The notes below the pieces were generated by a model that did no database searches, was not told the origin of the DNA, and saw only the letters and a list, made by a program, of their open reading frames with translations. A stretch of 64,000 nt of DNA from Spirometra erinaceieuropaei. Lineage: Eukaryota > Platyhelminthes > Cestoda > Diphyllobothriidea > Diphyllobothriidae. A program made the position numbers and the translations under genes. This document shows positions 1 to 64,000 of the stretch, in pieces. Where the stretch lies: assembly GCA_902702965.1 (NCBI GenBank), contig CACRXP010000001.1:2202084-2266083 (forward strand), written 5' to 3'. Every line of letters starts with the position of its first letter. Positions within the stretch are counted from its first letter, which is position 1.

Positions 1-1879
1 CCCCCACCTCTTGCTCCTGGCACCACACCCTGGTAAACCCTCACTGGGCGGGTCGAGTAGCGTGATTTTGAGTCGCTTGGCTGAATTTGCGAAAAACAGA
101 CCGTCTTTGTCCGAAATGTGGGCTAGGCCCCAACTTTGGCCTTGGTAGGTGAGGTAAATTCATACGCACACTCGATCCGTTTTTGTTCTTCCGAACTGAA
201 ACCAACCAAGCCGCTCATCAAATAAACCAGTGGCCTAAAGTAGATATCGACTTTTTAAACAAACTGCTATTGTGAACATTTTTTAGGAAGTTCGCATGTT
301 TTTCACCCTGTTTACTCTTTTTAGGCGATTTACTTCCGACTCAAAAAGTATGCAACAGGCTGCGCACGCATGACAACATTTTTGGAGTAGCCCAAGTCTA
401 ATTAGATGGACAGGTAAGTTTGTCCTAATTTATTTCTGAGAATATTCGTGACATATAAGTATGGCACCTTAAATTGCCAAAATAGAATACAATATCGAAT
501 ATAATACAGCATATACTGGCGTCGGAGATTAGGTAATACAACTTCAGTAAAGAAGATGATGCGGTTTCAACTCAAGAGGTAACAACCACATAAACGGCGA
601 GCTGCTTGAGTCATGCTTCACCGGCTCGCAGTCGATTTACATGGGCAATGACCTCCCGCCCCCAGTATTTTGTTTTGAGACTGCCTGGGTAGAGTAGTTG
701 GCTATGGGCGGGGCTGAGCGAACTGTTGAGTCATTATCGCACCAAGACCTAACAGTGGTAATGAAATCATGGCAATTGACGATTGGGTGTGGGCTAACAA
801 GCACTCAGCGCATCAAATATGACCTCCCGGCGGTGAAGGGAGCTGCTGCTTATTATAGCAGGCATGCGTCCCATAAGCGCTGCATTCTTTGTGCCGTATT
901 CCCCTTATCGGCGATGCCAGGCCAATAAACTTCTTCTAAGCTGATTCCTAGAACTCGCCTCTTTGCCTCTATCGACTTCTCTTATAGTAGATTTTCCCTG
1001 TATGGTTTACAGAGCTGACTGGGCGAGGCCCACTCGGACATGAGCAGGCTTGGCTGAAGGACCTGACTAACAATTATTCTCCCTAGTGATCAGCTTCGTA
1101 GTCCCATCTAAGTAATCTTTCTGCACAGTGTCTTCTTGGATTCCACCTGCCCTCCGTCCTGCGTGTTGACCCGCCCGTAAATCTCCCTTTACCACCACCC
1201 AGCAGGCTAGCCAAAGTTAGCTGGGGTCCTACACCCTACCGTTTCCCATATGAGAGCCACTCGAAAGTGTTTGCCAAATCAAAAGCAAGGGAGGAATTCA
1301 CCAGGAAAGGTGTATTACAGGTCTGACGTTCGGAATAGTTGTTCCGTCTGCCCATTTTCAGAGAATGGGAAGTCATGCGCACTGCTCTTCTTATATGGCG
1401 CACTTGGATGCGTGACCCGCCAATGGCGCCTGTGTGGCTGCATCCGACCCGCATGTCATCGTGACCTGAGTCGCCCCCGCCCTCGTCGGCCGCGGAGATA
1501 GTTGACGGCCCTCACTGTCTCGCGCCGTGACTGTCCTCCGTTAAGAGGTTTCATAAAGTCAGCTATGGGGTAGGCAAATTGATGTGGCGGTTGAAAGAGC
1601 AGTCCGTGGGCATCCAGGTTTCTTGCACCTGCTTTGCCTTATGATCACTGTTTGCTTAATGTTTCATGAAGTGAGTCGCATTCGGCACACCTAACCATGT
1701 ACTAATTCCGATTACTCGACCAGCAATTGTTTTATAGTCACATGGGGGTAGTGCGCTGTCCTGACTGGTCTGATCTGACCGGTGAACACCGCGGGCATGT
1801 CACTAACTACTCCGACCTTGGCCGACAATAAGCGAGCCAGTTATTGCACTGGTGAAAGTGTTACTTGATGATGCACTCA
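1..1879. other. No gene recognised
   Basis: All open frames here are under 90 codons and overlap on both strands without domain or splice support. The stretch 1010-1510 is noticeably richer in G+C than its surroundings and may be an old repeat, but I cannot assign it to a family. Confidence 0.5.
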
Positions 1880-1993
1880 CTGGGTGTCCGAGTCTTGCCT
1901 GTACGCCCCGGGACTGAGACATTACTGGCTCATGATTGCTAACAAGCCGGTAATGGTCATTCCAGTGTCCCTCTCTTTGTCGGCATGGCGTCA
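1880..1993 (+). repeat. Decayed SINE copy with hammerhead-like core
   Basis: This matches the 3' half of the tRNA-headed SINE family found through the window. The hammerhead-like part is 1924-1966: stem I ACTGG pairs perfectly with CCAGT across the core. The core itself reads CTCATGA (G5 changed to C), and the GAAA box reads GTAA, so this copy should be catalytically dead. It is followed by the family's pyrimidine-rich tail ending in ctttgtcgg. The tRNA-like head upstream is too eroded to place. Confidence 0.6.
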
Positions 1994-4900
1994 CACATTG
2001 GACAATGCACCAAAGCAAATTTCATTTAGAGGGAAATCTACACCTACCTCGGCTTCAGATCTATCAGAGATTTGACAAAAAAATATGTCATGTTGTGTGA
2101 GAGTCCTCTCTTTGGGACAATGTGAGACATTTCCGGTTTCTTCATGAGAGCGTGCAGTCAACTCACGTTTAGCGCAAAAGCCTGAACTGATTAGCATCAG
2201 GCTGTTCATGACCGGCAGTCAGTCCAGCGATAAACTAGTGCCTTTGACAATCTTATGCCCAAAAATTTATTAGTCGAGGGCCAAGGCTCAAAACATTTTG
2301 TTTTTCTTTGACCTCACTGTAAAATTCCTTCGTGCTCGAGGTTGTCAAGGCCGTCGTAACATACTTAGAAGGTTTCACTGGTCCAGGGTATTATTTAACA
2401 TTTCGCCAGTGTCAATGGAATGGGTAACCTGTCTAACTGTTTTATTAAGTCTCTGGATATGAGATTCTGACTTTTTCGAATGAGTAGTAAAGTTTTTCAT
2501 TTTTGAAAAAATACGTGACTGTAACATCTTCCGCAAAGGCCCGAAAAACTGACTATGGGTTAGGTTCCAGAACGGTCTTTGGATGCTTATTAGTTAAAAC
2601 ACATTTGGAGCTTCCTGTCGGTCAGATTGCATAAAATATATCGTCGTAAAAGAAATTTTGACGGATATTATGGCCGATTTTCCGTACTCCAAATTAGTGC
2701 TTGCACTGGATTAAGTTGCGTTCTAACCTAATTTTGACGCACACAAGAAGAGTCATACTGTAGTTGCCAAGACGCCATATTCTGAGACACTCTGGAAAAC
2801 AAAGTATATGTTTCGATGAATCAGAGTTCATACGACCGCTTGTGAGAAACCAGAGGCTGGTGTTTAGAGCTACTAAGTGCCCATATGACATGACAACACG
2901 AGGAGTCGGCAGAGAACTAATAGGTGGGGAGTGATTTATTGATCGGCATCGCACCAGCCGAATCGCCCGTGGTAAAATTGACGCTTGAGCACAGCTGCCA
3001 AAGGCTATAAGACAAAGCAGGAGAGTTCGTGGTTTCGGGATAACGGATCTCCAAACAAAACAGTTTAGATTAAATGATGGAAGATTATTCAAAACGATTC
3101 TTTATTTCGTTCTAAATGAAACAGTGAGCTAGTTGCCGCGAGAGACCTCATCCAAATCTCAGTAAAACCTCACCTTAGCGAATATCGGCCATTTCTTCTT
3201 GAAAGAAATAATGCCTAACAACCTAAGGGACAGGTTATTTTTCGCCGTTTTAAAGCAAGCTCTGAAAAATTTGCTCCCGGAGCCCGAGTCATTGACCTCA
3301 CCTAACGTCTCTCTTACAAATGCATCAATCAGTCGCTAGCAAAGGGCGCGGTAGGAACAAAAGTAAACCTGTTCAGTCCATGTGGGAAGTCCCGATGAAA
3401 TTCCTATTTCGCTTTCCGATGGCAAGCGGCTCCATCATTTTCACAATTGCTAGGCTGTACCGCGCAGTCCTGCATGATAAAGAACGTATCTGATGAGCTA
3501 CATCTCAGTCGACAGACTGGACTGGTAAGGTCCTTGCATCTTGTAGTGTCAAGAAGTTATGACAATACAGTGGGCATAGAAAGTGGGGAAGCATAATTGA
3601 GCCGGAAACAACCATCCCATTCTGATTCCTTTAAACAGGTTCTTCTGGAATTCCTTCAACCTCTCATAAGGCTACAGGGTGTGGCGTCCTCGTCGTGCCA
3701 GTGACTGGTTTTTCGTCGATGAGTCGACTCTTCACGTAATGTTATCGAAATTTTCTCATATAAATCTGAACTGATGCTTCAAACACTCATGTGCTACTTC
3801 CACGCTCGAAGAGGGCTAAAGTATTCTCATATAGATCTCATATAGTTGTGCAAACAATTTATGAATTCAGTACTTTTCTATAGATGAGAAATTGAAGACA
3901 ATTAATTTCACTGAAAAAAGGTGACAGACTTTACTCTGGATAATCTGAACGTGCCGGAAATTATTGTTTGTCAGGCGTTTCTGACAATAAGCAATCCTCA
4001 CATCTCTCGTTTCTCATTGAGTTCGCTGTACGCGGCATGCAATTCAGTATGCTGGTTGTTACATGACTCATGCAGGTACATAGTCTCGGCGAACTTTCGG
4101 TCCTTCTGAAAATAACAAATACCAGTGGCTCATGAGTAGATATTAACGCTACTCATCCAGCTTGTGCACCCCAAGGGTGAGGTTGTTTAGTTGGAGAATA
4201 AAGGTTTCTCCTAGAAAATCCCATGCGATGTCTGCGATGCACTATTTTGTGGTCAGCTTGGGGAATGTGCCGCTACGTCCGCTCATGAATATCATTTGAC
4301 GGTAAAAAGGCAAAACCACCTGTCTCCTGTGGCCGAGCCCATCTAGGATATCAGGCCTACTTACGTTCGGGACAAACCTCGCATTTTTGGCGTCTGTCAT
4401 TTCAAAAAGGCCGGGAGTACCTTGAGGCTATACACTTGGATGAATCATGTATCAATCGACCTAGTAAGTTGGATGCTGCCTACAAAAATTCCAAAAATAA
4501 ATGAAGAGACGACAGTCAAACTAAACGCGACGATAGCACACGGCAACCACCTAATGGAACAAAAGTGACTTTTGGGCACTTTTAAGACCTTCGCACTTTT
4601 GCAAATTCGTTGTGCGTTTTGAAACTACCTGGAGGACTGGGGTCGGAATTTTACGAATTGCAATGTGCTGCATCTATTAAAGAACCTACTTGACTTCATG
4701 TAGTATTTCTTTGGATGCCTGTCTTTGAAGACAAGAAAGTTGAAAACTCACTTTCCAGATTGGCAGTGGGCAGTTTGAAAAACGTAAGTAGTCGATTACC
4801 CATGCAAAACTTGTGTAGGGCTGTTTTCATAAGCAACAAGGGGAACGCTTGGCATGGGCTGTGGAACCGGCGATTTCTGACTCACAACTTTACGGTTTAA

Positions 4901-7377
4901 ATTGGTCGAAACCTTGGACAGGTATAAAGTCGCCTGTGATGATTTATTCTTCATGGCACAAATTAAGAAGTACGTGTACATTTCCTACTGTCCGAGAAAC
5001 AGCGACGGATTCTCCATGCAGTTTGCACTAAGGTCAGGAAAGTTAAAAGCGAGTGGGAAATTTTCTAAGAGGTGCAACAGTACTTTCCTCTCATCGCATC
5101 ATGAAAGTGACTTCTGGGCACAACTTCAATGGGGATGGCTGCTCATTGGCTTGTCACGCGTTTTTCTTCTCACCACAGTTTGCCTCGAGAAGACGCTATG
5201 TTTAGTAAAATCGGTATGGCTGGCATAATCATGTTGCCTGTTTCCGTTCAGTTCGCGATTTTGCCAAATTCACAAAACCTAGTCATTACGCGGTGCGCTA
5301 TGAAACGGTTCCACCATGCCAAAAAATTAATGGGTTCTCGAAGAGAAAAATGTAAAGCGTTATGTTGTAAATCTTTATGCGACCAAAGGGAAGTTTATTT
5401 GAAGGAAAGAAGGAGAATCAGTCTCTGTCATGCAGGTAAAATCTAACCTTATTTTTTCTTTATGTGAAGTGACGTCAAGAAACACCCTATCTCGGCGCAT
5501 CCGCGCAGTTGTGAAAAACCCGGCGACGTCAATGGGATTCAAAACCACGACCGTAAGGGCAAGGCTTGAATCGAGACCCCCTCAAACTTAAAAGTGCGGC
5601 TACGTTCCGTTGACTGATCAGCAACTCTGGGAGTTGGCGTCATTCTCCCTCAGTGGGGCTGTGTGCGGGTTCGGCGCCCGGAGTACCCGCCCAACTTTTC
5701 TGGCGTAGTTGTTTCGCCCTCAACTGAACAAAACGCAGTAATCATCTCCAGACGCTTTTTGTCGTGACATGGGGTCCTTGCTTGACGTCTGATGGTTGAC
5801 TTCGACCTGTGTGGAATCCCAACTGCAAGTGGCGGGGAAATGTAGCTGACGGATTCCGAGACCTTCTTGACGCACCTACGGGACTGCAGTGCATCTTTAT
5901 ACACCAAATGAGTGTCTTTACGTGTCCGCGTCTGTGGTGAATTCGACGGCTGTTGTTGTAGCCCAGCACTTGCGTCATAGATGTCGCCTTCCTAAACAAT
6001 TCGCTTTTTCCCGAGTAGGCTTTTGCCACCGGGTGCATGCTGAATCGGTTGTTGGTTTTTGCTCAAATGCGGCCGGAGAGGTCATTGTGGGTTACCTCGA
6101 GGAAGGGCCTGCCGGTCGTCACTTCCTTCCTCTCTCTGTTGCGTTCGTTGATGAATGCAGGTAGTAGACTTCCTGAAAGTATTCATGGCAATCAGCACGT
6201 TCATAATGATGTCGAAGTAACTAGAGTTCAGTCGCACTGGTCAGGCAAGGGGGGGGGGCAAAAGGCTCACACGAAAAAGAGCTTGAAAAATGGAGAATCA
6301 ACATGGTATGGGCAATGTTTAAGCGATTTCAGGGGAAGACCAAGTGACTACGCGCATTACACTGCACTGAAGAACCCAAAATTCTCCTTTACATACTCAT
6401 CTGTGGACCTATAATAATTCTTGCTATACGGCTTAGGATTGGTGCACCATTCTCACAACGCGCAATTCACTACGTATCCACACTGTGACAACATCTTTGA
6501 TTCCAAAAGCGCCTAAAAGTTTGCTATTCGCAAGATATTTTTAGTGAGATTTTGATGACTTTGCGTTTCTTCAACCGAATGCTGCAGCTGAATGTTATTT
6601 CCGTTGGGCTTCCGATGTTAGATTCTAGGATTATATGAACGGCCTAGACGAAGACCAGATACACCTGATAACATTCTATCATCTCATGCAAAAATTTAAA
6701 AAGTAACAAGCAGGTACAATTTAGGCGACTTTAGAAAGACTCGGCTTTTGCAGAAAATTAGCTCATGCTTGGCAGTCTTCCCTAAAAACACCTACAAAAA
6801 GACGATTATGAACACATGTAGAAGGCAGACGTTACATGTGTACATCATATGACCCCAATTATCCGTAAAATTACTTCCCACAACCTTTCTCAGGTAAGGA
6901 AGAAGGTGGCTGTAGAGTCTCCGAATATATCTATTAAGCTTTCCGGACTAAACCACACATACAACAGTCTACCATCATTGATGATAGCGTCAGCAGGGCA
7001 GTCCCGAGTACTTCACACACTTATTGCCTGCGCAGAACTCTGAATGCAGCCTAGGCATCGTGCTTGTCGTGCTACCAGCGTGAGCAGTTATCTCGGCGGC
7101 TCAGAGAATGGACTTGTGACCCTTTCCGAAGGTGTGGAAGCCACTTGTGATAGTTCATAAACCCGTCGCATGGCCAGCTTGTCTTCGTGTGTGCGTGGTT
7201 CGAGTGCTCATGCGATCTGGCCTGCGTGATTGCAAAGACGATTTAAACTCGACGCACGATACACTACGTCAGATTAGTCTCCACGATTTATTCGGTCCCT
7301 GGTTCTCATGATCGGGATACGCATGCAGACCGGCGTGTAATCCAACACATACTATAGCAGCAAGGTGACAGATCGGT
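1994..7377. other. No gene recognised; G10 homopolymer
   Basis: Nothing with a recognisable domain or a convincing pair of splice sites was found. The run at 6249-6258 is ten consecutive G residues. Short segments, for example near 3540 and 4570, faintly resemble the decayed R1 repeat family better preserved at 54.5-58.0 kb. Confidence 0.4.
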
Positions 7378-7803
7378 TCAGAAACGTCCTTGATATACGA
7401 CGAATCCTCCTATATCCGTTGTAAGATCTCTTATTAGATCCTGCAGAGGAGAACACACAGGCACCGGGCTAGAAGTGCTGTGGATGACCATTTTGCGTAA
7501 ACCGATCGCGGAGATATCAGGTCTCACCTGCTGTTGCTGTACGTAGGGTGCTGCATTGAATCTGAACCCATGTGGAGAGCGTGTCACACAACTTCGTTCG
7601 TGTGTCGCTGGATGGTCGGTGCGAAAGCTGAGGGACTGTGTTCGGTTTGTTGACTTTGTGCAAATCGTTACCTCACTTTTAGCGTCAGGAGCACACCTGA
7701 GGGGTGCATCCAAGAAGGAAAATTGTTGCTTATTTTCTTCCTCTTTCCTGAAGTCTACATCTGTGAAGATTGATTCAAACGGGTTATTGAAGTCTTGCTC
7801 CAT
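7378..7803 (-). CDS. Unrecognised open frame, possible exon
   Basis: A 141-codon ATG-initiated frame on the minus strand, one of the longest in the window outside repeats. The start follows an in-frame TGA two codons upstream. The protein begins MEQDFNNPF, is polar, has a Gln run (YVQQQQV) and many Ser/Thr/Pro residues, and has no membrane segment. This composition is plausible for a disordered part of a regulatory protein, but I recognise no domain. No strong donor site lies near its 3' end, so it could be a single-exon gene, part of an exon, or chance. The opposite strand is also open for 97 codons over part of the same stretch, which weakens the case. Confidence 0.27.
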   Translation of the reverse strand: MEQDFNNPFESIFTDVDFRKEEENKQQFSFLDAPLRCAPDAKSEVTICTKSTNRTQSLSFRTDHPATHERSCVTRSPHGFRFNAAPYVQQQQVRPDISAIGLRKMVIHSTSSPVPVCSPLQDLIRDLTTDIGGFVVYQGRF

Positions 7804-7849
7804 GATTCATTGTCTTCTCCTCTGGACCATTTTAAAGTTCCAATCCTGA

Positions 7850-9838
7850 TCATATTCCTTTAAAGAAATATACAATGAAGTGAGGCGAATTCATTTAGTT
7901 TGATTACTTTTTTACTTAGAGTCCCAGTATAAAGCAGTCAGGTGCAGGCAACTAACGATGAAAACTTAACAGTGAAAAATTGTTTCTAACCAGTATATGG
8001 GAGACTGGAATGATCATTTTGGCACAGCTATCGGCAAAAAAGCCCGTACTGATCATTTAAGTCTCCCTCAACGTCCTCGATTGCGCAACTACTTAGGGTT
8101 AATTGTTGAAGAGTTCACAAATACTTTTGGACACTAAAATCTACACCCTGTCGTATAGCAGCTGGTCTTGCCCTATGTCCGAGAGACAGTCACTGGCTCT
8201 GATGATAGACTTGAAAGAGAATCCGAAACGTCAGGCGAATAAAACTCTTGTTCCAGCGATTGCTTCTACTTCTTGTCAGCTAGTTCCCCGAACTCGCATC
8301 TTCGCTTCTATCGGCAAAAGTTACCCTGCTGGTATTAAGCGTGAGGCCACCTGCAATAAGGGCGGTCCAGATGTCCGTGTCTAACCCCTATAATTTGGGC
8401 TTATCTCCTGTTAAGTGAACACAAATATGTATTGAAAATAATATTACACTGGCCAGAAATGATAATTTGTTGAATGAAAAAAAAATGTCGAAAGCACAGA
8501 TATCCTTATCAGATGCTTACAGCCAACTTTTGAATTACATAAAGTCAATTCATTAAACTACAGAGATTACGACAGAATATGCCAAAAAGTTTTGAAAAGT
8601 CCTTTTTAAATTAGTTTCATTTGACTATCTCCAAGATTAAGCTTGATATAAGGTATGGCAGCTAGACAGCGGGCTAATGCTTTATTATGTGTTCAGATAT
8701 GGTGTTATGGGCATTACATGTAATTTTTTGTTGTTAGAGATGCGACTGACTAAGACAAGGAGACTTCGGACTCATTTTGCGAGTACGGCCGTCACGGAAA
8801 CAAACGTTCGCAGAGTGTCCTATTTCAGAGGGTTGACCAGTATTTTCGACTTCGCCAACGCATGATGTCGCCGATTGTTGTGACTTTGTATCCCTATCTG
8901 GACGCGGTGCATGGGGAAAAGCGAGCGAGGTAGATACAGCACAAATATTCTTTGCTGAAAGCTCATGTGGAAGCCATGACGGCACTTATTTAGTGGAGTG
9001 TCGGTGAACCTCGCCAACTTTCTTTCGAAATTTTGTCAAACGCCCTTCACCAATTGAAACAACCTTCAAAAACCTTGTCGCGAAAGCGATCGATATATTG
9101 GACGGCCTCAACTGTTACTGTTTTCTTATGAGGAATAAATGTTTTGGAACCCGTCAGATCCACTTTTTCCATGAATTTAATGAAGTAATCCCGCTATCTA
9201 AGCAGTGTTTCCACATTAATTACAAATAAACAAAATTCCTGAGGTGTGAGCGAAATAAAGTAACAAAAAGAGAAACTTTGCCGACACCACGTCAATTTAT
9301 GCCTAAGTTAGCCCCTGTTTTAAACTCCTTCCTGATGCTTTGTCCCAGAATGATACCTTAATTTAAAATGTGTGCCCCATAAACTAGAACTGTACAGGTA
9401 AATAATTAGTATTTGCATTCTATCATCCATGATCCGATGGAAAACAGGTCAAACGGACGTGGAATTGCTATAGTAAATCTCGGCTCTGTACTTGAGAAAT
9501 GCAATAAAGCGATAGTTTAAGTATTGCGAATAATTTCAAGAAGAACAGTCTATGTCAGCATTTTTTTCTCACTGGAAATCTAGATAAATAACGGCCTCTG
9601 TATCTCAATAAATTTCAAAAATGTACTGACGCGAGAGATGAGAGAAATTCGAACGGCCAAACCTTGTCTTCTTCAAATTCGATTAGTGGGACCAAAATTT
9701 GTACAGGGATTGAATTAAGCCATGAGCTTCATCTGCCGATTCAGCCAAGAATATTGAATATATCATGAGAATGGAATTGACAGATTTATCCTAACTGAAG
9801 AAGTTAGTGACAGTTAGATCATCGCGAACTACAATGAC
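7850..9838. other. No gene recognised
   Basis: A+T-rich non-coding DNA with only short overlapping open frames. Confidence 0.5.
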
Positions 9839-10330
9839 CACCGTGAGTCCCATGGAATGGGCGCAGCACCGCATACCTGCGCATAAATTAGTCTATTGTG
9901 AAGCGGACTTGCTCAGCACCTACCACACTGCACCCTTAGTGAGTCATTAGGCTCCGGTAGCTAAACAATGCCAAGACAGCCGGAGGTGGACTCGGGCACA
10001 GCGGCTAACAGGACTGGGCAGTCCGCCCACGTACACCACACACACAACCTTGTTCACGAACAATTTATCAGGTTGTTTACAGATGGGGGAGGGCTTGGAT
10101 CTCATGTTTGTGTGAGTGCCATAGAGTCCGCATAAAGAAGGGGTTATTGTGCCTGTCTCCCAGTTTTTGTGTCAATCACTCTATGCACATATAATGCTGA
10201 CTACAAAGATCGAGTTATCCAGTCGGCTGCCAACTTTATAAATCACGACTTTTAGGGCATCGTGATAATTTCAAAGTGCGTCGGATTTATTACAGGGGGA
10301 ATGCGCTGAAGTACTATAGGGGAGATTGTA
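9839..10330 (-). repeat. Family B interspersed repeat
   Basis: The block is clearly related to 60750-61150. Shared landmarks in the same order are a cataaattagt-like segment, gcggacttgc, aatgccaaga, gccggaggtgg, ccatagagtcc and a closing ttattacag. The order also matches, less closely, 60260-60600 (same strand sense) and the reverse complements of 33868-34420 and 49595-49995, so I treat them as one family. No reverse transcriptase or transposase frame is visible, so it is a non-autonomous or relic repeat. Strand sense is defined by the copies at 33.9 and 49.6 kb as plus. Confidence 0.6.
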
Positions 10331-12404
10331 GTGTGTCTACCTAACTGACAGAGCTGCATTAGCTTCTCTATGCTTACCATACACGATCTGGTTACTTCGC
10401 ACAGTACGTCAGGTTTGCATAAAATAGGTACACTATTTCAGTCTTTCCTTGGAGCTGCAGTTTATAATTCCTACAGAAGTTCACGTAGCTAGCAGCAATA
10501 AGCCGTCTAGACGTACTACGAAAGAGACAAGTATAACTTTGAAAACGATCCGATTGTATCGGGTGAGGCAAAATCTTAACGCTTGACCGATAGCGTTTGA
10601 ATCTGAAACTTTCCTGGCCGGGGTCTGGGTGTGGCTGGCTCACGGCGCTTGCAGATCAGAAGTGGTCATTGCAGTCTTTCTGCTTGTCATTATTCGGTCA
10701 CCTGGAAGAGTTATAAATTAGAGATCCCAAATAACGCGTATTCCTATGTTCCGTTCGGAAATCGAATCACACCAATGAAATCTTTCCGTCCATGTAAAAG
10801 GAATTTGAAGAAAAGTTAAGTGACAAGTAAAGAGAATACAGTGACTTCAAAATCCGACATTCGGGGGCCAGTTCATCTCTAAAGGATCTGGTTAGGATAG
10901 ATAGAGCGAAGTTATATGAAGACAGGGGTGTTACCGGAAGTATCTGTTTGAACGAGAATAAAATAGGTGACTCGTCTCAATTGTACTCGATGTTCAAGTA
11001 CAAAGAGGTTTTCTGGATAATGAAAGGAATGCTTTTTGAGGACTACCTGTCCATTTGTCATACTAATCCGTAAACCCATGCTCCAGCGCTTTCGACAGCA
11101 GGTTAAAAATGACGAAAAGGAGTGCCTGGTTAACACAGCTTTAGCATAATGTAAGGCCATCAGTGACGCCCTAACGCCACAAATTTGCCTCCAATTAGCA
11201 GTTTACCACACCATTTTCTATCGAGTTATTAGCTGTCTGGTGCAATTTATACTTTTTTTCACTCAGTTTTCCCTTTGCGCCATGCAGGATAAACGGTCAA
11301 TCGATAAGCCCTATTGAAATAAAGGAGTGCAATAGGTCCTTTCTCCGGAACGAATTTTTCTATTCAAAGCAATACTCGCATCAAAACAGTTTTCACTATC
11401 AAGGATTATAGCAGTCTAAATGCTTGGGTGTAAGATAAAAAAGACTAACAGCTGTGCCCAGACGATGGTTTCAGAATAACGATAGTTTAAGAACTGTTGT
11501 ACGTGAACTTTCTGACAAATATAGACGGACGTGATATTGCCTCAAAGTTGATTGTCTGCGGCATCTTACAGTTTTGGCTTAACTGTTAGTTTGAACGCTG
11601 AAAAATGTCCTCCAGGGAAGAAGCAGAGTTTCATTTAAAACACGCATCGCCAAATGCACTGTCACGTTTCATTGGGCATTTACGGACGATTTAAGGTGAG
11701 AAAATGGTGGAATTTGGACGGCTGCTATCCATCGCAATCTGAGCACCCCTTCGTCCCAGTTTAAAGGTCTTTATTCGAAAAGTGATGACAAAAATAATTC
11801 AGTTTGTGGCAGTTTTGCTAAACCAAAACGAGATCACAAGTGAAGAGAGGGATCTGGAAAAACTGTTGTTGGCGAACTGTGCATTGCGTTATGCTGACAT
11901 AGTTGACAACTTCCAACAATCACAGCCTTTTGTTTGGTTCGTTTTTTAATAAATAAAAATGGGGTGGACAAGATTCATATATTTTCCGATTTAAGAATCG
12001 ACTCAGAAATGTTCATGCATAGGCATACACCACTCACGTTCTCGCTTAATCTATGAACAATCTCGTTTCGTTTAGAATATCCAGCCAGCGCGAGAGAACT
12101 TTCGTTTTTCTACTGGAATATACTTTCTAATGAAATTCAAGACTACCAAGTACACAGTTCCAAAGACACGGAATGTTCGATGGTATCGTGAGCCATCTTT
12201 TGCTTGCAAACTACTTTATTTAATTTACTTTATTGAGGGAATAAGGCTTTCGCCATTGACCTTCCTTTATTTTCTGCCAAAACCTTGTCAATGGGAGAGA
12301 AGTATACTAAATAAATTGGGTCAGAAAGAATCCTGTGATTTAGCGGGTTCAAATTCTGGATGCATTGGCCTCATGGAAAAAATATTGCCTCTCTAAATGA
12401 AAAC
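10331..12404. other. No gene recognised
   Basis: Only short open frames without motifs. Confidence 0.5.
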
Positions 12405-15234
12405 TGCCGGCTGACGATGGCATAATGTTTGATAAATTTAGCGGAGTCCATCAAAATACTTCCTCTCAGTGCTGTTTTCGCCTGGGTTGCAAACATTTAC
12501 TGGATAAGGCAGGTTGCAGATCACTATTCGCTATGGCCTTGGTAACGCAAATTCCGTTTAAAGAACTACTCTAATGCTCTGATGTCATCAGATGGCTGCG
12601 CAAGTCTTGATTTTCGTCACAGGTCTCAATCCGACCAGGAAATATGGTGGTTTTGTGGCACAAAAAAGAAGTGCAGACCGCACGTCATTGCGGAAACAGT
12701 TTTTAGTGTGTTTTCACTCCTCGTTTTATCATTTTCAACAACTGAACGCCGGCAACAATATAAGGATGTCCCTTAATCTATTCTCCCGTAATGCTTGGGT
12801 TTTCAATGCGAAAATACCCAAGTCACAATTAAACCGTGTTCTTCTTGACTGCATGTTTGCAAAATCCTCCTTTTTGGGTTTCCAACATTCTCGCTGCTAA
12901 CCGTCAAATTTTGATGACGTAGAAGAAGTGTCCCTATGTGTACTTTTGGGGCTTTGGCCGAATTCGGGGTGGATAATTTATTGATGCCCAAAACTAAGAT
13001 ATTCCCGCAAACAGTTGGAAAAACGCCAATACCCAAGATTTACTACGTCTTTTTATGATATGATGTTTCTATACTGCACAGTTAAAATTTGCATGCAATA
13101 AATAGACCGTATAGTTCACACCGGAATTTTACCATTTCTAACTGACTTATGAATCTAATTAGGGGACCATCTAATTTATTTAGATATTCCTTCTAATGTG
13201 CCGCCATCGTGACTAAAAATCTGCATATGTGAGTCTTTATGTCTTCCCGAGGAAGGGGCATGGTGTTCATACACGCTCAAACGCGCAGGGCTTTGTAACG
13301 TTTACACGTTCTGAACCGTTAAAATCCAATTTAATTTATCAAAATAGCGTCACCACTGGTTATATTAAATAGATAAACAAAGAGTAAAATTTGCTAGCAC
13401 GAAAATTGAACGGACGCTTAAATCAAAGAATTCAAAGTAAGTAAACACTCTCATATAGGACTTTTTAATACATTTTAGTGGCGAATTTCTTGCTCGGGGA
13501 GAAGTATTTGCGCCCCATCATGTTAGCGTTGTCTAAAAGATCGGATTTAAATTCTTCCATATCTTAAAATACTGTTGTATTTATTGTTTTGGGTAATAAC
13601 TGAATATCCAGGACGTCTCTTGGGTTTCGTTCCCATAATCAATTTTTACAGTATCCAATGGGGGATATTACAGTTAGTCTTTGTAAGTTATGATCCTAGG
13701 TCCTTTTTCCAAGTAAAAAATTAGAATTGATATAATATCGACAGGGCCAAATAATAAGCGGATCTAAATGGTACATAAATGAGGCAGTAGCTCGATGATC
13801 TCAACGACGAGAGGATCGCCTGTGTGGATATCTATGTAAAGGTCACAGTGTAGGCTCGATTGTAGATGATAACTTCGAGTGATAAAAAAACTTTGGTCTA
13901 GACAGTCCCTCTCAAGCTTCTGAGCAAAGATAAGATTAATTGCCGAAAACCCCGGAGGTCAAGTCATGAATTCCGTGGCAGCCTTTACTGAGAGAACATG
14001 CATATATCTGAGGCTCCAATTAAAAAAAACACGAAAGTATCCAACTTTGAAAAGGTGAGACGAAAAGGTGAAAAATGCCAAACTGCACTGATTGAAAACG
14101 ACCATTCATATCGTAGCACAAACAGATCCTGTCCTCAAAACCAGTTTTCCTACAAAACGGAAGATTTGCTCGGTAAAGATAGAGATGCTGTGTGAAGAAG
14201 ATAATCGCGCAGCTGGCATGTGCAGCGATAAGAGGATTGAGGCTGTTTCCCCTTGCATCCATTCCAACTAAGATACTTGGGGAAAATTTGTAGACTTTAG
14301 CATTACAGATGTTCCAAAAGCAAATAATTATATAAAAAGATTGCAAGTAATTGCAGACGTCTGCATGCATGCTCATTAACGCATTAGGAATCACTTTCCA
14401 TCAGGAAAACTCTAGCACTAACCTTACACATGTATGATACTAAAGCAGCTTCTTTGAGTATTTCAAAAAGTACCATGATTGCGTTAGAAAAGCCGAAGGT
14501 ATTAAGTCCATGTAAGCGCTTTCGTGCTGAAATATTGCACGTAATTTTCCCTGCAAGAACAATCCCATTTGTCCTCTACAACAGTTGGAGCACTAGATAA
14601 AGTACATTTTAATGGCGAATAAATTAAATATGTTGGACAAGGGAATCAGCAGCCGTCTCCCCTACTGTGGGTAGACCTTTGCCGAATTCCGGGGATCTAT
14701 CTTTCGCAATTTCCTACTTTGGACCTAACACTCCTAGCTCCAACCCTAATACTTTCCCTTCAAAATCAAACTTTAACACAAACAATAACCACAACCCTAA
14801 CCATAATTCACCTGGGATTTAATGTAAGGTCACCTGTAGCTGTAACCCTCAGCTCCATGCGGCAGACAGTGCATTTCCCTCGCATGTGACTCACTAATAA
14901 TCTCAACTAATTTTAAACGGTATTTTGCTATTTGTAAGTTTTATTTTGCACAATTGTGGAGGCGGACAATTTGTGATGTGAGGGAGTCCTTAAACACCAA
15001 CTGGAAGTAAATCAACCCATAAATCCACTTCCTGTCGGCACGACGCGCCTATCAAAATCCTCTTTAAATTTATTATTGTCTTTGGTCATCTTGTTGTTTC
15101 TAAGCGGTCCCAGAAAAGCCTCTCAGTGATTTCCTCCGCAGACCTTTAGGGTCCTGATTATAAAAGGCGGGATATAGTAGGTGATCTAACCCTTGAAACA
15201 GTAACCGAAATAGTTAAATACGATCTCAGGAAGG
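12405..15234 (+). repeat. Tandem duplication, unit A
   Basis: First unit of a direct tandem duplication; the second is 15268-18164. Unit A begins at the landmark tgccggctgacgatggc. Up to about 13795 it is a diverged match to unit B, with roughly 25 differences in the first 155 bases and several indels. From about 13800 to 15234 it is almost identical to 16731-18164, with a constant offset of 2930 and only about five substitutions seen by eye (for example 13811, 13865, 13998, 15018, 15144). A telomere-like patch with two CCCTAA units lies near 14742-14810. No gene was recognised. A 124-codon minus frame at 14020-14394 recurs unchanged in unit B because that part of the DNA is the same. Confidence 0.9.
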
Positions 15235-15267
15235 TAGGATTAAAAAGGAAAAGTTGTTGTATCAACA

Positions 15268-18164
15268 TGCCGGATGACGATGGCAGAAGGTTTAATAACT
15301 TTGGTTGAGTCCATCATAGTACTTCCTCTCATTGCTGTTTTCTCCTGGGTTATAAACGTTTACTGGATAAGGCGGGCTGCAGATCACTACTGAATATGGC
15401 CTTGGTGACGCAAATTTCGTTTCTAGAATTAATCTAATGTCCTGATGTCATTAGACGGCTGCACAATTCTTGCTTTTCGTCACAAGTCTCAATACGACCA
15501 GGAAATATAGTTATTTTTTGGCACAAGAAAGAAATGCAGACCACACATCGTGCGGAAGAACTGTCTACTTTCAACACAGCAATTGCGGAAACAGTTTTTA
15601 GTCTGGTTTCACTATGGTGCGCATGATGATAAATAATTGGGCTCCTCCTTTTCTCGGCTTCAACAACTAAACGCCGGCAGCAGTATAATGATGTCCCTAA
15701 CACTTCTGTTCTACAATGTTGTGTTTTCAATGCGAAAATGCCTGAATCACAAATAAACCGTGTCCTCCTTGACTGCATGTTTGCAAAATCCTCCTTTTTT
15801 GGGTTTCCAGCATCCTCGCTGCTTACAGTCGAATTTTGATCAAGTAGAGGAAGTATCCTTATGTGCACTTTTTAATCTTTGGCCCCGATTCAGGACGGTT
15901 AATAATATATGTCCGAATCTAAGTTATTCACTCAAACAGTTGCAAAAAACGCCAATACACAAAAAGTTTTGTGCCTTTTTCCGATATGATGTTTCCATAC
16001 TGAACAGTTTACTTTTGCATGCAATAGCTGGACCGTATCGTTCGTACCGGCATTTCACCATTCTTAACCGGCTTATGAATCTAATTAGGGGCTCTCTAAT
16101 TTATTTGGATAGTCCTTCTTATGCGCCGTCATCGTGACTAAAAAACTGCGTATGTGGGTCTTTATACCTTTCAGAGGAAGAGGCATGGTGTTCATACACG
16201 CCCAAAAGTGCAGGCTAAGTAGCGTTTCCACGTTCTGACCCGTAAATAATTCAATTTAATTTATCAGAATAGCGTCGCCACTGGTTATATTAAACAAATA
16301 AATATGAATAAAGTTTGCTAGCACGAAAATTGAACGGACGCTGAAAGCAAAGAATTCGAAGTACGTAAACGCTCTCATATAGGACTTTACTACATTTTAA
16401 TGATCAATTTATCTCTCGGGGAAAAGGATTGGAGTCTCATCCCGTTAGTTTTCTCTAAAGGATCAAATTCGAAGCTCTTCCATATCTGAAAATGCTATTG
16501 TATTTATTGTTTTTAGTTATAACCGAATATCCAGGAGGTCTCTTGGGTTTCGTTCCCATAATCAATTTTTACAGTATCCATAGGTGGATATTACACTTAG
16601 TATTTGTAAGTGATGATACTTGCTCCAATTTCGAGGAAAAAGATTAGGTTTGATATAATATCGATGAGCCTAAAAAATTTAATAAAAACAGATCTAAATA
16701 GCATATAAATAAGGCATTAGCTCGGTGATCTCAACGACGAAAGGATCGCCTGTGTGGATATCTATGTAAAGGTCACAGTGTAGGCTCGATTGTGGATGAT
16801 AACTTCGAGTGATAAAAAAACTTTGGTCTAGACAGTCCCTCTCAAGCTTCTGAGCAAAGATAAGATTAATTGCCGAAAACCCCGGAGGTCAAGTCATGAA
16901 TTCCGTGGCAGCCTTTACTGAGAGAACCTGCATATATCTGAGGCTCCAATTAAAAAAAACACGAAAGTATCCAACTTTGAAAAGGTGAGACGAAAAGGTG
17001 AAAAATGCCAAACTGCACTGATTGAAAACGACCATTCATATCGTAGCACAAACAGATCCTGTCCTCAAAACCAGTTTTCCTACAAAACGGAAGATTTGCT
17101 CGGTAAAGATAGAGATGCTGTGTGAAGAAGATAATCGCGCAGCTGGCATGTGCAGCGATAAGAGGATTGAGGCTGTTTCCCCTTGCATCCATTCCAACTA
17201 AGATACTTGGGGAAAATTTGTAGACTTTAGCATTACAGATGTTCCAAAAGCAAATAATTATATAAAAAGATTGCAAGTAATTGCAGACGTCTGCATGCAT
17301 GCTCATTAACGCATTAGGAATCACTTTCCATCAGGAAAACTCTAGCACTAACCTTACACATGTATGATACTAAAGCAGCTTCTTTGAGTATTTCAAAAAG
17401 TACCATGATTGCGTTAGAAAAGCCGAAGGTATTAAGTCCATGTAAGCGCTTTCGTGCTGAAATATTGCACGTAATTTTCCCTGCAAGAACAATCCCATTT
17501 GTCCTCTACAACAGTTGGAGCACTAGATAAAGTACATTTTAATGGCGAATAAATTAAATATGTTGGACAAGGGAATCAGCAGCCGTCTCCCCTACTGTGG
17601 GTAGACCTTTGCCGAATTCCGGGGATCTATCTTTCGCAATTTCCTACTTTGGACCTAACACTCCTAGCTCCAACCCTAATACTTTCCCTTCAAAATCAAA
17701 CTTTAACACAAACAATAACCACAACCCTAACCATAATTCACCTGGGATTTAATGTAAGGTCACCTGTAGCTGTAACCCTCAGCTCCATGCGGCAGACAGT
17801 GCATTTCCCTCGCATGTGACTCACTAATAATCTCAACTAATTTTAAACGGTATTTTGCTATTTGTAAGTTTTATTTTGCACAATTGTGGAGGCGGACAAT
17901 TTGTGATGTGAGGGAGTCCTTAAACACCAACTGGAAGTAAATCAACCTATAAATCCACTTCCTGTCGGCACGACGCGCCTATCAAAATCCTCTTTAAATT
18001 TATTATTGTCTTTGGTCATCTTGTTGTTTCTAAGCGGTCCCAGAAAAGCCTCTCAGTGATTTCCTCCGCAGACTTTTAGGGTCCTGATTATAAAAGGCGG
18101 GATATAGTAGGTGATCTAACCCTTGAAACAGTAACCGAAATAGTTAAATACGATCTCAGGAAGG
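15268..18164 (+). repeat. Tandem duplication, unit B
   Basis: Second unit of the tandem duplication, separated from unit A by 33 bases (15235-15267). The left part (15268-16720) is diverged from unit A and includes a local insertion near 15548-15580 that unit A lacks. The right part (16731-18164) is nearly identical to 13801-15234. Identity stops abruptly after aagg at both ends (15234 and 18164), which marks the duplication junction. The last stretch repeats the telomere-like patch near 17672-17740. Confidence 0.9.
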
Positions 18165-18364
18165 ATCAAAAAGTTTCAGTGTATATCTTTCTGATTGTCT
18201 GCAAAAATTCTATCCGCTGAAAAAGGACTACTTATGCAATATAAAATTTGTACGTGATTTTCAAAGCCCCTACAAATCAAAACGCATTTTATAAAACTAT
18301 GTAAAAATAATCTTCCTGGTGCCAATTTTGAACAAGACTGTATCTTTTAGGCAAAATGTCATTT

Positions 18365-18514
18365 TTGACAAGACGAAGGAAACTACAATGTTAGTTTCTT
18401 GCTTGTTAATCGTCATCAGCCGACCATACCCAACCCAAGGTTTTCCTGCAACGTCTGAAGCTTGATTCCGCGACTTGCTGGATAGAAGTCCATCGTCCTT
18501 ACCCTCGAGTCACG
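18365..18514 (-). repeat. SINE copy with hammerhead core (minus)
   Basis: Read on the minus strand, this carries the family's tRNA-like head (ggacttctatcc around the anticodon region, then a decayed box B), followed by the hammerhead segment. The core CTGATGA is intact (complement of 18413-18419) and GAAA is present (complement of 18395-18398). Stem II and stem I are partly eroded. It lies head to head with the next copy. Confidence 0.65.
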
Positions 18515-18515
18515 A

Positions 18516-18790
18516 CAGGACAATGAGCCTATGTCTCAGGAGTCTGCGTGTTGAATTGCTAACCAAGAGGCCGCGTAATCAAACCTAAGATCTTGCGAGA
18601 CCTGAGATTGGGAGTGAATAGCTGATGACGGCTTATAAGTCCTTAACGGTCATTCCAGCTTCTTTTGTTTTTATCGGTTATGTTGTTCTGCCTATAATAT
18701 AAGTCGGCGTGGGGCTGTCGGTGGAACTCGAGACTGATTCCCAAAGCGCAGCGGGAAAACGCGGTCGGTCAGCGTCTCTCTACTACAACG
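18516..18790 (+). repeat. SINE copy with hammerhead core (plus)
   Basis: It begins with the family's junction motif gacaggacaatgagcc, followed by a decayed A box and a ctaaccaagaggccgcg segment. The hammerhead-like part lies at about 18616-18660: CTGATGA is intact (18622-18628) and stem II is CGGCT / AGTCC with a TATA loop. GAAA has become TTAA and stem I is disrupted, so this copy is probably inactive. The usual tail follows: ttctgcctataat, then a G/C-rich hairpin and ctcgaga. Confidence 0.7.
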
Positions 18791-21670
18791 TTTTCTTTAA
18801 AATTTTTGTTCACATGAGCGGTTTCTGTAGGTTTCAAAAAAGTTCTTAAATTCGCAAATAATTTACAACCCGTCCCCATTCGTTCCCTCGCGTTTAAAGC
18901 TTTCAAGCTGTATGCTTTGGAGGTTTAATGTATGAAAAAACGTGATTTTCGCTATCAAGACGTCATTTTAAATGAAACATTAGTAAAATTTCAGATACTG
19001 TGCTTTTTTGAATAACATTTCACGGATTTAATAACCTCATAATTACCTACATTTTTGAAACCGAAAATTTTTCTGATCTCGGGATTTCAAGAAACAGGTT
19101 CTAGAGGTTTTTTATGCATCTTATCGAAAATTATGCCCGGGTTGATAAAAGCAATGGAAATCAAAGGAAAAATAATAAATGCGCAGTAATTTTCTAGGAG
19201 GTAAAATTTTTTAGGTGACACAAAATATTCGTTTTCAAAGGCCGTTATCCTACGTGAATAAATTGTTTTGAAATCACGCTGTGTGATTAACAGTACTGTG
19301 CTTCCTTCTGAGTAATTCCTTCTAGCCAAAGCCTTGTGTAGAAATTTGAGAGTTATGTCAGCTAAAGTTACTTACTTAGACACAATTAATTATCTATTAA
19401 AAGGGTGCACTCCTTAGACTGAAAAACCTGTTGAATGTTTCGAGTTAGAAATAAGACATTTTCGTTAGATTATTGGTAAAGAAAAATTACGACATTTTAC
19501 TGAAATCAGGCATAGCTCCTATCAACACATTCAAGGTTCTTTGCAGGACTTGATCCCCTGCCGTATGTGTAAAATGATGCATATGACGTTTCTTTCAGGT
19601 CAGATATTTTTACATATTTTATTTCACATTTGAAAGGTATAGCATTAAATGGATAAGCATCTTCCAGACAATGTTCATATGAGCAGGCCTATTAGCCTCC
19701 CCATGTGACTTGTTCAGTAGTAACAAAAAGTTACCATACTGTCTATTATATGTTTTCGAGTGCTTTTCCTGAGGAACGCAAAAGGATAAATTAGGTCCTT
19801 GCACTAAAGATGTTAAAACAAATGCATTGTTTTAAAATATTGAGGAAGTGACTTATCTTAGGACCAGACTTCATCCAGAATAAAAAAATGTTTGAAAGAC
19901 AAATTATTTTCCATAAAATTAGTGTGTTCAACGCGTTGAACTTATATTCTCTTAAAGCAACATCGTTTTATTCCTCAAGACTTTAAACAGACCTTTGGAA
20001 ACACATATAACCAAAACAGCATTTCTTTCCTCGAATACTTTACAAAAATGTCTGACACGGTGCACTGGCGGGTTTTAGCAAGCATTGCGAGAGCACATTT
20101 GAGTTGATGTCTCGTGGTAATTCGTTCTACGACCACACCCCGAAAATTCCATCCGCTTGAAAGAATACGGAAATATTGCCCTCAACTATCGTAATTTTGT
20201 CGCAAATGCATTTTCATAGGAGTCGATGTGGACTCACCGGAAAAATTTCCCATGAGTGACCTACTCTTGAAGCAAAGTCAAGATTATTCGTTGGACCAAA
20301 CAAAGAGCATTAAACGCCCATAGACGCGCGACAGTCTTATGTGAGAATTTTTCCATTTCACTTTCCTAAACAGCCGTTGAAAGAAAAGACTGTGTTTCAT
20401 GCGATTATCGAGAAAGCATGCCATAATGAGAAAAGGAACTTAGTTGGGGCAAATAGCCTTCCATGTCTGGTTTTGAAATTTCCATACCAAACAGAAGAAT
20501 GCGACAGGAAAATGTCACCAATGCGAATTATGAACTTCGTATATTTACTTATGCAGGATTTTAATATAGAAAGCTGCGTAGTAAAAGCAAAAAAATTAAG
20601 TAAACCTGTTGACTCAATCGATAGGATGAGTTACCGCAAGCATTTGAGAACAAGTGGCCTAATCACTGGAAGAAGAATGTTTTTCTTCTAGTATTCCAAA
20701 GCCTTTATCAAGCCCGTCACTAGAGAGAATATCTGATGAGATTAGTAAACTTCAGGAAATGGAGTATTTATAGAATACGACTAATACAAAACCACACGCC
20801 TGCTAAAATTAGTTGCTCCAGCATTCGTAAGAGATTTTCCTATTTGGCGTTGATGATGGTCATACTACATGATCACTTGGTCGCCCGCACCTAGTGAACT
20901 TTAATTTCATAAATTCCGTGGCATCACCTACGTTGCAAGCTTCCAGCTTTATCATCCACCATCTCGTTGAATATTTCTACAAGTAGACAAAGGCGGCTTT
21001 TGTGTTTTTAAAGTGTACTGCAATTGTATAAAATTTAGAAACGTCCAAATTATATGTTTTAACTAAGCCCTTCGTTAGCTCAGTGCTTTTGTAAAAGGAA
21101 GTAAACTTAGTTACGTGCACGTTCAACCAACCCACAACTGCCAAGTTTTGACTGTACGCTCGAACTTAACGCCATCCTTCTCCTACGGGTCCGCAAGGCT
21201 GGATTTTAACTTCCTCCTCAAACGCAGTTTTGATGTGCATATGTGAGCCACTTTCCTTAGGTTTCTTATGTCATTCGACAGCAGGTTCTCCCCAACATTA
21301 AAATCCATCCAGAATAAGCTTAGCACGACAATTCTTGAGCAGCAGACATGTGCCAGCAATTTAGTGGGCAGAGAAGTAACTTTCAATTACGTGAAACTTT
21401 CTAAAACATCCTCTTGTTATTGGTCTCAATCCTTAATAATGAAGCATAATGTTGAAAAAGTTCTAGTTATGCTGCTGTTTCGGGGAAAAATACGTGAGGA
21501 ATTTGACCTACAGTGCCCAGAATACGAACATGCAGAGCAAATGCAAACTTCTAAACTCGCAAGTTAGCAAGGACTGAAATAACCTCTTCGCAAAAGCTTT
21601 AATATGAATATTTTTTGCTGACGCTCCAAAGCCGTATACTTTTATCTCCACAAGTGAAGAAGGAGGCTGG
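18791..21670. other. No gene recognised
   Basis: A+T-rich DNA. A 116-codon plus frame at 20341-20691 has no recognisable motif, signal or splice context. Confidence 0.45.
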
Positions 21671-22118
21671 CCGAGCACCGGAACAGTTTGTCTACTGTTC
21701 TGAGCTTTCGAACACGCACAGAGATAGGAACAACATTAGGACGAGTGACGATAATAGAGCCCGACAGGCAATCATCGGTTGATGACACAAGACTGGAAGC
21801 GACTGCTCAGAGCTTTGTACGCCGACGCCTGACGGGTTAATTGATTGCCCGAGTAATCATCCAATGAGCAGGCATCTGTCAATTTTCAGCTTGTTTTGTT
21901 TCAGACGTGGGCGATTATCTTGGTGACTGCAAAGTCAGACTTATGACCTATTTCGTATGCTGGGCAGCCACTTCACCGTTTCATCGTACAGCCAGTTTAT
22001 GTTCGTGTACGCGCGATCCAAAGATTACATTCCAGTCTGGCTCATATAGTTACAAGGACGATGGACTCTTGTTCAAGTATAAAATCTCAGAACAATAAAC
22101 AACGTGTTCCGGTGCTCA
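21671..22118. repeat. Foldback element with about 40-bp inverted ends
   Basis: The left end contains GAGCACCGGAACAG, then tactgttctgag. The right end, read in complement, contains GAGCACCGGAACAC, then ttattgttctgag, in the same order and spacing. The 445-bp interior has no long frame. This is the structure of a non-autonomous inverted-repeat element. No clear target duplication was found, and the superfamily is unknown. Confidence 0.6.
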
Positions 22119-23044
22119 AACAGTCTTATAATTTATTTTGAAACACACCTGGAACTCCAACATTCTCCGCCAAAGAAATCAGTTAGACGTGAAACTATTC
22201 TGCTAATTTGTTACAGAGTTTGACAGCACTGGCGAAGTCTAGGCACTCACGGGACCCAATAAAAGACATCTGAGCATAAGAATCCTTAAAATTTATTGTT
22301 AGCCTCGCCCTGACTGCTCAGTCCGAGAGTCAGTGTTGTCATATATTTTAGTAGGATTGGATGAATAGACTGTTTCCTGGAATAATCTCTGCGTGATCGA
22401 GTTAATCTCCAAAGACGGAGTCGTTATTCATTCCTTGACTGCGTTGTGGGTCAAAGGTTCTATTTCGGGTCTAGTTTGACCTAGTGCAATGGTCATATAA
22501 TAAGCCTGATAAATATTGATGGTATAAAAAGTGTGGGTTTCTTTACTTAAATGAGAATGAGGAGTCTCAGAGACCGGAAAAGGATCGGCCCGATAGTTTG
22601 AAAGCAAACCAGTCTCCACCCCTTTGAAACATAGGCTGACACCGCTAATCCCAGTTTATATAACGGGGATTGAGGCCGTGCTGGCGAATTATTACTAAAC
22701 TGCCATTCGTCTACGGTCCCGGGAAATAGGGGTCATTGCAGTGTATTCCGATTTTTGAACTGACATAACTCACTGGTCGGGATTAGTGGTTTATAGCATG
22801 GAGTGCAATGCTGTCGATTGCCGCACGACGATTATCGTTCATGTTTGCATTGACGCAAAGTGCACTACTGGGGGGTGAATGTAGCGAGGTGGACTGGCAG
22901 CTTGAATGCACACGTTTCATTCCGCTGGTCAGGTGTTACCTTTTGCGCACCAACATTTGATGAGGCCACACACGAATACTGGTTAAATGCTCTCCGATGA
23001 AGTAGGCTCTGAGTGAGCTCATTGATTTGGCTGCTGTATAGGAA
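22119..23044. other. No gene recognised
   Basis: Short open frames only. Confidence 0.45.
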
Positions 23045-23480
23045 TCAGAACTGCCGGTCTTCGAGGACACTTTCGACATTGTCAAACGAAATGTGGTCCA
23101 CAGTGTCAAGGGACCTAAATTTATACCCCTTGAACGTAAACTGTCCGTCTAACGCGCCATACTCCACAACGCCTGATAGGTCGACCGTCAGTTTCGACGT
23201 CGCCCACCGTGTGCTCCACAGCAGGGTAAGAGCAAAGACGAAGACTTGTACTTGAATGACAGTAGACTTGTGCAGCATATATCACACTCTCTCCTACCCT
23301 ATCTGAGTCCGGTGTTAAGACAGAGTCAAGAAGGCGGGAAAGGATGTAGATTGCTGGCACGGTGAAAACCCACACTTAGTCGTATCACCACGCCCCCTGG
23401 TTCACTAAAAACAGTGACCAGGCTTTTATACCCCAACACAAATAGGGGACGGCAGGAACCTAATTTGGTCCGGTGTTAAT
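23045..23480 (-). repeat. Family B interspersed repeat (minus)
   Basis: On the minus strand the order of landmarks matches the plus-strand copies at 33.9 and 49.6 kb: ttgtgttgg, then a segment around an accagggg motif, a G/C-rich part ending in gagagagtg, and then a ctgctgtggagcac-like segment. A 77-codon ATG frame (23045-23278) that looks like a signal peptide plus a beta-rich tail falls wholly inside this repeat. A TATA-like ggtataaaagcc sits upstream of it at about 23430. Because the same sequence recurs as a repeat, I do not call that frame a gene. Confidence 0.6.
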
Positions 23481-24629
23481 CGGAAATTCGACCTACCACC
23501 ACATCCCACTGTTGGCATTTGCTATGAATATGCATTCCCGCTAATGTCTATCGGACTCCAATCTAACTCCCTGTGTTTGTCCAACGCATCAACAGCGTTG
23601 CTTGTTTTAGGGGCCACGTCATTACGCGAATGTGGCTCTGTGTGTGAGCCTTCTACGAAACAGTAAAACCCCCTTTAGTAAAATGGAAGACGATGAGTAG
23701 GCCGAAATTCTTCTGACATCAGTTCATGGCAAAAGAGTCTACCCAACGAAGGAGACGACCCAGGACACTTCCAGGTCCACTAGTAGGGGGATAGACAGCA
23801 TGAAGAGCGTTGTGTTCCATGCTGATGCAACCTTCCTCGATGTCTGCTGATTTACGATAGACAGTGAGATTGAAAAACGCCGGCCATGAGGTGAAAGCAA
23901 GCACGCTGTCTATCGCATTTGACACATCCCTTGTCGATCACACCGCGTTAACAAAAGCAGTAAATGACTTAGAACATGCAGGAGGAAAAGGATTATAGTC
24001 AAAACGTTAAAGGCGGGCAGTAGGCAAAAAAGAAGGGTAATGCGAAAACAAAGAGTGACAGTTCAAACGTGGGCGATCGTTGCAGTAGGGAAATCGGCAA
24101 TACGGAAAATGGACAACTACATTACCGACTACAGGTCACCAATCCTGGCTGATGGATCGCGCTAGGTCGAGAGCAAAATGATGCTGCGACGGTGTCTGTT
24201 TCTTTGAAACCGTATACGGGTGACAGTTTTGTAATTATTAATCAACCCGGCTGTGGAAACTACCATATGAAATGGAGCCCGGTTTCAGTCTATCACGCGA
24301 GGATAGGAGCCTGCTTTCTTTCGAAATGTCAGAAAAATTGACTTTTGGTTTCTGAGGTGACTTATTTACTTTCATCTTCTACTTACCCTTCGTATTACAA
24401 GACATCATGAACTCCTGTTTTTTTGTGAGACAAAGATATCCACCGATGCAGAAGCCTAGTGTTCTGTGCTCTTAAAGTCAATTCTCAACAAATGACTAAA
24501 ACTTGAAATGCGGAGGCAGTGCGCAGCGATCAAATCCGATTTGGAAGACAATACTGGGCGTTTAAGCTTACCTTTGATCCGATGGCACCTGGTATCGAGC
24601 AATCCGCAATAGCAAAGTTTGGCAAGATG
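23481..24629. other. No gene recognised
   Basis: No domains or credible exons were seen. Confidence 0.45.
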
Positions 24630-24847
24630 TGGTAATGTAGCCGTACCTGATGGACACAATACTGTCAAGCCACTCAATTATTTTGAGTTGGTGTGATTAC
24701 GTTGGCATGGTGTTGCTGTGCGTTGCGATGTGTGCTCTGTTGGCGGCCTTGTTTCTTTGTTGCCGTATGTACCTTTTTTGGCCCAGTGCCGGTGGTCTTT
24801 CTTGCCTTTTGGCCTATTGTCTCCTTCCAACTTTCGCGTTGGACGCT

Positions 24848-24923
24848 TTAGGGCTAGGGTATAGGGCTGCGGTTTAGTGTTAGGATTAGGGTTGGAGTTA
24901 GGGCTGGGGTTATGGGTTAGGGC
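24848..24923 (+). repeat. Interstitial telomere-like array (TTAGGG sense)
   Basis: About 76 bases of degenerate TTAGGG-type repeats (tagggctagggt, ttaggattaggg, gggttatgggttaggg) on the plus strand. A gtagccgtacctg motif lies about 200 bases upstream (near 24633). That motif also flanks the two other arrays at 27.3 and 33.0 kb. Confidence 0.8.
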
Positions 24924-24959
24924 AATTTTTTCTTCACCGCTCATAGTACGACTGCGCAT

Positions 24960-25860
24960 TCCTAATGGTATTTCCTTTGCGAGGATTAGTTGACGTCGTC
25001 GCCTGTGCGTTCCCCCACCTCACCTGTAAAAACCCCCTATTACCAACGGTTCCGTAAAACAGGCGGCTGGGTTTTTTTACCTCAGGTGCGCTAGATAACC
25101 CTATCTGACCCACAGTTTTTGCTGACGAAGACTGTCACTTCCGAAAGGCCATTGGTGATTTGATTGCTGTAATCGGCCAGTTATATACCAACCAGAGGCT
25201 GCACGACAGAATTTGAATTTGGGCCACCTACTCATCGAACAACGCCCTTCTCACTGCGCTGCGAGCTCATATAAGGTCGGATGTGATCGGCAAGATTAAG
25301 TCATTTGTTGGGACACAAAAACTCACGCTGTGGTGACTGATGACACCAGCGGAACCAAACATGATCTTTCCAGTGTCAGTTTTCTCTTTGAAAAAGTTTG
25401 CCGATTATGTCTGACAAACGCACTTCATCCGTAAAAATAGTAAACACTTGTTTGCCCTTTCACTTTAAAAAAGGAACAACATTTGGGGCAACTAAGCGAA
25501 CACTGTATGCAGAAGACGGTTCAGATGCAACGGTTCCTTAATTAAGAGCTGAGTATAAGTCTCTCAACCGAATTTATTAATTAAATCGTAGATATTTTGG
25601 AAGCTACAACTTACAAAATTGTTCTGCGAGTTCATCCACAAGACTCTGTATATTTAAATGCTGACGTAGGTTTCAAACTAGTTGGAATTTTTAGACCTCA
25701 AAGCATACATCCCAAACGACAGTTATATATGTTTTTGGAGTCAAAGTAGCATTTTTACCTTCTCATGTTCCTTCATTTGACAACGAACAAATGAAAAAAC
25801 TTCCAATCCCAGGGTTCAAAAAAAGATTCTAGCAAAAATAACAGAGCAATTTCATACTCC
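24960..25860. other. No gene recognised
   Basis: Non-coding; nothing recognised. Confidence 0.45.
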
Positions 25861-25869
25861 AATCTCGGA

Positions 25870-25950
25870 TATGGAAGACACGGTAATCGAACCCGAGCAA
25901 CTTAGTTCAAGCGCTCTGTTATCGAGCCAAGCTCTCATGTCCCGTGGGAC
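25870..25950 (-). repeat. tRNA-like relic with pol III box A/B
   Basis: On the minus strand, an A-box-like ttggctcgataacagagc is followed about 20 bases later by gggttcgattacc, a good match to box B. A possible D stem (GCTC / GAGC) can be drawn, but the T stem has mismatches, so it is not a functional tRNA gene. It does not match the SINE family described elsewhere in the window and is probably a relic of another tRNA-derived element. Confidence 0.45.
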
Positions 25951-27260
25951 GCAATCGTAAATGCCTAAAGTGCACAGAAGGGCAGCACTCAGTGGTCTAA
26001 TCGGATCCAAGTGAAACCTACGGATCTCCTTTTGTTAGTCATTATTGCGTTTAGTTATCAAGTACTTGTTGCAAAATGGACGCTTGCGTGGTCTCCAAGG
26101 CAGAAACGAATCAACCTGTATTTCATCTTCTAAGAAGTGACCGTCGAACGCGCCAATTTGCAAACTTCACAAAATACTCAGTATACGGAATTTGCCATTA
26201 TGTTATATACAGTAAGTGACCTCTGAAGCAATAAAGGAGAAAAATTCGTAACATATGCAGATCTTCTAGAACTAACCCATAAGAGAGTGCTTTGCAATAG
26301 AAAGGCCGAGGTGAACAGTAATGCCTTTCCAAGCAGCAGACTCGTTTAGGCCTATCAACTGTGAAGGTTTGACGAAGACATCTGTACGAGAAACGTCACT
26401 TATCTCGCCTGAACCTGGATCTGTCATTTACTCTGCCTTTCCTGATCCTATTAATACTATAGCAATATTTCATCGGCAGGCCACAGCCAGATGCGTTTTG
26501 TCATTGCAGAAGAAGTGGCCCTCATATACTGTAAAAATCAATGACGCGCCACGCGAGCAACTTTGACTGGCGTAAGGTACGAGTTGAGAAAACAAACTAA
26601 AGGTCGCAACTCTGGATGTTTATGGTTTCTGACTAGATGGCCTCCAGATCCTAAAACGTCACTTTATTTGAATGTTCGTGTGAGCTTCTTTGCGCTGGCA
26701 AGAGATGGTTCTTTCCCCCACGCAAGCCTACCTATCCTAACAGAGAAGGCACTGTTGAATAGACACATCATTTTTAATTTCACTATGACCTCGAGTCTGA
26801 CGCCACTTTGATAAGTCTGGCCGCAGTGTTCGTGTTTGCACACCATAAGTCAAAACCGACACCCTTACTTATGGGTAAGATGCCTCTACCTGTCATACAT
26901 CCATCAACAGGAGGTATGCTGCAGCTCACATGAAATATCTTCGCCCCAGACAGTGATATGGATAAATACTCAGATAAAACCTACCGACGTCGGTTAACTC
27001 AACCGAGAGGAGCAGCCGACGTGATCTCATACCCTTGGCCTCAGCGCTACCTAACGAATAGATATAATGAGAGGTGAGTTGTAACGGGCGAGGCGGATTG
27101 CAAAAAACCGTACAAAACAAACAAATGTGGCGTAACTGGAGTCTTGCGAAGTGTATGAATATGTGATCACAGTAAATAATAGGGACTGAGTCTGTTCCGC
27201 CTTACTCGTCGTATAAATCCTGAAATCCGGAAGAGGAAGGTAAACCGAAGTTAAACGGAT
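25951..27260. other. No gene recognised
   Basis: Contains an 81-codon plus frame at 26321-26566 with ordinary codon use but no motif and no convincing splice sites. I do not call it. Confidence 0.4.
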
Positions 27261-27376
27261 CGAATCTTACTTCGTAGCCGTACCTGCGGCAGACAAGCCC
27301 CAGCCTAACGCCTAACCCCAACCCCTAACCCCTTACCTTAGCCCCTAACCCTGACTCATAATCCTAACCCCCAACA
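27261..27376. repeat. Telomere-like array with conserved flank
   Basis: 27297-27376 is a degenerate CCCTAA array (cctaaccccaacccctaacc). It is preceded by a flank (27261-27300, with ttcgtagccgtac and gacaagccc) that recurs before the array at 33031. After the array, caggtacgactatg is a near inverted copy of the left flank motif. The arrangement suggests a mobile or duplicated cassette rather than a simple telomere fusion. Confidence 0.75.
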
Positions 27377-28188
27377 GGTACGACTATGAAATGAGATCTT
27401 GCCGTTAGACGACTCTTTCGGCAATTGTTGCGTACTCTTTCCCTTTTCAAAAGATGCCTGGAACCCACATTCTCGACTGCACGTAAATAATTAGCAGATC
27501 TGATGTTTCGGTATCTCTAAACTTCAGATATAAAATCAGTTTGTATGATTTATTTGACTACGCAGTCAAGGTCGGTTTAACAGCGCTAAATGCAAAGCAT
27601 TAACCTTTCTTGAGGCAGAAAAGCAACCAAGGTAGTCTAGTAACTTGCTGTTGTCGAGAACTAGCAGGCGGAAATGTTAATAATAAAAGCTTTGCGACAT
27701 ATCCATTGTTATAAAACGAAATCAAGTCTCTGCACCAGACATTAGACGGCGGCTTTGTTGATTGGCTGAAAACAAATTGTTCAAATTGGGCGCGGTTTTA
27801 CCGGTAGAATCAGTTTGCTTGTGCCTGCGCATTTGCGCGCAGAGTTTATTTGTGCACAAATTCACCCACCCACGGGAATATACACACACACACGGAGAAA
27901 GAGTTCCAGAGCTCAGGACACTCAGAATTACGAACAATGGCAACTTAACAGGACTGATTCCAAATATTTAGTTGCAAACGACCTTCGAAGTGACGCCCGC
28001 AGGCTTCCGAGATATCTCCCGATATAAGCGGTGTCGACTAAAGAATTACGTGAGACCGGCAGTGGGAGACAGAAAGAGCCACCTTGTCAGCACTGTGTCC
28101 GGCTGCATAATACTCACTCAGGTGACCAGAACATGAGGAGCCGCATAGTCATCAGTCACCGTCTCCCTCCTGGATAGTCGCCTTTGTA

Positions 28189-28633
28189 ATGCGTTTACTG
28201 AAAGTCATCATACCCCTCAGACTGACTGTCCACCTTGGACCCACGTCCTCAGTCCTGCTGGCACTGTTTATACTCTACATTTCTGATATTTCTACGACTG
28301 TCTCCACCCTTCCCGATTCAATCGTAACGTCGCGTCTGCGACGGATGAGAGACACCCCTGGTGAGGAGGAGGGGGAGGAGGAGGAGCAGGTGCCTGGAAG
28401 TGGACGTCTCCCGCAGGCCACCTTTTGCATCGACTCAGTAGGCGTGAAACGTGGACTGTTTGCCAGATGGATTGATTCTCAGGGCTGTGAGTGTTCCTGC
28501 AATCCCACCGGCAGAGTAGCTGTCGTACTCTGTGACGAGTCCTGTTCCGGGGATAGTATGGGATCAGACAGAGGAGCTCCGGAATCCGGTCTAGAGCGGT
28601 CAGATCTGAATCAGAACAAAGACAATCAGAAAT
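28189..28633 (+). CDS. First coding exon of a VWC-domain extracellular protein
   Basis: The exon starts at an ATG, the first in frame after a TGA about 70 bases upstream. It ends at a good donor (AAAT|GTAAGG, GT at 28634). Residues 1-19 are basic/neutral. Residues about 20-34 (SSVLLALFILYISDI) form a hydrophobic segment fit for a signal peptide or signal anchor. A Glu-rich run follows at about 63-71. A cysteine-rich module then has the order C, GLFARW, C-E-C-S-C, G, C-x3-C, which resembles the first half of a VWC domain but lacks the closing CC...C half. The exon ends in phase 1, the phase needed by the VWC exon at 41383. Joined, the boundary codon would be TCC (Ser), with no stop. The exact family (chordin-like, FRAS-like, BMPER-like) cannot be told from this much. 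Confidence 0.6.
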
Positions 28634-31600
28634 GTAAGGTCATATGGAGGTTTTATCTTCTTCCGTTACGCTACTTGCTGTTACCGCACAGTCCTTTAAA
28701 TTGTTCTAGGCGTGAGATACCGATAAATACCAAGCGCGATTGCTACTCCTGCTGAAATATCTTTCGTCGTATCAGCGCGCCGTGACCAGAACGATGTTCT
28801 ACTTACCATGATTAACCTCTATCAAACTAAAAGGCCTATGTAATGTTTAGTATCCGTGTCTTCGGCTAAGAAAGAGTTTTGCCAGAATTCCAAGAGATGT
28901 AAACCAGCATAGCCAAAATAAACTATCATTGCGTGTGTTAACAGTGAAATCAACCCATTGGCTGCTCAGAATAGTCGATGCCTGTTTGTAGTTGTCTGTT
29001 TTTACTAAAAACGTAAGGAGCAAAAACAGTTTTTAAAAATCTCCGTTAGAATACACGCGTTGCGCATAAACGCCTGACAGTGACTCCCGAAGCTGAGGGG
29101 CTATTTCAGGCGTTGAACCCTCAAACAAGTATGTGAAGGCTCATTTTATACATCCCAGGATGGGCGTCACTGTTTACAGGGCTCCTTCGATGGAAATAAA
29201 AAAGACAGAGCTATCTAGTATGGTAATATCTGTAGAAGAGGCAATCGTAACCTTTTAGGGGAAAATTCTGCATTCTTTTTATCCTTGGTTGGCTCTGGGA
29301 CCTTTATGGAGGAATCCTCAACTGAGAGTAGAATTAACATAAATACTGCAGGATCTCCGGAAGTCTTTGCTTCCTGCACAACAGTTTTTATCGTCTAAAA
29401 TGAACTCGGTGCCACGCGCAAAACTCTTGAAGATAACGCCCTTGGCCGCTCTGGTGCGTCGGTTGTCCCAAGGTCGTTTGTAAGCGCACGGCGATTGAAG
29501 GGAGGAAAACGATTACCATGACGACCGAGGTGGTTCTGACTGATGCAGCGGTAACAGCTGATCCTGGATCCAGTGATTTGTTTTAACACTTTTGTTCTTA
29601 AGAGCAATGTGCAGTCATGATTATGTATAATTAACGGTGACATAAAGGAGAGCACGATGATAGTCTGGTTTGGGATCTTGAAGAATTTTCAACAGCTTAC
29701 TTAAATGCAGGCAGACCGAAATTCTTTGTGGTTACGGAGGCTAAATGATCCGTCTTCGTTAACAGTAATTTTCTTCTGCACTCACTTATTTTCAAAAACA
29801 CGTCGGTCGTCAAGTTGGCATCCTTGAGGATGGAGGTTTTCACAAATCAAACTTTTTGCGGTTGGCAAAAGCCCTTCAGGCTCCCGCGATAATCCTCTTA
29901 GTGGCCTCTTCTGCTAGTCTTATTTCATATTCATTGAAGCCCGTGCGTGATATCCTTCCTGTGCGGATCTCTTCCAGGATAAAATGCAGAAGTATGAGAA
30001 ACTAGTTGGACGGAAATACAGTTCAGCAAGAACACTCCCGATATATATTTATTTAAAAGGCCCTTATCTGTTGCAAGCACCGGTTGACGTATGACCTTTC
30101 ATTTTCCCGCCACTGCCGAAGTAAGCTGGTAAAAGGTGACGAGATATTGATTTATTGAGAAGTTTGCGAAAATTGACACTCTGCGTAATTTGCCATAATT
30201 GTGAATCTCCCGTAGTACAACATGGCTGTTTCCTTTACTTGTAATTTACACTTAAATTACACTGCTCAAGGCATTAAATATGAGTCACCTCAAATTGTCA
30301 GTAGTTGAATATGTGGCTAATTTAAGATGACGCCCAGCCAAATAACTGTTCTACGTAAAGTCCACCTGCAACACACCTTATTAGTGCATTCGTCATCAAG
30401 GGCCTGTTTTTTACTTTTCTTGGGAAAAAATCTAATTAACTGTGCTGAAGTTTGGCAAACACGATTGACCTTGAAGGTAAAGGAACTAAAAGCTTTCCTC
30501 TCCTCAAGTAGTATGCAGAGCACATTACCCTTCTGCAGTGCCGTATGACTAAGCCATTTTCGGTCTGATGTATTTTTGCTTCCAAAGGTACAGCGTCTGA
30601 GCACAAAATAGGCAGGTTGTTTGCAAGTGATCGACATCAGAACATCGATAGCTCGTCTGCAAGCAAGCACCATTGGTGAGAATCGCTCTTAATTGTCCTG
30701 AAATACTAGCAATTGCAGATGGCATGTAGAGAGCTCGTGAATGAAGTGATAGCCGTCTGACTCAACAGCAAACTAGTATGCTATTCCACCCCTGGTTTTT
30801 TCTGCTCTGACTTACTATAGCAAATAAGCAAGAAAGGGACAGTTCAATCTGAATGCTTCTGTTAAGTGGTGATTTTCTATTCCTAAACAGTTTTGACTCA
30901 AGTCATTTTGAATGCTGTCGGGACATTTCTGCGCAGTACCCGATCCCTACCTTCCTGTTTGCACTGATTTTACCCCTCCCCCTATGAAAACATCGGGAAG
31001 CTGCCATCGATATCCCATTTCTTTTCTTCTACATGTGACATTATGGAGCATGTCCTGCAGATTATGGTAAAATGTTTGCTTAGTAAAATGGAACCAAAGC
31101 GGAATTTCACTATGATAGAAGACAAATTATGCATCCCATTAAGACAATTTTCCATAATCAGATACGTCTGGCAAGCACTCGCTTTTTCCAGATGTGTTGG
31201 TGCCGGTCGGCACAGGAGACTAGTTCCGTGGACTGCGGCTCACGAAAAAGTTTGCTTAACTGGCCGATTATGCATATGGCCAAAAGAGCGATTACTTCTC
31301 TGTAAGGCGGCTTAGAGGGCTGTCGTTGTTTCATCGAGAGCAACTCGTTTACCCGCAATATTTCTTTTTTGCCTGCCTATGAGGAGTAATGACATCCCAA
31401 TCTGTGAGGAAATAGGTGACTTGCTGTCTTATGGCGCGGTTTCTTCAATCAACACGAAGATACTCTCAGCCATTGAAAGAAATTTGGCTTCATCTTTCAA
31501 TACTTACATTTTCTGCTTAGTTTACAGCTTAGATTCTACTTGCTTCGAATGATGCCCATTTTGGCCGCCGGTTTGGATAGAAAACAAGCTTATTTCTTTC

Positions 31601-33000
31601 CAATCTAGAGTTTATCAATTTTCTGATTGTCCGATCATGACGATTCGCAATCACCTCCTCAGAACGGTGCTTCTCTCTCATTTTTTGCTTCTTCTAATGT
31701 AATTTTGTGGTTTCTCTGGTTACTGGTAACCGGTGGAAACGTTCTAGATGTTTAAAAAGAAAGCTCCTCCTCCCCAAATAGCAAAAAAAGAACATTGAAC
31801 CTTTGTTGACGAACACGGCAACAGTTCGGGTAAAACACACGAATACTCCGAATTAAAAAGAGAAGTGAAGACCACTATTTAGCCGAATGATTACAATTGT
31901 TGTAACTATGCTCTGTCTGATAAAAACAGCTTTCAACAACTTTTTTTGACAAATAAGTACAATAAATTCGAAGTCGTGACGAAATTCATGGCGAGTAGAC
32001 ATTAATTCGGGCTTATCCCTTTGCAAGTGACCCCGATTCTGGGGACCCGCAAAAACAGATCCTTCCAGCCTAAATTTTGGACATTTGCAATCAATGCTCA
32101 TTATAAAGTTCTTGCTGTCTACCAGTGAGATATTTGTAGCATGAACTTCATCAAGAGGTCCTGCGTACAGGCCTCTGTCTTATTTACTGTTGAAATAGAG
32201 AAGGAAACGTTAATTTTGATTGCTACCCACTTTGCTACTAAACAGGAACATTTTTCTATGACATAAATATACACTTACGGTTGCTCAATTTAAGATCTTT
32301 GAAAGATCATACATGTAAGAAGACCAAGTGACAATTAACCGCTTACGGTGCGTTTCAGCACGCACACTGTCGTGATTTGTGATTGGAAAAATTCCCATAA
32401 TCTTCCGGGTCCAGCACTTTTTGTCTGCATTTGTTTATTCTAGGTGACTTTTGTCCTACAGAATGACCTGGTTTCCCCCTCAGGCTATTCAGTACAGGGG
32501 AGAATCAAATGGATTTTCGAGACGGCCTACGGGCGCATCATTCCCAGGGGAGAAGCAGCGTCATTCTATTGCGCCTCCGCTGCCTGAAGTACTTCCGGTT
32601 TTTCTAATTTAAGTCAGGGGGAGTAATAGTAATGGCCCAGAATGGCTTAGCATAGCGGGAAACAAACGCATTGTTTATACGCTCCGTGGACAAACTTCCC
32701 ACCTGACGTAGATGTCAGTTCTTTAAATAAAGCATTCTATCTTCTGCCAACACGTAAGCCTCTTCGGGGCCATATTCTCAGCACGAATAGCTGACATCAG
32801 CTTTTTTCTTTTTCCCCATCCCAATAATGTATGTGCACTTTTGCAATAGAGGTCAGCGCTGACACATCACCTTGAATTCCTTCGCGGAAAGAAACTATAA
32901 GCATCCAGTCTTCACGGTTTAATGATGCCTTCTTGTGACAAAGGTCTGCGACGTCATGTGGTCGTCAGAGATGATATTTTAGCTGAGATTGGGTCGGATT
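28634..33000 (+). other. Probable intron; nothing else recognised
   Basis: Inferred intron of the VWC gene, starting with GTAAGG. No further cysteine-rich exon of matching phase was found by eye. A 118-codon minus frame at 30317-30673 shows no motif. Confidence 0.4.
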
Positions 33001-33159
33001 TCAGTTCGTAGCCGTACGTGAAGTCGACAAGCCCAGCCCAACCCAACCCCTAACCCTCAAGCCTTACCCCTAACCCTCAACTCTTACCCCTAACCACAAC
33101 TCCTCACCTCTAACCCTAACGCCAACCCCTAACCCCAACTCCTAATCTTAACCCCTTAC
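33001..33159. repeat. Telomere-like array with conserved flank
   Basis: 33031-33159 is about 130 bases of CCCTAA-type repeats, degenerate but mostly with a C4-5 TAA rhythm. The left flank (32990-33030: gggtcggatt, ttcgtagccgtacg, gacaagccc) matches the flank at 27261-27300. It lies inside the inferred intron of the VWC gene. Confidence 0.8.
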
Positions 33160-33867
33160 GGTCTTGCCTCAGATCGATAGCAGTATTTATGAGCGCCTTC
33201 TTTCGCACAAGGCTAAATTTCCTTTCCATTTACAAAAGCGTCTAAATCTCCTTTTTTCATGCGGCGGTATCTTGTTCGGATTAAGACTTTAATGGTGACT
33301 TCGCATGTATTGGTCAAGTTTGTAGCTACAATTTCAATTTGTCTCATCAAGAAAGAGGACGTTCTCAAATATCTGAGTTATATCCGATGGGCGAGACCGC
33401 TAGTGTGTTATTCGGGCTCGAATTTGCTGCCAGAAGGAGTTAAGATACACCCTTAAATGAAACTTAGACATAACGATAATGTCAACTCTAACCATAACCC
33501 GATCCTAAGAAGAGTGGTCAAAACCGCTTTTAAGAACTCGTCTGTCGCCTAATAATAATTTTTTTTGAACACCTTGCGTCCCCTGATAATTTTTATATTG
33601 TTAATGGTAATTTCTGGTATATTGTAATCCTTGACCGTCTGCAGTAATTCAACATTTCATTTTTATTTTACCCTTCGTATTTCCGCTTCTCAAACTGTAT
33701 ACGGTTCTTGTGGCGACTGCTGCTATTACATTTTCTTGGTCTGACACGTTTAGTCGACGTAATTACAAGAGATGATTGACATGTCAATAACGCTTCCTGC
33801 ACCCCATTTAAAGCCCGCATAGAGTCAAGCAAGCTTTTTTTCTCTTAGTAAATTATTCATCGAAACG
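33160..33867. other. Intronic; nothing recognised
   Basis: No gene or clear repeat seen. Confidence 0.4.
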
Positions 33868-34420
33868 GCAGATGTGTTGGACCAACAGGGGGGGGGGCAT
33901 GTCGGATTCAGGCGGGCGTTATCAGAGTGCGCATCCATAACAACTGCTAACATTCGGGGTCTGATTGTAGGCCCGACTGCAGGCTCGTGCCGCGCCAGTT
34001 TGGAGCCGAGCCTCCCCTCCCTTCTTCTTGGCGTATACGGACTTGGGCAGTATCTTTTGTGGACCAGGGAGTGCGATGGTATGCCTAGGTGCGGGTTCCC
34101 GTCGCACCAGTCACCTGCGTCCCCTCCCGCGTCCGACCTTTTTAACTCTGCCTTGGGAGCGGGTCCACGCGGGGGAGGAGAGAGTGAGTAGATACTGTGA
34201 AAGTCTGCCATAACTATAAGCTAGTTTATGCGCAAGTCACAGACCCTGCTCTCGCACTGCTGTGGGGCACGCGATAAGCGTCGTCAAAATCAACGGTCGA
34301 ACTGTCGTGAAGATCGCAAATTGTTGTATGACCAATCTGCCATCGGATTTTATTTACACTCGGAATCTGCGTCTTAGTCGGACATGGGTTTTGTTAAATT
34401 CTTTGGGAACACGTCGTTTG
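33868..34420 (+). repeat. Family B interspersed repeat (plus)
   Basis: A G+C-rich block in A+T-rich DNA. Landmarks shared with 49595-49995 are gaccaggg, gcgatggtatgcctaggt (gcgatggtacgcctaggt there), ccttttta/ccttctcaact, and a gtagat...gcgaaagt segment. It continues into a ctgctgtggggcacg part shared with the minus-strand copy at 23 kb. It starts near a run of ten G residues (33888-33897). Both strands are open for more than 100 codons because of the base composition; I read these as repeat-derived, not genes. Confidence 0.65.
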
Positions 34421-37335
34421 AACTTTGGAAGAGATATTGCTTTACGGTAGAAAGTCGTTTAGCGGCGGTGCAGTCTGTCATTTGTCCGTCGTGTGCTGCC
34501 AGTTTTATCTCCAGATCCCGCAGCAACTTGATTGTGTTAAATAGTTTTTACCCAAGGTCTTTCAGCGTTTCAGTCAGTATAGGAAGGGAAACGATACAAT
34601 GATTTAACTTAGTTCAGAAAGAGGAGATATTGGTGCTGCAGGCAGGGTCGGCTAGTTACCTCTCCGCACAATTTTTGTTCACAGCTATAGAGGCGGTACT
34701 CCAGTCTTGTAGAGCAAAACGACTGATATGATTCCTATGCTTCCGCGGGAAAATCGTACTAATAAAACGGAAAAGACTCGAAATCAGAATAGATGTTTTC
34801 AGCTTATCCATACCTGAATATGAAGTGATCAGTTAGTTAGTTTTAAGCCCTTCCATGTCCAAGGCCACTCTCTTCTAGCCAGTAAGGAAAATTACCCAAA
34901 ATGTTAAGTGAAATTGAAGCTGGGCAAATTAAAATCCAGGGTTGTAATTTAAACATAGTAACATACGTTTTGCGGAAGGAAGTGGTCTCTGCAAATTAGG
35001 GCATTTAACCGGAAGGAAGCAGGAGACTTCGATGAGCAAATCAGCCAGGCAGAAGTTGTGTGTGATGTTATGAGAAGAACAACAACGTGTTCAACATGTG
35101 TATGGCCATCCTCCCCTAAAATTCACCTGCACAAGGTTCTAGTTGCTCGGTTTTAAGATTTTGACTTCTTGCACTTTGACTACAACTTAATTCGAAACTG
35201 GCTGAATGGCTTTCGAAGATCGCTTAATATGAAGGGACAACCTCATGGATGAAGCATGCAGCATCTGGTAAAATGACTGCTTTTTACTCGTCATCAACTC
35301 ACATCTATAAAAAAACTAATCCAGTTACAAAAACACCGAATTTTAAGTAGATATTCCAAGATCGGGGAAAAGTATGCCTTACGGCTACGTTTAATTTTTT
35401 TCACTCACTGTACCCCGTTCCCACATAACTGTACTGGTCTGAAGATAAGTTATCGAAAGCAGCGTTCGCTCGCAAATTTGTTTTCTGAATAGAGCTATGG
35501 GGATTTTTAAGACTCTAATTTAAATAGGTTTAAATCAGTGTCGATTAAGCTCTGGCGCTCTGCGAAAAACGTTTCACTTTTCTGATTGGAGCAAAACTTA
35601 CAAACGGAATTATCAGAGATTTGGACTACGTTTTTCCTAGCTAAAGTTTGTAAAAGTTTGCTACGATGGGATACTGAGTCTTTAACAAAAAGTGATGCCT
35701 TTTTTTAGTTAACCCCATTTGTTCGCCTTTCTGCCGCCTCCCAATACAAAGGACCACTTTTGTCATTCCACATAGAGGTTGTTGCATCTTTGCATACGTA
35801 TGCTCACATGTCGCATAAAAGACTTAAGACTAATGAGCAGACTTCAATCTTCAAGTTGCCTAAGCAGAAAAAGGATACCGGCGATGCAGGAGACCCTAGA
35901 AAGACTACTGAAGAACAGGGCATTACGATTTTCGAAATGTGCTATCTCCAGTCACAATTAGGGTCAAGATATGTGAAAAATAAGATACGTTAGTCACAGA
36001 CCTCTTCCGTCTGCTGTTTGCATAATTTATAGAACTTATCAGTTGCCCCTCAATCAGATAATTACAGCTGCCCCCTGGTAGCCATGCCCACCTGAACACC
36101 AGCTATTGATAAATGGCGTTTTTATGCCCGATGTATTTCATGATTACAAAAAAAATAGGAAAAGCTCAGTAAAGATAACTGACAACTTACAGTGTTCGAT
36201 AATTTGTCGCATAATTTGATGTCAAACCCTCTGGGTGCAGAGTTCTAAACAAAACATTCAAGTTGAAGATCAACTAGGGGGCCTGATAACACACCTAAAG
36301 TCCCTCTGTTAAAAGTTATTAAACAAACTTCGTGTAACGTCCTTGAAAAATCGAGATCGCAATTCTATATGGTCTTCATACGACATAACTTCTTGCTGAT
36401 GAGTGGCACCAGCAAACCTTTTGGCAATGGCTGTAGCCGATTCAGAGACCTTGCCGATATAACGTTTGAAATGTCAATTTTTCCACTCTTTCTGCTTTAT
36501 TGAACAATGATTAGTTCAAAAACATGAAGAAACGCTCAGAACGGACGGTGAGAATGGGAGGTGTATTAAACTTTCTTATCATTTTACTGTCAAACTGGCT
36601 TACCAGGTAAGACTCATCCGCGGTGACGGAAATAGAAAAAACAAAAATGGCAGGATGTCATAGGAGTTGTTGCTGAGAAACAAACAAATGCTGGCGTAGC
36701 AAATGGCACTATTACAAATCAAAACCATTATGGCGGACTAAATAACCATTAGGCTGTTAACAAATTCCTCAATCGCTCTAACCTACCATAGTGATCTCTT
36801 ATGACTAAAAGCAACACTTTGTGCCGATTTATACCACATTTGCTGGACTATGTATCTTCCTAACATCATAAACGCAGCAGTGGCCTTCGGAAAAATCATG
36901 TTCTTGCGACAACTTTGGTATTGATTTATACGGATAGATGAACCAAAACCTGATTTTTTCAGGATGTTTCTTTCCCTTACTGTCCAGAAGAAATTATAAC
37001 AGGCGTTTCTACGCTGCATCTTGACCACGTTGGTCGAAAATACCTTTAAGTCGTTGAGAAGAAATAGTACGACAGGCAGCAGCTTTTTTGATTCCAGCAG
37101 ATCATAGAGTTATTCGGAGTATGAATGCAAATCGCCTTTGTATGCCATGAACGAAATTTGTTCCGTCACCTTTGAACAAGTGGTCGCAAAAGTCCTGAAG
37201 TTATTGCCACGAGTTAGTACGAATATACAATATGATGACACTTCAGCGAAAGGACGTTTGTCAAAACTGAGATAAGAATACTTCCTGATTTAGGTTAACG
37301 TCCCCCTGAGTACTGCTCTATGGTGTAATGACGAA
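34421..37335. other. Intronic; nothing recognised
   Basis: No exon or well-preserved repeat was found between the family B copy and the next SINE. Confidence 0.4.
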
Positions 37336-37545
37336 AGAGGCGAATATGCAGAATAGCATTACCAACCAAGACAATGTTTTCTGGAATGACCATTTCCGGC
37401 TTGCTAGCCGTCATTAGCCAGACGCACCCAACCCCAAGTTTTGTAACCCCTGAGGTTCGAACTTGCAACCTGTTGGTTAGGGGTACAACGCCCTTACTTT
37501 TGGGATACGGGATTGTTGTCCTGTCGGTCTCGATCCGGTGTATGC
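37336..37545 (-). repeat. SINE copy, best-preserved hammerhead
   Basis: Read on the minus strand. The head region contains ctaaccaacaggttgcaag and a box B AGTTCGAACCT. These are followed by ggggttgggtgcg, the hammerhead segment (separate entry) and the usual tail (cattgtcttggttggtaatgc, ttctgcatat). The A box is eroded. The copy lies inside the inferred VWC-gene intron, on the opposite strand to the gene. Confidence 0.8.
37380..37422 (-). ncRNA. Hammerhead-ribozyme-like motif in SINE
   Basis: In minus-strand order the segment reads: stem I TCTGG; core CTAATGA; stem II CGGCT, loop AGCA, AGCCG (five of five pairs); GAAA; palindromic stem III with no loop (ATGG / TCAT, counting the last A of GAAA as 15.1); cleavage triplet ATT; stem I closing strand CCAGA (five of five pairs). 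This is the order C3-A9, stem II, G12-A14, stem III, U16.1-H17, stem I of a hammerhead ribozyme. The only core deviation is G5 changed to A. Other copies keep CTGATGA or CTGACGA, so the family consensus is a fully canonical core. A loopless stem III normally requires two hammerheads to pair in one multimeric RNA. Confidence 0.8.
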
Positions 37546-37555
37546 GATGGTAGAT

Positions 37556-37735
37556 GGGCGCCCACCGATCGCATTACGGAACTCACTCGTCCCATTGCAC
37601 CTTGAGGCTCTCTATCGAGCGTCGTCTATATCATGCGCCGCTGCGCGGCTGCTGACGTGACTCGAGAGAGCCAAAGGGGCACAACGGGACGAATGAGCTC
37701 CACATCGCAGTAGGTACGCACCCCCCTCCGCCACG
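37556..37735. repeat. Palindromic SINE tail junction
   Basis: A minus-sense SINE tail (cgcccaccgatcgcattacg, ggaactcactcgtccc, gaggctctct) runs into a plus-sense tail (atatcatgcgccgctgcgc, gactcgagagagcc, cgggacgaatgagctcc). The two arms pair as an imperfect palindrome around about 37630. This is either two fused copies in opposite orientation or a foldback product of the family. Confidence 0.6.
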
Positions 37736-37739
37736 GTGA

Positions 37740-39838
37740 CAAATATCGACTATAATTTACCCTTAATTAAATTCTCCTCCATGCGAAAGCCGAATGTAGA
37801 AATCGGTTTCACTCTCCAGAGAAGGTCTATGAGTATGAAACATGACCATAACTAGTACAGCACTCTCTTAAAAGGTGCAGAAAATGTGCGTTCGTGAGCT
37901 TGTATTTTACAAGGATTAGAAACCTGCTGTTGCAATTGGGAGGAGTGCGTGCGGGACTACGGTAGTTTAGCGACAGCTTTACAAGGAGATGATAGGCCCA
38001 ACTTTTTGAACCGTCTTTCCGTGTTTAAATACAAACAAAAAACGAGCACGTACAAGAGAGCCAAACACACGTGCTCAATTTTTGTGTTGTTTGCCAGATT
38101 TTCAACCGCGATTGCCCCTCAGCTCTCCAAGTCAGCCTACAATGGAGCACATGTTGGGCATACGCGAGCAGAAGCTAACCATGCGGAGGCGAGACTTGTT
38201 GTCCGGAGGTTGTCATCAAAACCCCCAGGCATGTCAGTTACCGCGACGAGATAAAGGTATCTAAATTGATTCAGCATCAATTGTGACAGATAGCTTCGCG
38301 TAGAATAGGCTTTTACGCGAACTCCAAAAAATCAAGCTGCTCGTTGCCTTTACGCTTTCCGCACGTCACGATCTCACTAGCGGTTGGCACGCATCCGTTT
38401 TAAGTCCGTGACGTACGCTTTCTAAGTGCAGCTAGAGGGCAAATATTATCCAATAGCTGACTAATTTTCTTAAATTACTGAGATGAACTCCAGTATCAGT
38501 CCTACCTCTCATCTCCCACGACCACCGCTCCGGCTAAAGACTACCGCACCTCAGTTTTTCAAAGTTGGATTTTATAGATATCCTCTGTTTATGAACGTGT
38601 TTTGGATCTTCAGAAAGTATTAACTGCTAGTCTTACCTGTGACTGTTGATCACGCAGTGAATTAGTTTCTGTCAGAAACCGTTTAAGGAATTAGGACAGG
38701 CCAGTTAATATGTATGCATGCATTACTGAGTAGCATACATTTGCGCACCATAGTCGAACTTCCGTTTCCCAAAGACAAACAGTTCCTTTCATTTTTAAGT
38801 TAAGGGATTCTACAGTATTCGCAAGTGGCTCACTTTTATCAAATGTCTCATTTTTCACCCTTCAACTACAAGGCGTTTCTTGAACACACTAAAGTGATTC
38901 GCGCGCCTCACACATGAGCTTTTGCCAAGAATAATCATCTATAAAAACACCGCAAAATGTCCTACTGTTTGCTTCTTATGAGCATGCTATACACAGAGTT
39001 CGCTTTTATGCTGAAGAAGAGATTTAGCGAAATTCTCTACCCAAATTTATCCAGCAGCATTAAAAAAATTTAGAATTTACAGTTATTTAACAGAGCACCC
39101 AACACGCTTATGCTGGCGCGCTAACTCGGACAGCAAACGGTGTCATCAAACAACGTGTGTCCACACTAGAGCAAAGCTGCATTCAGTTGGCACAATAAAT
39201 TGTCTGGTGAGCTAAAGCATAGCATACGTATGTACTAACGAATAAGGAGGGGCAAACGAAAGCCCTAAGTAGAAAATTCTGGGCGTGGCCACAAAGTCCA
39301 ATTAGGTTGCAGTGAAAAATGGTTGATTAACCCTCTTGTACACAGAATGTGATTGCCTTCTTCCGCGTCTACGCTTTGCAGCTCTGGTAGTGATTTAATG
39401 CATGCACAAGGATTTATGAGTTTGGGAATGGATTTGTGGAAAATCATCCTTTGTCTGGGTGACGTAGCTTCAACAAGCGAGATATAAAAACATTTTTTCA
39501 ACTAAGGATGCTTGAAGGCAGGGCGTAAGATGGATTAATGTTTCACAACTGATGAGAGTTACCATTGCATAGCACGACCGTCGTCCCAGAAAGGTCAGTT
39601 CTCAGTCCTTCCAGAAGACTGGTCGGCTAGCACACGTTTGCTTTCAGTAAACTCTTGTCAGGGCAGTGAATTTATATGGAGACGGGATTAAGTAAAACAT
39701 GTCAATGATCAGAGAAGTCGATTAAAGTTCGTCGTAAATACAGGCGTGGTGTGGAAATATGAGGGAGAGGGGTTAATATCAGTCATGCCAGGGAAGGGGG
39801 AGGGGTGACAACGAAAGAGCGTGGAATGGCGCCTGTAG
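37740..39838. other. Intronic; nothing firmly recognised
   Basis: A 78-codon minus frame at 39265-39501 has reasonable codon use but no motif and only a TTG to begin from. Otherwise nothing was seen. Confidence 0.35.
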
Positions 39839-40083
39839 TTAGTCGACCTTTGACCACGTAAAACGCGGAGGCTGGACCAGATTCTTCTGCGCATACAAGA
39901 CCGACTTTCGTAACCTGATAGCGACCGCCCCCGTTGTTGCTAGTAGATTCTGGCCCAGTAGCTTAGGGTAGGTTGATGGGACCTCATAAATCACGCAAAA
40001 AGCTTCGCTGGGGTCCATACGATGCTCGGAATCAACGTGGGCAAGAATGGCGCCGTTTATGCTCTCAGTTTTGCGTTTTCCCA
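39839..40083 (-). CDS. Unrecognised open frame, possible minus-strand exon
   Basis: About 81 codons open on the minus strand without a starting ATG. A TAG immediately precedes the frame, and that same position could serve as an AG acceptor after a T-rich stretch (gcatag|ttggg). A weak donor (CAG|GTTACG) lies inside the frame and a TAA ends it. The protein is balanced in composition, with no hydrophobic leader and no domain I recognise. It could be an exon of a gene nested in the VWC intron, a piece of an old element, or chance. Confidence 0.22.
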
Positions 40084-40330
40084 ACTATGCCGAATTTCAA
40101 CAAAAATTCACCAATACCAGTGATCTTATTCAGGTGAGACCCTCCGGATGAAATTCCTTAATTAATTTATGCAACGGCAAGCAAAATTTCACAATTGGTA
40201 AGCTCCATTCAGCAGTCCTTGTGAATGCCTACGATTGCGTCTGAAAGTTTCTGCTTGATCAGTAGGCACAAGCCTTATGTGTCCTCTTGGAAGCAGGCGG
40301 CTCTGAAAGAATGATCAGTCATTTAACTTG

Positions 40331-40705
40331 TCATCGCGTTCGCAACAGTTCTCCTAGCTGAGCATCACTTGGCTTGGCATTGCCCCGCTGTGTACTGACC
40401 ATGGTCTCCCAGGCTGACTGCACCGTGGTTAGTCTAGGTAGCAGAGGGGGACACAATGACTCAGGGTGTGACTTACTTGGACTGTGCTGAATCTGCTTGG
40501 GTTCCGAAGTATAGCCCTGCAGGTGTGTAATACGCTCTAGACGGAAACTCGCGCCACATAATTGACTGCGCCGATCAATTAGCGGGGTTGGTGCATCCGG
40601 AAAGAGCGAGTAAAGCCGATACGGAGGCATGCCTACTTGTGTTAATTCAGCGCACTCATCATAAGAATAAACTGGGTGAACTTGAAACGATCGCCACACG
40701 CTAAG
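40331..40705 (-). CDS. Unrecognised open frame, possible minus-strand exon
   Basis: About 125 codons open on the minus strand after a TAG, ending in TGA. There is no ATG at the 5' end, so a spliced start would be needed. The product is polar, rich in Pro, Ser and Gln (for example KQIQHSPSKSHPESL), with codon use that looks coding. A second overlapping frame (40642-40851) is open in another phase just upstream. It lies about 250 bases from the other minus-strand frame at 39839-40083, so the two could be exons of one gene. No domain was recognised and no strong splice sites are visible. Confidence 0.25.
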   Translation of the reverse strand, partial: LSVWRSFQVHPVYSYDECAELTQVGMPPYRLYSLFPDAPTPLIDRRSQLCGASFRLERITHLQGYTSEPKQIQHSPSKSHPESLCPPLLPRLTTVQSAWETMVSTQRGNAKPSDAQLGELLRTR

Positions 40706-41382
40706 CTAAATCGCTCACTCGCTTGCATTTCCGAACGAAGAAAACTGAAATGATTCTTTTTGGCGTGCATTTCTGCGGCATCTGCTACGTATGTGATAAA
40801 CGAGCCTGTACGTGACAGGTTTTGCACGTCGGCCATTATGCGCAATCTCATCCCCGGTCAGTTTGAAAGGGGAAGTTAACTTGACTTTACGGAGGATAAC
40901 TGAAGTGAGACCGAGAAAACGCGTTTCCGGCTTGTAGTTTCCTCACTGCAAATCCGACGCACACGACAGTGCTGCTAAACACTAAAATTTGTGAATTCAA
41001 AGGTTATCAACAAACAAGCTATGCACGTTTTTCTACGGAATATGAACCAGTCTGTCAGGGATTCTTTCTACTTTTGGTCTTAAGGGCACCCATAGTCCTG
41101 TGAGGACTAAGATCCACATCGTTATTTCCGCGTCCACACGGAGATCGGGTCGGACGTCGCGTTTATAAACGACCGTTTGGTTTTGTTCCCCCTTTGATTG
41201 CAAGCTTCTGCGTAGGCAAAATGACGTGATACATACTATATCCAATTCCGCTGGCTGCAGGCAAACTCGCGCACAAATTCCCACTGCGCCTGTTGAGACA
41301 GTAGTGGTTCTTGTCGCTCGCGACTGACTCACTATGGTGTTTTGATTAACCTGTTTTTGTCTACCATCTTCATACCCTGCAG

Positions 41383-41589
41383 CCTGCGAGTTCGCTGCCA
41401 ACGGTTTCCGCTATCAGAACGGTCAGGTTTGGATGTCTCCGGACTCGCCTTGTATTCAGTGTCGATGCATCAACGGGGAGATCGACTGCTCAAGCAATGT
41501 GCTGCACTGTCGCTCAGTCTGTCTGCCCAATCAGGAAACTATTCACACGGGCCCCTGCTGTGAACAAAAGTGCATTGATAAAGAAAACT
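41383..41589 (+). CDS. von Willebrand factor C (VWC) domain exon
   Basis: A 207-base exon between a strong acceptor (ccctgcag|CC after a pyrimidine-rich tract) and a canonical donor (AACT|GTGAGT, GT at 41590). It enters and leaves in phase 1, as shuffled extracellular modules usually do. It encodes one almost complete VWC domain: C, then GFRYQNGQVW, PC-x2-C-x-C, NGEIDC, C-x3-C, GPCC and a final C, ten cysteines in all. The spacing and the GPCC end are diagnostic. VWC modules bind BMP/TGF-beta ligands or occur in matrix proteins; which applies here is unknown. The frame would stop at 41646 if the donor were not used. The nearest compatible upstream exon is 28189-28633; a downstream exon was not found. 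Confidence 0.82.
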
Positions 41590-42129
41590 GTGAGTTTAGT
41601 GAATTTGAATTTTATTTTTCTGAATTTCAAAACAAAGCCGCAATGTAAAGCGTCTCTTTATCGCTCCGATTGCAAAATATCTCAAGTTTCTGACATGCTT
41701 TCATGGTGCATTGTATTGAAGATTTCAATTCCTTATAAGGGACTGATTTTCCCTCATACTACTGGCTGCTTGCAGTACTTAATGTCCTCGCAAGTGTGAA
41801 GGCCGCAATTTCGCATAAACGCCGGGCCGTGTTTAGTTCGGTATTTTTTATGAAGACGACATGGACAGAAAATCGTTAAAATGTAAATTGCGTACAAAAT
41901 GACTGCTAGCCAAATTAATCAAGGACTTCTTATTTTAACTTACTTAATGTTTTAGTTTAAAAACAGTGTCTGATTTAGGCGGTAATTTATTTTTCAAAAG
42001 TTAGCATTAATTATGCCAGAACGTGTAAAATCTATCTATTTCATACGTCTTGAACCAAGCTTTTATACCCTCTGATGTTTAACTTCGTTACTTCTTACTC
42101 AGAAAAACAATTTCTATTGTCGCGAAACG
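41590..42129. other. Probable intron; nothing recognised
   Basis: It follows the GTGAGT donor and is A+T-rich with no recognised exon. Confidence 0.4.
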
Positions 42130-42290
42130 GCCACCGAGACGGCCATTTATGGCTTGCCTGCCGTCATAATCCAGTCACATTCAAACATGACGGCAGTCGG
42201 CAAGGCCTAAACCCAGTGGGTCGTCAAGCTCCGAGTGAAAATCCCTAGTGGTCCGTTGGACACGAGCTCAAACTTTGGGAGATTAGGCAT
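42130..42290 (-). repeat. Decayed SINE copy (minus)
   Basis: In minus sense it has an actgg stem I strand, a core changed to ATTATGA, stem II CGGC / GCCA, and TAAA in place of GAAA (hammerhead-like part about 42138-42175). Traces of the tRNA-like head remain. It should be inactive. Confidence 0.55.
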
Positions 42291-42639
42291 CACAGAGTCC
42301 CCTAACTTTTAAATAGGTATGTACTTCTGGATTTTTGCTTACTATTCGCCGGCCTAAGCTTCGAACTCGTAGTTCCAAGATAAAGCTGAAACGCCCATTT
42401 CTGATACATTTCTCATCGCTCCGTCACCACGACTTCAAAAAATCAACCAAAAAACGTTAAAAGACGGGTTCACATGCTACTTCCGGCGAGGAGGACACTA
42501 TTGTTTGACAAAATTTTATTCCTCTGACGTATGGGTAAATACTTGAAAGAGGTAACGAACGTGCTGAATACAGTTTTTTAGTGTGCTTTTTTCCAAAAGG
42601 TCGCATACGTCCGCAGCATGCGGCTAGCGACAAGGACCA

Positions 42640-42835
42640 AGGAAGCTGGAATAGTCGTCTCTGGCCCCTTAACTTTCGCTAGCCAGTCACACTCAACCTC
42701 ATTATTGCATAAATGGGGATTTGAACCTGGATTCTTTTGGTCATTGAATATTTCCAGGTCCAACGTTCTACCACTGAATCACGAGCCCGTCGCCCTGTTC
42801 TTCATGACCAGCAGTATCCACCATGGTAGGAGTGT
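42640..42835 (-). repeat. SINE copy with clear tRNA-like promoter (minus)
   Basis: In minus sense, box A is TGATTCAGTGG (complement of 42771-42781) and box B is GGTTCAAATCC (within the complement of 42717-42730), with the family's ggacctgg-type spacer between. The hammerhead-like part (about 42641-42686) keeps the stem I strands GACTGG and CCAGC, but the core is scrambled (CTAGCGA). It is the best preserved box B in the window. Confidence 0.75.
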
Positions 42836-42974
42836 GTTCGCGGAGTAGGCGTTGGGACGTGCTCATACCGCTGCATACTGTGGCCCTATCTAGAGCCGAC
42901 GCAGGAATGCACCACGCCCACCATGCATGACAAGCAGAAATGATGCATGATGAGAATGAAACGGTTGACTTGAG

Positions 42975-43195
42975 CGGCATGACCTGTAACCTGATCGGTG
43001 AACGCACTTCCACTATAGTGAATTATACCGATTACGATGAACAGGACAACGGGCTCGTGGCTCAGTGGTAGTGCGTGGGACTTGGAAAGACCCGATGACT
43101 AAAAGAATCTGGGCTAGAATCCCTGATCATGGGTTTTGATATGACTGGCTGGCGTTAGTTAACAGGTCTTAAGTGACTTTCTCAGTCTGCCTTCT
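42975..43195 (+). repeat. SINE junction and copy (plus)
   Basis: A SINE tail end (gatcggtgaacgcac ... gaacaggacaa) runs directly into a new head with a perfect box A, TGGCTCAGTGG (43058-43068). This is the same tail-to-head junction found at 50.7 kb, so these were once head-to-tail multimers. The downstream hammerhead-like part (about 43150-43191) keeps ACTGG and CTCAGT but has lost the core. Confidence 0.7.
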
Positions 43196-43264
43196 TGTTA
43201 TCGGCATTCCCTTGCTACATTATCTCTGGTCGTTCTTTGACTATCCACGGGGGTTCTAGGTTGG

Positions 43265-45539
43265 GGCCCAAATTGCAGCGTTCCGAGCACATATTTTAAC
43301 GGAATTGGTAAATTCACTATTTCAGCAAATTTCTTCAAGTAATATCGTAATTCGAACGCTCCGATAAACACATAGCATAGGTCCTCTCAAGTTTTTGCAG
43401 TCGAATGAGGACACAAAAACCGTATAGTACTCATTAACACTCTGAACCTCAACAAAACTCACCGTTCGCAAAAACCACACGTAAATTATGGAGAAGAAAA
43501 GTCTTTTTGATATGGAAATAACTGTTTGCTTGCGACTGCATCGGCTAATTCTATTTAAATTTGTTAATCGCTGAGTGGTCTGTCAACACATAACCATATA
43601 TAAGCATTTATTTGGTGACATCGCCATCAGTACAACTAAGCAAAGTCCTCTTTATTTTGCTTAACCACATATCTGCCATACAAAAATGAAAACTGCATCG
43701 ATTTCCGGAAACAAGCACCTAAAACACATATTCGGACATTGTGCACTTCACTACCTTCCGGACTTCACCTAAAGAGAGTTCTTGAAGAATTTCAGCTGAA
43801 ATTATTTTCAAAAAACATTTTTTCAAACGTTACTCGGCTAATGCCGCGTTATTTAGTTAGTTATTCACACAAACAAGCATCTCATACATCTGGAACTGAA
43901 GTCCAATTATTGGAAAAACAAATGCTCGTGTATCTAATCAACGAACGTGCATTTGAACTACTTGAAGTAGATTTTTTATCTCAGAAAATCTTAACCGGAA
44001 TTTTGAAAAATGAGATGCTCTGACGAGGATGTAATATTATTGCGCAGCGTAATACCAAGATGTTTCAGTCACAACGGGATGTTAACTTTCCAACAAACTT
44101 TTTTTCGGTCGTCCGCAAACAACGAAGTCTGTAAAATATAACAATCTACGTAGTGTAAATTTTTCTCGTTGATTTTGAAAGCACTTATTAATTGAGATAT
44201 TGCTACGGAAAACTTACGCAAAATATTTCCCTCATGTTCAGTTGTTAGAAAACTACGTTTACTTTAGATATTTTGTTTGAAAAAAGGTATTTCTCGATTT
44301 AAAAAAATTCTCATTATGAGATCTTCCAAGATCGCGAAGAGTCCATTCGTAAAGCATCGTATCTGTGTGTTTACTAAAGCAACTTATAAAGTATACAACA
44401 TGATCCACATCTATTGACTTCTGCTCAATTATATATAAAATGTGTGATCTTTCCTACACGGTGGATAAGCAGCTTTTGGCTAGGAAACCCTGAAATTAAA
44501 AGTAACGGCAGGTCGAGTTCACATTTTTTCCGAATCAAAAGTTCTTAAAACCGTATGATATTTTTCTCCAAATACAAGGCTTGAAGTAAACATATGTTGC
44601 ATATATTCTCAAAAATATTTTGTACACGTCTTCTATACAAATTTTCGAATTTAGAGGCACATTGAAAATCAACCGTGAAAGATTCGTGCTGCCTAAGTAC
44701 TTACTTTTTGTAGAATGCAGTACCTGCAGGCTGCTTAAAAGGCCAGCATCTTGACGTGACTGAAGACACTTGGATTGAGCTGCAAGATAATTAATATTTC
44801 AACCCATAGTGATTCTGTATTTTCAATTAACTGGGCGTCGTTTCTTATTAATTTGGTGTTATCGTAGATAAGTTCCAACTTGTTTCAGATTGATTAGTGG
44901 TTATTCGTTTATTTAGAAATATTTAGGGTGTAGGGTTGTCCAGCTTTGGATTCACGTGAAGGTCGTAATAGGTCGCTTCACTTGCTTGCAGGTGTTGACT
45001 ACTCCTACCGTCCATTAATTGCCACCCAACTCTCACATGTAGCTCCCCGATGCTAGGGTCTGTCTAGCGGTCACACTCCGGTAACCACATCGACCAGCGG
45101 ATGAAACTAGGTGAGGACATACGGTATTGTGTGTCACCACACTCTGTAACATCGTCTCCCTTCCCATTCCCCTCTCTACATGCATCTCTGTCTACCTTCC
45201 GCCAATCTCCCACACTTTGGAAAGTCCTACAGGGCAACACGCAATCCCGTAGGCGTCGCAGGCTATGTTGGGTCGCTCTCCAATAAACAAAGACGTAGCC
45301 ATTTTTAAAGTTCTGCAGCTGTCCCGGGTGTCTCAACAGTCCTGTTAAGGCACAGCACTGATTACCTCCTCGCGGAGGAAGAGGCTAAAAAGGCGCCCTG
45401 AACAAATGCTGGGATCATGTCTTCTGCATGCTGACCACAGCTCGTAGATGTGAATCTCGCAGTTGAAACAACAGAAAAGAAACGACGATCTCTCTATTCC
45501 TCCTCGCTCTCCCTCCGCCGCACTCCATAGGCTGTTAGA
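43265..45539. other. No gene recognised; faint R1-like repeat relics
   Basis: Segments near 44080-44170 and 44490-44900 resemble the R1 repeat of 54.5-58.0 kb (for example ttgattttgaaagc, and a gccagcatcttgacg segment in reverse) but are badly decayed. 45064-45540 is richer in G+C and may be the 5' untranslated part of the LINE that follows. Confidence 0.4.
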
Positions 45540-48500
45540 TTGAGTCCGCTCACTGTGGCAGTCTGGAATTTTTGTTTATTTTTAGAAAACCCGAGGATCA
45601 GCCGACCCGAACGAGAGATGGCGTTAGTCGTCCGAGAACTGGCGCACTACAAGGTAGACATCGTTGCACTCAGCGAGACACCCTTAGCCGAACAGAGTTA
45701 GCTGGACGAGGTAGATACCGGGCATACACTTTTCTGAAACGTCTGCCCAAAGGCATAGCGACGAGACGAAAGCGTTGCCTTGGCCATTCAAAATAACATC
45801 GTGGGGCGACTGCCTTGTCTGTTGCGGGCATCAACGACCGACTGATAAGCCTGTGCCCGCCTCTTCGGGGATCCTAGTTGCCCACCACCATCAGCACCTA
45901 TGGCCACCAATTAACGGCTAGAACGATGCGAAAACCAGGTTCCACTAAGACCTGCGCACCCTCCTGGCGTCTTTGCCGAAGGCGGATAAGCTGGTTGTCC
46001 TTGGTGACTTCAATACCTGCGTTGGGAAAGAGTACGTTGCCTAGAGGGAAGTGCTGAGTCCTCAAGGAATCGACGGTTGCCACAACAAAGGTCTCCTTCT
46101 CCTGCAAACCTACTCAGAATGCCGCCTCCTGCTGACCAACACCTTCCGCCCTCGGACGGGAGAGAAGTCGACCTGGATGCATTTTCGATCGCGGCAATGG
46201 CACCTGCTGGACAATATCCTCGTCTGGAGGCGAGACCAGCAGACGGTACTGGTGAGAAAGGCGAGCACGGATGCCGATGGGTGGACCGACCACGGCCTCG
46301 CCATCTCCAAGATTAGAATCCGCCCACAGCCACGCAGGTGGCCTCAAGGTGTGCAACTGCCAGCTAAGCTAAATAATGTTCGGTCGAATTTGCCTGTCCA
46401 CCGCTTACGTTTCGGCAACTGGCTGACCTAGCGCCCGGGGAAGCTGCAAGCTCCAGATGAAAACGTCTCTCTGGAGACTCCATGTTACCAGCTCCGGGAC
46501 ACCCTCAATTCGACCGCCAAAGCTGTCCTCAGCCGCGCACCCCGTCAGCACCAGGATTGCTTCGACGAAAACGCCGCTGAGATTAGCCACCTGCTTGCCG
46601 AAAAGAACAGGCTGCACAAAGCCTACATGAACCGCTCGCCCGATGCAAACAAAACGGTATTTTAAAGATGTTACCGCCTTGCGCAGCAGTGCTTGCGGGA
46701 AATGAGGGAGCCCTGGGTGGCTTACAAGGCGGAGGAGAGCCAGGGGTATGTCGAACGCAAAAAAGCGAAGAACTTCGCTGAGACCAGGAAGATCTACGAC
46801 CCGCAACCAAAGGAACCGCGCCGCTTCTCAGCTCTGATGACTCAGCGCTTCTGAAGGAAAAGTCGGAGAAACTGCAGAGTTGGACCGAACGATTCAGAAG
46901 CCTCCTAAACCGTCTCTCCGCAATCTCCGACAGCGTCATCGACCGACTAGCTCAAGTGGACACCATAATCGACCTTGATCTCGCACCCTCTCATTACGAA
47001 ACCCTCTACGCCTTTCATCAACTCTCCAGCAGGAAAGCCTTGAGCTAAGATGGCATTCCGATTGAAATTTACAAGCCAGGCGACCACCGACTGATGGATC
47101 ATTTCACAGCGCTCTTCTGGGAGATGTGGCGACAAGAACAGACCCCCAAAACTTTAAGGACACAACCATCGTCCATGTTTATTGGCGGAAAGGTAACTGG
47201 CAACTCCGGGATAACCAGAAGGGCATCTCGCTACTCAATATCGCTGGGGAATTCTTCGCTCGCCTTCTCCTCAATCGTTTCAACGGCCACCTCGAGTGAT
47301 GACTACAGCCAGAAAGTCTGTGTGGCTTTCAACGACACCGCGGGACCACCGACATTGTTTTGTCGCTCGCAAGCTACAACAGAAGTGCTAGGAGATGTGA
47401 ACCTACCTCTACATTACCTTCGTTGACCTGACAAAAGCCCTAGATACGGTGAATCACGAAGTACTGGGGAAAATCATGCAGAAGTTCGGCTATCCTAAAC
47501 GCTTCACGCATGGTATGGCACCTTCACGACAGTATGGTGGCGCGCGTCACGGACAAGTGCCCAAACTCCGAGGTATTTGAAGTGACCATTGGAGTGAAGC
47601 AGGGCTGCGTATGGAAACGGTATAGAGAAGGACCCCACTTAACTGTCAGTAGACTGTGGATCGTGCCATACGTGAGTTGCGGTAAAGAAAGTTTTGTGGG
47701 TGGGGCAGCACGCTACACAATAAGCTGACAAAACGAAAAAACACGGAAATTGTCTGAATTTATGCCGTACCTTTTATCCAACGCTATTGTACGACGATGA
47801 AGATGAGAACAGTAATTAAACAATAAACAAAAAGTAAATTTCAAAAAATAACGGATTTTGAGTTGAGGTGTGAAATCGTGAGGAGTAAGTGTTGTTGGCA
47901 GTGTAAGTTGTGCAATAGCCTGCAAATGTATGCCAAGATAAAATCCCATATGACACGATCCACAGTCTACTGACTGCTGATTGGGGTCCTTCTCTATACC
48001 TTGGCTCTGCGTACTCGCTCCCACCGTCTTCAGTATCATGTTCTCAGCCGTGCTGATGGACGCCTACCGTGATGAGCGTCCTGGGATACGCATCGCCTAT
48101 AGAAATTACGGGCATCCATGTCAAGCTGGTACAACTGCAACTACGATGGAGCGGCCATCTGGTAAGAACAAACATCGCTTGCCTATCATAACAACTCCTT
48201 CACGGAGATGTTGCCACGGGTGTTCGTCCACCGGTATGACCGAAAGGACACTACAAGGACACTTGGGAGAATTCTCGTAAGTGGTTACATATCACACCAG
48301 AAGCCAGTGAGGGCCTCACATAGATCAGACTGGTCTGAAGAAGAGAAATGAAGACTGGTTCAGTCATCTACGAAACAAACCGGGTCGCAGCCTGCAAAGC
48401 CAAAACCAGGTTACTCACAAGTTTCAGGCGCCACCGATTCGCAAAATTGCCACTCAACTCCACCCAACGTGCAATCGCTATCAACGCACATTTCGCGCGC

Positions 48501-48565
48501 GGTCATCTTCGGACCTAAAGCACCAACTGCCCGAGGACCGCAACCGCCGCCTTCACGACTGCGCC
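45540..48565 (+). mobile_element. Non-LTR retrotransposon (LINE), broken
   Basis: A long degenerate copy readable only by changing frame. The endonuclease part starts near 45550 (LTVAVWN), continues with YKVDIVALSETPLAEQ (about 45640-45690) and KLVVLGDFN (about 45985-46015, the EEP nuclease core), and ends with TDHGLAISKIRI (about 46280-46320). The reverse-transcriptase part includes SSRKALS*DGIPIEIYK (about 47020-47070) and GVKQGC (about 47590). RT resumes at LAPTVFSIMFSAV (about 48009-48050) after an inserted element. Most of the later RT is missing: the frame jumps from DERPGIRIAYR to LQLRWS (about 48140), part of the C-terminal domain. Stops and frameshifts make it non-functional. It resembles an abundant tapeworm/fluke family; I do not assign the clade. 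Confidence 0.85.
47612..48005. mobile_element. Foldback/MITE-like element inside the LINE RT
   Basis: It interrupts the RT frame exactly between GVKQGCV and LAPTVFS. The ends are inverted repeats: GGTATAGAGAAGGACCCC on the left, its complement GGGGTCCTTCTCTATACC on the right, and the pairing continues through a cagtagactgtggatcgtg segment on both sides, about 50 bases. A CTGCGTA segment occurs on both flanks (about 47605-47611 and 48006-48012) and is probably the target duplication (7 bases, perhaps 8 with one mismatch). The interior is A+T-rich without a transposase frame. Confidence 0.8.
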
Positions 48566-49440
48566 TGCTCCAACCTCCACGTCGACAATGCCAGCGTCCA
48601 CTATCACTAATGCTGTTTTGAATCCCCGTGCCGCACTGCCGTCAACCACTATCACCTCCATTACCTCTGCCACAGTTACCGCGGCGACGACCATTTCTAC
48701 CACCACGTCACCGACCAAAACGCTCTTGATGTCGGAACAAGCACCAACACATCCACCTTCAACACTTCCATCTGCGGCGATGTGGATTCGATCCTGACCC
48801 TTCCTCGTGGCGACCCCACATTCGCCTCACACATCAGCCTGGTCGGCCACTTGCAAATCTACCGCACAGATAGTTGCAAACCAGTGCCTGGAACACCAAC
48901 AGGCATTCGCTGCTTTCACCATCACTGTCCCCGTTTTCCGTGCACATTCATTCACCGCACGGGCCAAACCGATTAAATGCATATTCTCAAAACTGGAATT
49001 CACCACACTATCGACACATCTAGCACACCTCGCACATCCACCACCCCCACCCGAATCAGTTTCCCATCGCCCTTCGCGTTCACCACTAACAACAGCAGTA
49101 CCACCACCGAAACCGACCCTGCAGCTCCCGACCTTTCTTGCCGACACTGTTCCTGCACATCAACATCAGGCATAGGCTTGATCGGTCACTTACGAATCCA
49201 TCGCATGGAGTATGACGAACCAATGCCTGCGACAACAGACACCAGGCGCGCTCGCCCTAAATGCCCTCAATACCCTCGCACATTAAGCCACTCCATAACA
49301 CGACCACATCACTACATATTCCCCCACCAATAAGTGCATCACACATGAACACCTCCAAAATCACACAACACCGGCCCTTCTCACGAGTGTGTTGCTCGGC
49401 TGCTTCCCCATGTGGTTCGTCTGCTGCATTCATAGTCCGA
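48440..49440 (+). pseudogene. C2H2 zinc-finger tail of the LINE family, degenerate
   Basis: It follows the LINE remnant. The first finger motif is damaged: PTC-x2-YQRTFRAR near 48460-48500 has its second Cys changed to Tyr. A Ser/Thr/Pro-rich linker follows. Near 48800-48960 are two degenerate fingers (DPTFASHISLVGHLQIYRT, with the Cys pair lost and the last His changed to Tyr, and a PRFPCTFIHRTG segment). Near 49130-49220 a finger with intact spacing remains (C-x2-C ... GLIGHLRIH). Stops interrupt it at 48795 and 48974. The repeated GHLRIH unit shows that the finger block expanded by internal duplication. It is dead coding sequence of the element, not a host transcription factor. Confidence 0.65.
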
Positions 49441-49594
49441 CCTGAGAATATAACGGTGTGACAAGTGTAGTAGCTTTAAAAGTTGCCAACTGACTCCCCA
49501 ACTCAGTCTTCGCAGTCAGCGAAGTTGTGTTTGAGTGTTGAGAGACTGGCCGGTGGACAGAGTAAACCCAAAATGCCGCCCTTTTAATGTGGCC

Positions 49595-49995
49595 TCTATG
49601 ACACTCCCATTCCGCGGGATCCGAGGGAGATATGACGGTATGCCTGGGGGCGGTTCCAGCCGCGCCAGCCGTCGCTCTTTTTTGTGTTGGTTAAAATCCG
49701 GGTCAAGTGTTTATCTTGGACCAGGGGATGCGATGGTACGCCTAGGTACGAGTCCGGCCGCGCCAGCCACATGCGCCCGCTCCTGCCTCTGGTCTTCTCA
49801 ACTATGTCTTTACACCGAGCCCAGGTGGAGGGGGTGGAGAAATTGCGTAGATTCAGCGAAAGTCCACTATCACTACTAAAAGAGTCACGCACAAGTCACC
49901 GTACACATTATCACTCTACTATGGAGAACATGGCGGACATCGTCGGTCGCAACGCTCGAACTGTCATTTGGAAATATTTCATGAGCTAGGTCACT
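49595..49995 (+). repeat. Family B interspersed repeat (plus)
   Basis: It shares ttgtgttggttaaaatccgg, gaccagggg, gcgatggtacgcctaggt, gcgccagccacatgcgc and gattcagcgaaagt with the other copies. The open frames on both strands (98-114 codons) come from its G+C-rich composition. It ends near 49995, just before a SINE cluster. Confidence 0.65.
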
Positions 49996-50034
49996 TTCCG
50001 TATTGATACTGACGAGATCAGCCACGGAGAGAAG

Positions 50035-50170
50035 TGAGGCAGATTATCCATTTCTGGCCTGCTAACCCTTGTCAATCAGCCCTGCCCAACTCCAGGATTC
50101 TAACCCAGCCGCACCCTCTACCAGTGAGCCACAAGTCCGTCTTTTTGTCAGGTGCGGTCGGGAATATGAA
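50035..50170 (-). repeat. SINE copy (minus), cluster member
   Basis: In minus sense it shows box-A-like ggctcactggtaga, a head remnant, and then a hammerhead-like part with the core interrupted by one extra base (CTGATTGA) and GAAA intact. It abuts the tail of the next minus-sense copy. Confidence 0.65.
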
Positions 50171-50440
50171 CTACGTGAGAACTGCGTTCACCTCTCGGGT
50201 CACGGGACATGCTCGTCCGGTTGTGCCCTGGGGCTCAACCTAGAGCCTCTCCAGCAGCCGCACGTCGACTAGTAATATACTGGAATTGACATTACCAGTA
50301 GAAACAAGTGAGACTGGGATGGCCATTTCTGGGTTATTGGCCATTATTGGCCAGCCATATTGAACCCCAGGCTTTGCAGCCCCTGAAAATCTTGCGATCA
50401 GTAGGCGCTCCTCTACCATTGCTACTATATTCAACCGCAA
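50171..50440 (-). repeat. SINE copy (minus), cluster member
   Basis: A nearly full-length minus-sense monomer. The hammerhead-like part is 50312-50356: stem I GGCTGG with CCAGTC (all pairs or one G-U), GAAA intact, palindromic stem III ATGGCCAT and cleavage triplet ATC, but the core reads CCAATAA and stem II is weak. The tail carries cagcagccgcacg (on plus) and gggacatgctcgtccggttg. Confidence 0.75.
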
Positions 50441-50446
50441 CCAAAA

Positions 50447-50719
50447 GATAACGAGCTTGTGGCTCAGTGGCTAGGGCGCGGATTCAAGCTTCAGGGGTTG
50501 TAAAACATGGGGTTGGATATAGCTGGTAGGTGACAGCCGATAAACTAGAAATGGCCTTTCCAATCTCCGTTGTCTTCACCGATAACATAATTCTGCCTGT
50601 AATACAGACTGCTGGGCGGCTGCTGGTGCGGCTCGAGATGGAGTACGAAAGCGCAATGGAATGAGTGAGTTCCGCAACGCCATCGGTGAACGCATTTTAC
50701 TATCGTTTATGTACTTGAT
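50447..50719 (+). repeat. SINE copy (plus), cluster member
   Basis: It starts with a perfect box A, TGGCTCAGTGG (50460-50470). The hammerhead-like part at about 50521-50562 keeps stem I GCTGG / CCA, GAAA and ATGGCC, but the core reads TAGGTGA. The tail is typical: attctgcctgtaat, ctgctgggcggctgctgg, gagtgagttccg, ccatcggtgaacgc. It runs straight into the next copy. Confidence 0.75.
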
Positions 50720-50925
50720 TGCAACCGACAGGACAATGAGCCCCTGGTTCAATGACTAGGGTGTTGGACTTCTAACCAACAGGCTGCGGTTTCGAGCCGC
50801 AGGAGTCGAAAGTCCAAGGCTGGGCATGATTGACTAATGACGGCTTGAAGGCCGGAAACAATCATCCCAGTGCCCCTTGTCTTCGTCAATAATATCATTC
50901 TTCCCATATATAATACATGTCGATA
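50720..50925 (+). repeat. SINE copy (plus), tandem with previous
   Basis: It begins with gacaggacaatgagcc 284 bases after the same point in the previous copy, so the two are head-to-tail. A tRNA-like middle (ggacttctaaccaacagg) and box B GGTTTCGAGCC (50788-50798) are clear. The hammerhead-like part (about 50828-50871) has core CTAATGA, stem II CGGC / GCCG, GAAA and cleavage triplet ATC. Stem I is mostly lost. Confidence 0.75.
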
Positions 50926-51064
50926 TAGCGCACTCCTCACATAGGTACCAGCTGGAAGCCCAGGCCCGAGTTTTGCCGATACTCTGCCGCAGGTATTCGT
51001 CTCCCGGTGGGTCATCCAGCGTTCTTTGGGCGGTTTCTGGTATGCGAACTCCAGAAAATAATTA

Positions 51065-51482
51065 AGGTTATAATTTCAGAAATTATTCAGTGCGAGGCAT
51101 GGAGTTAAGTGTCCGGAACATGACATTTTTTAGGGTCAGACCCGGAGCTCCAATGAACATTTCGCTGGAAGAGAATCAGTTACAGTAGAATTACCACATA
51201 ATATCCATCCTACAAACAAACGGTACTACTAGTGGTATAATTTTATATGACAAATGTTCATATCGTACTCCCCACACAGGTATGGTATGGCCATCTGTAA
51301 CGGAAGTATACTACTAATAGTACTATTTATTCATGAGGTGGGCATTTCGTTGTTATTCCACAGTAGTTGGTCGCCTTCGACTCAAATGTTCATTTAAATT
51401 CCGGGTCTGACCCTAGACAATGTCATGTTCCGGACACATAACTCCATGCATTGCACTTAAAAATTTCTGAAATTAGTACCCT
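51065..51482. mobile_element. Foldback element with about 110-bp inverted ends
   Basis: The two ends are long inverted repeats. Left-arm landmarks are ataatttcagaaatt, aggcatggagtta, gtgtccggaacatgacat, tagggtcagacccgg and atgaacattt. The complement of the right arm has the same set in the same order, with a few differences. The centre (about 51215-51330) carries a second small symmetry around tactactagtggta / agtatactactaatag. No transposase frame is present. Target duplication and superfamily are not clear. Confidence 0.8.
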
Positions 51483-53035
51483 GACATCACAAATCAGTGT
51501 TTTACCTATTTAGGACCTGAATTTCGTACCCAAGATAGGCAGAATTCTCTCCCAAGTGTTGGTGTTAAGATGCTCGAAACAATTACAGAATGCGTCATGA
51601 ATCGTTTGGAAAGTCAGCAAAGAAAAAATGCTTCACGGACGCATTAGTCATCAGAATGAATAACGCCAAGTAACGAGGCGCCACTCACCCGATACGCAAA
51701 GGCAACCCTTCAGTCTCACTTAAACGAAGTCTTCCTTAAAGGCGACACCCTCGCGAGTCGAAGGCTGAATTATTCATTCGGCTAATCATCAAACCCCGCG
51801 ATCACTCCCAGACTAAACCGCGTCAAGGATCTTCCCAAATAAGACGCGCAATTAAAATTCCTCCGATCGCTGTACCGAGGAGCGTGATTCTCAATTTATC
51901 ATTGTCAAAGGTAACTTACGTCAGTAATTATTTTCCAAATTAACTACTCGAACGTAGACGACTATAGAGTTTTTGCATCCAGTGTTATTATTCGCAATTA
52001 GTGCTCGTCGATCGGTGAGTAGAACGTGAGTGCCAACCAGTCGGCACACAATTGCGTACCATATGGACGCATATAGTTTTCTGTCTCAAGCGGCGCGATC
52101 CACAAGTACCACCTCAACAGTTGGGCCCGCCATGAGTTGAGCGTTAATTTGTTCACTTTGATGTAGGTTTACGCTGAATCCATCTCGTTTGTTTCCTCCT
52201 CCATCCAGTATGTTCAATGAAAATCACGGACGCCAGAAGTGAAAGTTAACGGATCGGTTTACAACACTTAACGGAACATCTTCGCGTGCCATACAATACC
52301 TGAGTGTACACGTATTGGGCTTCATGCATTCAGGCTTTCCTACCACTCTTCAGTAAGAGCGCCACTAGGAGCAAGTTAAGAATAGACTACTTCGACCTGA
52401 CGTACAGGTGTAAGTCCGACTTACCTAATCGGCTGCCAGTCTATTAAGCCGGAACTGTTAATGTGTTGGAGTATTTTTAAAACGCGTTTGGATTTTGATA
52501 TTGAGAAACTTAGACGCTGAACAGAAGATGGGCCGATCTTACACCGTTTTCGTTCCGACGTAACTCATACCATGGGCAGGTGGAATTGAACACATTGACT
52601 CAGATGGCTTGATGTCTCTGTTTAACGCTTGTCTCACGCCAGCCCTGATATCACAGATATGAGGGGAACAGTTATGATCCGATCCTCGTTTACAAGGCAA
52701 AAGCACAGAAGGATGACTCACCCCGTCGTGGGGTAGTTTTTCGAGCCACGAAATTAAGACACTATTATTGATTTTATCATGCCAAAATCATTATGGCTAG
52801 CAGTGTTCTAAGTCTTCTCCAAGACTGATGTCTCAGTATCCAACCCTCTCTACCCTGTGTCAGCGACTAGTCGTAACCTTCCGGTCAGCTGACCATAAGG
52901 TCGGGTACAGATCGGCGTCCACCTAAAGCGAACCACAGGATAGCTACGAAAGCCACACCCGTCATCTCTTCATTGCCGTGGTCTGTTTCTGTTAATGACA
53001 TTGGGTTCAACTAGCATCTGATACTGGCGGTCAGG
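51483..53035. other. No gene recognised
   Basis: Short open frames only; no domain. Confidence 0.45.
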
Positions 53036-53455
53036 TCTACTGTAGAGGTGCTATCTTGAAATGTTACTCGAACGTCTGAAATATGTACTCGGTCCAAAAA
53101 GACTACTCAGGTAAAATTGTAATACTGATTATCGTGCAGCATACTCCAAGGATAATGCAGTCACAACTGGATGTCGGATTTTGAAAGAGCCTTTTTGGTC
53201 ATCCCAAAAACTACACCCTGTAAGAATGGCTACTGAAGTAGTAAGAAATTCGCAACTGACTTTCAATGTCGTTGTAGATCCAAGCATAAAAAACATGCAC
53301 AAAAATGTTCTATCTTGTGCCCACTTGGCATCAAAGTACGTCTTCTTCAAATTTCCGACTTGAAGAAGGAGTAACTTTCGACTTTTAAAACTTTTTAAAC
53401 TTCCCGAATATTATTTGGTTTCACCTTCCGTATCACTTGAATTGAGACCTTGCAA
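53036..53455 (+). repeat. R1-like repeat fragment, decayed
   Basis: It contains ctgattatc, then a gatgtcggattttgaaag segment, a gactttcaatg part, and tttaaaactttttaaa. This is the order seen in the R1 copy at 54515. It directly precedes the aldolase retrocopy. Confidence 0.4.
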
Positions 53456-53487
53456 ACTACATGCTGTATGTATTCCGTAAAAGGAAT

Positions 53488-54509
53488 ATCTCAATTCACT
53501 CAATTCCCTCTGAGGCCAAGCAGAAGGAACTCCGGGATATCGCTAATGCAATCTTCGCCACTGGTATAGGTATCTTAGCTGCCGATAAAAGTGTTTCAAC
53601 CATCGGAAAACGTTTCAAGAGCATCAATATGGAGAACACAGAAGAAAATAGGCGGTTACACCGGCAACTCCTATTAAGGACCGATCCCTGCTTAGCCAAG
53701 CATATTTCCGGAGTGAGCCTTTTTTACGACACTGTCTACCAGAAAAGCGGAGGACGGAACTCCACCAATCAAGTTACTTCAAGATCGTGGTATTATCACC
53801 GGAATCAAAGTAGATAAGAATGTTGCGCCTTTTGCTGGCACTTGGAACGAAATAACAACTCAGGGTCTGGATGTTTTGAGTGAGAGGTGTGCTCAATACA
53901 AAAAGACGGCTGCCACTTTGACAAATGGAGATGTGTACAGAAGATTATTGAAAGGACCCCATCATATCAGGCCATGATGGATAAAGTCAACGAGTTGGCG
54001 AGGTACGCCATAATATGTCAGCAGAACGGAATCGTCCCCATTGTGGAGTCGGAGGTTTTGCCTGATGGAACTCATGATCTGTACGTTGCTCAGCGGGTCG
54101 CTGAAGAGGTACTCGTTTGGTAGTATAAGGATTTGGCCGACAATCACGTGTACCTTGAGGGCACACTGCTCAACTCGAACATGATCACCGCTAGCCACTC
54201 ATGCAGCCCAAAGCTCTCCAAGGGGCAGAGTGCTCTCACAACAATCCAAACTCTGCAATGACGGGTCCAAGCCTCTATACCCGGTATTGTCTTTTTGCCC
54301 GGAGGTATTTCATAAGCGACGCAACCTACAACCTAAGTGTTATCAATGCCATGCCAGGCAAGAAGGCCTGGGTATTAACCTTCAGCTTTGAAAGAGCTCT
54401 CCAGGTCCCCATCATCAAGATCTGGCAGGGCATGAAAGAGAATACTCAGACTACCCAGAACGAGCTTTCAAAATTGGCTCAAACCAACTGTCTAGCGGCA
54501 TGTTTTCTA
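53488..54509 (+). pseudogene. Fructose-bisphosphate aldolase (class I) processed pseudogene
   Basis: Intronless and clearly class I aldolase. Recognisable blocks are KELRDIANAI and ILAAD (frame 1); GIITGIKVD and TTQGLD (frame 2, after a shift near 53745); [12 protein letters not shown] and [11 protein letters not shown] (frame 1, after a 1-base loss in the aaaaag run near 53902); and DATYNLSVINAMPGKK, WQGMKEN (frame 3, after a shift near 54315). In-frame stops are TAG 54121, TGA 54259 and TAA 54313. The Schiff-base lysine of the EGTLLK motif is Asn here (AAC, 54172-54174), and the Glu after ILAAD is Lys. The last 25-30 residues are missing, cut off by the R1 repeat. The lack of introns suggests a retrocopy made by LINE machinery. 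The glycolytic gene itself is not in this window. Confidence 0.92.
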
Positions 54510-54514
54510 TGTAA

Positions 54515-55475
54515 TATACAGTGCGTGACCTATCTCATGAAATGTTGGCTGAAATTCTGAAATGCGTTTTCGATTAGGAAGGATTACTTGGTCGTGGTTG
54601 TGATACTGATTATCTTAAGGCATATGCTTATAACGTTTTGGACTCAGCAAGATGTCGGCTTTTAAATGCACTTCTTCTCAATCTCATGAAAAAGCGTGCT
54701 CGGTAAAAAATGACTACCTAATTAGCATGCATTTTTCCCATTGATTTTCGATGGTCTTGGACATTTAAATATATTTTATAGAAACCACAAACAAAAATAT
54801 GCTCTCTATTAGGGGGCGCTCACCGATCGTTCATACAGAACTCACTCGTTCCGTTGTGCCTTATGGACTCTCTCTCGAGCCCAACCAGCAGCCGCACAGC
54901 GGCGCATGATATATAGGCAGAATAGTATTACCGACAAAGACAAGGGAGACTGGAAATGGCCATTTCTGGCTTATTAGTCGTCGTCAGCCAGCCATACCCA
55001 AGCCCGAAGTGTGGAACACCCGAGCCTCGAACTCGCGACCTGTTGGTTTAGAAGTCAACGCCTCTACTCACCGGGCCACGAGCCCGTTGCCTTGTCGGTT
55101 TTCGATCGGGAATATACAATGTTAGGGGGCGCTCACCGATCGTTCATACAGAACTCACTCGTTCCGTTGTGCCTTATGGACTCTCTCTCGAGCCCAACCA
55201 GCAGCCGCACAGCGGCGCATGATATATAGGCAGAATAGTATTACCGACAAAGACAAGGGAGACTGGTAATGGCCATTTCTGGCTTATTAGTCGTCGTCAG
55301 CCAGCCATACCCAAGCCCGAAGTGTGGAACACCCGAGCCTCGTCTTCCGAGCCAGTCTCCCTTGTCTTTGTCGGTAATACTATTCTGCCTAAATATGCTC
55401 TCTGTTAGTCAATCAATAGAGAATCACGGCCTCTTTATATTTTATACTTAAGGAAGGAGTATAATTAGGTTTTAA
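54515..55475 (+). repeat. R1 repeat, plus-sense arm of foldback
   Basis: The left arm runs from gtgcgtgacctatctcatg to gttttaaaaaagtttt and is interrupted by the SINE dimer at 54813-55389. Apart from that insert, it pairs as an inverted repeat with 55740-56105. Landmarks are ggaaggattacttggtcg, gatgtcggcttttaaatgc, cattgattttcgatgg, tcaatcaatag and aaggaaggagtataattagg. Confidence 0.8.
54813..55389 (-). repeat. SINE dimer with hammerhead cores, with target duplication
   Basis: A 577-base insertion flanked by AAATATGCTCTCTATTAG (54795-54812) and the same 18-mer with one mismatch (55390-55407). It contains a full 313-base monomer and most of a second head-to-tail one (54811-55029 equals 55124-55342 except one base seen), then a 47-base tail fragment in opposite orientation. 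Box A/B-like signals are present in minus sense (gggctcgtggcccggtg; gagttcgaggctcg). Each unit has a hammerhead-like segment (about 54950-54993 and 55263-55306): stem I GGCTGG / CCAGTC, core CTGACGA intact, GAAA intact, palindromic AATGGCCATT, but one extra base before CCAG and a weak stem II. Confidence 0.88.
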
Positions 55476-55479
55476 AAAA

Positions 55480-56105
55480 GTTTTCTAATTTCCGAAAAAT
55501 TTGGAGCCTCATCATGCGTTGCATTAGCGATTATTGATTACACTCTACAAGGTGCATGCGTTCCGCGTAAATAAAATCCCATATTTTCTATGTCATTAAA
55601 GAGATATCATACAGCGTCCATAAAATTTTGCAATGGATGCGGACCATGTAGTACATTTCATGAGGGGCAGTGGTAAACGGCCAGGTACGATGCTATGTGA
55701 ATGGACATATTGCGGTCTTAAAAAGTCTCATAATAAGAAACTTTTTAAAACCTAATTATACTCCTTCCTTAAGTATAAAATATAAAGAAGACGTGATTTT
55801 CTATTGATTGACTAAAAGAAAGCATATTTTGTTTATGGTTTCTATAAAATATATTTAAATTTCCAAGACCATCGAAAATCAATGGGAAAAATGCATGCTT
55901 ATTAAGTAGTCATTTTTACCGAGCACGCTTCCTACAGGAGATTGAAAAGAAGTGCATTTAAAAGCGGACATCTTGCCGAGTCCGGAATGTTATAAGAGTA
56001 TGTCTTAAGATAATCAGCATTACAGCCGCGACCAAGTAATCCTTCCTAATCGAAAACGCATTTCATAATTTCAGCCAACATATCATGAGATAGGTCACGC
56101 ACTGT
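55480..56105 (-). repeat. R1 repeat, minus-sense copy
   Basis: A fuller R1 copy in minus orientation. The segment 55740-56105 pairs with the arm 54515-55475. The segment 55480-55739 continues in minus sense with cctcatgaaatgtactac, ccgcatccattgcaaaattt, gtatgatatctctttaatg and gcatgcaccttgta, which are also found at 57830-58000 in plus sense. Confidence 0.75.
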
Positions 56106-56109
56106 ATTT

Positions 56110-57429
56110 GAGTTTATATGGGCCTCGCAAACCAATGGAAAAGAGCTTACATTACTTAAGTGGCCGTTTTTATGGACATGGCTTTTTCAGAGGGCCGAAA
56201 AAAACTAATCCAAGAGAAGGACATCTGACATGAATGAAATATCATAGATTCACGCCGCACGACTATTAATATCATAACTGTCCTGGAGTAATTTTTCGAA
56301 TCAAAAAGCTGTTTGCGGATTTCGGTTAACATTTCCCGTGACAGTACATCTACTGTGCTTCCTATTAAGACAGTCATCTGATAATTTTAAAAGGGTGAAA
56401 AGGACAAAGGTGTGTTTTATGGCCGAGGTCACATACTCCGTGGAGTAATTTTGCTAAGAGAAAACCACTGACGACATTTCTTAGTACGTGCCAGAGAAAA
56501 AAATAAAAAGACCTGGCGGTAGCTGTTGCTTGAGGGTAGTCGGGAATAAAAATACGGCAATATATTGTCTGTTGGACAATACTTGCAGAGGGACATTCAA
56601 TTCATTTACTGTTACCATTTAATATTAGAGAATAATGTCCCCTTTTCTATTGGTGACAATACGGGAGATTTACATATGTGATACCGCAAAGTTCTTAGAT
56701 GTCCAGCTCCTTTACTTAAAACAAATGCTCCCCAGAGTAAATACCCCCCCATAAACCAGGCTTTTGCCGTGAAAAGTAGCATTCAGTGAACGCTAACCTA
56801 TATTTCCAGATTTGCAACTGTTGCCACCGAACGCATAGGTAATGGCAAGATGCGCTGATACTAGTTATCTCTCTGATAGAGATGGTGCTGTTCGCATCCT
56901 GTTTTCTAGGTAAAGACAAACACCGTCTCTGCAAATACGGTGTGCACTTTATCTCAGGAGTAGAGAGTATGCGAGCTCCATTTCCAGCAAAAGTGTCAAT
57001 CATGGGAAGTAAACTCCGACTCATCCACACAGAACTCCATCTCGGTCAAGATGTTTTGGTTTCTCACGTTATACTTTGGTAATTGGGAATCTGTGTACCA
57101 AACTTCTTCCATGTCTGTCCTCCTGTCTTTCAGCCAGTAACTTTCTTGTCACCGAAGTCTCACCAGAGCCCAAAGGCTAACTCAATTATTCACCGATTCG
57201 ACAAACCCTGAAAAAACCTGGGTGAAACGTCTTAATAAAATCTCTGGTCGACTTGCAGGATGTCCTTGTTTTCTGTCTTGAACGATTTGTCATTCTTTAC
57301 AGAGCTCATAGAACGAGTCATCATCTCTCGGTAACCAGAATCACTAGGGTGACAAATTAGGGGGCTTCCTCCTCATGCATTCGGATTCTAGTCACCAGCA
57401 ACGTCTTCTACCATTAGTTGTCAACTGAT
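56110..57429. other. No gene recognised; R1-like fragment at 56150-56350
   Basis: 56150-56350 shows minus-sense R1-like order (ccgtttttatgg, aggacatctgac, ctgtttgcggatttcggttaacatttcc) and is decayed. A 104-codon minus frame at 56716-57030 has no recognisable motif. Confidence 0.4.
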
Positions 57430-58010
57430 ATTAAAATTGGAGACAATTAGACTACAGTGAGTGACCGATCTCATGAAATGTTGGCCGAAATTCTGAAATT
57501 CGTTTTCAATTAGGAAGGGTTTTTTTGGTCGGTTGTAATATTGATTAGCATTTTGGACTTGCTTTTAGATTTACTCCTTCTTGACCTCCTGCAGATACCG
57601 TACTCGGTAAAAAAAGTGACTACTTTCGTGGCATGCACTTTTCGTATTGATTTTTGATGATCGTATAAATCCAAATATATTTTGTAGAAAACGCGCACGA
57701 AAATAAGTTTTCTTTTACCCATTTGGTAGAAAATACAATTGTCTTTGCATTTAATGCGCGAAGAAAGTGTATATTTAGGATTTGAAAAGGCTTCTAATTA
57801 TGGGATTTTGAAGACCATGCGATGTCCATGCATTCAGGACCGCATATATCCGTCTATCGCTGCTCCTCATGAAATGCCCAACACAGTTCGGATCCATTGC
57901 GAAATTTCATGAACTCTGTGTGATATCTTCTTATAGGCATAGAGGAATATATGATTTTCCGTACGCCGAAAGCATGCACCTTGTTGGCTGATATCGCTGA
58001 ACACTGATGC
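57430..58010 (+). repeat. R1 repeat, plus-sense copy
   Basis: A colinear R1 copy: gtgagtgaccgatctcatg, ttcaattaggaaggg, a cttttcgtattgatttttg part, ggatttgaaaaggcttctaa, cctcatgaaatgcccaac, gatccattgcgaaatttcatg, gtgtgatatcttcttat and agcatgcaccttgttgg. It shows that R1 is about 580 bases long and that 54515-56105 is two R1 copies in inverted orientation. Confidence 0.75.
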
Positions 58011-58011
58011 A

Positions 58012-60255
58012 AAGACAGATCAGGATCAAAAATAATCGGGAATTGGGAAACTTCTTTTAAACTTGTTAGCTCAGAAAAAGACGGTTTGTCGAGTTAGATG
58101 AGATAAGAAGCTGTTTCAGGACAGTTGGTGCTCAGGTCTGTGTCTTTTATAGGAGAGTTTATTCAGGTCGGCATTGAAGCATAAATAATTTGAAGGGTAT
58201 GTAAATTAAAATAATTTAAAGAACATAATTTCGCAAAAAATCAATATCTGACCGTAGTAAAATTGCGACAAGTTCACTGGATATAGTTATACATTCATGG
58301 CGACATTCGCGTGCGCAAGAAGTGACCGAGCACTTCCAAATTCAGTACATGGATTTTGAAGCTTTTTCAAAAGCTGCATTCGTCTAGTTAAGAGCGACCG
58401 ATTCTGAGTCCAGGTACGAAATCCTGGCATGATAATGAGCCTAAGTCTAATACGATTTTCCACGCTTTATACAAATGCTTATTTGTTCTGAGACACCTTT
58501 CGGTCAAGAACCTTATTTGACAGTTGAAAGACCCCCAGATCATCTGGTAGCTGCTTACGTTCTTCAGGGTTTCCTCTTTTTGGAAAACTACTACACTTTC
58601 CGAATGGCCACAGTAATCTGCACGACAACCAAAGTAAATCAGTGGTTGTATTACTATCTGCGTTTTAAACCCGGCGATGAAATTAGAGAACGACGAAAAG
58701 TCTTTAAAGGACATTTCGTAAAGGTCATGCCATAGTCACGTTACAACGTTTCCAGAATCCATGGAGTCCTCTTGAGCACAGTAACTTACGTACGCGCCTT
58801 CCATATTCAGATATCTTCTACAATTATATAATATTTTTGACGGTTTTACGTCAGTAACTGGAGTTGCAAACAACCGGCTCTTTGTTACAAATGTGAACGG
58901 CGTCACGCAATTTCAATTATTTTCCTGTAGTGCATTCTACCTCACAGGCGGTCTTTGTTGTGCAACCTTTACAGCTCTATGTTTTAGCACTTGCTTGAAG
59001 GCTAGCATTATCTTCATAGCAATGTCCTCTGCTGTAGTTAAAACAACATAACTGGGTTGTTGCACTTTATACGAAGTCTGTTAATTAAGCGGGATCTGTG
59101 GATGACATGGACTGCACGCAAACCTGTGAGGCGCATTGGGACAACTATAACCCAGACTTCCTATTATGCACGATAAACCGTTATATACAGCGGCCTTATG
59201 AATTCTGCTTCAAGCGAATAGATGCAATAAACTTTGAAAACCTCATCGACTCCGCATACTTATAGGATGTTTATGAGTTTACTAACTAATATCTACTCAG
59301 AACTCCCTTTCATTGGCGTAGAGGGTTGTGAAAGAAGGGAAAACCTACAAGGGTTGATAACTACAAGAACTGGCTGTTTTTTTCTTGCTTGCAAGTTGTT
59401 GCTATCCAAAAGTTCCTTCAGAAATTGCTTTATCCTAATTGGTCGCTGGTCTGTAGAAGGAATAGACAAATAGTATGTGACAGTGCGGCTTCGCGAAAAG
59501 CACTACTGTAAAGAAGATTTCCAGAACGGATAGATGTCATTAGTTAGAGAGATGCACCTCGATCAAAGCCCTTCTGACAAAATACAGGGGTCGCGGCACG
59601 TCACGATAATGTAAATCAGACGAAATCGTGTGTATTAGGTGGTGATAATTTTCTGAACAAGAAAACTAAAGTGCGTCATCAATTTTCAGAGGCTAATGTA
59701 CTCTCTATACAGCTTGTTTTATAGGGTGTGGGGGTCGAAGGTAGCTTGATTAACCAGTGCTGCTTGCAAGGAACCCGCGCCTCATTGTCGGCCGCCGGTG
59801 AGACCCTACGCCCCCTCAGTATCCATCCTTGTGCAGATTATCAGGACATTGTGGGACCAATTTATACAGTGGTCGAAGACCTGCGGCTAGCAGATGCGGT
59901 TGAATGTAGGGACACCACGATCCTTCACAGAATCCGCGGTCGTGTTGGTTGTTTGTTCATACCCTCCGGTTGATGACAAACACATCCAGCCATGGAGATG
60001 TGGCGCATATCCCTGTAATGCTGGCTAGTGTCGGTTGCCGAAGTGGAAGTCTGCAAGCCCTGTGCTGATGATCATGGTGGCGCAGAAACTACTGGCTGCT
60101 GGGGGTCGGTGAAGTTTAGAGGTCGAAACACCAAGCATCCCGGAGGATACCTCAGTCTCTTTCAAGACTTGTTCTGGAAGTGGCATCTTCTCAGCTAGCC
60201 GACGGTTCTACCGTAACGAGCGACGAGATCCACCCCGTTCCTCACAGACAGGTCA
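58012..60255. other. No gene recognised
   Basis: Frames at 58388-58735 are open on both strands and look like decayed repeat. 59728-59973 is an 81-codon frame without known motif. Confidence 0.4.
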
Positions 60256-60605
60256 CAGTACAGGCGGCATGAGCGAAAATTAATTTTCGATCGTCGCTAC
60301 GAACGATGTCTACCGTGCGCTTCACAGCAAGGCGAGAACAGGCACACTGACTGCACGTAAATTAGTTTATAGTTGGGGTAGACTTTCGCAGCATCTACCG
60401 CACTCTCTCATCCTCCACACCTGAACCCAGTGTCAAGGCATAGCCAAGAAGACCGGGGGTGGGGGGATGGCGCATGTGACCGGCACGGCTGGGCCCGCAC
60501 CTAGGCGCACCACCGCATCCCCGGTCCACGACAAACAAGCACTTGACTAGGATTTTAACCAACAATAACAAATGACGGGTTAGAAAGTCAAGGACGACTG
60601 GACAA
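60256..60605 (-). repeat. Family B interspersed repeat (minus)
   Basis: On the minus strand it shows ggttaaaatcc, the accggggatgcggtggtgcgcc segment broken by substitutions, a gtcacatgcgcc part, and gaggatgagagagtgcgg, followed by gctgcgaaagtct and ataaactaattta. This is the plus-strand family B order. It links the 9.8/60.7 kb copies with the 33.9/49.6 kb ones. Confidence 0.6.
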
Positions 60606-60749
60606 CCATGCAAACGACCTGTATACTCAGTGGGAGCGCAAGCGCATCTACTGGCAAGGAATCGGATGCCAGGGGACTGTCGGTGAGCAGCCGGCTGCGA
60701 GGGCCACGGTTTGTTGAATCATGGCACAGAAGACGCATACAATCCGTTA

Positions 60750-61150
60750 GGCCCATGCGAATTAATGTATAGTGAGGCGGACTTGCACGACATCTGTCGC
60801 ATTCTCACAGTCGCCAACCCCGCTGTAATGGCAAGACAATGTCAAGATGGCCGGAGGTGGGCTCGGGCGCATTGACTGACAAAGCCGAACTGCCCCTATA
60901 CACTACCTGGTCATGTATCAGGCTTTCACGAGCGCGAATCGGCCCTCGCATAATTTAGGATACCATAGAGTCCACATTATAGGGTCGCTGAGCCTGACTT
61001 TCAGTCCTCCAGCCATTTACTTTACGTATACAGAGTACTGACCTCGCGGACCGAGATATCCAGTTCGCTGGCAGCCTTCCAAGTTACGGCTTTTAGCTCA
61101 TCGTAATAGATTCGACTGAGCCACTTTTATTACAGTGGGGGATGTGCTGA
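60750..61150 (-). repeat. Family B interspersed repeat (minus), second copy
   Basis: It parallels 9839-10330 over its length: gaggcggacttgc, gtcaagatggccggaggtgg, ccatagagtccac, cagttcgctggcagcc, ttttattacagtggggg. A partial further copy follows at about 61255-61450 (acacgacctggtc, catgtatcaagtctttgcgag, ctggctctcagtc), so this is a short tandem cluster. Confidence 0.6.
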
Positions 61151-61454
61151 TGTGTCGTGGGTTTGGGTCTCCTATGCCAGCCTCACTTTCTCTTATCTCA
61201 TGAATCAGTGGACTGTCCAAACCTGTCAAATGGGTGATAATGCGACCGAGCAGAGCTACACAGCCCGTCTACTCGAGCCACACACGACCTGGTCCCCGCG
61301 GCATGTATCAAGTCTTTGCGAGGGCAGTCTGGATTCTACACGCGTGAAAGAACCATAAGGATCCCGCTAAGAATCCACTGGGTCTGGCTCTCAGTCATGC
61401 AGTCAGTTACTATGCAAACACACAGATGTGACCGCGAAGACTAGATGCAGGACG

Positions 61455-62680
61455 TGAATCCCTAGCAAACCTGACGTGTGAAGGCACAACTGGTTTAACA
61501 TCCGCATAAGTCAGTTGCCGTTAACTGTCCCTTCTAGCCTGCTCTTCAGGATAGTGCATTTTTAACCACCTTTTGTATCCTGCTCTGTATATTTTTGCAT
61601 AAAATTGTCACAGTCGATCATATTCTAACAGTAAATCAGTTCAGTACTGTGTCTTTCTGGATGTATCTCAAGCTTACCTTTTACTTCTAGTAGATTAACA
61701 CGTTAAACAGTGGTCATAATAGCCCGGGAGTAGGTTCACACTGATCCATGTAATACCCAAAAAAAATCAGCACCGAATGTGTGGCGGAGGTTACAACCAA
61801 CCAGTCAACCACTTGTCAGGCCGAACTCGGCCAAGGGGCAATACTAGAGTGGGTGTCGGTAGAAAACGATGCAGATAAGTTGGAGAAAAACTCTTTCGAA
61901 ATCTTCTGCCTTCATTCCGTCAAGCATAGACCTCAGGACAACCTAAGCTCAGAAAAACAGCTTTGCAGTGACAGAGAATGCCAGGTGGCGAGGTATTGAT
62001 GAGCGTATATACCTATGACCGATCCGACAAACCCAGCTTGTGAGCCATCTACACCGTGTGCATGTGCATATTTGTGTTTCTGGTCCTGAATGTTGGTTAA
62101 GTTTATGAGTGGTGCGTGAAGCCATATTAGGCCCAAAGTTGTGTTGTACCAGCCTACTCTCATCTTTACGGACACGTCTACTGGTCATAATTTGGGAGAG
62201 CAAACGCACAATATATCTTCGGTCGCCGGTAAATAGCCATCCAGTTTAAAAATTCGAAATGCTCCTAGCCCTGCGGCAGCGTCATCAGGACATTAAGCGA
62301 AATCTGCTCAATTTTCTACATTATTAATCAGGCGAATACCGCATCAGGATTTAAAATCCAGTCTTACTTCCCTACACGCTTAAATGCAATCAAAATTCAC
62401 CTCACTGATCACGTGGGTCAAGACTAATGACATTAATGATGAATTGCCGTTACGGCCTAGACTTATATTTTTCTCTGTCCACCCAAGGGCCGCATATTAG
62501 TGCTGCTGCTCCATAGTCAACTGACGGTATTTCCTACAGGACACCGTGTTTGACAAACATGGATAAATGTGCGTTTTTCACAAGGTCTCCTATCATAACA
62601 GACCTTTCTTGTCAGTTAGAGTGTTCATCCGAATTTTTCTTGGGTAAGCAAACATTTATCTAGTGCAAACATGTATATGG
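61455..62680. other. No gene recognised
   Basis: A 72-codon plus frame at 61781-61999 has coding-like composition and a possible donor (TGCCAG|GTGGCG) but no convincing acceptor or domain. Confidence 0.4.
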
Positions 62681-62684
62681 TGGA

Positions 62685-62825
62685 AAGTGTCTCACGGTCG
62701 TGTTTCCGGACATGCTAGTCCTGTTGCACCTTGGGGTTCAATTTGAAGCCCTCACAGACGCCCGTATGACGACTAATAATATATGCAGAAGGGGATACGG
62801 ACAAAAAACAAGGAGGATAATTGAC
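62685..62825 (-). repeat. SINE tail fragment (minus)
   Basis: It matches the tail of the minus-sense copy at 50190-50300: gtgtttccggacatgctagt, gttgcaccttggggttcaa, gacgactaataatat, gcagaaggg, acggacaaaaaacaagga. The tRNA-like head and the hammerhead part are missing. Confidence 0.6.
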
Positions 62826-64000
62826 GAAGATCCTGGATTAGGATCCCATGTTAATACAGCTTTGGGTTTGGTAAGCCTGGTACTTCTTTCAGAAAACTTA
62901 TTTTCTACTTCGAGTTGACGTTTTCCCCACACTAGGTCCGGCGGACACAGTAGAAGCAAATAGTTCCTAATGGGAAACCGCTACTTGAACGCAGTCATGA
63001 CATTAATTTCCCTGAGTTTCTGGAAGATCGGGTTGATTTCCTGCATAAAACCTTACTTGGTAAAACTGCAGCTCGTAGAACGCCAGCCTGAAAAGGATTC
63101 TAGCCACACTGTTCGGCACCGCCAAGTTCACGTACATGAAAACTGAGATTTCCAAATAGTCCTTCGTTCGCAGGCAGGAGAAACTAGATGAGCACACTGC
63201 CTAGAGTTGCGTAACTGCGCAGTTCGTTTCACGTTCTATTACTGCAATAACAAGGGAAGGACGTTCAATGAATGCGTCGTAGGCCTGGGGTAGTCGTCCA
63301 TCACAAGGCACTCATGCATATATGAGTCATCTGTCTCATATTCTGCCGGTTCAATCGTCTCCCCCAGAAAGAAGATGTTTCCTTATTCATCATTTATCGG
63401 GGTTCGTCACAAAATTTGCAAAACGAATCCTAAAATCATGTGAGTCGTTATTTCGCATGTAAACCTGAAACTTTCCATATCGCAATCTGCACATTTCAAC
63501 CAGACAATGTCTGGCGTTCTGAGACCACCTGATCCAATGTTGGGGATTTTGATTCCTCGGTGAGGCCTCCGTGTGTTTCATGCAGTCGCTGAATTACAGA
63601 GATTTGGTCTAGTAAACACCACAAGTCCGAATTTGGGTGCTTGCGAGGATACAAAGATCTCTACCCTGAACCTTCACCAAATAGTCCCTACTGGTGGCAC
63701 TGGTCGGTGTTTAGTGTGTGAATGCTTTCCCTGACGTTACTTCTAGGTAATTTGGTGAAGTCAGCGTGAAAAATCATTATTTAGGTGTCCATGTGTTCTC
63801 GTTTTTGGTCCCACGGATATCTCTTATGTGCCCTAGTCGTTTTCAACTATCTTCGAAATTGCCAGATGGCTGACACATTTTCAGGATATGGTGCGACCCC
63901 CATTCAAAGGAATAATTAACTTTTGATTTATAACATTTAGAAACAGGGAAAATTTAAAATTTTGCTGTAGGCCACGGGAATATGGACCCGCCATATTACA
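62826..64000. other. No gene recognised
   Basis: Only short frames, some overlapping on both strands; possible R1-like decay near 63000-63100. Confidence 0.4.

Follow-up and report, generated by a model that had tools for sequence, protein, structure and literature searches.

Does the segment at positions 37380-37422 of this DNA from Spirometra erinaceieuropaei represent a hammerhead ribozyme core embedded in a tRNA-headed SINE, as a sequence-only reading had proposed, and what moves the repeat to which it belongs? We followed both questions through the window, i.e. the whole stretch of 64,000 nucleotides that was analysed, and through further loci of the genome (L numbers).

A repeat family with a hammerhead-type core

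All eight copies named in that reading belong to one repeat family: each coordinate falls inside a match to a profile built from genome copies (1777-1985, 18347-18515, 18505-18696, 37344-37620, 50285-50467, 50630-50908, 54912-55194 and 55225-55350). Together with ten further matches the window contains 18 (profile search, E ≤ 1e-3), and systematic sampling of three contigs (20 samples of 10 kb each; 200 kb, about 17.6 kb of it N) yielded 19. Very roughly, the genome may hold 8 x 10^4 family fragments. The repeat family exists, and so does its hammerhead-type core. Mapped features are collected in Table 1. Two other repeats were seen alongside, one about 390 bp long whose ends are inverted over about 58 bp (window 47613-48003 and L058 2196-2585, 79% identical) and an abundant one at L055 2583-3102, with similar stretches in the window and in many sampled loci.

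Table 1. Mapped features of the family in the window, and copies of a second hammerhead repeat
Feature	Position	Strand	Basis
Old copy, hammerhead part decayed	1777..1985	+	profile match
Old head-to-head pair, left arm	18348..18511	-	arm mapping
Old head-to-head pair, right arm	18513..18785	+	arm mapping
Old copy covering 37380-37422, core decayed to CTAATGA	37344..37620	-	profile match and sequence
Mirror arm to old copy 37344-37620	37626..37703	+	arm mapping
Old head-to-head pair, left arm	42610..42975	-	arm mapping
Old head-to-head pair, right arm	42993..43213	+	arm mapping
Old head-to-head pair, left arm; contains copy named at 50312	50019..50402	-	profile match and arm mapping
Old head-to-head pair, right arm; contains copy named at 50834	50395..50915	+	profile match and arm mapping
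Complete young insertion, head-to-head arms between two target site duplication (TSD) copies	54795..55403	.	no N
TSD, left copy, AAATATGCTCTCT	54795..54807	+	two window matches, expected 0.00
TSD, right copy, AAATATGCTCTCT	55391..55403	+	same search
Left arm of 1.7 tandem units, from unit 238 to 145, with B-type 3' end at 54809	54809..55342	-	98.9% identical to young unit
Right arm, from unit 1 to 45, with A-type 3' end; last bases overlap start of right TSD	55352..55396	+	arm mapping
Hammerhead-type segment, CTGACGA to ATT; extra base before CCAG, one stem II change	54955..54987	-	sequence
Hammerhead-type segment, CTGACGA to ATT; extra base before CCAG, one stem II change	55268..55300	-	sequence
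Second hammerhead repeat, degenerate window copy	50863-51160	-	sequence
Second hammerhead repeat, one of two best copies	L009 862-935	-	Rfam 42.3 bits, above cut-off
Second hammerhead repeat, one of two best copies	L010 1501-1572	-	Rfam 34.5 bits, above cut-off

On the motif strand the family reads GRCUGG (stem I), CUGAYGA, CGGCU-AAUA-AGCCR, GAAA, UGGCCAU, U and CCAGUC. Its consensus follows the type I order of CUGANGA, GAAA, A15.1-U16.1 and H17 (here U) and, in agreement with the sequence-only reading, at each invariant core position of the family alignment the commonest base is that of a hammerhead. In the young unit stem I comprises six pairs and stem III is a four-pair palindrome. A descriptor with at least five pairs in stem I, at least four in stem II (basal mismatch allowed) and at least three in stem III matches the young unit once; it has no hit in 20,000 dinucleotide shuffles of the unit or in 20 Mb of random sequence searched on one strand. 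This rules out a chance match and makes a hammerhead ancestor secure. The heptamer CTGANGA taken by itself is not enriched in the window (39 occurrences, 33 expected).

The segment at 37380-37422 belongs to the family, but the intact core claimed for it does not hold, core G5 having been lost. In each of the two best window copies (54955-54987 and 55268-55300) a single surplus base sits at the cleavage site and one G of stem II has become A, and no intact hammerhead was found among the window copies examined. Out of 198 profile hits we compared 64 old rows, which span at least 60 columns and share less than 90% identity with the young consensus, with 77 young rows that have under 40 gaps. The full core is present in both consensus sequences. 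In both, the pair 10.1-11.1 at the base of stem II is C.A and not the standard G-C, which is also what the Rfam type I consensus has there; among the 48 old rows with a letter at 11.1, 33 have A and 9 have G. Over the 11 core columns the majority base of the old rows has a mean frequency of 0.85, compared to 0.77 over all columns, and changes between young and old affect 2 of 45 hammerhead columns and 25 of 237 others, a difference that is not significant (Fisher p 0.27). Stem covariation, set beforehand as a test, proved uninformative in the decayed copies: pairing in the old rows is not clearly above shuffles, the lowest count being 24 of 500 shuffles for one of 15 pairs.

Rfam models detect no hammerhead in the window, either at gathering score or at E ≤ 10, and none in five genome copies (L002, L004, L006, L007 and L008). 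The type III model (RF00008) gave no match among the 68 scored of 113,006 candidates, a weak result since control genomes were silent too. The loopless stem III, which had been put forward as a special trait, is also found in the consensus of the Rfam type I model (Hammerhead_1), and we dropped it as a novelty. Another hammerhead repeat, unrelated to this family, whose stem II ends in a long loop and has G-C at its base, was also observed; its copies sit in long inverted repeats.

The predicted fold of a 312-nt monomer circle does not favour the hammerhead. Its stem I pairs have probabilities of 0.03-0.08 and core C3-U4 pairs with other bases; of the five stem II pairs, four reach 0.85-0.94. 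The modelled circle, with 67% of its bases paired, is more stable than shuffles (-120.6 versus -99.6, sd 5.5, 200 shuffles). The pair 10.1-11.1 is the most conserved of the hammerhead besides A15.1-U16.1, and U.U permits more cleavage there than any other mismatch, according to the part of the study cited (PMC3088659). G10.1 binds a metal ion (PMC7151607); this position is C in the present family. In an axolotl retrozyme with U.U at the stem II base the monomer is reported to be cleaved to 22% in an hour, and dimeric constructs much more efficiently (PMC7229834). Action as a dimer has been described for the hammerheads of newts and viroids and proposed for those of Penelope elements, in the sections cited (PMC6155905, PMC7761336), and the helix III palindrome AUGGCCAU could likewise join two hammerheads. 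Judged by its letters the family is a hammerhead by descent which fails one defining pair, and self-cleavage of the present-day unit may be weak, if it occurs.

Young members form tandem and mirror arrays

A genome search with window 54940-55360 gave at least 101 matches (40 scored of 3416 candidates). Near-full-query matches are 96-99% identical, whereas relatives of window 37300-37600 are mostly only 74-77% identical, so that old and young layers exist. The youngest members (96-100% identical) are arranged as tandem arrays of a 312-bp unit with a G+C content of 54%, which we number from the base after the cleavage site. The tail-to-head junctions of the sequence-only reading are well founded, as arrays that repeat every 312 bp exactly occur on many contigs, e.g. 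at 9971, 10283, 10595 and 10907 of contig C1279. The window array has two private variants, each in both of its units. Such variants give no proof of a single circular template, as most arrays hardly diverge from the reference unit.

We mapped 24 stretches around young copies and four more on the unit, counting arms of at least 96% identity and at least 80 bp and leaving out seven 3' ends and 22 5' ends that abut N or an edge. Every one of the 40 resolved 3' ends in young arms maps to one of two sites, A (unit 25-49; 22 ends) or B (145-155; 18 ends). The 25 resolved 5' ends are scattered over unit 4-270, without a fixed head. Arms measure 0.4 to 6.2 units and often form head-to-head pairs in which both outer ends are RNA 3' ends. 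One A and one B end are combined in 10 of the 11 two-armed insertions with both outer ends visible (L034, L035, L036, L046, L050, L051, L060, L061, L062 and the window); the sole exception, L045 1810-2141, has A plus A, a right arm of 93% identity and no TSD that we could find. One-armed insertions occur as well (L027, L048, L049).

Clear target duplications of about 9-16 bp are seen in five insertions, namely the window insertion, L050 (CAGAAAATAGCGT), L027 (AACATTAACTGC), L035 (9-12 bp) and L060 (11-16 bp, by eye). Up to 16 bp of AT-rich letters are repeated at the flanks of L051, the duplication at L036 is fuzzy, and the flanks of L034, L046, L061 and L062 run into (TA)n, where a TSD is uninformative. 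The set of older loci comprises L002-L030 and the window minus its young insertion, 34 hits in all, among them the young copy L027. Of its 33 resolved ends, 27 fall in the A and B zones with slightly wider limits (20 A, 7 B), and seven head-to-head junctions compare to one tail-to-tail.

At nine head-to-head junctions free of N the two arms start at differing unit positions, such as 92 and 236 in L046, 4 and 168 in L031, and 238 and 1 in the window. Within the unit the motif TATAT is confined to A (39, 41) and B (151), so annealing of cut (TA)n ends there may help to fix the starts; ends in the non-TA targets L035, L050 and L060 are still near A and B. Variants of young arrays cluster close to the two sites (unit 24-30, 148 and 150), e.g. 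30 T>C in 11 loci and 150 G>A in eight, and perhaps derive from the primer or the first copied bases.

The tRNA-like stretch

The old consensus contains TGGCTCAGTGG, which resembles an A box, and, at a distance of 46 bases, GTTCGAGCC, which resembles a B box. In the young unit only the B box is matched, and no A box match was found in the young subfamily. A tRNA scan of five copies gave one hit at 22.2 bits, below the cut-off of 29, and ARAGORN at default settings reported no tRNA in the window or in the consensus sequences. This stretch is the part most changed from old to young (15 of 73 columns). The unit has no TTTT, and a pol III transcript would therefore not be stopped by such a run. 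Unit positions 46-72 (CGCCGCTGTGCGGC) form a small hairpin, which recurs in L009 95-54 (minus) with changed letters that still pair (GTCGCTGTGCGAC, by eye).

A hammerhead-derived segment and a tRNA-like stretch thus do share one repeat, as had been proposed, but the scattered 5' ends leave no place for a fixed tRNA head. A simple interspersed SINE is an incomplete description, given the 312-bp tandem arrays and the mirror arms: the label 'tRNA-headed SINE' overlooks an architecture of head-to-head tandem arrays with two fixed RNA-3' ends.

Penelope-type elements in the same genome

The genome contains at least 34 matches to GIY-YIG frames (150 scored of 4416 candidates). At L056 a Pfam GIY-YIG domain is preceded by a reverse-transcriptase-like frame with a YVDD motif recognised by eye; no Pfam domain was found in this frame. 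Relatives of L056 number 1024 and carry RVT_1 and GIY-YIG; the 120 listed all come from Sparganum proliferum or Spirometra erinaceieuropaei, many with RVT_1, which would place the host of the family among diphyllobothriidean tapeworms. Inverted terminal arms are present at two of four GIY-YIG loci (L055, L058), where the mirror arms end at about one site on both sides and not at two. Comparison of the unit ends with four Penelope-type ends gave a short common motif (p about 0.04-0.12 for B, 0.08-0.99 for A). The resemblance at B is at most suggestive, and a common 3' end of Penelope elements and unit comes down to this short motif.

In Sparganum proliferum and Spirometra erinaceieuropaei, Penelope elements amount to about 10% of the genome, and RTE-BovB and CR1 to a similar share each, in the part of the survey cited (PMC8166898). 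In rotifer Penelope elements, copies are described in tandem and as inverted repeats placed head to head, one arm may bear a tail, and the TSDs measure 8-10 bp; for the inverted repeats the section cited prefers self-priming as cause, not priming on both strands (PMC3846280). The purified Poseidon protein, as far as the cited sections go, cuts and extends both strands, favours AT-rich DNA and starts inside its own RNA, the tail lying between two start sites; the Poseidon hammerhead cuts only with the protein present and is dispensable for insertion in vitro (PMC11167929).

Discussion

By analogy, the mirror-array footprint is the architecture reported for endonuclease-bearing Penelope-like elements. 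We favour, as reasonably probable, that the family is a hammerhead-derived, non-autonomous non-LTR retrozyme with a 312-nt unit and a tRNA-like segment, moved by a Penelope-type enzyme which primes on both target strands; mobilisation by such an enzyme is probable. In each unit the tRNA-like stretch is followed by the hammerhead-derived motif, which would cut the RNA between AUU and CCAG. Tandem copies would be transcribed into multimeric RNA, and the multimers cleaved, probably by two hammerheads paired via AUGGCCAU, and ligated into circles. The enzyme, combining a reverse transcriptase and a GIY-YIG nuclease, would cut an AT-rich target on both strands about 9-16 bp apart, and reverse transcription would be primed from one strand at A and from the other at B. 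Copying would often pass through more than one unit before the two cDNAs join head to head. The arms of several units call for a multimeric or circular RNA template; the circle, the ribozyme activity and the Penelope identity of the enzyme are the parts of the model that we infer. More tentatively, and with considerable doubt, a Penelope-type reverse transcriptase might load two primers on one hammerhead-made circle, at two dedicated starts, and roll from each to give the mirror tandem arrays. If true, this would provide a footprint naming the enzyme that moves an animal retrozyme.

A tRNA-derived SINE moved by a LINE such as RTE or CR1 would suit the A and B boxes in the tRNA-like stretch of the old consensus, and C.A at 10.1-11.1 if the hammerhead is a passive fossil. 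The mirror arms would then reflect twin priming at the two TATAT sites, which occur only at A and B and could anneal cut (TA)n ends. We consider this rather unlikely, since non-TA targets also end near A and B, 10 of 11 insertions have one site of each kind, the 5' ends are scattered without a fixed tRNA head, and tandem arrays require a multimeric or circular template. Twin priming by LINEs usually occurs at scattered internal sites, which contrasts with the two fixed starts found here. The abundance of RTE-BovB and CR1, about equal to that of Penelope in both Spirometra-group genomes (PMC8166898), would be compatible with a LINE as mobiliser.

Self-priming on an antisense template has been invoked for the rotifer Penelope inverted repeats, in the section cited (PMC3846280), and snap-back of one strand, or later recombination, could make mirror arms without priming on both strands. 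Such an origin is improbable here: snap-back expects both arms to start from about the same unit position, so the differing starts at the nine N-free junctions argue against it, and whole two-armed insertions are enclosed by target duplications. The same enclosure counts against assembly artefacts from a collapsed tandem repeat, which a single N between the arms (L035, L036, L050, L051) or within one arm (L034), and long N runs beside many other arrays, might suggest. With no N in L046, L060, L061, L062 and the window insertion, and the layout shared by diverged old copies, we regard an artefact as very improbable.

Among known systems, the Sm-alpha and Sj-alpha repeats of schistosomes carry pol III boxes. 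Like the present family they are SINE-like flatworm repeats of similar size (335 bp for W36.2) and high copy number, whose type I hammerhead has a very short stem III; compared by description only, they differ from it in that no mirror arrays are mentioned in the sections cited (PMC8490949, PMC2770079). The metazoan non-LTR retrozymes of coral, mussel and axolotl resemble the family in their tandem arrangement, with units of some 170-400 bp that each contain a single type I hammerhead, in their well paired RNA and in TSDs of more than 4 bp, and platyhelminths are among the hosts of retrozyme-like repeats; the main text of the paper cited contains no word starting with 'inverted' (PMC7229834). 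With a unit of 312 bp (range 150-450), one type I motif per unit and TSDs longer than 4 bp the family behaves like a retrozyme but misses the low G+C, which is below 50% in animal retrozymes as described (PMC7229834, PMC7761336). The amphibian hammerhead repeats of newt and axolotl are similar in their units of 330-350 bp and weak helix III and cleave better as dimers; they differ in host and, for one axolotl type, in U.U instead of C.A, and no mirror arrays are mentioned in the part cited (PMC7229834). GIY-YIG Penelope-like elements have head-to-head inverted repeats, tandem units, an optional one-arm tail, TSDs and hammerheads in common with the family (PMC3846280, PMC11167929), and the cutting and extension of both target strands described for them in the cited section (PMC11167929) is what we propose here. 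The family differs from them as a 312-bp unit, which we take to be non-coding, with at most a short end motif in common. We found no report of a tapeworm or Spirometra hammerhead or retrozyme among the open-licence papers listed.

Animal retrozymes apparently have no promoter and no motif betraying the mobilising machinery, in the passages cited (PMC7761336), whereas the present family has a tRNA-like stretch and ends fixed at two sites. Penelope elements have been named strong candidate mobilisers on the grounds of co-existence, common hammerheads and tandem copies (PMC7229834, section cited). The family shows that hammerhead-derived repeats can elude Rfam. Young and abundant, with a mirror-array footprint of two starts, it makes the mobiliser question directly testable and, for the Penelope cycle, of which little is known, supplies many naturally formed products of priming on both strands.
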